A program made the position numbers and the translations under genes. From IMG/VR virus record IMGVR_UViG_3300011115_000919, positions 1 through 33,806 of that record: 33,806 nucleotides of DNA. One strand, 5' to 3'. Position 1 is the first letter of the stretch. Each line of letters starts with the position of its first letter. The notes beneath the pieces were generated by a model, which worked only from the letters and a program-made list of their open reading frames with translations, was not told the origin of the DNA and did not search any database. Source of the DNA: a virus. Below, piece by piece: positions 1 to 33,806 of this stretch.

Positions 1-2
1 AT

Positions 3-2936
3 GATGGTCCTGTCACTCGCACCATCACCGATTCACAGACTGATGCAGTGCGCATCACGATCAGCGTGCCGCGACTAGAGGAGATCACCAACTTAGGCGA
101 CACGGTTGGGCAAAGTTTTCGCCTGCAAATCCAAATTCAATACAACGGCGGCGGCTTTAGCACCGTCATTGATGACACCGTGTCAGGCCGCACTGGCGAC
201 CCATACCAAAAGGCGTACCTCGTAAATCTCAGTGGTGCATTTCCCGTGGACGTGCGCATGGTGCGCATCAGCGCAGATAGCAGCGACCTGCGCCTCTCCA
301 ATGAGTTCACCTGGACCAGCTACACAGAGATCATCTACAGCCGCCTCGCCTATCCCAACAGCGCCCTAGTTGGCATCCGCATTGACGCGGAGCAGTTCAA
401 TAACATCCCGCAACGCAGCTATTTGATTCGCGGCATCAAGGTACGCATCCCCAATAATGCCACCGTAGATAACACCAATGGCCGCCTAACTTACGCAGGC
501 ATCTGGAATGGCACCTTTGGCGCAGCGCAATGGTGTAGCGATCCAGCGTGGATACTTTGGGACTTACTCAGCTCATCTCGCTACGGACTAGGCGAGCATC
601 TTGACACGGCGCAGCTAGATAAGTGGTCATTCTTTTCTGCTAGCCAGTATTGCAATGAGATTGTCCCCGATGGCTTTGGCGGCTACGAACCCCGCTTCTC
701 TTGCAACGTCAACATCCAAACCAGCGAAGAAGCATACAAACTAATCAATGACATGTGCAGCGTGTTTCGCGCCATGCCGTATTGGGCGGTTGGTTCGCTG
801 ACAGTCTCGCAAGATAAACCCGTTGATCCATCGTATCTATTCACGCTAGCCAACGTAACCGAGGAAGGCTTCAGCTACAGCGGCAGCAGTCTCAAGACAC
901 GCCCCAATGTGGCTGTGGTCAGCTACATGGATCTAAGCCTGCGTGACATCGCCTACGAAGTGGTGGAAGATGCAGAAGCCATCGCCAAGTATGGCGTGGT
1001 GAAAACCGAGCTAAGCGGATTCGCATGTACCAGCAGAGGCCAAGCGCATCGAATCGGGGAGTGGTTGTTATACAGCGAACGCTATTCCGGGGAGACTGTC
1101 ACCTTTGCAACCAGCATGGATGCGGGCGTCATCGTGCGCCCTGGCCAAGTGATCAGCATTGCCGATCCCGTGAAAGCTGGCGCCAGACGCGGTGGCCGCA
1201 TCAGCAGCGCCACTACAACGGCTATCACGGTTGACGATGCCACTGGCCTGACTACTCCCGGCACCATCTCAGCAGTGCTGCCCACTGGCGCCGTAGAGCT
1301 GCGCACGGTGCAAAGCATCGTCGGCAAGGTAATCACCGTCACTAGTGCATTCAGCACAGCACCAGGCGCCAACAGCGTATGGGTGTACGAAACCACCAAC
1401 ATCCAAACCTCCACGTGGCGTGTACTCGGCATTGCAGAACAGGATGGCTCCAAATATGCCATCACTGCGCTGTCATATAACAGCAGCAAATATGATTATG
1501 TCGAGCGCGATCAGCCGCTGCAAGAGCGTGATATTAGCGACCTCGGCATAATTCCAGCAGCACCCAATAACCTATCCGCCGTTGAGCTTTTATACGATGC
1601 AGGCGGCATTGCCAAGGCCAAGCTAGTCGTCGGATGGGATAGCGTGCAAGGAGTGCAGCAATACAGGATTCGCTGGCGTCCTCGCAATGGCAACTGGACA
1701 GATGAGCGCATCCAACGCGTTGACTACAAAATCCTAGACACAGTAAAAGGCGTCTATGAAATTGAAGTGTACGCAATTGGTGCCAACTTGCGGACGTCCG
1801 TAGAGCCGGCGTTCCTAGTACAGCAAACCTTTGGCAAGACCGCACCGCCAGCGGATGTGGAAAATGTCAGCCTCATTCCAGGCGATCAACTCAGTGGCAT
1901 CTTGACCTGGGATCGCTCGCTTGATCTAGACGTACTGCTAGGCGGCAAGGTGTTGATTCGCCACAGCACTGTTATGACTGGCGCCACTTGGGAGGAGTCG
2001 CAGGAAATTGTCGCCGCTGCTGCCGGCAGTCAGACCCAGAAGCAAGTGCCGATGCTTGAAGGCACCTACCTGCTCAAGTTTGAGGATGACACCGGCAACC
2101 GCTCCACAACGGCTAACACTATCGTCGCTGATTTTCCCGAGCCGCAACCACGCTCGCTGTTTAAGCAGTACGCCGAGGATCAGGAGACTCCGCCATTCAG
2201 CGGCAACTTGGCGGGCTTGTTTTACTCCTCCGAATATGACGGACTCATTATTGATTCTGGCCAACTAATTGATGACATGGCGACAGATGGGAATTTTGAT
2301 GCGCTGGTAGCGTTGGATGCTGTTGGCAGCGTCAACCCGCTAGGCGAGTACGAGTTTGGCAGTAGCTGGGACATGGGCGCCGTCTATGACGTGAACCTAC
2401 GGCGACGTTTTGTCACACGCCCACTGTCGCCTACATCATTGTGGGATGACAGGACAACGCTTATTGACGAGTGGCCACTGATCGATGAAGACAACATCGA
2501 CACGGTTAATGCTGCGCTTTACGTGCGCACCACTACCGACGATCCTGCCGGTACCCCAACGTGGGGCGACTGGAACGAATTTGCCAATGTCATCGCCCGT
2601 GGCCGTGGCTTCCAATTCAAGGTGCGGGCCACATCATCCGACCCCGACACCAACATCATCATTGATGAGCTGGGCTGTTTGATGGAGCTACAGTTACACA
2701 CTGAACAGTCCGGCACGCTGGCCAGTGGCGCCGGAGCCTATGCCGTGACCTTTGGCAATGCCTTCTACCAGCCGCCTAATGTGGGGGTGACGGGCTTTAA
2801 TATGGCCACAGGCGACTTCTTCACCGTGACGAGTGTGACACGCACTGGTTTTACTGTAGAATTCAAGAACAGTACCGGCACAAGCGTGAATCGTAACTTC
2901 ACCTACACTGCAGTCGGCTACGGCCGCGAGGTTTAA
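3..2936 (+). CDS. Tail tip / host-specificity protein J (5'-truncated)
   Basis: The frame is open to the left edge of the window, so the 5' end is missing; 977 residues remain. The opening residues GPVTRTITDSQTDAVRITI match the pattern I know from lambda gpJ-type tail tip proteins, which form the distal tail hub and contact the host receptor. A fibronectin type III-like segment lies in the middle (around AAPNNLSAVELLYDAGGIAK). The C-terminal part is beta-rich and probably supplies a phage-specific receptor-binding region. A GTG at 48 is in frame but is internal, because coding-quality sequence continues upstream of it. The tailspike gene begins two bases after the stop codon, so both are likely expressed together as late tail genes. 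Confidence 0.85.
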   Translation, partial: DGPVTRTITDSQTDAVRITISVPRLEEITNLGDTVGQSFRLQIQIQYNGGGFSTVIDDTVSGRTGDPYQKAYLVNLSGAFPVDVRMVRISADSSDLRLSNEFTWTSYTEIIYSRLAYPNSALVGIRIDAEQFNNIPQRSYLIRGIKVRIPNNATVDNTNGRLTYAGIWNGTFGAAQWCSDPAWILWDLLSSSRYGLGEHLDTAQLDKWSFFSASQYCNEIVPDGFGGYEPRFSCNVNIQTSEEAYKLINDMCSVFRAMPYWAVGSLTVSQDKPVDPSYLFTLANVTEEGFSYSGSSLKTRPNVAVVSYMDLSLRDIAYEVVEDAEAIAKYGVVKTELSGFACTSRGQAHRIGEWLLYSERYSGETVTFATSMDAGVIVRPGQVISIADPVKAGARRGGRISSATTTAITVDDATGLTTPGTISAVLPTGAVELRTVQSIVGKVITVTSAFSTAPGANSVWVYETTNIQTSTWRVLGIAEQDGSKYAITALSYNSSKYDYVERDQPLQERDISDLGIIPAAPNNLSAVELLYDAGGIAKAKLVVGWDSVQGVQQYRIRWRPRNGNWTDERIQRVDYKILDTVKGVYEIEVYAIGANLRTSVEPAFLVQQTFGKTAPPADVENVSLIPGDQLSGILTWDRSLDLDVLLGGKVLIRHSTVMTGATWEESQEIVAAAAGSQTQKQVPMLEGTYLLKFEDDTGNRSTTANTIVADFPEPQPRSLFKQYAEDQETPPFSGNLAGLFYSSEYDGLIIDSGQLIDDMATDGNFDALVALDAVGSVNPLGEYEFGSSWDMGAVYDVNLRRRFVTRPLSPTSLWDDRTTLIDEWPLIDEDNIDTVNAALYVRTTTDDPAGTPTWGDWNEFANVIARGRGFQFKVRATSSDPDTNIIIDELGCLMELQLHTEQSGTLASGAGAYAVTFGNAFYQPPNVGVTGFNMATGDFFTVTSVTRTGFTVEFKNSTGTSVNRNFTYTAVGYGREV

Positions 2937-2938
2937 CG

Positions 2939-5095
2939 ATGGCGCAACATGACTACATCATTGCCAACCAAAGCGGCGCCGCCTTCCGCTCTGACCTGAA
3001 CAATGGCCTGGCTGCCATCGTCAGCCAGAACAGCGGGGCAGCACAACCCAGCACCACCTACGCCTACCAGTGGTGGGCGGATACGGCCACGGGACTGCTG
3101 AAGATCCGCAATGCTGCGAACAATGCCTGGATAACAGTTGGCACTTTGGCCAGCGCCAATCTGGGGTTGATTCCAGCAGGCGCGGCAAGCATCGTCAATG
3201 CTGATGTCAATGCCAGCGCCGGCATCGTTGCCAGCAAGCTGTCGTTCACTCAAGCTGGATCTGGCGCTACTGCGCGGACTATTGACAGCAAACTCAAGGA
3301 GCTTGTGTCCGTCAAGGACTTTGGAGCTGTTGGCGATGGCGTTGCTGATGACACGGCGGCGATTCAAGCGGCCATCAACGCCAGCGGCATGGTGTACGTG
3401 CCATCTGGAAACTATAAACTGACGGCTACGCTGATTCTCTCTTCTAGTTACCAGGGTCTAATTGGCGACTCAGAACGTCCCAACTTTTACATCAATCCTT
3501 CCGTTGGTCCCGCCGTTTCAATACAAGCTCCAGCCAATAGCAACATTATTGAATTTTGCAAAATTGAAAACTGCAACTTCTGGACAACAGCGGCTGCAAC
3601 GTATTCAGCCACGCCTGGGCCAAGCAACTGTGGCATTGCCCTCAATGGCACCGCATCAACATATTCTCACCCAATCCAACGCGCACTGATCAGAGACTGT
3701 CGAATTATTGGGTTTTCGTGTGGGGTGCATTTAGCCCGACATGTCAATACCCGACTTGAGAACATCATCATACAGGACTACATATACACTGGCGGAAGTT
3801 ACACATCAACAAATTTATTTGTTGGCGTTAATTTCAGTTGTGTTCCATTTACCGCTGGCGGTATTTCACCCAATGCGTCAGTCGAGGTTGTAAATGTAGG
3901 AGTTGATTTGGCAGGCGCACCTGCTGCTGTTACAAGTTCTGGATTTAGGATTGTAGGGCAAGACCCTAGAGATATTTTCTTTGATCGCTGCGAAACCGCA
4001 GGCGGAAATTTTGGCTGGTATATTGTCCCAACTTCAAACGATTACAACGCTGATGTTCATATCAGGCGCCCTATTATTGATGCGGTAAGGGACACCGGCA
4101 TTTTTGTCAAAGACTGGGGCGGCTACGGAGCATTAAATATTGATGGCGGTTATATTGTAAAAGCAGTTAACAACGGTGGCGCTGCTATTTGGATCGAAAA
4201 TAGCACTGGCGTCACAATTCAAGATCTGCAAATTCCAAGTCTATCCCTTAACAACGTAGCAAATGACGAAGGGATACGAATACTAGGATCAAATAGTGTA
4301 AGCATTGGCGGGTGCTTAATTGCCAATGCTAGGTACGGAATCTCACTGGACGGATCAAAGCTATGCACTGTATCAAATAATGTTATCTACGCAGCGGTAG
4401 GAGCTTTTGAGACTGCGCCATCACTTGACCAAGGTATTCGCATTTTCAATACTTCAACTGGAAACATTATCAATGCAAACATTATTAAAGGTGCAAGCGC
4501 GTCCTATAAATATGGTACTGGCGTGGCAATTAGCGCCAATAGCACCTCAAACATCGTGGCATGTAACCCTATTGAAGATGCTACGGTTACGACTCCCTTA
4601 AACATTTTAAGCAACAATAACACAATCCAAACATACGATACGTTGCAAGCTGCGCAACTTAACTTGTCTTCGATGACAGGTCAGCAACGGTATCGTGGCA
4701 ACGATGGTACTTATCCGCATTTGTTCCGCGATGGGTCAAACACTAACATAGCGGGCCTAAACAATGCTGGTACGCTTATTGCCCTGTCCGACATAACGCT
4801 GAAAGAAGACGTGGAGTCCCTTAACTACGGCATCGAGCAAGTCAACGCCTTGCGCCCAGTGCAATTTAAGTTTATTTCGGAAAAAGAAAGGGCCGATGAA
4901 GCAGGAACGGATTGCCCAGCGCGATTCGGTTTCATTGCTCAAGAAGTACAAATAATTGCACCTGAGCTAGTTGGCGAGATGGAAAGCAAACTTACGCTTG
5001 ACCAAGTTGGCATTATTCCAATTCTGGTTAAAGCTGTGCAAGAATTAAGCGAACAGATCTACGACTTGCAAAATCCAGATGGCAGTCAAAAGTAA
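2939..5095 (+). CDS. Tailspike/tail fibre: beta-helix with C-terminal S74 chaperone
   Basis: This 718-aa protein shows three parts. The N-terminal ~110 residues probably attach it to the tail. A pectate-lyase-type right-handed beta-helix follows, opening with VKDFGAVGDGVADDTAAIQA, the standard entry motif of phage polysaccharide-degrading spikes. The C-terminus is a peptidase S74 intramolecular chaperone domain (SDITLKEDVESLNYGIEQVN onward), with the likely Ser617/Lys622 self-cleavage dyad in SDITLK and the usual FGFIAQEV helix further on. In this family the chaperone trimerises the spike and then cuts itself off. The enzyme probably attacks a host surface glycan, but the substrate cannot be read from sequence. 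The start lies 2 nt after the tail-tip stop. Confidence 0.88.
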   Translation: MAQHDYIIANQSGAAFRSDLNNGLAAIVSQNSGAAQPSTTYAYQWWADTATGLLKIRNAANNAWITVGTLASANLGLIPAGAASIVNADVNASAGIVASKLSFTQAGSGATARTIDSKLKELVSVKDFGAVGDGVADDTAAIQAAINASGMVYVPSGNYKLTATLILSSSYQGLIGDSERPNFYINPSVGPAVSIQAPANSNIIEFCKIENCNFWTTAAATYSATPGPSNCGIALNGTASTYSHPIQRALIRDCRIIGFSCGVHLARHVNTRLENIIIQDYIYTGGSYTSTNLFVGVNFSCVPFTAGGISPNASVEVVNVGVDLAGAPAAVTSSGFRIVGQDPRDIFFDRCETAGGNFGWYIVPTSNDYNADVHIRRPIIDAVRDTGIFVKDWGGYGALNIDGGYIVKAVNNGGAAIWIENSTGVTIQDLQIPSLSLNNVANDEGIRILGSNSVSIGGCLIANARYGISLDGSKLCTVSNNVIYAAVGAFETAPSLDQGIRIFNTSTGNIINANIIKGASASYKYGTGVAISANSTSNIVACNPIEDATVTTPLNILSNNNTIQTYDTLQAAQLNLSSMTGQQRYRGNDGTYPHLFRDGSNTNIAGLNNAGTLIALSDITLKEDVESLNYGIEQVNALRPVQFKFISEKERADEAGTDCPARFGFIAQEVQIIAPELVGEMESKLTLDQVGIIPILVKAVQELSEQIYDLQNPDGSQK

Positions 5096-5225
5096 AGGCG
5101 GTAGCGCAGCGCTAAAGCGCGACCATCAACCAGGAGCCCCGAAACTTACTTCCATTGGGCAGGGACAGCATTCACGTCCTCGTCGCAAGGGGAAAAAGAA
5201 AACAGTTGGGCAAGGACGCGGTTGA
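5079..5225 (+). CDS. Small basic protein, 48 aa
   Basis: ATG at 5079 overlaps the last 17 nt of the tailspike gene in another frame and opens a 48-codon frame. The product is strongly basic: it begins MAVKSKGGSAALKRDHQPGA and ends in a run of Arg/Lys (RPRRKGKKK near the C-terminus). I recall similar short basic proteins with an IGQGQHSRP-like motif from cyanophage structural regions, but not their function; DNA binding or virion packing is a guess. A good terminator follows 17 nt after the stop, which fits this being the last gene of the transcript. There is no clear Shine-Dalgarno sequence; the overlap suggests coupling to tailspike translation. Confidence 0.6.
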   Translation: MAVKSKGGSAALKRDHQPGAPKLTSIGQGQHSRPRRKGKKKTVGQGRG

Positions 5226-5241
5226 CAATGGCAAAAGGCAG

Positions 5242-5270
5242 GGCTAGTCTGCGGACTAGCCTTCTTTTCT
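5242..5270 (+). terminator. Rho-independent terminator after the tailspike transcript
   Basis: Perfect 8-bp stem GGCTAGTC / GACTAGCC with a TGCG loop, followed by TTCTTTTCT. It closes the tail tip-tailspike-small basic protein unit. Confidence 0.85.
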
Positions 5271-5273
5271 ATC

Positions 5274-5528
5274 ATGCCTGCTTTCGTTGATTCCTACACT
5301 TTCTCCCATCGTTTCTCTGACGACTCTACTGCGCTAACGGACTGTGCCAACTTTCAAGAAATCAACCATCAATGTAGTGGCGTGAATGCTCCTGGTTTAG
5401 TGCGGCAGTTTTATCAATTTGCTCTTGGTTGTGGTTATGCGCCACAAAACATAGTAGATGCCTTTGAAGCATTGGCAGATGAATATGGCAAAGCACATTG
5501 CGACTATGATAAGGAAAAGGCAGGCTAA
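5274..5528 (+). CDS. Hypothetical protein, 84 aa
   Basis: ATG directly follows the terminator U-tract. The product is short and soluble, with four cysteines and a helical C-terminal half (LVRQFYQFALGCGYAPQNIV). I do not recognise a domain. It sits five bases ahead of a large virion protein gene, so it is probably co-expressed with the second part of the tail module. It may be a small virion or regulatory protein. Confidence 0.65.
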   Translation: MPAFVDSYTFSHRFSDDSTALTDCANFQEINHQCSGVNAPGLVRQFYQFALGCGYAPQNIVDAFEALADEYGKAHCDYDKEKAG

Positions 5529-5533
5529 GAACG

Positions 5534-6766
5534 ATGGGGCAAGTAATTCGCGGTGGTGAGCAGTTTGAAACGCATATAGAAGCTGATCATCGCGGACAAA
5601 TTATTCAACAAGGACCAGACAGTGGAGCTTTAGACGCCTTTGGTAGGCAGCGCTTTAGCCAGCCATTTACATTGTTTGATTCCATGTTGCGTTACACCAA
5701 GCGCACAGACCTGTGGGACGAGGCAGTAGTAAGCGGTGGTACAACTAACTATCTGACAAACGAAAGCTCTTTGGAGCTTAAGACAACAGTGGCATCTGGT
5801 GATACGGTGCTTCGTCGTTCGCGCAGGCACTTTCCTTATCAACCAGGAAAGTCGTTATTGGTCATGGCCAGTTTTGTTGGTAATGCGCCAATTGCTGGTC
5901 TTGTACAAGAAATTGGCTATTTTGATGATGACAATGGCATCATCCTGCGAGTTAATGGCACGAGCGTACAGTTTGTCGTTAGAAGCAACGCCACTGGCAC
6001 GGTTCAAGAAAATATTGTCAGTCAAGCGCAATGGAATATTGACAATTTTGCAACTTTTAATTTTGCAAAGGCCAATATCTTTGTCACTGATTTGGAATGG
6101 TTGGGCGTTGGACGAGTGCGCTGTGGCTTCGTTATTGACGGTGAAATTCGCTATTGCCACGAATTTAATCATTCCAACAATATTGATAAGGTGTATATGA
6201 CTTCGGCAATGTTGCCAGCATCTTATCGCCTGTACAATTCTTCCGCCATTGCTTCTCCTGCCGTCTTGAAGCAAATTTGCACAAGCGTGGTGAGCGAAGG
6301 TGGTTATCAGCCCACTGGTCCCATTTACATAACGGGGCGAGGTGCTGGTAGTTTTAGCGCCATCTCCTCTGAAACAATGGTGGCAGCCATCCGTATGGCA
6401 AGTGGTCGCACTGATAATGTGATTATTCCCGCTCAAATTGATGCCAGCATTGGAGGAAATCCTGCCTCTAATACAGTGGCACAATGGCGACTAAGGCTCA
6501 ACCCAACGATTAGCGGCTCTTGGCTTTCTGCTGATAATGGCAGGGGTAATGTGCAGACCATGAACACTGGCACATTTTCTGGCGGCACCGTCATTGGTGG
6601 GGGATTGGTGGCATCACGATCCTCCATTGAATTTGACCCTGAAAGTGGCTTAGCGCTGTCATTGGGCGAGTCTATTGACGGAACCAGTGATGTAATTATT
6701 TTGACCTTGCAATGTAGTTCTTCTGAAAATGCAACGGGCTTGATTGGCTGGAGGGAAGTGGTGTGA
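5534..6766 (+). CDS. Virion structural protein, 410 aa
   Basis: The N-terminal region (DAFGRQRFSQPFTLFDSMLR, then LTNESSLEL and FPYQPGKS) matches a pattern I know from large structural proteins of many phages, especially cyanophages, that lie near baseplate and fibre genes. The rest is beta-rich with alternating hydrophobic strands, compatible with jelly-roll folds. No catalytic motif is visible. An AT-rich gap of about 50 nt follows. Confidence 0.7.
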   Translation: MGQVIRGGEQFETHIEADHRGQIIQQGPDSGALDAFGRQRFSQPFTLFDSMLRYTKRTDLWDEAVVSGGTTNYLTNESSLELKTTVASGDTVLRRSRRHFPYQPGKSLLVMASFVGNAPIAGLVQEIGYFDDDNGIILRVNGTSVQFVVRSNATGTVQENIVSQAQWNIDNFATFNFAKANIFVTDLEWLGVGRVRCGFVIDGEIRYCHEFNHSNNIDKVYMTSAMLPASYRLYNSSAIASPAVLKQICTSVVSEGGYQPTGPIYITGRGAGSFSAISSETMVAAIRMASGRTDNVIIPAQIDASIGGNPASNTVAQWRLRLNPTISGSWLSADNGRGNVQTMNTGTFSGGTVIGGGLVASRSSIEFDPESGLALSLGESIDGTSDVIILTLQCSSSENATGLIGWREVV

Positions 6767-6814
6767 CAGGCGATGGTTAAAGGGGTTAAACTAATACAAT
6801 GAGGATTTAATGCA

Positions 6815-7153
6815 ATGGTGAATACGGCTAATTACGACATCACCATTCACCAAGGCGCTACGTTCATCATGAATGTAGCGTTTCAAGGAAGTGATGGCGC
6901 GGCAGTGAACATGAGCGGCTATACGGTGGAAGCAGAGCTATGGAACAGAATGGGCACAACAAAACTAGCCGATTTTGTTCATTCTTGGACAGTAAGGGCA
7001 AGCGGCACTTTCAAGCTGAGCATTCCTTCCTCTACGACTAGTGGCATAACAGAGCAAGGGCAATATGATGTGTTGGTCACTGAACCTAGTGGCGATAAAT
7101 ACTACTTGCTACAAGGCACTGCATTCTGGGATGGAGGACTTACGGGCCGATGA
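6815..7153 (+). CDS. Small virion protein with an Ig-like/BppU-like N-terminal pattern
   Basis: The 112-aa product begins MVNTANYDITIHQGATF, followed by a strand pattern (VNMSGYTVEAELW ... GQYDVLVTEPSG) typical of small beta-sandwich domains at the base of receptor-binding proteins in phage tails. I infer an adaptor or baseplate role. Its end overlaps the next gene by ATGA. Upstream at 6795-6800 there is a TACAAT that could be a -10 box, but no convincing -35 box. Confidence 0.65.
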   Translation: MVNTANYDITIHQGATFIMNVAFQGSDGAAVNMSGYTVEAELWNRMGTTKLADFVHSWTVRASGTFKLSIPSSTTSGITEQGQYDVLVTEPSGDKYYLLQGTAFWDGGLTGR

Positions 7154-7386
7154 CTGATCCTTGCACTGTTGTTATCAGGGAAGTTGAAAACACTATCACC
7201 ACCATTGTCGCCCAAGGACCACAAGGCCCTCCAGGGCCAACAGGCGGGCAAGCAGGAAGCGGCCTTATTGTAGATGATGCCGCTAAGATAGACAAAAGCG
7301 TTGTCTATTACGATGCTGCATCGGCTAGTTATAAGGCCAATGCCATTTGGACCACTTCCACCATTGTTGACGGAGCTAATTTTTAA
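7150..7386 (+). CDS. Short collagen-like virion protein
   Basis: The 78-aa product contains a brief Gly-X-Y stretch (GPQGPPGPTG) near residue 25, the hallmark of phage collagen-like fibre linkers that help trimerise fibres. It overlaps the preceding gene by ATGA and ends on the base where the next gene starts, so its translation is probably coupled to both. The flanks show no other domain. Confidence 0.7.
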   Translation: MTDPCTVVIREVENTITTIVAQGPQGPPGPTGGQAGSGLIVDDAAKIDKSVVYYDAASASYKANAIWTTSTIVDGANF

Positions 7387-8660
7387 TGGCCAACACCATA
7401 CGCATTAAACGCCGTCTCACGGGGGCCACTGGTAGTCCAGCCACCCTGAAGAATGCGGAATTAGCCTATAACGAAGCCGATGCCGGCACTGGCATTCTTT
7501 ACTATGGCAGAGGTGCTGATGGTGGCGGCAATGCAACTAATATTGTTCCCATTGGTGGTGATGGTGCATTTGTTGCACTAACGGGCAATCAAACCATTGC
7601 TGGCGTTAAGACCATTACGGGCACGCTGTCCCTGGGTTCCGCCACCATTAGCGGCAATGCAACGTTTAGCAATAATGTAATAGTTAGTGGCGATTTAACC
7701 GTTAATGGCACCACCACTACAATTAATAGCACCACTATAAGCGTTGATGATAAAAACATTGAACTTGGCAGCATTGCGTCTCCTACGGACGTAACGGCTG
7801 ATGGTGGTGGCATCACGCTAAAAGGCACCACTGATAAAACTTTGAATTGGGTGGATGCCACTGATGCTTGGACATCCAGCGAACACTTAAATCTACTTAC
7901 TGGCAAAAGCTTCTTTATTAATGGTACCAACGTTCTTAGCTCTACGGCGCTTGGGGCGGGTGTTACGAGCTCTAGCCTTACCAGCGTTGGGACAATTAGC
8001 GGCGGCACTTGGCAAGGCACGACTGTAGGCACGGCCTATGGCGGCACGGGGCAGAGTACTTTTACTAATGGGCAGTTGCTCATTGGCAACACTACGGGCA
8101 ACACGCTTTCCAAGGGCACGCTGACGGCAGGTTCTGGCATCAGCATTAGCAATGGCAACGGCACTATCACGCTGTCTGCCACTGGCGCTAGTTTCTTGGC
8201 TGGCAGTGGATTAACGCTTAATGGCAGCACTTTAGATCTTAATCTTAAGGCGAATGGTGGCATTGTTCTTGAAACCAATAATCTTGCCGTTGACCTTGGA
8301 GCTTCCGCTATTACTGGCACTCTTGCCATTGCTGATGGTGGCACGGGAGCCACTTCGGACTCTGCAGCACGGACAGCCCTTGGCTTGGTAATTGGCACCA
8401 ATGTGCAAGCTTATGACGCAGACTTAGCAGCATTGTCTGCCATGCAAGCAGGAGCAGCCACTGCTGTTGCCTTGCTCACTGCTACGGAAGTGGCCGTTAT
8501 TGATGGTTCTACTTCCGCCACTGCTACTACGCTTGCCCAAGCTGATCGCATGGTGATAAATGATAATGGTACTATGGTGCAAGTTGCTTTGAGTGATTTG
8601 GTGACATTTCTAGAAGATGGACCCACTTCTGGTTTTGACGCGGATGGAGGAACTTTTTAG
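7386..8660 (+). CDS. Tail fibre protein, 424 aa, Thr/Ser/Gly-rich
   Basis: The start MANTIRIKRRLTG and the segment VNGTTTTINSTTISVDDKNI match fibre proteins found in many cyanophages. The body consists of low-complexity Thr/Ser/Asn/Gly beta repeats, as expected of a trimeric fibre shaft. A segment with GTAYGGTGQSTFTNGQLLIG is also typical of such fibres. The stop TAG shares its last G with the GTG start of the next gene. Synonymous sites favour GGC/ACT, in keeping with the neighbouring fibre genes. Confidence 0.75.
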   Translation: MANTIRIKRRLTGATGSPATLKNAELAYNEADAGTGILYYGRGADGGGNATNIVPIGGDGAFVALTGNQTIAGVKTITGTLSLGSATISGNATFSNNVIVSGDLTVNGTTTTINSTTISVDDKNIELGSIASPTDVTADGGGITLKGTTDKTLNWVDATDAWTSSEHLNLLTGKSFFINGTNVLSSTALGAGVTSSSLTSVGTISGGTWQGTTVGTAYGGTGQSTFTNGQLLIGNTTGNTLSKGTLTAGSGISISNGNGTITLSATGASFLAGSGLTLNGSTLDLNLKANGGIVLETNNLAVDLGASAITGTLAIADGGTGATSDSAARTALGLVIGTNVQAYDADLAALSAMQAGAATAVALLTATEVAVIDGSTSATATTLAQADRMVINDNGTMVQVALSDLVTFLEDGPTSGFDADGGTF

Positions 8661-9043
8661 TGCCTCGCAAGACTAATATTGTCATTCGCAATGGCACCAC
8701 TGTTCCTAGTGGCGTTGATTTTAATGTGGGCGAACCTGCATGGGACAAGACGGCGAAGAAGTTATATATCAAGGCCGGCGACAATACCATGGCAGAAATT
8801 GGCGCAGGCGGCGGCTCTGTCAGCATTGGCACCAGCGCTGCGGATGTATTGTCTGCTGCTGCCGGAGAAATTACTGCAGATGATGCTGGCGAAGATAAGA
8901 TTGTATTTTGGGACGACAGCGCAAGTAAGCTGACGTATCTTACAGTAGGAAGTAACTTAACCGTTTCTGGCACTACCATTACTGCTGCTGCTGGCGGCGG
9001 CTCTGTTGGCGTTGATCCTGTTATCGCTGGAATGATCTTCTAA
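8660..9043 (+). CDS. Small fibre-associated protein (GTG start)
   Basis: GTG at 8660 overlaps the preceding stop by one base and is the only start that uses the whole conserved-looking N-terminus (PRKTNIVIRNGTTVPSGVDF). The 127-aa product has a Gly/Ala/Thr-rich C-terminal half. The N-terminal pattern, with GEPAWDKTAKKLYI, resembles the short modules seen at the beginning of phage fibre and tropism proteins. Its stop overlaps the next start by one base. Confidence 0.65.
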   Translation: MPRKTNIVIRNGTTVPSGVDFNVGEPAWDKTAKKLYIKAGDNTMAEIGAGGGSVSIGTSAADVLSAAAGEITADDAGEDKIVFWDDSASKLTYLTVGSNLTVSGTTITAAAGGGSVGVDPVIAGMIF

Positions 9044-9411
9044 TGGCTGCTCCTAACCTTAAAAATCCCACCACGATTACCGGCAGAACTGCCCGGTATG
9101 CCGTGACTACATCGCTGGCTGCTGCACTAACGAATAGTGCAGCAAGCGGCAAGGCATTGAAGATCAACAGCATCTTCTGCTGCAACTTAGACACTGCAAA
9201 CGCAGGCACCGCTATTGATATTAGCGTAAGTGTTTATGATGGCTCTACTGATCGCTACATAGCGTACACAATTTCCGTGCCGGCGGACGCCACGCAAATA
9301 ATTAGCACAAAGGAGACATATTTTTACCTAGAAGAAGGCGACTCTATTCGTGCAATAGCCGGTGCCGCGAGCCGCCTTCAACTTGTAATCGGCTATGAGG
9401 ACATCTCATGA
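9043..9411 (+). CDS. Virion structural protein, 122 aa
   Basis: A beta-rich protein (ITGRTARYAVTTSLAAALTN ... FCCNLDTANAGTAIDISVSV) of a type that I recall accompanying cyanophage tail fibres. No enzymatic motif is visible. It starts on the last base of the previous gene's stop codon and overlaps the next gene by ATGA, continuing the tightly coupled fibre operon. Confidence 0.65.
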   Translation: MAAPNLKNPTTITGRTARYAVTTSLAAALTNSAASGKALKINSIFCCNLDTANAGTAIDISVSVYDGSTDRYIAYTISVPADATQIISTKETYFYLEEGDSIRAIAGAASRLQLVIGYEDIS

Positions 9412-10355
9412 TCGGCTTTAATGGCGGGCTGATCGGCAAAACTAGAGCTTACGCGAAGACGGGCGTCAACTCAGGTGTATGGACGTTAAATGAGCAAACA
9501 GTTGCCGTGCGTGTTCCGCCTGTTGTTGCAACAGGAGGCACGGTCGTAGATATTACAGTTGGCCTTATTAACTACAGATACCACAAATTTACAACGGCAA
9601 CATCCGTTAAGACTCTTTCTGTTACAGCGGGAGGAGAAATTGAATATCTTATCGTTGCAGGCGGCGGCGGTGGAGCTAACCTTTTTGGCGGTGGCGGGGG
9701 CGGTGGTGTTCTTGAGTCACCTGCAGGTTTTTCTGTAGCAACAGGCGATTACACGGTAGTAATTGGAGCAGGTGGAACAGGGGAGACCGGAAACCAAACA
9801 TCAAACAATACGAACGGTGGCAATTCTTCTATATTTGGTCAGACTGCAATTGGAGGAGGCAAGGGAGGCCGAGACCAGAATGGAGCAGCAGGTGGTTCCG
9901 GCGGCGGCGGTGGCGGCTGGGGAAATACCTTCAGAACTGGCGGCGCGGCAACTAGTGGCCAAGGTTTTGCCGGCGGCAACAGTGAAACTTCTTTCGGCGC
10001 CAGTGGCGGCGGCGGCGGTGGAGCGGGTCAAGCAGGCTCAAATGGTACGACTATTAACGGCAATGCCAGCAAGGGTGGTAATGGCGGCAATGGACTTACA
10101 TCCAGCATCACTGGAGTTTCCGTTACCTATGGCGGAGGTGGGGCAGGTGGCGCATTTAACTCTGGCGGCCAGCCTGCTGCTAGCGGAGGTTCACCAGGTA
10201 GCGGGGGCGGTGGAAACTCACCATATAATCAAAACGCTGGCAATGGCACAGATGAATTAGGCGGCGGCGGTGGTGGATTTACTGGCCAATCCTATAGCAC
10301 TTACACAGGCGGCAATGGTGGCTCAGGCGTTGTAATCATTCGATATAAAATCTAA
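9408..10355 (+). CDS. Glycine-rich receptor-binding/fibre-tip protein
   Basis: After about 80 ordinary residues, the 315-aa protein turns into a long glycine-rich domain (runs such as VAGGGGGANLFGGGGGGG) ending in SGVVIIRYKI, a common terminal strand of phage glycine-rich tip proteins. In T-even-like phages such Gly-rich loops pack as polyglycine II helices and carry host specificity; I infer a similar adhesin role here. Repetitive GGC/GGT codons raise the local G content and make the region prone to slippage and recombination. Confidence 0.72.
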   Translation: MIGFNGGLIGKTRAYAKTGVNSGVWTLNEQTVAVRVPPVVATGGTVVDITVGLINYRYHKFTTATSVKTLSVTAGGEIEYLIVAGGGGGANLFGGGGGGGVLESPAGFSVATGDYTVVIGAGGTGETGNQTSNNTNGGNSSIFGQTAIGGGKGGRDQNGAAGGSGGGGGGWGNTFRTGGAATSGQGFAGGNSETSFGASGGGGGGAGQAGSNGTTINGNASKGGNGGNGLTSSITGVSVTYGGGGAGGAFNSGGQPAASGGSPGSGGGGNSPYNQNAGNGTDELGGGGGGFTGQSYSTYTGGNGGSGVVIIRYKI

Positions 10356-10852
10356 TGCTCTACTCCATCCGCAACCAACGCCCAGCCCCCTTGCCATTCC
10401 GCATCCGGCTGTCGAGTGGTTTTACACGCAATGAACCCGCCAGCTTCACCGCTGAGGAGATAGCAGACGCCGGCTACGTCGGCCCCTACACAGAACCCGC
10501 CTATGACGCTGCCACTGAGCAACTCCTATGGGTAGATGGCGCCTATGTGATCGAGGCATTGCCTCCCCCAATCCCAACACCACGCTGGGTGGATTTCTCA
10601 GCCGTTGTGATGAGCCTGCCAGCCATCAACATCATGCTCGGCGCCGTGCTGCAAGCTGCTCCTGGCCTGTACGGCGGCCTAGTGGTTGGCCTGCAGAATG
10701 CCAGCGAAGGCGACAGCCGCGTGTTCCTCAATTCTTGGAATGCCGCTTTTGCCCTGGGGCTGCTCAGTGCAGAGTTGATCGTCACCGTACAAGAAATTGC
10801 CGCCGAGTACGACCTCCCAGAGGCGTTTATTGAAGCGTTGGAGCCAATATAA
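10355..10852 (+). CDS. Phage tail-region hypothetical protein, 165 aa
   Basis: Start ATG shares a base with the preceding TAA. The N-terminal half resembles small fibre-assembly or tail-associated modules (FTAEEIADAGYVGPYTEPAYD), while the C-terminal half is hydrophobic and helical (SAVVMSLPAINIMLGAVLQA onward). I cannot assign a function; a fibre assembly factor or virion protein fits the position. Confidence 0.6.
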   Translation: MLYSIRNQRPAPLPFRIRLSSGFTRNEPASFTAEEIADAGYVGPYTEPAYDAATEQLLWVDGAYVIEALPPPIPTPRWVDFSAVVMSLPAINIMLGAVLQAAPGLYGGLVVGLQNASEGDSRVFLNSWNAAFALGLLSAELIVTVQEIAAEYDLPEAFIEALEPI

Positions 10853-10906
10853 GCATTCTGCTCCAACAAAGGAGTATCCTAGAGTAAAGAGAACTTAGTA
10901 GTTGCC

Positions 10907-11152
10907 ATGGCTCAAAGAATTATTGATGAGGAGCAGTACGAAAGCTTTCTAATTAAGGGAGGCATCGATGGCGGGGCCGTGCCCGTGGCGCAGGGGCTTA
11001 ACGTGCCAAAGCATGATTTTATTGCATTAGCTTACAGTGGCGTTAATTTAACGGGAGTAACTTATAAAACTGGAGGCGGTAGTGGCACTACAATTGCTAC
11101 CTTGGCGCTGGCTTATAGCGGAACAACTTTACTTTCCGTTACCAAGAGCTGA
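10907..11152 (+). CDS. Small virion protein, 81 aa
   Basis: The product (MAQRIIDEEQYESFLIKGGI ...) has a charged N-terminal segment and a Gly/Thr-rich C-terminal half with a repeated LALAYSG / IALAYSG strand. Short proteins like this occur between fibre genes in cyanophages. The 54-nt leader holds a purine-rich AAAGGAG at 10868 that is too far from the ATG to act as a standard ribosome binding site. Confidence 0.6.
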   Translation: MAQRIIDEEQYESFLIKGGIDGGAVPVAQGLNVPKHDFIALAYSGVNLTGVTYKTGGGSGTTIATLALAYSGTTLLSVTKS

Positions 11153-11154
11153 CC

Positions 11155-12423
11155 ATGGGATATAACTTTAATCCCTTTACTGGGAATCTGGATGAAGTTA
11201 GCGCAAGTGGCGGCTCCACCACCCCCGGGGGCTCCACAACGCAGTTTCAATACAACAATGCTGGTGCATTTGGAGGACTAAGTACTTTTACCACAGACGG
11301 GACCAACATCACGCTGACAGGCCGCTTTATTAGCAGTCTGAATGGAGCCGCATCGGCACCTCCTGGCACTTTTACCGGCACCTGGTTCACAGGTGGCTCT
11401 GCCACCACCACCAAGCCACAGGTACTGATCGAGCCCACAGGCGCTACGTCAACGGCGTGGAGCACTGCCGGCACGGGCTTTGGCGTCAATGCGGCGAGTG
11501 GGTTTGCGGGGAACCTGCTGGATTTGCAGGTGAATGGGACGAGCCAAACAGTTGTAGGAAGCACTGGTTTAGTGCAAACCAACCTTGATGTCTATGCGCG
11601 AGGCATTTTAACCAACACGGGCCTTGGCAGTTCAGATTGGGCTAACTGGATTGGATCACATGGAAATCAACTAAAAGACAGTGCTATATTAAGTTGGACA
11701 TCCGGCGTTGCCACATTAACTGCTGACGTAATTCTTCGCCGCGACGCAGCCAACACCCTCGCCCAGCGCAACGGCACCAACGCCCAAACTAGTCGCGTCT
11801 ATAACACCTACACCAGCGCCACCAACTACGAACTAGGCAAGCTGGAGTGGTCATCTAACGTATTCCGCATTGGCACCGAAAAGGGTTCTGGTGGTGGTAC
11901 GGCTCGGAACGTAGAACTTCAGGTTGATGGTACAACCAAACTTACAATTGATTCTGCAGGTGATCAACTTTTTACAGCTTATCAATACTTAACCAGTACA
12001 GAAGTAAGAGTTAGAGGGGCTGGTTTATTTGCATGGTCATCCGGTGCCGCAGGTGGTCCTTCTGATACTCGTATTGGAAGAGGCGGAGCATCAGGCGTTA
12101 TCTATATGGATAACGCTTCGTCGGGGTTCAATAGGTTGTGTTGGGGTGGAACCACTAGCAGCTTCCCCGCCCTCAAACGCAACAGCGCCGTTCTTGAGAC
12201 AAAGCTAGCTGATGACAGTGCTTACGCTCAGCACGCAGCTTCTGTATTTCAAGCAGCTACTGCACACACTGTAGCAACCCTTCCCGGCACTCCTGCTGTT
12301 GGGATGATTGCCCGCGTCACTGACGCAACTGCTCCAGCCGTGGGCGTAACCGTCGTGGGTGGTGGCGCTGCCGCTGCCCTTTGTTGGTACAATGGAGCAG
12401 CGTGGTCCGTTATTGGAGTTTAA
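11155..12423 (+). CDS. Tail fibre protein, 422 aa
   Basis: The first residues (MGYNFNPFTGNLDEV), followed by a Ser/Gly/Thr linker and FQYNNAGAFGG, are a common opening of phage and prophage fibre proteins. The middle (VILRRDAANTLAQRNGTNAQ) and the C-terminal part (ATVATLPGTPAVGMIARVTD-like) also follow the standard pattern. No S74 or other chaperone domain is visible at its C-terminus. It starts two bases after the previous stop. Confidence 0.72.
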   Translation: MGYNFNPFTGNLDEVSASGGSTTPGGSTTQFQYNNAGAFGGLSTFTTDGTNITLTGRFISSLNGAASAPPGTFTGTWFTGGSATTTKPQVLIEPTGATSTAWSTAGTGFGVNAASGFAGNLLDLQVNGTSQTVVGSTGLVQTNLDVYARGILTNTGLGSSDWANWIGSHGNQLKDSAILSWTSGVATLTADVILRRDAANTLAQRNGTNAQTSRVYNTYTSATNYELGKLEWSSNVFRIGTEKGSGGGTARNVELQVDGTTKLTIDSAGDQLFTAYQYLTSTEVRVRGAGLFAWSSGAAGGPSDTRIGRGGASGVIYMDNASSGFNRLCWGGTTSSFPALKRNSAVLETKLADDSAYAQHAASVFQAATAHTVATLPGTPAVGMIARVTDATAPAVGVTVVGGGAAAALCWYNGAAWSVIGV

Positions 12424-12428
12424 TCCTC

Positions 12429-12662
12429 ATGGCTACTTTTCAAATCACAATCGACGATTCTCTAGCACCTGGCATCATCGCCACTGCATCCCTGGAGGGT
12501 AAAACCCCCGAGGAAGTGGTGAACGAATACGCCGAGGCGCTAGCCAACAAGACTTGCCAGGACCTGAAGGTAGGCCCGTACTACCTCGGCCCCATCCCGC
12601 CACAGTTCAACGCAGACGGCACCCCCTATGTTGCGCCAGCTCAAGAGGAGCCCGCGCCATGA
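12429..12662 (+). CDS. Small hypothetical protein, 77 aa
   Basis: ATG at 12429, five bases after the fibre stop, gives MATFQITIDDSLAPGIIATA; the frame is open further upstream but that part lies inside the fibre gene. The acidic protein ends in a Pro/Glu-rich tail. I recognise no domain. Its TGA overlaps an ATG (12659) that opens an 11-codon frame which ends in an ATGA overlap with the next gene, a possible re-initiation relay. Confidence 0.6.
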   Translation: MATFQITIDDSLAPGIIATASLEGKTPEEVVNEYAEALANKTCQDLKVGPYYLGPIPPQFNADGTPYVAPAQEEPAP

Positions 12663-12690
12663 GCGGCTATTTGCAGTGGCTAATGGACCT

Positions 12691-13218
12691 ATGACCCTAA
12701 CAATTATCCACTTAGGCGGCGGTGTTCACCGTCTCAATAAAGCGATAGAAACATATCGTCAAAATTCTGGTGCTTTTATACTTATCTCCAGTGATGGTGG
12801 CACTCAACAGTGTCTAGATAAGTTAAATGCTGCTGGCATTCCGTCTTCGGATTATATCTTCGACTTCAACGCTTGGGACACCGTAACTAATTTTACGGCC
12901 ACGTTTGATTACATCCGCAAGCGCGGCACCAAAACTCTGTTTGTTGTTACAGACAAGTTTCACATGCCACGAGCAATGGCCATTGCTAAGATTGTCTATC
13001 TATTTACAGGCGTCAAGTTAATTGCCTGTGAGTCGCTAGAGGGCGACCTCAGTCGAGTGGAAAGTAAGGCAAAGGTGCAGGAGGCTGTGATTCGTACCAC
13101 GCTGTGGAAATTTCTTGGCTACCTGCCTGGAAAAGATGGCCCCACCTACCGTGCCCGTATTGATGGCATCAACGCAGAGAAGGCCCTAGCGCAGACCATT
13201 GCACCAGTGACGCCATAG
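12691..13218 (+). CDS. DUF218 / YdcF-like protein, 175 aa
   Basis: ATG at 12691 (MTLTIIHLGGGVHRLNKAIE) is chosen over in-frame upstream sequence that lies in the previous gene. The fold signature of the DUF218 (YdcF/SanA/ElyC) family is visible: an N-terminal beta strand followed by GGG, ILISSDGG, and FVVTDKFHMPRAMAIA, where the bacterial family has the same T-x-x-H-x-x-R-A pattern. Bacterial members are linked to envelope metabolism, but their reaction is poorly defined. It lacks the usual N-terminal membrane helices, so it is probably cytoplasmic. In a phage late operon it may act on a nucleotide or envelope precursor; this is speculation. Confidence 0.7.
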   Translation: MTLTIIHLGGGVHRLNKAIETYRQNSGAFILISSDGGTQQCLDKLNAAGIPSSDYIFDFNAWDTVTNFTATFDYIRKRGTKTLFVVTDKFHMPRAMAIAKIVYLFTGVKLIACESLEGDLSRVESKAKVQEAVIRTTLWKFLGYLPGKDGPTYRARIDGINAEKALAQTIAPVTP

Positions 13219-13227
13219 CTGCTTCCA

Positions 13228-13240
13228 TGCTATAAAAGGA
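13228..13240 (+). promoter_or_regulatory. Promoter-like TGCTATAAAAGGA
   Basis: An extended -10-like box (TGC then TATAAA) lies 34 nt before the start of the next gene. The same 13-mer with one base changed occurs at 13511-13523, also just before a gene. No clear -35 is seen, which would suit an extended -10 promoter or a phage-specific late promoter. Confidence 0.5.
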
Positions 13241-13273
13241 CGGAGCTTCTTGCCCCGACGCCCTGTAGCCGCC

Positions 13274-13495
13274 ATGACTAATCCCTCTCCCCCCGCCCAA
13301 GCGGTGCTGAATGCTTACGGAGACTTTGAGCCTGCCAACGTTGACGCAATGGCCGCCGCCCTGCGGGCTGCTGCTGATCAGGTGGCGCCTAGTGACGCAG
13401 ACGAGCCACGCAATTATTTGCCTATGGCGATTGAGTGCCAACGCATCCGCAAAGAACTCCTTGCCATCGCCGCCGAGCTGGCCAATGCCCAGTAG
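13274..13495 (+). CDS. Small PAAQAVLNAY-family protein, copy 1
   Basis: ATG at 13274 gives MTNPSPPAQAVLNAYGDFEP, 73 residues. The alternative upstream frame extension overlaps the promoter-like motif. The protein is a paralogue of the 64-aa product at 29795: both share (A/P)AQAVLNAY near the start and ALRAAAD in the middle. I recall this family as frequent in cyanobacterial phages and metagenomes without known function. The second half is helical. Confidence 0.7.
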   Translation: MTNPSPPAQAVLNAYGDFEPANVDAMAAALRAAADQVAPSDADEPRNYLPMAIECQRIRKELLAIAAELANAQ

Positions 13496-13510
13496 TGGAG
13501 TGCTCTACTG

Positions 13511-13523
13511 TGCTATAAATGGA
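13511..13523 (+). promoter_or_regulatory. Promoter-like TGCTATAAATGGA
   Basis: Second copy of the TGCTATAAAnGGA motif. It includes an in-frame ATG at 13519, but if it is a -10 box, transcription would begin at about 13525-13530, favouring translation from the ATG at 13543. Confidence 0.5.
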
Positions 13524-13542
13524 CAGCCCCTTCCGCTTTATC

Positions 13543-13752
13543 ATGGAAAACCTTCCCACTGACTATGACCATCGTGCCGCGCAAGTGGAAGCCATCTCTG
13601 ATGCTTTGCAGGAGCTCATGCACGAAGGGCCAGTAAAAGCTCATGAAGCCATTCTCGAAGCCATAGAACAATGGTATGATTATCATCAAAAGGAAGCTTT
13701 GCAATGGGAAACACTGAGACAAATAGTGAAAACGAATTTGGGCAATGGCTAA
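13543..13752 (+). CDS. Small hypothetical protein, 69 aa
   Basis: Begins MENLPTDYDHRAAQVEAISD and is acidic and helical throughout. ATG at 13519 would add eight residues but falls inside a promoter-like motif. It overlaps the following gene by 49 nt in another frame, which is long for this genome. No domain is recognised. Confidence 0.62.
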   Translation: MENLPTDYDHRAAQVEAISDALQELMHEGPVKAHEAILEAIEQWYDYHQKEALQWETLRQIVKTNLGNG

Positions 13753-14078
13753 ATTCGCCTGAGTTAAAAGAACTGCGTAAAGCTTGGAACGAAGCTGAGC
13801 AGCAACAAAATGCTGAGGATGATGCTTGGTGGGATAGCCTTGATTGCAATGGCAAAAGCCAAGCTTTCCGACAAATCGTAAAACTTATGCACAAGGCGGA
13901 AGTATTGGATAAAGGCTCCTATCGTTATGCCATGTACGACATTTTCAATTTAGATTATGGCGATGGCTTGTCACACTATATGATGTTGCACAATCTCATT
14001 CGCCAAGGTCTTGAAGCTGAGGCGAATTCTTGCAAGCAAGTCGATAAGGATGCACGCAGTGATGATACATGCGCATAG
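13704..14078 (+). CDS. Hypothetical protein, 124 aa
   Basis: An acidic, helical protein (FGQWLNSPELKELRKAWNEA; later YRYAMYDIFNLDYGDGLSHY). I recognise no known domain. It is the last rightward gene before the leftward lysis cassette. The AT-rich 68-nt gap that follows shows a GTTATTG / CAATAAC pair with a long loop but no convincing terminator. Confidence 0.62.
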   Translation: MGNTETNSENEFGQWLNSPELKELRKAWNEAEQQQNAEDDAWWDSLDCNGKSQAFRQIVKLMHKAEVLDKGSYRYAMYDIFNLDYGDGLSHYMMLHNLIRQGLEAEANSCKQVDKDARSDDTCA

Positions 14079-14146
14079 TTATTGCCATTCCCGTGGAAAA
14101 CATTAACAAGCCAATAACAATTTCCATGGCGACAAAGATTCTCCTT

Positions 14147-14545
14147 TTATTTTAAGCCATTGGGCGCATAGGTAATGCGCAATTCCCCGCCAAGGGCTTT
14201 CACGCCTTCGCTAGCGCTCTCAGGGGCCTCTGTAACGATCATCACGGAAGGGACAATGGCATTGGGCAAGGGCGTGACTGTGGCCTCTGGAAAGAGCTCC
14301 TGAGCCTCTGTTACAAGGGCGTTGGCTTTGCTTTCCCGTTCGTCTGTTTCCCATTGATCTGCAATTGTCTCCACTTGTTGGTCCACTTCTTCCATGGTGA
14401 CTTTAATTTGCCACATCTCCCAAAAGGGAAAGAGAAGATCCATCGTGTTTTTATAGCCTGGCACAAACCATAGCCAAGGCCATTTTTTTCCTGCCCATAG
14501 TCCCGTTTCGTACAGAGAATAGTAAAAGAACGATTCGGGAGTCAT
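14147..14545 (-). CDS. Hypothetical protein downstream of endolysin, 132 aa
   Basis: ATG at 14545 (MTPESFFYYSLYETGLWAGK) lies four bases past the endolysin stop; the frame is open further upstream but that part is antisense-free endolysin sequence in another frame. The product is rich in Trp and aromatic residues in its first third, then acidic and helical. It could be a small peripheral membrane or lysis-associated protein. I recognise no family. It is the last gene of the leftward lysis unit. Confidence 0.65.
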   Translation of the reverse strand: MTPESFFYYSLYETGLWAGKKWPWLWFVPGYKNTMDLLFPFWEMWQIKVTMEEVDQQVETIADQWETDERESKANALVTEAQELFPEATVTPLPNAIVPSVMIVTEAPESASEGVKALGGELRITYAPNGLK

Positions 14546-14549
14546 GGAA

Positions 14550-15488
14550 TTAACCTTCCTGAAAAATTGAACAGAATACTGTGCCTTGCTTATGAAGAGG
14601 AAGAATTTTACTAATGAGATCGGAGTTTCTACAGCGCACGCAACCGTAAGTGGGGACAAGCTTTTGATTGGGCGCCCATGCACCAGGCCAGCCAAGCGCC
14701 GAGCCTCCGCCATGAATACCTATGCCTGCTCGCCCATTGCCGGCTTCTTGATTTTCTAGTTCAATCAAATCGTAAAAAGCCCAACCATAAGCTAAAAGCG
14801 TACGATCATACATGCCCTTGTCGCCATAGAGGGCATAATCGTTGTACAACTTTCCAAGTTTATAAATTCCAGGGGGGCAGTCAGAGCGTTGTGTCTTCCA
14901 TTCAAAATCGCTGTATTGTCCACGCGCCAAGCATGGCACTTCCCATAGAAGCTTCCCTTCAAAAGAGAATGCCTTCATGGTTTCTACAATGTCATTAACA
15001 ATCAAATGAGAGTCGCCTTTCTTGAAGCCAAAATCTTGTGGGCGCTTTGACGGTCCTACCATGGCTTTAGTGCTTTCAGGGGCGTATTGTTTCATTAGTG
15101 TACTAAGTTTTGCTGGATAGGTAGGGTCAGTTGCATACCCTTGCTCCTTCAACATTCGCGCAGCAGCATAACGATTTGGTGCGTTATTAATGCCTTTGAA
15201 TTGTTTATAATCTTTGTACCATCTTGCTACTAAATACTCTACGCAAGCAGCAAGACTAGGAAAGTCAATAAAGCCTGCCTTGATTGTCACCCACTGACCA
15301 TCGTAAAACTCTTTCGTGGAAACGGTACTTCCAGGGCCTTTTAATCCTGCAAAGTTGTTCTTCCCTGAAAAATGCTTACCAAAGCCACTTTCCAGACACC
15401 ATTGGGCAGCAACAAGCTCAGGAAAACGAGCCCCCACGCGACGAGCATGGGAGCTTATACCAGCCCAGGAATTGGCAATGTCAGCCAT
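14550..15488 (-). CDS. Two-domain endolysin: GH73-like glucosaminidase plus L,D-transpeptidase-like domain
   Basis: 312 aa. The N-terminal ~135 residues follow the GH73 (FlgJ/LytG-type) pattern: AAQWCLESGFGKH with the probable catalytic Glu33, then NNFAGLKG and a Tyr-rich end. The C-terminal half resembles a YkuD-type L,D-transpeptidase/carboxypeptidase: GIGIHGGG with His259 and TYGCVRCRNSDL with Cys283, matching the family's H...[ST]xGC(I/V)R signature. The enzyme would therefore cut the glycan backbone and act on peptide stems or cross-links of the cell wall. No signal peptide is seen, so it needs a holin. The small membrane protein gene upstream ends 7 nt away. Confidence 0.85.
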   Translation of the reverse strand: MADIANSWAGISSHARRVGARFPELVAAQWCLESGFGKHFSGKNNFAGLKGPGSTVSTKEFYDGQWVTIKAGFIDFPSLAACVEYLVARWYKDYKQFKGINNAPNRYAAARMLKEQGYATDPTYPAKLSTLMKQYAPESTKAMVGPSKRPQDFGFKKGDSHLIVNDIVETMKAFSFEGKLLWEVPCLARGQYSDFEWKTQRSDCPPGIYKLGKLYNDYALYGDKGMYDRTLLAYGWAFYDLIELENQEAGNGRAGIGIHGGGSALGWPGAWAPNQKLVPTYGCVRCRNSDLISKILPLHKQGTVFCSIFQEG

Positions 15489-15494
15489 GATGGC

Positions 15495-15641
15495 TTACTT
15501 GCTGCCAACGCGAAAGATAGTTTTCAAGCCTTCAAGCAGCACTTGCAAAACGTTGTTACTCTTCCAAGGCGAATATTCAATTAGTTGATCAAGAGCTGCA
15601 ACGATAATGCCGCCAACAACGAACCATTCAACAGTGCCCAT
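15495..15641 (-). CDS. Small membrane protein, probable holin component, 48 aa
   Basis: ATG at 15641 is chosen because a good ribosome binding site (GGAGG, 5 nt spacing) precedes it; ATG at 15653 would add four residues. The product, MGTVEWFVVGGIIVAALDQL and on, has one transmembrane helix and a short basic C-terminal helix. I recall nearly identical small proteins next to endolysins in cyanophages. It is most likely a holin or holin-like protein that opens the membrane for the endolysin. Confidence 0.7.
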   Translation of the reverse strand: MGTVEWFVVGGIIVAALDQLIEYSPWKSNNVLQVLLEGLKTIFRVGSK

Positions 15642-15669
15642 GGGAGCCTCCATAAGAGATGCTTCTAGC

Positions 15670-15879
15670 CTAGCGTCTAATTTCCAAGGAGCGAACACGA
15701 ACCTCTAAGTCTTTAATGCTTTCCGTAAGCGTGTCAAGTTTTTCGGTGATGTTTTCAATTTGCGTGATAATTTTCACTTGTTGATGGCCAATGCTCATCA
15801 TCATCCCACCAGTAGCCAAAAGCATCCCGGCAGTAATGGACACCGCTAAATTGGCCATTTGTTCTTGCCAGGATTTCAT
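15670..15879 (-). CDS. Membrane-anchored coiled-coil protein, possible holin/spanin
   Basis: 69 aa with a single N-terminal transmembrane helix (LAVSITAGMLLATGGMMMSI) and a C-terminal heptad-rich coiled coil (ITEKLDTLTESIKDLEVRVR). The layout resembles XhlA-type lysis proteins in reverse order or an i-spanin. First gene of the leftward lysis unit, so its promoter should lie in the divergent gap 15880-15968. No Shine-Dalgarno sequence is visible. Confidence 0.62.
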   Translation of the reverse strand: MKSWQEQMANLAVSITAGMLLATGGMMMSIGHQQVKIITQIENITEKLDTLTESIKDLEVRVRSLEIRR

Positions 15880-15968
15880 GAAAGGAAGAAAGTCTTTTGT
15901 TCATTCTATACACTTCACCATTGTCAATTTTTGCCTTTAGGCTTAAAGGGAGACAGCTAAAACCTGCT

Positions 15969-16448
15969 ATGGGGATGCGAAATGGGCCTAATGAACTGCT
16001 CCAATCGCTCTCTGAATTACGCCCTGGCGATGCTAAACGCCGTTATCGCAGGAGCATCTTTGAAGACTTCCCGACTAGAGGGCCGTTCGGGCATTGTGCT
16101 TGTGCCTATTGTGGCAAATGGGGAGAAAAACTAACAATTGATCACATTGTGCCAAAGAGTAAAGGGGGACCACACTTTGCCTCTTGGAACGCGGCTCCGG
16201 CATGTTTGACCTGTAACGCAGGGAAGGCAAGCTTGCCAGTTTTTGAATGGTGGAGGCCGCAACGCTTCTGGACAGAACAACGTGAACAAGCTTTGCTGCA
16301 ATGGATTTATTCCCATAGTTTTGTAAGCGCCCACACTGATTTGTCTGACTGGGAGGCATGGTGCGAAGCTACTCAGCGAGTGTTGCCATTGCATGAAAAA
16401 GGGGCTGTTTATGGCCCCTTTCCTCTTACTGAATGGTGCGTTGCTTAG
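15969..16448 (+). CDS. HNH endonuclease, 159 aa
   Basis: The HNH fold is clear: CAYCGKWGEK, LTIDHIVPKSKGG with the catalytic His, WNAAPACLTCNAGK with the second zinc CxxC. ATG at 15969 (MGMRNGPNELLQSL) is preferred; upstream in-frame residues are hydrophobic, low in quality and overlap the lysis promoter region. It lies alone between two leftward units, as expected of a free-standing homing-type endonuclease, although a packaging role is also possible. Its stop TAG and the neighbouring leftward TAA share bases (TTAG). Confidence 0.85.
   Translation: MGMRNGPNELLQSLSELRPGDAKRRYRRSIFEDFPTRGPFGHCACAYCGKWGEKLTIDHIVPKSKGGPHFASWNAAPACLTCNAGKASLPVFEWWRPQRFWTEQREQALLQWIYSHSFVSAHTDLSDWEAWCEATQRVLPLHEKGAVYGPFPLTEWCVA
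16394..16421 (-). terminator. Terminator of the leftward thyX unit, inside the HNH gene
   Basis: Stem AAAGGGGC / GCCCCTTT (8 bp, TGTTTATG loop) followed on the minus strand by T5. It lies 24 nt beyond the DUF3310 stop and within the 3' coding part of the opposite HNH gene. On the plus strand it also has a T-rich flank (TTTCCTCTT), so it could act both ways. Confidence 0.78.
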
Positions 16449-16831
16449 TTTGGAATGGGAGCAAACATGGCTTCATAAGGCCCTTGCCGCACGTTGGGCA
16501 ATGGACAAAAACCATCCGGGCAACCACTTGGCTTGAGATAGTCGTCGGGGTCGTAGTTAACGCCTAATGCTTCTCTTGTAGTCTCCTCAGTTGCTTTTGC
16601 CATTGCCTCTTCAAACTCACGTAATTTAATTAATCGTTCAAGATACCATTTAGCTTTCTTGAGATCTTCAGCTCCATTCTTTTGAGAATATCGCCAAACG
16701 TATTTTTGAACATTGCCTTTCAGGAAGCCTTTGAATTCTTCCGTGCTCATAGAAGTTTCAATGGCGTCGATACATTGAATGCCTCCAAAGTTGTCGGCAT
16801 AATGCGCGGAGCTGTTAACGGGATCGTGCAT
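16445..16831 (-). CDS. DUF3310 family protein, 128 aa
   Basis: ATG at 16831, two bases after the thyX stop, is preferred over an in-frame TTG at 16846 that would overlap thyX. The core DAIETSMSTEEFKGFLKGNV followed by QKYVWRYSQKNG and DLKKAKWYLERLI is the DUF3310 signature, common in phage nucleotide-metabolism clusters (often called a SaV-like or putative nucleotide kinase, without a kinase motif here). The C-terminal third is Pro-rich and poorly conserved. It is probably translated by re-initiation after thyX. Confidence 0.82.
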   Translation of the reverse strand: MHDPVNSSAHYADNFGGIQCIDAIETSMSTEEFKGFLKGNVQKYVWRYSQKNGAEDLKKAKWYLERLIKLREFEEAMAKATEETTREALGVNYDPDDYLKPSGCPDGFCPLPNVRQGPYEAMFAPIPN

Positions 16832-16833
16832 GA

Positions 16834-17535
16834 TCAGAATTGACAATTGTTTTTGGCAAAAGCATCAAAGGCTTCTGGCGCCACTGGCCTGCCTAGTTCT
16901 AGCAGCGCTTTAGCATAAGCCACGATTTCCCCCTGTGCCCCTTTGCTAATGCGCAGAGAGATGAAATGAAACAGGGCTTGCAAGGAACACGTCCAGACGA
17001 ATTGAGTATACAGCGCCGAGGGAAGCACCGCCCTGGCTTGCTCCTTGCTTACGCCCATGAGCAACAGCCCTGCATATGCCTGCTTACAAGCCTCTACGGC
17101 CTGTGCGTACTGAGCAAAGGCCAATGACTGGTCCTTGCTGGCAAGAGGCCCCGCCGAGGCTTGACGGTTGTTGTCGCTTTGCTGAAGGAACTCCGTGGGA
17201 ATGTAAAACTCAGCTTCATCAGCGGCGCAATAACGAAAACTTTTTTCATTCCAGCCAAGTTGATCATCAACGAAAGTAGAAGCAACCGTATGCTTCCACC
17301 ATTGCCGGGCAATGAACAGTGGAGCCTTCACTGACCACTTAAATACCACGCCCCTAAAAGGAGAAGTATGGTGATGCTTTGCAAGGTAGCGAAGAAGCTT
17401 GCCGTCACGGTCTGTCCATTCTGTACTTTCCGCAGCAAAACTTTGGCGAGCATCATTCACCACGGAAAGGCTGTTTCCCATTGAATCAAGCAGGCAAAGA
17501 GCACTTTTACCATCGCCTAAAGGGTCAAGTTTCAT
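16834..17535 (-). CDS. thyX: Flavin-dependent thymidylate synthase ThyX
   Basis: 233 aa, FAD- and folate-dependent methylation of dUMP to dTMP. The start ATG at 17535 has a good AAGGAG site (4-5 nt spacing) and overlaps the preceding gene by 11 nt. Family features seen: HHHTSPF (residues 54-60), the ARQWW region (76-80), the substrate motif ending NEKSFRY (96-102) and SLQALFHFISLR near the C-terminus. The motif is unusual: where ThyX normally reads RHR-x7-S, this protein has KHT (81-83) and about eight extra residues before NE. Together with dCTP deaminase it would divert dCTP/dUMP to dTTP. Confidence 0.88.
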   Translation of the reverse strand: MKLDPLGDGKSALCLLDSMGNSLSVVNDARQSFAAESTEWTDRDGKLLRYLAKHHHTSPFRGVVFKWSVKAPLFIARQWWKHTVASTFVDDQLGWNEKSFRYCAADEAEFYIPTEFLQQSDNNRQASAGPLASKDQSLAFAQYAQAVEACKQAYAGLLLMGVSKEQARAVLPSALYTQFVWTCSLQALFHFISLRISKGAQGEIVAYAKALLELGRPVAPEAFDAFAKNNCQF

Positions 17536-17767
17536 TGGGCTCCTTGCTTTGGAGATCCTCAATCATCACCTTGTGAATAGTAGAGCGTGCGTTCATCATT
17601 GCACTAGCCAATACATAAGAAGTGGAGGCAATGGCTTCACACCATTCAACCATGTCTGCTTTATCGCCCATGTCCTCCGGCGAATAAATGTGAATGAGCT
17701 GCGCCATGGCAGCTATGGCGAAGTCATCCATGAGATCAGAAAGGGGAGCCAGGGAAGGGGAAGTCAT
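17525..17767 (-). CDS. Hypothetical protein, 80 aa
   Basis: A helical protein (LMDDFAIAAMAQLIHIYSPE; MVEWCEAIASTSYVLASAMM) that I do not recognise. It starts by ATGA overlap with the membrane protein gene upstream and overlaps thyX by 11 nt, so it is part of one coupled unit. No catalytic motif. Confidence 0.65.
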   Translation of the reverse strand: MTSPSLAPLSDLMDDFAIAAMAQLIHIYSPEDMGDKADMVEWCEAIASTSYVLASAMMNARSTIHKVMIEDLQSKEPNET

Positions 17768-17976
17768 TTCTTGGAAGAATCAAGATTGGTAAACATAAAG
17801 CGAATGGTCACCACCACTAGAAGCCATTGCCAAAAAGTGAGAACAATGGCAGGGGCGAATAGTGCCACCACTAAGCTCAAGAGCCAAGCACGAGCGCAAG
17901 CCAGCCCAAGTTCAATGGCAATGGCTCCTGTTATAAGGCCAATCGCGGTGATGATTTTTTCAATGCCGTCAGTCAT
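17764..17976 (-). CDS. Small membrane protein with two or more helices, 70 aa
   Basis: Two strongly hydrophobic segments (ITAIGLITGAIAIELGLA and LLSLVVALFAPAIVLTFW), then LLVVVTIRFMF, and a short charged tail. No family recognised. ATGA overlaps link it to both neighbours. It could be an inner-membrane protein of superinfection exclusion or a holin-type protein; neither is shown. Confidence 0.65.
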   Translation of the reverse strand: MTDGIEKIITAIGLITGAIAIELGLACARAWLLSLVVALFAPAIVLTFWQWLLVVVTIRFMFTNLDSSKK

Positions 17977-18326
17977 TTAGGAAGGCAGGCGATGGGGCGG
18001 ATGCGTTGAATTGCCACTGTACCAGAGACGAGAGCATGGTTTTGCTCCCATTGGACCATTGCAGCTTTTCTTCCATTGGCTCCTTGTGCAAAGCCTTGGA
18101 AGGTGCCGTAGATGGACGTTGGCACCATACCAGCCCCTGTGAGGCTGACCAATACCACACGCTCTCCTGGGGTCCAGTCATAGTCCTTTGGTAACGGTCT
18201 AAGCATATATCGTCGGGAAGCCGAATGCAAGATTTCGGCATTTTCACCAGCATCCACCTTCCTTGCAAACTGCTTGCGACCATCGTTCGTCTGTAGCCTA
18301 GTAACAAAAGAGCGTTTATTAACCAT
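17973..18326 (-). CDS. Hypothetical protein, 117 aa
   Basis: MVNKRSFVTRLQTNDGRKQF and on; a basic N-terminus and a beta-rich C-terminal half (GERVVLVSLTGAGMVPTSIY) that may be a small SH3-like barrel. The start codon at 18326 overlaps, on the other strand, the start codon of the gene at 18325. A later in-frame ATG gives MLRPLPKDYDW and would avoid that clash, so the start is uncertain. Confidence 0.6.
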   Translation of the reverse strand: MVNKRSFVTRLQTNDGRKQFARKVDAGENAEILHSASRRYMLRPLPKDYDWTPGERVVLVSLTGAGMVPTSIYGTFQGFAQGANGRKAAMVQWEQNHALVSGTVAIQRIRPIACLPK

Positions 18327-18687
18327 GGCCTATGGCATTCCAGTGCAGTTTGATTACAATGGTCGAAAGCGCATGGCCATGATGGGTCCGTTTGAGCACA
18401 GCACTGAGCGTGAATTTGCCCTAACGGTCAACCGTAAGGCCATTGACGATTGCTCAAGCTTGGATCAGTTGAAGCCCGTGGCTAAGAACCTACTAGAAGG
18501 TTGGTCATCTTTGCAAACTGCTTTTCAAAGTCTCATGATTGAAAACATTCAATTGCGACAAGCAATGGCAGTGAAAGATAGTTCGCTAGAAGCAGCAGAT
18601 GAAATGCTTACGCACGCCGGGCAAGTGATTCAACAATATGAGAAGCAATCAAAGCGTGCCAATAAGCTTCCTTGGCCATTTGGCTAG
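18325..18687 (+). CDS. Conserved phage hypothetical protein, 120 aa
   Basis: MAYGIPVQFDYNGRKRMAMM; the central region SLDQLKPVAKNLLEGWSSLQ followed by MIENIQLRQAM matches a helical family that I recall from cyanobacteria and their phages. ATG at 18325 shares AT with the leftward start at 18326 within CCATGG. The last 80 nt overlap the 3' end of the leftward nuclease gene. It is a single rightward gene between leftward ones and would need its own promoter inside or beyond the leftward neighbour. Confidence 0.7.
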   Translation: MAYGIPVQFDYNGRKRMAMMGPFEHSTEREFALTVNRKAIDDCSSLDQLKPVAKNLLEGWSSLQTAFQSLMIENIQLRQAMAVKDSSLEAADEMLTHAGQVIQQYEKQSKRANKLPWPFG

Positions 18688-18985
18688 TAAGGAGAAAGAT
18701 GGTCCATCCGCTGGTATATGCAAGATTGTACTTTTTGCAATCTCTTTCATAACCGCTGCCAGTTACATGCCTGCCGCGACTGTAAACACCCCCTTGAATC
18801 TCAACAGCAGTGAAACTTTCAATGTGTGCAAAATCTGCACGGTATCGCTTTGACCGTTTGCTTTTTGCATAGCGCTCTTGATAATCAGCTTCCCACGCTT
18901 TAATATCAGAAAACTCTCGTTCAAAAGTTAACTGAGGATAATGGGCTTGCCACAAACTGAGAAACTGATCTTCAAGGGCGCTCAA
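18608..18985 (-). CDS. VRR-NUC-like / PD-(D/E)XK endonuclease, 125 aa (TTG start)
   Basis: The likely catalytic core is ADFAHIESFTAVEIQGGVYS (Asp51, Glu62, Gln64), followed by GRHVTGSGYERDCKKYN and a GWTIFLLT strand, as in phage VRR-NUC-type nucleases and small resolvase-like enzymes. It could resolve recombination intermediates made by the annealing protein. No ATG is available upstream of the motif; the frame closes at the dcd stop, so TTG at 18985, three bases past that stop, is the probable start, presumably by re-initiation. Confidence 0.8.
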   Translation of the reverse strand: MSALEDQFLSLWQAHYPQLTFEREFSDIKAWEADYQERYAKSKRSKRYRADFAHIESFTAVEIQGGVYSRGRHVTGSGYERDCKKYNLAYTSGWTIFLLTSQMAKEAYWHALIASHIVESLARRA

Positions 18986-18988
18986 TGC

Positions 18989-19579
18989 TTAGACAGCAGC
19001 TAGTCGTACCCTAGCGGTTTGATTCTGGTAGAGGCCCTCGTAGGCTTGTCCTACTTCCTCAATGCCGAAGAGCACCAATTGAGCAATGCCTTCGTTGGCA
19101 TAGAGGCGAATGGGAAAGTCCGTAGGATTGATCAGGCACATGGTCAAGTAGCCAGCCCAGCCAGGTTCAATGGGGAGAATGTTGGCGATAAGCCCGCAGC
19201 GCCCATAAGTGGATTTGCCCTGGCACAAGGCAAACACATCATTTGGCATGGAGATTAGTTCAAGGCTAGTGCCAAGGCCATGACAATGGGGAGGCAAGAC
19301 GAAATAGCACGAACCGTCTGCTGTTTCTATTAGTTCAGCGGGCGTGGGTTCAACGTCCATATTCTTTACATCTTGCTCGTATGTGCCACCGTCCCATTGG
19401 TCCATGGTAAAAACCAAGAACTCTACGGAAGACAAGCGAATGTCATAGCCGGCTTGCGACAGACCATAAGAAATTGCTTTAGTGCCATTGTCAAGCGTGC
19501 GGCGCTTTTCGCCCACGTAAGGCAGGAAAATGTCTTTTTCAGCAAGCCGGTTGATTTGCTTGTCGTTGAGGAGCGTCAT
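18989..19579 (-). CDS. dcd: dCTP deaminase (dUTPase superfamily)
   Basis: 196 aa. Converts dCTP to dUTP (bifunctional members go on to dUMP). Motifs: GYDIRLS at 44-50, GKSTYGRCGL at 121-130 (Dcd consensus GKSTYAR), and ILPIEPGWAGYLT with the likely catalytic Glu138. The ATG at 19579 is used because the longer frame starts with a TTG inside the upstream terminator hairpin. It supplies dUMP for ThyX, so the phage is equipped to make dTTP from host dCTP. Placed just after a terminator, its expression probably depends on readthrough or on a promoter not identified here. Confidence 0.9.
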   Translation of the reverse strand: MTLLNDKQINRLAEKDIFLPYVGEKRRTLDNGTKAISYGLSQAGYDIRLSSVEFLVFTMDQWDGGTYEQDVKNMDVEPTPAELIETADGSCYFVLPPHCHGLGTSLELISMPNDVFALCQGKSTYGRCGLIANILPIEPGWAGYLTMCLINPTDFPIRLYANEGIAQLVLFGIEEVGQAYEGLYQNQTARVRLAAV

Positions 19580-19580
19580 G

Positions 19581-19613
19581 GGGAGAAAAAAAGAAGGGGC
19601 GATTGCTCGCCCC
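19581..19613 (-). terminator. Terminator immediately upstream of dcd (minus strand)
   Basis: Perfect 7-bp stem GGGGCGA / TCGCCCC with a 4-nt loop, followed on the minus strand by TTCTTTTTTTCTCCC and then directly by the dcd ATG. It ends the transcript of the upstream leftward genes or attenuates dcd. Confidence 0.8.
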
Positions 19614-19620
19614 AAGGGAA

Positions 19621-19875
19621 TCAGAAGAGATCGGTGCCGCTTTCAGAACTTTCGTTCTGCCAAACCGAGGCATAGCCCTTAGGACCGTCCTTGTCGCCCT
19701 TCACCTTGACAGAGCCAGTAAAGCCTGGAGCCCTGTCGGAAGTGCGCTTGTCATTGACCCACACGGCCATGTCAAGACTGTAATTGCCCCGTTCGTTGGG
19801 GCCGGCCTTCTTCAAGGCATTGAGCAAGTCGCCGGTCAGATCGAGAGCGGCAGTAATCGGGGGCCTGTTGGCCAT
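19621..19875 (-). CDS. Conserved small protein with acidic tail ending in Phe, 84 aa
   Basis: ATG at 19875 is preceded by GGAG about nine bases upstream; the longer frame to 19923 lacks such a site. The sequence RGNYSLDMAVWVNDKRTSDR then FTGSVKVKG matches small cyanophage proteins that I recall without known function. The tail SSESGTDLF, acidic with a terminal Phe, is like those of phage and bacterial ssDNA-binding proteins, and the neighbours are recombination genes; an SSB-like role is a guess. Confidence 0.65.
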   Translation of the reverse strand: MANRPPITAALDLTGDLLNALKKAGPNERGNYSLDMAVWVNDKRTSDRAPGFTGSVKVKGDKDGPKGYASVWQNESSESGTDLF

Positions 19876-19924
19876 GAGTGTTTCTCCGAGGAGTGATGGT
19901 GGTGCCCTGTTGGGCTTGCTCATC

Positions 19925-20689
19925 TTACCCCTTATCCACGGTTAATGCAAACGCTTTGCCGCCTGGATACCACAGACTGAAGTATCTCTTCACAGTGTCC
20001 CGCATGATGGCCTGCTGCTGGACCAGCTCGAAGCCGTCCATTTGCAAAATCTGCAACTCAGCCTCGCGCTTAGGCTCCTCTGGATCGTACACGCTAATCA
20101 CGCAATAAGCCTGTTGAACGTCAATGCCATACATTTGTTCAGCAGCTAAACTATAAGCGCCAAGTTGCTTTTTATAGTCAGCAAGTTGATAATCGGGCTT
20201 GATCTTATAGCTAGTCTTCCAGTCCATAAGTGCAATGGCGCCGTCTGCCATTAGTGCCAGTTGATCAAGCGTGCCTGAATAACCTTGTTTTTCACCATCG
20301 TCCCACCATGCCACTGCGCTTTCAGCAAGAATGGGCTTATCAATGAGCTCTAGAAAGGGTTCAATGGCAGTGAAATAAGGGCGCCACTCTTCACGCTGTT
20401 CAAGATGATTTTCAATGTCTTCTCCATTGAACAGGTCTTCAATGACATTGTGCATCCAGGTGCCCCTGTTGGCAGCAAGTTTAGTGCGGCGATTTGCCTC
20501 TTCATTGCCCACACGCTTGCGCCAATTAATGAGCGCCATGATTTTCCCTACGGGCGCCATGGAAGATAGCACTGTAGTTACAGACGGTAATAACATGCCT
20601 TCTGGCACATTTGGGAACTGGCTACAGGTGTAATGGCGTTTTCCGTCTAAAGAGATCCGACTGGGTTCGTAACGGGGCAAGGAAAGCAT
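19925..20689 (-). CDS. RecB/Cas4-like PD-(D/E)XK nuclease, 254 aa
   Basis: The nuclease core is visible: RGTWMHNVIE (His80), Glu123, GYSGTLDQLAL (Asp142) and MDWKTS (Asp156-x-Lys158), then a QLGAYSLAAEQ helix. This is the arrangement of RecB-family exonucleases in phage recombination modules. Together with the Sak3-type annealing protein it probably forms a Red-like pair that resects dsDNA ends. There are no CxxC clusters for an Fe-S centre of the AddB/Cas4 kind. Confidence 0.88.
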   Translation of the reverse strand: MLSLPRYEPSRISLDGKRHYTCSQFPNVPEGMLLPSVTTVLSSMAPVGKIMALINWRKRVGNEEANRRTKLAANRGTWMHNVIEDLFNGEDIENHLEQREEWRPYFTAIEPFLELIDKPILAESAVAWWDDGEKQGYSGTLDQLALMADGAIALMDWKTSYKIKPDYQLADYKKQLGAYSLAAEQMYGIDVQQAYCVISVYDPEEPKREAELQILQMDGFELVQQQAIMRDTVKRYFSLWYPGGKAFALTVDKG

Positions 20690-20712
20690 GAGGCGCTTGG
20701 GGCGGGCTATTG

Positions 20713-20844
20713 TTAGTTTTTAATGCAATAACCGTTGGAACTGTAATAACCAAGGGGGCAAGTTTTACCCACTTTGATTATTGGCTGATTACAGGCCATG
20801 ACTGGCGCAGCAAAGAAAACAATGGCGAGAATAAAAGATTTCAT
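20713..20844 (-). CDS. Secreted Cys-rich mini-protein, 43 aa
   Basis: MKSFILAIVFFAAPVMA is a textbook signal peptide ending in AxA-like VMA, and the mature part, about 26 residues, carries three cysteines with CPLGYYSS and YCIKN. It overlaps the preceding gene by ATGA and the nuclease gene starts 23 nt after its stop. It could also be read as a lipoprotein, because a Cys follows the cleavage site (VMA-C). I recall CPxGYYS-type exported mini-proteins from cyanobacteria and their phages. The role is unknown. Confidence 0.72.
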   Translation of the reverse strand: MKSFILAIVFFAAPVMACNQPIIKVGKTCPLGYYSSNGYCIKN

Positions 20845-21068
20845 GACAGTTCTTCTAATTGCAGTTTGAGTTTGCGAATGCCAGTAATGAAATAGGCATA
20901 GTCTCTGGTTTCGGTGACACGCTTTTCTTCACCACACACTCGACATGTTCCATTCCAAGTGGATGAACATCCCACGCTATAAACTCCCCATTTATCACCA
21001 CATTCGTGGCAACAAATAGAAGCGTTGTTAAGCGTCTTAATCATGCGCCTGATTTCAGTTTTGGTCAC
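20841..21068 (-). CDS. Zinc-ribbon protein, 75 aa
   Basis: Two cysteine pairs, CCHECGDKWG and TCRVCGEEKRVTETRDYAYF, form a probable zinc ribbon. The C-terminal segment is helical. This is a recurring type of phage small protein, possibly a nucleic-acid or polymerase-binding factor. It is joined by short overlaps to the genes on both sides. Confidence 0.75.
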   Translation of the reverse strand: MTKTEIRRMIKTLNNASICCHECGDKWGVYSVGCSSTWNGTCRVCGEEKRVTETRDYAYFITGIRKLKLQLEELS

Positions 21069-21216
21069 TGTCTTTTATGCAAATGGATCGTGCTTGCCAG
21101 AGTAAAGCCTGGCAAAGGAGTTCTTCGCTAGGGTCAATTTCACTGGCATAAACGGCATGAGCAGCTTCCCATGCCAATCGCCATTGTTCTTCATTAGGAA
21201 AGTGCCAAACAGTCAT
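21055..21216 (-). CDS. Small protein, 53 aa
   Basis: The frame MTVWHFPNEEQWRLAWEAAH and on is helical and Trp-rich. It starts by ATGA overlap with the membrane peptide gene and its end overlaps the zinc-ribbon gene by 14 nt, the tight packing seen across this unit. No known domain. Confidence 0.7.
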   Translation of the reverse strand: MTVWHFPNEEQWRLAWEAAHAVYASEIDPSEELLCQALLWQARSICIKDSDQN

Positions 21217-21332
21217 TTGTCTATACCAAAGATTTGTTCAATTAGTAACACCACGACAACGCACAAAATAAAGAAAAAGAGCAGAACGGAAACAACTGAA
21301 ATAATGCCAAGAATAGAAAGCATAATGTTCAT
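21213..21332 (-). CDS. Single-pass membrane peptide, 39 aa
   Basis: MNIMLSILGIISVVSVLLFF and on: one long hydrophobic helix and a short C-terminal segment (EQIFGIDK). The stop overlaps the next ATG. No charged N-terminus, so probably a membrane-anchored peptide. The overlap at both ends and the clean helix support a real gene. Confidence 0.65.
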   Translation of the reverse strand: MNIMLSILGIISVVSVLLFFFILCVVVVLLIEQIFGIDK

Positions 21333-21391
21333 AATTCATTGAGGGGCGAACCGTCTTCGTCCATCACGAGAGCACCAGCAAAGGCCCGCAC
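21329..21391 (-). CDS. Possible mini-protein, about 20 aa, start uncertain
   Basis: A frame ending in RAFAGALVMDEDGSPLNEL has a TGA that overlaps the ATG of the membrane peptide gene. GTG at 21391 gives 20 residues; the frame stays open further upstream into the end of the annealing-protein gene but offers no ATG. Such coupling argues for translation, but the evidence is thin. Confidence 0.35.
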   Translation of the reverse strand: MRAFAGALVMDEDGSPLNEL

Positions 21392-21411
21392 AAGGCAGGC
21401 CGCTGCCAGGT

Positions 21412-22374
21412 CTATTGCTTTCCCTGCACAAACACCTCCACGCCTTTGATGGCCTGCTCCAAGCTACCTTCTTCGCATACTGAGCGCAAGGTGCCAATTT
21501 CTAGGGCCATCGTGGCCTTATCAATGGCAATGCCTTTCTCTTTAATCCATGCTGTGACCGCCGTGGTGACTACGTTGGCGAACATGGCCTTGTCTTTGAT
21601 GTCATCGCCCCTAGCCAAACCGATGGCTTCTAGGGCAGCCTTGCCAGCCATCATGCTGGTGCGTTCGTCGGCACAGCCAAAAGGATTGGCCTTACAGAAT
21701 CCAAGAAGGCTTTCTTTGCCATTGAACTCACTGGCTGCATTGGCGGTAACAGTGCTTGCTGTTCCAACAGGAGCATCATCTTTTGCAACTGCTGCTTTTT
21801 TCGCGCTTGCCCGCGCAGCAGGCTTCGCTGTTTCCTGTTGGAGCGGGAGTTTGGGCGGTTCTTTTTCATCGCTCTTGGGAATGTCTTCGCCAGAATAAAG
21901 TTTGAGGCCAAGGCCCGTGAAGGTGGCGATGCACTTGACAGAAGCACGTTGAATGTTGTCACTTACGGCGCGAGCATTCAGTTCAACAAGCGCATTGTGC
22001 TTATTGTCCATCAATGGAAAAACCAAGGCAGGAGTGCGGCGGCAACCATCAGTGAGGAAAGGACGAAGAAGCCAGCAACCTTCCTTCCCAAAAACCGGCC
22101 AGCCAATTGAACTTTCTTCAAACGAAACAAAGAACGTCGGGAATTGCTCCTTGAGGTGGCGGAAGGCAAACGGCCATGACAGGTACGAGAGCCCTTTATA
22201 GTTCTTTTCAACATGTTCCCCTATGGGAAGTTCGTAGGCAGCAGTGAATTTATCAGGGGAAATTTCAAGAGCGGCAAAGATGCCGTTCATGCGATCAGTG
22301 AGAGCCATTGAAGCAGGGGAATCCATGGAAGGAAAATCAGCGGGGTTGTAAAACATAGTCTTGAGAGCAATCAT
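21412..22374 (-). CDS. Sak3-type (DUF1071) single-strand annealing protein
   Basis: 320 aa. Residues 60-166 fit the DUF1071/Sak3 family: YKGLSYLSWPFAFRHLKEQF, LPLMD-like FPLMDNKHNAL, and SDNIQRASVKCIATFTGLGL then LYSGEDIP. These Rad52-superfamily proteins anneal complementary single strands during phage recombination. Residues 170-215 form an Ala/Lys/Pro-rich linker, and the remaining ~100 are a helical tail, perhaps for partner binding. The gene begins by ATGA overlap with the one before it and sits in the same leftward unit as the RecB-like nuclease. Confidence 0.85.
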   Translation of the reverse strand: MIALKTMFYNPADFPSMDSPASMALTDRMNGIFAALEISPDKFTAAYELPIGEHVEKNYKGLSYLSWPFAFRHLKEQFPTFFVSFEESSIGWPVFGKEGCWLLRPFLTDGCRRTPALVFPLMDNKHNALVELNARAVSDNIQRASVKCIATFTGLGLKLYSGEDIPKSDEKEPPKLPLQQETAKPAARASAKKAAVAKDDAPVGTASTVTANAASEFNGKESLLGFCKANPFGCADERTSMMAGKAALEAIGLARGDDIKDKAMFANVVTTAVTAWIKEKGIAIDKATMALEIGTLRSVCEEGSLEQAIKGVEVFVQGKQ

Positions 22375-22634
22375 TCTTTAGCGCTCTCCAAAGCGAAGTG
22401 GTTGTCATAAAAGATGATCACCTTGGAAGGTTTTTCACCTTCGTGGACAATCATGCTTTCGCCTGGTAGCGGCCACTCACTGGTCATTCTCACATCAGAG
22501 ATGCCTTCCGTGGCCTCCCAGTCAAAGCCTTCTTCAAGGGCTGTGGGTTCAAAGGCAAGCACCACTTCAGGGTCGGCGCCATCAGCATTGCGCTGTGCTG
22601 CCGTGAGGGCGGTGATTAGTTGAGACAGTTTCAT
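22371..22634 (-). CDS. Hypothetical phage protein, 87 aa
   Basis: MKLSQLITALTAAQRNADGA, then DPEVVLAFEP; a common type of small phage protein with mixed alpha/beta pattern, function unknown. ATG at 22634 overlaps the preceding TGA, favoured over an in-frame TTG three codons earlier. Overlaps the annealing-protein gene by ATGA. Confidence 0.7.
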   Translation of the reverse strand: MKLSQLITALTAAQRNADGADPEVVLAFEPTALEEGFDWEATEGISDVRMTSEWPLPGESMIVHEGEKPSKVIIFYDNHFALESAKE

Positions 22635-22843
22635 GAGGAGCAATGATCAATAACAAAGGGCCAAGCAGCGTCCGAAAGCAGAGAGCTTCCGTCGCTAATG
22701 TCTGTGGAGCGCACAAGACGTTCAAGCGTTTCACTGCGGGAAATGCCACCATCTTGCGCAATGGCAGTGAGATGGGCGTAACCTTGGTCGCTCAGCGTGA
22801 AATGCCGCCGTCGTTTGCCGCCATCGTAAATGCTTTTGGCCAT
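22631..22843 (-). CDS. Ribbon-helix-helix-like DNA-binding protein, 70 aa
   Basis: The pattern KRRRHFTLSDQGYAHLTAIA, followed by GGISRSETLERLVRST, is that of a ribbon-helix-helix (CopG/Arc-like) domain. As first gene of the leftward unit, opposite the primase-helicase gene, it is well placed to repress the divergent promoters as an early regulator. Confidence 0.72.
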   Translation of the reverse strand: MAKSIYDGGKRRRHFTLSDQGYAHLTAIAQDGGISRSETLERLVRSTDISDGSSLLSDAAWPFVIDHCSS

Positions 22844-22866
22844 GACAAGGCGCGAAGGTCATAGCC

Positions 22867-22894
22867 ACAATAGCCCCGCCATCGCCCTTGGCAA
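22867..22894 (-). promoter_or_regulatory. Probable promoter of the leftward recombination unit
   Basis: On the minus strand, TTGCCA (22894-22889), a 16-nt spacer, then TATTGT (22872-22867). The ATG of the ribbon-helix-helix gene lies 24 nt beyond. It is a reasonable sigma70-type match by eye. The complementary strand carries TTGGCAATGCC at its edge, a possible operator. Confidence 0.5.
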
Positions 22895-22983
22895 TGCCTG
22901 TAACCATCAGGAAATCTTATGGAGCCAAGCGGCTGCGAAAGGCCGGTTAAGCTGCCATGATGGGAAGCGCCTCGTATCCTTGC

Positions 22984-25062
22984 ATGGCATTCTCAATTTT
23001 AGACTACGTAGACGAGCTTGAGCCTTCAAAGGACGGCAAGTACATTTGTCCTGCTTGCGGCGGCAACGATTTCAGCATCAACAAGGGCAATGGTGCCTAT
23101 ACATGTTGGCATGATCCCTCGCCTGCGCACCGTGCTGAAGTGCGCGATGCCCTTGCACCCCTCACTCGCTGGGAGAAGCCACCAAGAGAACCAGGGCGCT
23201 ACGACTTTGGCTATAAAAATAGCGATGGTAAAGAAGTTGTAATTGTTCACCGTGACGACACCTCCGGCGCAAAGAAGATTTGGCAAGACTTTCCCACGCT
23301 TGAGAAAACCCCGAACGGGCATAAAAGCCAGCTCCAACAGATAAAAGCCAATATTCTTCCCTATCGGTATCACGAAGCCATTGCAAAAAGCAAAGAAACT
23401 GGCTTGCCAATTTTCGTGGTTGAAGGGGAGCTCACTTGCGAGGCTGTTTGGGCTCTAGACATTCCTTGCATCACCTTCCTTGGCGGCAGCAAGCAATACC
23501 GCACAAATGGTGACTACTCCCGCCTGCTTCGTAGCGAAAAGCTTGTGCTGTGCCCTGACAGGGACGAGCAAGGCGTGGCTTTCATGGCGGAAGTTGCCAA
23601 TGACAATCCCGGTTCAAGCTGGCTTTATGCCGACCCACGATCCTGGGAGTGGAACAATCTTCCCTTAGGCAGCGGCTATGACATTGGGGACTACATAGAA
23701 GAAGGTGCCAGTAAAGACGATTTGCTTTCTTCCATTGCCTCCAAGGGGCGTCATCAAGGGGAAGATGGAAGGCCCTGTTATGAGGAAATCATTTCTGCCA
23801 TTGAAGGCTTTGTTGGCCTCTATGCAAATGATGCCCGCATTTTTTATGAGGTTGGTTCCTGGCTGGAACAGCGCACTGTAAAGATGAGTCAGCAAAACAT
23901 TGAGCGCATCATTGAAGAAGCAAAAGGCAGGGTCTATGGCAAAGAGGAAATTGAAAGCATTGATGCCTTGGCCATTGCCAATTCTGAAAAAGCAAGGGAT
24001 TGGCTGATTGCAGGCATTATTCCATTGGGAAGCGTCACTTTACTGGCTGCTAGTGGTGGCACAGGAAAAACTGTACTTTTGTACAATTGGGCTTTGCACG
24101 TTGCATTGGGCACGCCATGGAGCGGAAGGCGGTGCATGAAAGGCAAGTGCTTACTGATCAGTGCTGATGAGCCCCTTGTGGACACGGCAGAAAAGCTTTC
24201 CGTGATTGGCTATAGCGAAGCTGGTCTACAGCCTGGTGACATTTCATTCTGGGAAACTTGGCGCTTTGCCAATATGAAGCAATTAGAAGATTACATTCGC
24301 AAGGAGCGACCTTCTTTGGTCATGATTGATAGCCTCACGGCTTGCCTGTCTGGCATGAATGTGGACCTAGCAAAAAGCTCCGCTGGTGATGCCATATATG
24401 GATTAAGAGACATGGCCAATTCATATAGTTGTTCCATTGTCATTCTTCACCATTTGAACAAAAGCGGAGGCTTGCGTGATTCCACCAGTTTCACGGACAA
24501 CGTTTCAGAAGTGGTGAAGCTCACGCGCTCTGAAAGTTTCGACCCTAATGAATTTGCCATTGAATGGTTGAAGAGTAGGAGCGGCTTAGCTGGTAAACAC
24601 ATTCTCAAGCGTGATCCATTGAATTATGGCTGGCATTATGCAGGCCCTGTTGGTGGATCCTTGGAAGAGTTGAATCAAGTGGTGAATGTGGTGAACATGC
24701 GCAAGACTGAACGCTTTACCAAACAACAAGTGGCTTCACTGTCTGGCAGCTTTGACACCAATTCAACGGGCAAGATGCTGGAAGTGGCTAGACGGCAAGG
24801 GCTTATTGCAAGTAGCTTTCAAGATGGCCCTAATGAGGAGAAACTGAGGCTTTACCATTCGTGGGATTATGAAGCCACTGACTGGACCATTGACTCTTCC
24901 ACTCCCATCGTGAACGAAGAGGAGAGGGATAACTCCCCCATCGTGAGTGAAGAAGGGAGTGATGACTCATCGGGGGAATTGTTTGTTGCTCCCTCAGGTG
25001 ACAAGAAAGAGCCCGATGTTGTCGCGACAGACGACAGGGAAGACTATTACAACTTCTTTTAG
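22984..25062 (+). CDS. Primase-helicase (zinc finger, Toprim-like, RecA-like ATPase)
   Basis: About 692 aa. The N-terminal zinc finger CPACGG...YTCWHD binds template DNA in primases. A Toprim-like segment follows (IFVVEGELTCEAVW; LVLCPDRDEQG). The C-terminal half is a RepA/AAA_25-like helicase ATPase with Walker A GGTGKT (residues 358-363 from this start), Walker B SLVMIDSL and a sensor-like ILHHLNKSG. The start at 22984 (MAFSILDYVDELEP) places the zinc finger near the N-terminus as usual; ATG at 22957 would add nine residues. The C-terminal ~60 residues are acidic. It is probably the replication primase-helicase that opens the rightward block. Confidence 0.85.
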   Translation: MAFSILDYVDELEPSKDGKYICPACGGNDFSINKGNGAYTCWHDPSPAHRAEVRDALAPLTRWEKPPREPGRYDFGYKNSDGKEVVIVHRDDTSGAKKIWQDFPTLEKTPNGHKSQLQQIKANILPYRYHEAIAKSKETGLPIFVVEGELTCEAVWALDIPCITFLGGSKQYRTNGDYSRLLRSEKLVLCPDRDEQGVAFMAEVANDNPGSSWLYADPRSWEWNNLPLGSGYDIGDYIEEGASKDDLLSSIASKGRHQGEDGRPCYEEIISAIEGFVGLYANDARIFYEVGSWLEQRTVKMSQQNIERIIEEAKGRVYGKEEIESIDALAIANSEKARDWLIAGIIPLGSVTLLAASGGTGKTVLLYNWALHVALGTPWSGRRCMKGKCLLISADEPLVDTAEKLSVIGYSEAGLQPGDISFWETWRFANMKQLEDYIRKERPSLVMIDSLTACLSGMNVDLAKSSAGDAIYGLRDMANSYSCSIVILHHLNKSGGLRDSTSFTDNVSEVVKLTRSESFDPNEFAIEWLKSRSGLAGKHILKRDPLNYGWHYAGPVGGSLEELNQVVNVVNMRKTERFTKQQVASLSGSFDTNSTGKMLEVARRQGLIASSFQDGPNEEKLRLYHSWDYEATDWTIDSSTPIVNEEERDNSPIVSEEGSDDSSGELFVAPSGDKKEPDVVATDDREDYYNFF

Positions 25063-25063
25063 A

Positions 25064-25101
25064 AAAGAGCGGCTGCTTTATAATGAAGCCAGTCGCTCTT
25101 T
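25064..25101 (+). other. Long hairpin with TATAATG loop after the primase-helicase gene
   Basis: AAAGAGCGGCTG pairs with CAGTCGCTCTTT (12 bp, one G-U), then CTT with AAG across a bulge, leaving TATAATG as loop. It lies two bases past the stop and five bases before the next ATG. It may act as a terminator (T-rich flank TCTTTCTTC), as an mRNA stabiliser, or the loop TATAAT may be a -10 box for the next gene. Confidence 0.6.
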
Positions 25102-25105
25102 CTTC

Positions 25106-25267
25106 ATGGCAATCATTTGGAACACTAAGCCCCAGCCTCCCAGCGAAGAGGAGCAGGAAGCTGTTATTCAGGCAGCAGTGGACAAGGCGGAAAAGGAGCT
25201 GGACGAGGAGTTGGAAAATGCTCGTGAATTTGCTTTCAAAGCCTTGGAGGTTAAAGCTGATCCATAG
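25106..25267 (+). CDS. Small acidic helical protein, 53 aa
   Basis: MAIIWNTKPQPPSEEEQEAV then a Glu/Lys-rich helix. The frame is open upstream but that part overlaps the primase-helicase gene. Its ATG falls just after a strong hairpin, so its start region may be regulated by it. Function unknown. A strong terminator follows. Confidence 0.6.
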   Translation: MAIIWNTKPQPPSEEEQEAVIQAAVDKAEKELDEELENAREFAFKALEVKADP

Positions 25268-25295
25268 TTGCCAATAAAGCCTTGACTTGCTCACT

Positions 25296-25315
25296 GGCCC
25301 CTATGGGGCCTTTTT
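25296..25315 (+). terminator. Rho-independent terminator
   Basis: GGCCCC / GGGGCC stem (6 bp), TAT loop, T5 tail. A second hairpin, TTGGC / GCCAA with ATGT loop and T4 tail, lies 9 nt further on at 25324-25341, giving a tandem stop. Confidence 0.85.
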
Positions 25316-25364
25316 AATGGGCTTTGGCATGTGCCAATTTTGCAACTGTCCTTTTTCATTTTTC

Positions 25365-25523
25365 GGGGGTGCGTAGGATCGTCCAGTTCCTACCAAGCAT
25401 CTACGCGCCTGGGGGCACCAAACAGTTCCAGCCCCTGCAGCGCTACCGGCTGGGGAGATCAATGGGAAGGCACAAGGGGGTTAAGCTCCCTTCGCTAAGC
25501 ACCGTTCGAGAAGGTAGACCCCC
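25365..25523 (+). ncRNA. Candidate structured noncoding RNA
   Basis: The gap 25316-25617 shows no convincing protein gene (the longest frame has poor composition). Its central, GC-richer part can fold: GCGTAG 25371-25376 with CTACGC 25401-25406, closed by GGT 25368-25370 with ACC 25417-25419; CCAGCC 25428-25433 with GGCTGG 25448-25453; GGGGGT 25476-25481 with ACCCCC 25518-25523, enclosing ACC/GGT with a T-loop-like TTCGAGA. The region after it is T-rich with two CTTATGGT copies before the next ATG. I do not recognise the family; it may be a regulatory leader or a stand-alone RNA. Confidence 0.35.
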
Positions 25524-25617
25524 AAGGTCGTCATTCATAGGTGCTTTTAATTATCCTTTGCTTCTCTTGTTGTTTCATGCCTTCTTATGGTAGGCTTATG
25601 GTGCTTCAAGGCTACTT

Positions 25618-25857
25618 ATGCCCTCTTCTCCTTTTCCTCCTGACATGCTCCCTTCGTTGGAGCACAATGGCATAGTGATTACTGTGATCAACCATCATGG
25701 TTTCTCGCGGCCTGATCGTGGTCCTGCACCTGCCAGTCGCATTCTTTATGGTGCGCGTGATGAGAATAATGAGCGCCATTGGCGCTCAAGCTTGGGAGAA
25801 ATCAATCAATTAATTGAACGAGGCTTTGCTCCTGCTCCATTGGCTTCTGGCGTTTAA
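25618..25857 (+). CDS. Hypothetical protein, 79 aa
   Basis: Pro-rich N-terminus (MPSSPFPPDMLPSLEHNGIV) and a helical C-terminus (SLGEINQLIERGF). An internal ATG at 25645 is possible. It is the first gene after the noncoding region, two bases ahead of the next gene. No family recognised. Confidence 0.55.
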   Translation: MPSSPFPPDMLPSLEHNGIVITVINHHGFSRPDRGPAPASRILYGARDENNERHWRSSLGEINQLIERGFAPAPLASGV

Positions 25858-25859
25858 TA

Positions 25860-26171
25860 ATGGAAAACATTATTGCTCTCATCGAAATACTAGAGCGCAT
25901 TAAGGAAAGCCAAAAAGCCCTTGCTGCGGAGGAAGTTGTCTGCAAGGAAAAGCTTATGAAAATGATGAAAGAAGAAGGACTAGAAAAAGAAGAAAGCGCC
26001 TATGGTACTGTGCGCATTCAACGCAGAGCAGACAAGGGTTACAGCGCATCCATTAAGAGAATGGAAATAGAGCTTAAGGAAGCCAAGAAACTGGCTGACG
26101 ACATGGGCGACTATCAAACACTAGGCTTCAAGGAAAGCTTGGTATATATGCCCCCTAAAGAATTGTTCTAG
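25860..26171 (+). CDS. Coiled-coil protein, 103 aa
   Basis: A charged helical protein: ILERIKESQKALAAEEVVCK and long Glu/Lys heptads, then GTVRIQRRADKGYSASI and a YQTLGFKESL motif. It resembles the general build of phage Gp157-like proteins, but I cannot place it in the family with confidence. Probably cytoplasmic and oligomeric. Confidence 0.65.
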   Translation: MENIIALIEILERIKESQKALAAEEVVCKEKLMKMMKEEGLEKEESAYGTVRIQRRADKGYSASIKRMEIELKEAKKLADDMGDYQTLGFKESLVYMPPKELF

Positions 26172-26173
26172 CC

Positions 26174-26299
26174 ATGGAACGCTCTGAGATTGAACGTTTA
26201 ATAGACGAGAAGATTTTGGAGCATGAACGGCGCATTGGTTGGATTAGTGGCATTGCAGGAACCATTTTCCTTGCCATTGTTCTTTTTCTTTGCTGGTGA
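26174..26299 (+). CDS. Small tail-anchored membrane protein, 41 aa
   Basis: MERSEIERLIDEKILEHERR is a charged amphipathic helix, followed by a single transmembrane segment (IAGTIFLAIVLFLCW) at the very end. It starts 2 nt after the coiled-coil gene and is probably coupled to it. This layout suggests a membrane-tethered helix that docks a cytoplasmic partner, maybe the coiled-coil protein next door; that is inference. Confidence 0.65.
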   Translation: MERSEIERLIDEKILEHERRIGWISGIAGTIFLAIVLFLCW

Positions 26300-26335
26300 G
26301 CTAACATAGGCTGTAGATAAAGCACAGTTGTTGCA

Positions 26336-27034
26336 ATGGCTTCGCCGCAAATTAACTTTCCTGATGACCAAGCAGAATTGCGCTATGGCCTAAGAGTGTT
26401 GGTGGATGCTGGCCTAACGCCAGAGCAAGTGGATAAGATGCGCCATAAAGTGGGTAATGGTCCAGGGAAAGTGCCATATAACAAAGAGACAATTGGCTTG
26501 CGAAGGTTTATGGTGCAAGAGCTTCTTGCTGCAAATTTAAGTAATTCGCAAATTGCTCGCGTTATGCAACTAAGCAAAGAAACCGTTAATCAAGATAGAC
26601 AACAGAACAGAAGTTTGTGGACAGAAAGTATATTAAAGAGTCAAGATTGTCACCGGGCTCGTATATTAAATGAGGCGATGGAATTGAAGGAACAGGCACT
26701 ATCAAACTTTGAGACAAGTAAGAAGCGCACGGTAACAACAATGTCCGACAGGGGAGAAACAGTTATGGTCACAGAAAGTGCAGGGGAAAGTTCATTCCTA
26801 GCTGTTGCCAGAAACTGTTTAGAACAGCAAGCAAAAGTGCTAGGACTATATGATATTAAGCCACAACAAGAAGAGAAGAAAAGTTACAAAGGCTTCTTGG
26901 ACGATCTCGCTAAAACCATTGGTGATGTGAAAGAGCGTGAAGCAAATGCCAAGGCCGTAGATGCTTCCTTTAAAGTTGCAGACAGCGATGAGCTAGAAGA
27001 AGAACCTTCCTCCCTTGCCATCGTAAATGTTTAA
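26336..27034 (+). CDS. HTH DNA-binding protein, small-terminase-like
   Basis: 232 aa. A helix-turn-helix lies at residues 62-90 (LLAANLSNSQIARVMQLSKE). Further on, NCLEQQAKVLGLYDIKPQ resembles the region in terminase small subunits after the HTH. The C-terminal third is acidic. It could be the phage packaging small subunit, although no large terminase follows in this window, or a transcription regulator. An AT-rich -10-like TAGATA at 26314 precedes it. Confidence 0.6.
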   Translation: MASPQINFPDDQAELRYGLRVLVDAGLTPEQVDKMRHKVGNGPGKVPYNKETIGLRRFMVQELLAANLSNSQIARVMQLSKETVNQDRQQNRSLWTESILKSQDCHRARILNEAMELKEQALSNFETSKKRTVTTMSDRGETVMVTESAGESSFLAVARNCLEQQAKVLGLYDIKPQQEEKKSYKGFLDDLAKTIGDVKEREANAKAVDASFKVADSDELEEEPSSLAIVNV

Positions 27035-27087
27035 GCTTGACAATGGCACCATTCTTCGCCATGCTGGCTTCGTAGCCATAAAAGACC

Positions 27088-27537
27088 ATGAATTTTTCCT
27101 CCGTTGGTGACTTCCTGCGCAAAGCAGCCACTGCTAAATCTGACGAGCGCAAGGCCATTGACGAGAAGCTGGCGCCCATGCTCGAAGATCGTTTCACCAT
27201 TGGCGTGCCCCCAGAACTGCTTGAAGCCATTGAAGACCTTGTGGAGCAATATGGCGATGAAACCTACAAACAAGTTAGTTTGTTCACCATGGGCAAATGG
27301 CATGAGGTTCATTGCGAGATGTTGCAGCAACATGCTGACAATGGCGGCACTGCCGAAATGCTTTCCACCATGAACGACCTCAGCAAGATTTCCACTGCAC
27401 TAACCATCCTTGGAGAACTGGGCAGCTTTAGTGGTGACGAGGCATGGCGGAAAATGCTTCGCGACGTGGTAGGTCAAACTGTGCTAGAAACACTGGAAGA
27501 AAAAGGCATTTCTATTGATTCTTTCCTGAACAAATGA
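27088..27537 (+). CDS. Hypothetical protein, 149 aa
   Basis: Acidic, helical (VGDFLRKAATAKSDERKAID; PELLEAIEDLVEQYGDETYK). I do not recognise it. A TTGACA at 27037 is a candidate -35 box, with CATGCT 17 nt later as a weak -10. Its stop overlaps the next start by ATGA. Confidence 0.65.
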   Translation: MNFSSVGDFLRKAATAKSDERKAIDEKLAPMLEDRFTIGVPPELLEAIEDLVEQYGDETYKQVSLFTMGKWHEVHCEMLQQHADNGGTAEMLSTMNDLSKISTALTILGELGSFSGDEAWRKMLRDVVGQTVLETLEEKGISIDSFLNK

Positions 27538-27707
27538 TTAAAAGCAACGTGATGGACACTTTCACTATTCTGTTTGACAATGGCGAAAAATTTGCTTTAG
27601 TGGCTCCTAACCGCACTGGCGCTTTGATGCTTGCTCATGAGCTAAACCCTAATGGTAAGATTATTGGCGCCTTGCGCCTGGATGATTGGGAAGAAGCTAA
27701 TGATTGA
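27534..27707 (+). CDS. Small protein, 57 aa
   Basis: MIKSNVMDTFTILFDNGEKF, later LAHELNPNGKIIGALRLDDW; an alpha/beta pattern with acidic end. ATG overlaps the preceding stop (ATGA); a second ATG at 27552 is an alternative. It overlaps the next gene by 8 nt. Function unknown. Confidence 0.68.
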   Translation: MIKSNVMDTFTILFDNGEKFALVAPNRTGALMLAHELNPNGKIIGALRLDDWEEAND

Positions 27708-28077
27708 TTCTTTGCCATTGTCTTCCTTGCCGCCTCTCATAAGCTTTTGCATTCCGCCTGCATTGAAAGCCGAAGCCCAGTCCATTGCAGCGCAAGACCC
27801 AGCAGTCCACCCCGTTTGGAAGAAACTAGAACAGAAAGGCCAGCATTTCATCGTGCGCACCAACGACATTGAAGACATTGAAGAGATGGCAGACTGGGCC
27901 AGGAGCTGGCTCATAGAACCTGATGGCAGGCTTGACAAGGCACGCCGCCAGGCTTATCAGACCGTAGTAGAGCGAGCACGTAAGCACGTTGTGCTGACGC
28001 CCATAGGGGCCTGTCACTACCTGGCTTCGGGCTGGCGCCAAAAGGCCATAAGCAGCACTAATGCCATTTGCCATTGA
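27700..28077 (+). CDS. Hypothetical protein, 125 aa
   Basis: ATG at 27700 overlaps the previous gene by 8 nt; residues upstream of it fall inside that gene. Product: MIDSLPLSSLPPLISFCIPP, then a helical basic half (DKARRQAYQTVVERARKHVV) ending in a hydrophobic motif. No domain recognised. Confidence 0.6.
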   Translation: MIDSLPLSSLPPLISFCIPPALKAEAQSIAAQDPAVHPVWKKLEQKGQHFIVRTNDIEDIEEMADWARSWLIEPDGRLDKARRQAYQTVVERARKHVVLTPIGACHYLASGWRQKAISSTNAICH

Positions 28078-28128
28078 CCTTCCCCCATTGCGGTGCTTAC
28101 ACTGAGCGAGTTCTCAACCTTCGGAACC

Positions 28129-28458
28129 ATGACCGCCATTATCGACCGCGATAGCTACGGCCCCTCGGCATTCATTCGCTCTAACTCCGGCACACAAATT
28201 GTCATGAGCGGCAGCAATCCATGCGTGGAATGGAGCTTCCGCATTAAAGATCTAGAGAATTGGCTCGTCACGCTTGAAGAAGCCATGGTTAATGAAAATA
28301 ACTATGGTCAACGCCGTGGCCTAGAAGATATTTACTTTTCTCTCAAGGCTGCTCATGTCAAACATGAGAAGCAGCATCAGGAAGTAGTCACTGATGCTCC
28401 CACCGCTGATGACTTACAAGCATACTTGGCAGCTTATGCTGCTGCAATGACAAAATGA
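28129..28458 (+). CDS. Hypothetical protein, 109 aa
   Basis: MTAIIDRDSYGPSAFIRSNS; ATG at 28129 preferred over a GTG at 28093 that would put the start within a TGCTTACACT promoter-like sequence. The second half is helical (GQRRGLEDIYFSLKAAHVKH; AYLAAYAAAMTK). No family recognised. A strong terminator lies 12 nt after the stop. Confidence 0.65.
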   Translation: MTAIIDRDSYGPSAFIRSNSGTQIVMSGSNPCVEWSFRIKDLENWLVTLEEAMVNENNYGQRRGLEDIYFSLKAAHVKHEKQHQEVVTDAPTADDLQAYLAAYAAAMTK

Positions 28459-28470
28459 TTATCGCTTGTT

Positions 28471-28502
28471 GGGCAGTAGCTACGGCTGCTGCCCTTTTCT
28501 TT
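28471..28502 (+). terminator. Rho-independent terminator with UACG loop
   Basis: GGGCAGTAGC / GCTGCTGCCC (10 bp, one G-U) closed by a TACG tetraloop (UNCG class, unusually stable), then TTTTCTTT. A 27-codon frame (28455-28538) also spans it and is coupled by ATGA to the preceding gene, but the hairpin explains the sequence better. Confidence 0.85.
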
Positions 28503-28530
28503 AACCATGCCATTCACTCGCTAGATGATG

Positions 28531-28722
28531 ATGACTGACCCAACCGACGAGGAAATTATGGAACTTATGCCACAGCAAATGCGTAATGCCCTAGCCACTG
28601 CAGCTTCTGCCGCCATGATTGGCTTTGACAGTCCCAAATCAGTTGACGCCTATCGCGTCATCCTCAATTGCTACGCTGTAGACCACGCCCGCGCTGTCCT
28701 CGCCAAGTGGGGCCACCAATGA
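28531..28722 (+). CDS. Small hypothetical protein, 63 aa
   Basis: MTDPTDEEIMELMPQQMRNA: acidic start then a helical segment with SVDAYRVILNCYAVDHARAV. Two further ATGs just upstream give MM. Starts shortly after the terminator, so it may have its own promoter. Ends in an ATGA overlap with the next gene. Confidence 0.62.
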   Translation: MTDPTDEEIMELMPQQMRNALATAASAAMIGFDSPKSVDAYRVILNCYAVDHARAVLAKWGHQ

Positions 28723-28964
28723 CCGCTGAAATACCCGACTACTTGGTTGCAGGAAGCACTGGCCAAAACAACATCACGTTTCAGCTCCAAGGCAATAGCA
28801 CTCCTAAGGAGATCATCCGCCTCGACAGCGAAGGCTTCCACTACCGTGGCCAACTGATTGAAGATGCGGGCGAAGCGCATCGACTGTTTATTGAGTTTAT
28901 GCGTCAATCCAATGATATGCGTCACATTAACCAACCCCATAGTGAGGAGAACTTCGATGATTAA
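28719..28964 (+). CDS. Small conserved hypothetical protein, 81 aa
   Basis: MTAEIPDYLVAGSTGQNNIT then FQLQGNS and KEIIRLDSEGFHYRGQLIED. I recall the IIRLDxxGFHYRGQ motif in small proteins of cyanobacteria and cyanophages; function unknown. ATGA overlap with the preceding gene supports the start. Confidence 0.68.
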   Translation: MTAEIPDYLVAGSTGQNNITFQLQGNSTPKEIIRLDSEGFHYRGQLIEDAGEAHRLFIEFMRQSNDMRHINQPHSEENFDD

Positions 28965-29289
28965 CCCTATTGTTCCACCGCCAGAGCTGGTGCAGCAGTG
29001 GTGGGAAGAAGCGGATCAGTACCAAGACGATCCAAAGACCTATTTCGATCATGTCGCCACCCAAGCCGCCCAATGGGGTGCTGACATGGAGCTGGAAGCG
29101 TGTTGTGAATGGTTGGACCGTAACAGTGCTGTTATTGGTGGGTTCCACCTCCGCATTGATCGCCGCCCTAAGCCGCCAAGCTTGAAAGAGCAGGCGCTGC
29201 AAGCCTTGAAGGACGCACAAGAAGGTTGGCGGCCAGTTCCTGCCGACTGCGACATCATCCGACGCGCCCTGGAGGCCCTCGATGACTGA
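28957..29289 (+). CDS. Conserved cyanophage-type protein, 110 aa
   Basis: MINPIVPPPELVQQWWEEAD; later GADMELEACCEWLDRNSAVI and a basic segment with KEQALQALKDAQ. A Shine-Dalgarno AGGAG lies 7 nt before the ATG, one of the clearer ones here. I recall this PPPELVQQW family from cyanobacterial and cyanophage genomes; its role is not known. Overlaps the preceding gene by 8 nt. Confidence 0.7.
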   Translation: MINPIVPPPELVQQWWEEADQYQDDPKTYFDHVATQAAQWGADMELEACCEWLDRNSAVIGGFHLRIDRRPKPPSLKEQALQALKDAQEGWRPVPADCDIIRRALEALDD

Positions 29290-29497
29290 CATCACCTTCT
29301 ACAAACTTGACGCTGCTTTTACATCCCTTGCAGAATTTGACCATTGTGCCAAGCCCAATGATTTTATTGAAGTGTGTCTATGGCATAACGGCGAAGGTTT
29401 TGACGCTCATTTAAGCAGCCATAGCGAACAGTCTTTCCAGCTAACTTGGGGAGAATTTAAGGCACTTAAAAAACTAATTAAGGAGCTAGACAAATGA
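29282..29497 (+). CDS. Small hypothetical protein, 71 aa
   Basis: MTDITFYKLDAAFTSLAEFD; mixed alpha/beta, ending in KALKKLIKELDK. It overlaps the previous gene by 8 nt and its stop overlaps the next start (ATGA). First gene of a run of coupled mini-genes. Confidence 0.65.
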   Translation: MTDITFYKLDAAFTSLAEFDHCAKPNDFIEVCLWHNGEGFDAHLSSHSEQSFQLTWGEFKALKKLIKELDK

Positions 29498-29673
29498 CTA
29501 ACGAACAATTAAACATGCTGCGCTCTATTATTCAAGGGGAAATTGAAGCGGCCATCATGACAGAAAACAATTGCAAATTTGACTATGAGCGGGAACGGTT
29601 AAATCTTAAGGCTTGGGAAACCTTGGCACAATCCTTCAACCATATAAACGCACCCAACAATTGGCATCAATGA
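29494..29673 (+). CDS. Small hypothetical protein, 59 aa
   Basis: MTNEQLNMLRSIIQGEIEAA: helical, with EREREL-like charge pattern (YERERLNLKAWETLAQS). ATGA overlaps at both ends. No domain recognised. Confidence 0.7.
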   Translation: MTNEQLNMLRSIIQGEIEAAIMTENNCKFDYERERLNLKAWETLAQSFNHINAPNNWHQ

Positions 29674-29798
29674 CTAAATTCCCTATTGAAGTACCTGTTG
29701 CCAAGGGCATATCTTTAGTTTTGTATCCTGTGCATTTCTTTGTTGCAGCAGTTATTGTCTTTAGTCTTGTTGTGATTGTTTTTGCTTTGGTGCCATGA
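29670..29798 (+). CDS. Single-pass membrane protein, 42 aa
   Basis: MTKFPIEVPVAKGISLVLYP then one helix, FFVAAVIVFSLVVIVFALV. Coupled by ATGA at both ends in the same run as its neighbours. Resembles in build the membrane peptide at 21213-21332, but on a different strand and without clear sequence similarity. Confidence 0.65.
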   Translation: MTKFPIEVPVAKGISLVLYPVHFFVAAVIVFSLVVIVFALVP

Positions 29799-29989
29799 CT
29801 AAACTTCCCCCCGCCGCGCAGGCAGTGCTAAATGCCTATAACGAAGACCGGCCCGTTGGTGATTCTCTGCCGCGTAACGCTCTGGTCGAAGCTCTTCGCG
29901 CCGCTGCCGATGGATGCAGCTCCGACTGGATGGGCCTCACGGTTATCCATCATCTTTACGCTCTCGCTGATCAACTAGAAGGAAAATGA
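29795..29989 (+). CDS. Small PAAQAVLNAY-family protein, copy 2
   Basis: MTKLPPAAQAVLNAYNEDRP; shares AQAVLNAY and EALRAAAD with the protein at 13274, about 16.5 kb away. ATGA overlaps on both sides. Family role unknown; two distant copies suggest ancient duplication or independent capture. Confidence 0.7.
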   Translation: MTKLPPAAQAVLNAYNEDRPVGDSLPRNALVEALRAAADGCSSDWMGLTVIHHLYALADQLEGK

Positions 29990-30453
29990 CTGAAACTCTT
30001 CGCGACCGTTTAATCCGTTGCAATTGGGCTGATAGCTTCAATGCGGACACTTTAGTTCGATTAATTGAAGATCATTGTGCTCGCACTTCGCAAGGAAAAT
30101 TATTCACCTATAAAGTGAAAGAAGTGTTGCGTATCATTGATGGCGACACTGTAATTATTAATATTGACATTGGCTTTAATCTTACATTGTCTCAGACCAT
30201 CAGAATCAAAGGCATTGACGCTCCTGAACTTCGCACCATTGATCCTCTAGAAAAGGCTCAAGGCATTGCTTCAAGAACTTTTGTTGAAAATTGGCTTAAA
30301 GAAAAAAGCTTAATCGTGCAAACTTATAAAGATGATAAATATGGCAGAATGCTAGGCAATTTTATATGCAGCGATACAGGCGAAAGTTTAGCTGAAGCAA
30401 TGATTGCTGCTAACCATGCAAAAATTTACAATGGCAAAGGAAAAGCTTTGTAG
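29986..30453 (+). CDS. Staphylococcal nuclease-like (SNase) protein, 155 aa
   Basis: The SNase fold is well marked: IIDGDTVIINI (Asp52/Asp54), RIKGIDAPELR (Arg73, Asp78, Glu81) and DDKYGRMLG (Arg121), equivalent to the active-site residues of staphylococcal nuclease. About 40 extra N-terminal residues precede the fold. No signal peptide is seen, so it probably acts in the cytoplasm, for instance on host DNA or RNA; this is inference. Confidence 0.85.
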   Translation: MTETLRDRLIRCNWADSFNADTLVRLIEDHCARTSQGKLFTYKVKEVLRIIDGDTVIINIDIGFNLTLSQTIRIKGIDAPELRTIDPLEKAQGIASRTFVENWLKEKSLIVQTYKDDKYGRMLGNFICSDTGESLAEAMIAANHAKIYNGKGKAL

Positions 30454-30490
30454 CCCTTTGCTTTTAGACTAAAGAAAATGCCAGCAAGCC

Positions 30491-30640
30491 ATGGAAAAGC
30501 CAATGGACCCGCGCAACGAACCTACGTATGACACCTGGCTCGTCGGTCTAGAGCCCATTCCAGGTGACACCACATGGGCGAAGCAAAAGGAAGACAAGAC
30601 AAAGGCAAAGTGTCCATCCTGCTCCTGCCAGAAACAATAA
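30491..30640 (+). CDS. Small protein with C-terminal CPSCSC, 49 aa
   Basis: MEKPMDPRNEPTYDTWLVGL, later PIPGDTTWAKQKEDKTKAK and CPSCSC, possibly a one-knuckle metal site. A second ATG four codons in is possible. A strong bidirectional terminator begins four bases past the stop. Confidence 0.62.
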   Translation: MEKPMDPRNEPTYDTWLVGLEPIPGDTTWAKQKEDKTKAKCPSCSCQKQ

Positions 30641-30643
30641 AAA

Positions 30644-30666
30644 AAGGGGCTGAAGGGCCCCTTCTT
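30644..30666 (+). terminator. Bidirectional terminator
   Basis: AAGGGGC / GCCCCTT stem (7 bp), loop TGAAGG, followed by TTCTT on the plus strand and by a run of T on the minus strand. Confidence 0.82.
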
Positions 30667-30764
30667 AATGACGCAATTCTTTCCGTCCCGAGAAGCTGAG
30701 TGCTTCACAAGCGCGAAGAAGCTTGCCTTCCATACCATTGCAGCTTAATGGTTCCCAAAAGAAA

Positions 30765-30789
30765 AAGGGCCTTACGGCCCTTCCTCTTT
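30765..30789 (+). terminator. Bidirectional terminator, second
   Basis: AAGGGCC / GGCCCTT (7 bp) with TTAC loop; T-rich on both sides (TTCCTCTTT on plus, TTTTTCTTTT on minus). It lies about 100 nt past the first. Between the two I see no convincing gene. Confidence 0.78.
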
Positions 30790-30836
30790 GCAACCTTCCG
30801 ATACTGCGGCTCCTGAGCAACGCTCAAAGGGAATGG

Positions 30837-30974
30837 ATGCCTTACAGGCCAACCATGATGAACGCCCGGCTAATCCTTACGGAAGAGCCCATCCATTCAG
30901 CAGCGTCCACCCTTACGGACCCCCTTGCGAGAGCAGAGCCAAAGCCCCAGGACCAAGTTGCTTGTGCAGCATAG
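30837..30974 (+). CDS. Possible small protein, 45 aa
   Basis: ATG at 30837 has an AAAGG site six bases upstream and gives MPYRPTMMNARLILTEEPIH and on. An alternative ATG at 30833 opens another frame. Composition is ordinary but there is no family support. Confidence 0.4.
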   Translation: MPYRPTMMNARLILTEEPIHSAASTLTDPLARAEPKPQDQVACAA

Positions 30975-31070
30975 CATGGAATGGGAGGCGACAATGGCAA
31001 GGGGAATTGTGGTAGGGTTTGCCTTGCTGACAGGCGACTGGCAGTCCTTGCTAATTATTCCCCCAAAACA

Positions 31071-31430
31071 GTGCTCAAAACTATTCTTCTTTCCGCTTCC
31101 CTGCTTATTGGCTTCGCGCCTGCTGCAGTGGAGGCTGCTTCGTCATGCGGCTATGCAAGCCACTACGGCTACGGCGACGGCTTTGCCTGGCGCACAATGG
31201 CCAACGGACGCCCCATGGACCCCAATGCAATGACCACCGCCCATCCAAGCCTGCCCTTAGGCATCCGCATCCTCGTGACCAACCCTGCCAATGGTCGCAG
31301 CGTCAATTTAGTAATTTCAGACAGAGGGCCTTTCCATGGTGGTCGCATTTTGGACCTTAGTTCAGGCGCATTTAGTCGCATCGCCTCGCTAGGGCAAGGG
31401 ACTGCCAAGGTTTGCTTCAGCCGGGTGTAG
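31071..31430 (+). CDS. RlpA-like double-psi beta-barrel protein, secreted, 119 aa
   Basis: GTG at 31071 gives a clean signal peptide (LKTILLSASLLIGFAPAAVE-A), cleaved before ASSCGYAS. An ATG at 30981 would add 30 residues that spoil it. The mature part matches RlpA: GDGFAWRTMANGRPMDPNAM, TAHPSLPLGIRILVTN, ISDRGPF and GRILDLSSGAF. Bacterial RlpA proteins cut or bind peptidoglycan denuded of stem peptides. As an exported enzyme apart from the lysis cassette, it might alter the host wall. Confidence 0.82.
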   Translation: MLKTILLSASLLIGFAPAAVEAASSCGYASHYGYGDGFAWRTMANGRPMDPNAMTTAHPSLPLGIRILVTNPANGRSVNLVISDRGPFHGGRILDLSSGAFSRIASLGQGTAKVCFSRV

Positions 31431-31449
31431 GCATTCGCCATTCGCGAAC

Positions 31450-31485
31450 AGCATATATGCCTGTCAGAGGATGAGCATATATGCT
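31450..31485 (+). repeat. Two copies of the palindrome GCATATATGC
   Basis: Copies at 31451-31460 and 31475-31484, 24 nt apart. They can also pair with each other as an 11-bp hairpin (AGCATATATGC / GCATATATGCT, 14-nt loop) followed by TACTTTT. A palindromic TTCGCGAA lies just upstream at 31441-31448. Likely operator sites or a weak terminator. Confidence 0.55.
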
Positions 31486-31530
31486 TACTTTTCCACGGTT
31501 TTCTGGCAGGCTTAAAGAGAGAACGACACG

Positions 31531-31556
31531 GGGCACCTTCACGGGTGCCCTTTTTT
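31531..31556 (+). terminator. Rho-independent terminator after the RlpA-like gene
   Basis: GGGCACC / GGTGCCC stem (7 bp), loop TTCACG, T6 tail. One of the strongest in the window. Confidence 0.88.
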
Positions 31557-31597
31557 GTGGTATGTTTAGCCAGTCGCTCACCAAGAGGTGTTCTCCC

Positions 31598-32056
31598 ATG
31601 CCCGACAACTCCTACTACGCAAGTTCCGCGTGGAGGAGCAAACGTCAAGAACGTCTTGATTTTGATGGCCACCAATGCCAAGGCTGCGGCATTACCCGCA
31701 AACAACTTGAAGAATTGTCTTGGCCGTCTTTGCAGGTGCATCATAAAAACGCAGGACCACCGGACTTCATGTACCCATCATTTGGCAACGAGCAAATGTC
31801 AGACCTACTGACTCTTTGCGTTGAATGTCATGACGGCATTACCAATTCTGTCCGCCGCCAGCGTTATAAACTTGATCCCAAAAAGCAAGTTAAGCCCGTT
31901 CTTGTAGCTACATCGTCTCTTTACGTACCATTGCTTTCTAACAGACATCATGTCTCAGCTACCCACAGTACAGATCCGTTTCCAGGGCGTGAGCCCACTA
32001 TTGTGCCACAACGGTCAGACCGCAGATCCTCGCAACGCCTACTCCAAGGCAATTAA
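31598..32056 (+). CDS. HNH endonuclease, 152 aa
   Basis: ATG at 31598 is preceded by a purine-rich AGAGGTG. Motifs: CQGCG, WPSLQVHHKN with the catalytic His, and LLTLCVECHDGITN. About 35 residues at the end share DNA with the next gene in another frame (107-nt overlap). A short -10-like TATGTT lies upstream at 31561. Likely a free-standing homing or repair-type nuclease. Confidence 0.82.
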   Translation: MPDNSYYASSAWRSKRQERLDFDGHQCQGCGITRKQLEELSWPSLQVHHKNAGPPDFMYPSFGNEQMSDLLTLCVECHDGITNSVRRQRYKLDPKKQVKPVLVATSSLYVPLLSNRHHVSATHSTDPFPGREPTIVPQRSDRRSSQRLLQGN

Positions 32057-32585
32057 AGCGATTTCGGGAAAGCGCAAAAAGACTGACTCCGACTACGATG
32101 AGATGGCTCGCCTTGAATGGCTTGCTGGTCTTTATCGCATTGATGGCGATTTGGTTATTCCCGATTATGTGATCGAAAGCACGATGATTGGTGGTGCCAA
32201 AAAGTCCAAACGTGGCCCTCAAGCTAAGTGTGGCCTGTTCTTCACTGAACACGCTCCCCTTCTGTTTGAAGGCAAGCCAGATGTCATTGACGATGAAACA
32301 CTGGCGGAAATGTTTGCCAGTGGTAATTTTACCCACACCATTGGAGTGAAGGTGGGCATGGCGAAAGTGATGCGCACTCGTCCAATGTTCCGTCACTGGA
32401 ACATCAACGCCACGGCTCAGTACGATCCCGACGTGCTGAACCTTGGTGATGTGGCTGAAATGGCTAGCGATGCTGGCAAGCTGGTTGGCCTGGGCGATTG
32501 GAGGCCCAAGCACGGTCGGTTTAACACTGAAGTGATTCCCGTCACTGAAAGTCTGAACCGGATGCTCGCTGAAACAGTAGCTTGA
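31950..32585 (+). CDS. Conserved phage protein, 211 aa
   Basis: MSQLPTVQIRFQGVSPLLCH, then HNGQTADPRNAYSKAIKAIS, GKRKKTDSDYDEMARLEW and VKVGMAKVMRTRPMF; this pattern (ISPLLMHNG ... VMRTRPMF) recurs in many phages by my recollection, function undefined. The N-terminal conserved part lies within the overlap with the HNH gene, so both reading frames appear to be used there. It is the last protein gene before the repeat array. Confidence 0.78.
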   Translation: MSQLPTVQIRFQGVSPLLCHNGQTADPRNAYSKAIKAISGKRKKTDSDYDEMARLEWLAGLYRIDGDLVIPDYVIESTMIGGAKKSKRGPQAKCGLFFTEHAPLLFEGKPDVIDDETLAEMFASGNFTHTIGVKVGMAKVMRTRPMFRHWNINATAQYDPDVLNLGDVAEMASDAGKLVGLGDWRPKHGRFNTEVIPVTESLNRMLAETVA

Positions 32586-32611
32586 TCATGCTGGGCATCC
32601 TTTGGTATAAG
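32582..32611 (+). promoter_or_regulatory. Promoter-like sequence leading into the repeat array
   Basis: TTGATC (32582-32587), 18-nt spacer, TATAAG (32606-32611). It overlaps the stop of the previous gene and points towards the array, with no protein gene for 1.1 kb, so it could drive a noncoding transcript from about 32618. Confidence 0.5.
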
Positions 32612-32694
32612 TCCCAACTTGGCACGCTCAGGTGCGATTGGGCCGGGTGCAATACGGTGGCGTTGGGTCTGACACGGTCGTGCGCGGCAGGGCT

Positions 32695-33494
32695 ATAGCT
32701 GCAGACAGCAGCACTGGGGAGTTCGCTCCCCTCTGCTGCTCTCTTTGGAGAGTAGATAAGGCTGGCTCCGGCGAGATCGGGCATGGCAAAGTAAGGCAAG
32801 TTCCGGTTTGGTAAGGCGACAGTTGCAGGCGGCAGCACGGAGCACTTCGGTGCTCTCTGCTGCTCTCCTTGGAAAGCAGACAAGGCGCGCTCCGGCGAGT
32901 TTCGGTGTGGCGCGGCACGGCAAGGCAGGGTTCGGCGGGGAAACAGTTGCAGACAGCAGCAAGGAGGGCGCGAGCCTTCCCTGCTGCTCTCTTTGGAGAG
33001 CAGACTCGGCATGACTTGGATAGGCAAGCTACGGACGGGCGCTGTCGGGCGGGGTGAGGTTATAACTGCAGACGGCAGCACGGGAGCTTTCGGGCTCCTC
33101 TGCTGCTCTCTATGGAGGGCGGACAAGGTTCGGTTTGGCACGGTCGGGTCCGTTCAGGCATGGCGGTGTCAGGCGATAGTTGCAGACAGCAGCACAGGGG
33201 GCTTATGCTCCCTCTGCTGCTCTCTTTGAAGGGTGGACGAGGCTCGGCAAGCTTCGGCAAGATGCGGCATGGTGTGGGTTGGTCTGGCCAGGCAACAGTT
33301 GCAGACGGCAGCACTGAGGGCTTAGGCTCTCTCTGCTGCCCTCCAAAAGGGCAGATCTGGCCGGGCATGGCCGGGTGCGGATTGGCAGTGTGCGGCCCGG
33401 TCGGGTTTGGCATGGTTTAGCAGGGCAGGACAACAGTTGCAGACGGCAGCAAGGAGCACCTCGGTGTTCCCTGCTGCTCTCTTTAGAGAGTAGA
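32695..33494 (+). repeat. Array of seven double-hairpin modules (candidate structured ncRNA)
   Basis: Modules begin at 32695, 32819, 32943, 33062, 33176, 33295 and 33433, each about 62 nt, separated by 52-77 nt of G-rich degenerate sequence. Each opens with a(c/t)a(g/a)(t/c)TGCAGaC-type bases, then GCAGCA, a variable stem-loop, TGCTGC and a CTCTCTTTGGAGAG-type hairpin. Stem 1 outer: (A/G)GCAGCA with TGCTGC(T/C). Inner tips keep pairing although sequences differ, with loops TTCG (32722), TTCG (32846), GCGA (32970), TTCG (33089), TTAT (33203), TTAG (33322) and CTCG (33460). Stem 2 is TGCTCTC/GAGAGCA-like. The array fills 32586-33570, which has no protein gene. I do not recognise it as a known family. 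Confidence 0.85.
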
Positions 33495-33572
33495 TTTGGC
33501 GGGGTGCGTTCAGGCTAGGCAGGGCACGGCAGGGTCGGGTGGCGTAGGGCCAGGAGCGGTTTGGCACGGTTC

Positions 33573-33602
33573 GCGAAGGAAGCGTTTCGGCGCTTCTTTC
33601 GC
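33573..33602 (+). other. Long hairpin capping the array
   Basis: GCGAAGGAAGCG / CGCTTCTTTCGC, 12 bp with one G-U, and a TTTCGG loop (UUCG with a U-G closing pair). There is no U-tract, so it is not a typical terminator; it may be a 3' stabiliser or processing signal of an array transcript. Confidence 0.7.
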
Positions 33603-33695
33603 GCTTCAAGACCCGGCAGACTTTGTAAAAGAAAATAACAGTTTTTTCGCGAGGCCCGGCCAATGCTGTAATATGCCCTCAAACCCCTCCCCCTC

Positions 33696-33806
33696 ATGCG
33701 CGACATTTCCTCATCAGCAGCATTTTTCTCAATTGCCGCAGGCTTTTCTCTCCTCGTTGGCGCCAGCTTTATGCGCACTCAACCGCCGGCAAAAGACGCA
33801 CTAGCC
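33696..33806 (+). CDS. Membrane- or export-targeted protein, 3'-truncated
   Basis: ATG at 33696 opens MRDISSSAAFFSIAAGFSLL and continues to the window edge (37 residues). The hydrophobic stretch FFSIAAGFSLLVGASF suggests a signal anchor. TAATAT at 33669 could be its -10 box, giving a short leader. The identity of the mature protein cannot be seen. Confidence 0.5.
   Translation, partial: MRDISSSAAFFSIAAGFSLLVGASFMRTQPPAKDALA

Follow-up and report, generated by a model that had tools for sequence, protein, structure and literature searches.

What is the function of the string of folded repeats that follows the last gene of a viral genome fragment? The question is raised by the stretch of DNA analysed here (the window; all 33,806 nucleotides of the IMG/VR record IMGVR_UViG_3300011115_000919). 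A first-pass annotation had described seven double-hairpin modules in which pairing is preserved while sequence varies. The modules were found at 32686–33500 on the + strand; they are about 61 nt long and recur at start-to-start distances of 114–138 nt. Their inner stems all check out as listed, the outermost pair of stem 1 is indeed A-U in copies 1, 3 and 5, G-U in copies 2, 4 and 7 and G-C in copy 6, and hairpin 2 of copy 6 has changed on both sides. In the two-hairpin structure 97.3% of the pairs in the seven copies are standard, compared with 88.1% in shuffles (0 of 500 as high), and slid controls were at most 70% paired. Six pairs display change on both sides (8 of 500 shuffles as high), and two-sided change was counted in 12 cells, against 3.9 in shuffles (0 of 500 as high). 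The covariation that was to be sought in homologous arrays is present in 53 modules from related phages, which are 99.8% paired with 8 pairs changed on both sides; the suggestion of selection on folded RNA was right in outline. Comparison with Rfam, also proposed in the annotation, gave no match: the search of the window against Rfam 15 at the gathering score returned no known structured RNA family. A blastn search with the array as query found nothing among phage and plasmid records. A 15-nt module pattern run over viral and genome contigs was too loose, with only three matches carrying the module, and these three other phage contigs, in which the module occupies the corresponding place, led to a protein search with the gene just upstream of the array.

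31950..32585, + strand: vipr, encoding a 211-aa RAMP/Cas7-like protein of PHROG 4652

The profile of this protein (A3) matched PDB entry 36pp, 'SUSP1 Vipr protein', with an E-value of 3.5e-63, and the protein belongs to PHROG 4652 (E=2.5e-48), a family listed until now as of unknown function which, judged by sequence, is Vipr. The AlphaFold model (pLDDT 90.7) resembles Csm3/Cas7 chains (Foldseek E 3.9e-5; VIA Z about 10, up to 11.6), and the predicted structure is a RAMP fold nearest to Csm3/Cas7. The match to 36pp and the Csm3/Cas7 fold together identify the small RAMP homologue expected of a Viral Interference Programmable Repeat (VIPR) system. According to the main text of a 2026 preprint (PMC13142463), the Vipr protein of these systems binds vrRNAs in which 9–16 YNNGG units precede a structured 3' tail, and pairing with double-stranded DNA runs through the NN letters, one target base being skipped between dinucleotides. 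The array is a member of this published system and no new RNA class; with the upstream Cas7-like gene it almost certainly constitutes the VIPR locus of a cyanophage, carrying a string of vrRNAs. The linkers between the modules are the vrRNA guides, and the hairpin modules are the structured 3' tails. The earlier statement that no such family was known has been overtaken by the VIPR family (PMC13142463), whereas the idea of a multi-copy processed sRNA came close, every module forming the structured 3' tail of a single small RNA.

The annotation had the repeats and their pairing right and missed that the DNA between the modules is not filler. It is made of tandem GG[C/T]NN pentamers in a strict period of 5, with 10–16 units per stretch, and the eight such tracts of the window, with about 11–16 units each, agree with the roughly 9–16 tandem YNNGG units of a vrRNA. 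Across 167 related loci the vipr strand has 436 period-5 GGY tracts and the opposite strand a single one; 162 of the 167 loci carry at least one, and unrelated loci had none in 1.18 Mb. The array is laid out as follows, with all guides in the period-5 register and all seven tails assigned by repeat, pairing and covariation.

32590..32617, + strand: leader element GCTGGGCATCC..TAAGTCCCA, directly 3' of the vipr stop
32618..32695, + strand: guide 1, 16 NN (TT AC CA GC TG CG GC AC GG TG CT AC CG GC AG TA)
32696..32756, + strand: vrRNA tail 1
32757..32819, + strand: guide 2, 13 NN (AA TG CC GA CG AT AA AA AA CC TT AA GA)
32820..32880, + strand: vrRNA tail 2
32881..32943, + strand: guide 3, 13 NN (AA GC CC GA TC GT GC AC AA AG TC GG AA)
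32944..33004, + strand: vrRNA tail 3
33005..33062, + strand: guide 4, 12 NN (TC AT TT TA AA AC CG GC CG GG GA TA)
33063..33123, + strand: vrRNA tail 4
33124..33176, + strand: guide 5, 11 NN (AA TC TT AC CG CC CA AT GG CA GA)
33177..33237, + strand: vrRNA tail 5
33238..33295, + strand: guide 6, 12 NN (GA TC AA TC AA GC AT GT TT CT CA AA)
33296..33355, + strand: vrRNA tail 6, with compensatory changes in hairpin 2 and in the outermost pair of stem 1
33356..33433, + strand: guide 7, about 16 NN (CT CG AT CG GC TT AG GC CC CG TT AT TT AG AG AA)
33434..33494, + strand: vrRNA tail 7
33495..33572, + strand: guide 8, 16 NN, the last unit, without a standard tail
33572..33604, + strand: 14-bp hairpin GCGAAGGAAGCG..CGCTTCTTTCGC, closing the array after guide 8 (fold z -3.8)

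The structured 3' tail of a vrRNA is accordingly represented by seven tails with covariation, guide 8 being without one; the last guide likewise has no standard tail in 47 of 77 arrays. The closing hairpin, which has no long T run, is a candidate terminator or alternative tail of guide 8. The leader-like element at 32590–32617 of the window (CTGGGCATCC..GTAAGYCCCAG), which has a weak fold on its own, follows the vipr stop and is found in half of the cyanophage relatives: in 40 of 80 the pattern CTGG..TAAGYCC lies no more than 110 nt from the vipr stop, with 7 chance matches in 808 kb. An apparent excess of changes at the Y position of homologous guides was set aside, because the guide pairs had been selected by NN identity and were therefore biased.

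The protein search retrieved 80 close and at least 557 distant relatives of the window's vipr, and the array accompanies the gene across phages with many different hosts and neighbouring genes. A Vipr homologue is also encoded by named phages infecting Gordonia, Mycobacterium, Pseudomonas and Salmonella. GGYNN tracts adjoin vipr in 6 of the 7 named phages inspected (MakoManhole, LittleE, Medea1, Trine, BPS15Q2 and LESphi2), with structured modules that differ from those of the window. In the actinobacteriophages MakoManhole and LittleE (L321 2885–3240 and L322 5137–5520) the modules between the tracts resemble tRNA minihelices, with an acceptor-like stem and a T-arm carrying GGTTCGA, some of them without D or anticodon arm; these tRNA-like tails gave no Rfam hit, one odd ARAGORN call and weak folds. 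The cassette of the Mycobacterium phage LittleE (L322 3551–5501) sits in reverse orientation among tail genes and is flanked by tracts on either side, an arrangement suggestive of movement as a unit. In the Gordonia phage Trine the annotated start of gene 40 (L324 4585–5388) lies inside a vrRNA tract (GLGAARHGTARRGKARLGKAW) and is probably wrong. The only Vipr-like matches among 386 cyanobacterial genomes, all from the phylum to which the cyanobacterial locus L126 belongs, are G008:C118 and C151 (L408 and L409), and these are weak (31–44% identity).

If the linkers are guides, their NN letters should find targets. From the window and its 80 relatives 156 guides were decoded and run against both strands of 1.37 Mb of sister-phage DNA, the arrays being masked and skips of 0, 1 or 2 nt allowed. 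At the 1-nt skip 28 of the 156 guides reached a score of 17, a level attained by none of the shuffled guides, by one guide at the 0-nt skip and by none at the 2-nt skip. Pairing of the NN letters with a 1-nt skip is thus found statistically on the clade's 156 guides, and the target statistics confirm the published code for the cyanophage clade. Matches at a 3-nt skip were discarded; they most likely reflect arrays matching one another through unmasked tracts. A score of at least 18 was reached by 23 guides, including guide 5 of the window, for which the target contigs had been retrieved by means of that very guide, so that they are not independent. Mismatches gather at the guide ends. The skip base falls on codon position 3 in 17 of these 23 best matches; several of the remaining 6 have a longest ORF that seems to be a spurious antisense frame, position 1 of which is position 3 on the opposite strand. 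L312 is an example: read in the sense frame it gives IRAGDTIRWRD, as the head gene does. Of the 23 guides, 8 target portal genes, 4 TerL genes and 4 a small head gene, with 7 directed at others. The 22 cyanophage guides other than the window's score 18–25 on foreign contigs versus 6–15 on their own contig, a comparison that covers the available contig sequence rather than whole genomes, several own contigs being only 4–7 kb long. Target statistics and own-contig scores support targeting of sister phages with self-avoidance. Competing mobile elements appear as the targets for the clade, with one candidate only for the window itself.

That candidate belongs to guide 5. IMG/VR was scanned with 8-dinucleotide seeds of guides 1, 5, 6, 7 and 8, and guides 2–4 were compared with the collected DNA only; guide 5 alone of the five scanned guides has a plausible IMG/VR site. 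The site lies in two homologous DUF3987 (primase/helicase-like) genes on contigs L475 and L476, in a conserved zinc-finger-like motif near the N-terminus; the reverse complement of the guide corresponds to the codons C-P-I-C-G-R-V-K-D, and the skip bases fall at wobble positions. We consider the DUF3987 gene a reasonably probable target of guide 5, and estimate the chance that the match is mere luck at a few per cent. Guide 5 has one 1-mismatch site in the 386 cyanobacterial genomes. Besides its primase-like gene, the 8167-bp contig L475 has an integrase gene and an HTH gene similar to a small terminase, and it looks like a plasmid, satellite or prophage.

The seeds of guides 1, 6, 7 and 8 gave only IMG/VR matches that do not extend, with no convincing target among them, and this could mean that the array, although of VIPR type, is decaying and may target nothing living any more. 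The imperfect GGY letters of several guides (irregular pentamers in guides 1–5) and the one guide without a tail point the same way. On the other hand, vipr is intact, as is the HNH motif of the adjoining gene across the clade (see below), the window's tails are almost fully paired, and natural targets are poorly sampled. Moreover, guide 4 has nine NN in common with the nearest relative, L241, the differences being confined to scaffold letters. We regard decay as unlikely.

Upstream of vipr, and overlapping it by 107 nt, lies a second gene, readable as an ORF from 31481, for which the ATG at 31598 is taken as the start.

31598..32056, + strand: HNH endonuclease gene, candidate vap of the clade

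The gene matches PHROG HNH families with E-values down to 1.7e-10. Wherever sufficient upstream sequence is available, the cyanophage loci (79 of 79) have an HNH gene just upstream of vipr and overlapping it; none of the 87 loci from other clades does. For the Vap1-like gene the counts are 85 of these 87 loci and 0 of the 80 from cyanophages. The motif C..C / HH.N / C..CH is intact in 79 of 79. This association makes the HNH protein a candidate partner of Vipr, in the role of vap. The preprint distinguishes seven types of VIPR; in its main text, types III–V have enzymatic accessory genes, and the nuclease-bearing types are those of defence islands (PMC13142463). The window's phage likely has a cyanobacterial host, as the best named matches of its ThyX and helicase are in Synechococcus phage S-CBS4 and that of its tail-tip gene in Prochlorococcus phage MED4-117. 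The window also encodes a Sak-like single-strand annealing protein (21412–22374, - strand; PHROG 8492, E=1.3e-38).

The neighbourhood could be taken to favour one of the roles first proposed, that of a site for packaging (pac/cos) or for replication (an origin), recognised in the form of a cruciform or of wrapped DNA, given that a TerL relative lies upstream in 33 of the 80 cyanophage loci and a portal gene downstream, of type A in 33 and of type B in 31. Other phages, however, carry the gene-plus-tract pair among tail, replication or lysogeny genes, the tracts keep strictly to the vipr strand, and the guide code finds foreign targets, so that we consider such a site very improbable. Equally improbable is a decoy or sponge RNA, for instance CRISPR-repeat mimics that soak up host Cas proteins: the hairpins are multi-copy and the tails superficially resemble CRISPR repeats, but the phage's own RAMP protein gene adjoins the array, the guides follow a targeting code with self-avoidance, and tail sequence differs within one array. 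Neither proposal is supported by an array that goes with vipr in so many hosts and neighbourhoods and whose linkers form a decodable guide code. Packaging-RNA, TRAP-like and CRISPR-mimic readings had been weighed before the Vipr match and were then dropped.

The tails themselves are more elaborate than two hairpins. Each contains four mutually complementary segments, A (CTGC), B (GCAG), C (CTGC) and D (GCAG), with variants CCAC/GTGG, CCAT/ATGG and CTGA/TCAG in relatives, and several tail sequence types occur within one array. Pairing of A with B and of C with D yields three hairpins (fold 1), while pairing of B with C yields the long stem 1 of the first-pass annotation (fold 2); the third hairpin, at the 5' end, excludes that stem, and vice versa. 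Over the 53 tails A-B and B-C are each 99.8% paired, with two-sided changes in both; the likeness of A to C and of B to D keeps covariation from picking the acting fold. For 81 of 102 tails the energies of the two folds are within 3 kcal/mol of each other, and the tails of the window itself divide between them. The tail could be a two-state switch.

For the cyanophage clade, the analysis establishes homology, fold, array code, target statistics, wobble phase and self-avoidance. By the published mechanism (PMC13142463), Vipr would coat the guide via its GGY letters, and the NN letters would pair with double-stranded DNA with a 1-nt skip between dinucleotides. Guides of the clade recognise portal, terminase and head genes of sister phages and do not match their own contigs. 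The vrRNAs of the window's phage are presumably expressed and processed, the tails would take part in capping or processing, and the complex would act by transcriptional block or through the HNH protein as a recruited nuclease. Cyanophage VIPR appears to aim at capsid and packaging genes of sister phages and to spare its own, and the most likely role of the array is to help the window's phage suppress competitors within the same cell; VIPR in cyanophages would then be a weapon between sister phages directed at late structural genes. The recent and unusual claim of RNA-guided DNA recognition by a noncontiguous code has hereby passed an independent computational test in other phages, controlled by shuffled guides and skip lengths and accompanied by wobble phasing and self-avoidance. 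New are the strand bias of the GGY tracts in the 167 loci, the code test in the cyanophage clade, the sister-phage targets, the self-avoidance and the HNH-linked form whose tails have two alternative folds. Set against the preprint's main text, this form may be a new subtype. A fuller version of that proposal, in which a phage-borne HNH nuclease takes the place of the DNA-binding Vap and cuts sister-phage portal and terminase genes at guide-specified sites while each tail switches between three short hairpins and one long one, for example for processing or Vipr loading, is put forward tentatively and is on the doubtful side.

As the SUSP1/Pseudomonas fulva clade VIPR (type II; PDB 36pp) is portrayed in the main text of the preprint (PMC13142463), the cyanophage system shares with it a homologous Vipr, tandem YNNGG units with a structured 3' tail and several vrRNAs per array, the NN code with a 1-nt skip and the skip base mostly at the codon wobble position, and competing mobile elements as targets. 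It differs from that portrayal in the HNH gene that overlaps vipr in place of a Vap1-like DNA-binding gene, in a tail of four complementary segments with two folds and several sequence types per array, and in targets that are the portal, terminase and head genes of sister phages. With class 1 CRISPR-Cas (the Cas7/Csm3 backbone of type III) the locus has in common the RAMP fold (Z about 10) and a guide RNA capped by a structured handle, with periodic unpaired positions. Unlike CRISPR-Cas, in which near-identical direct repeats alternate with aperiodic spacers, the window has module copies only 64–79% identical to the reference copy over 77 nt, tails that vary between copies, spacers of period-5 GGY that form a noncontiguous guide with a conserved scaffold, and, in place of a cas operon, a single small RAMP gene.
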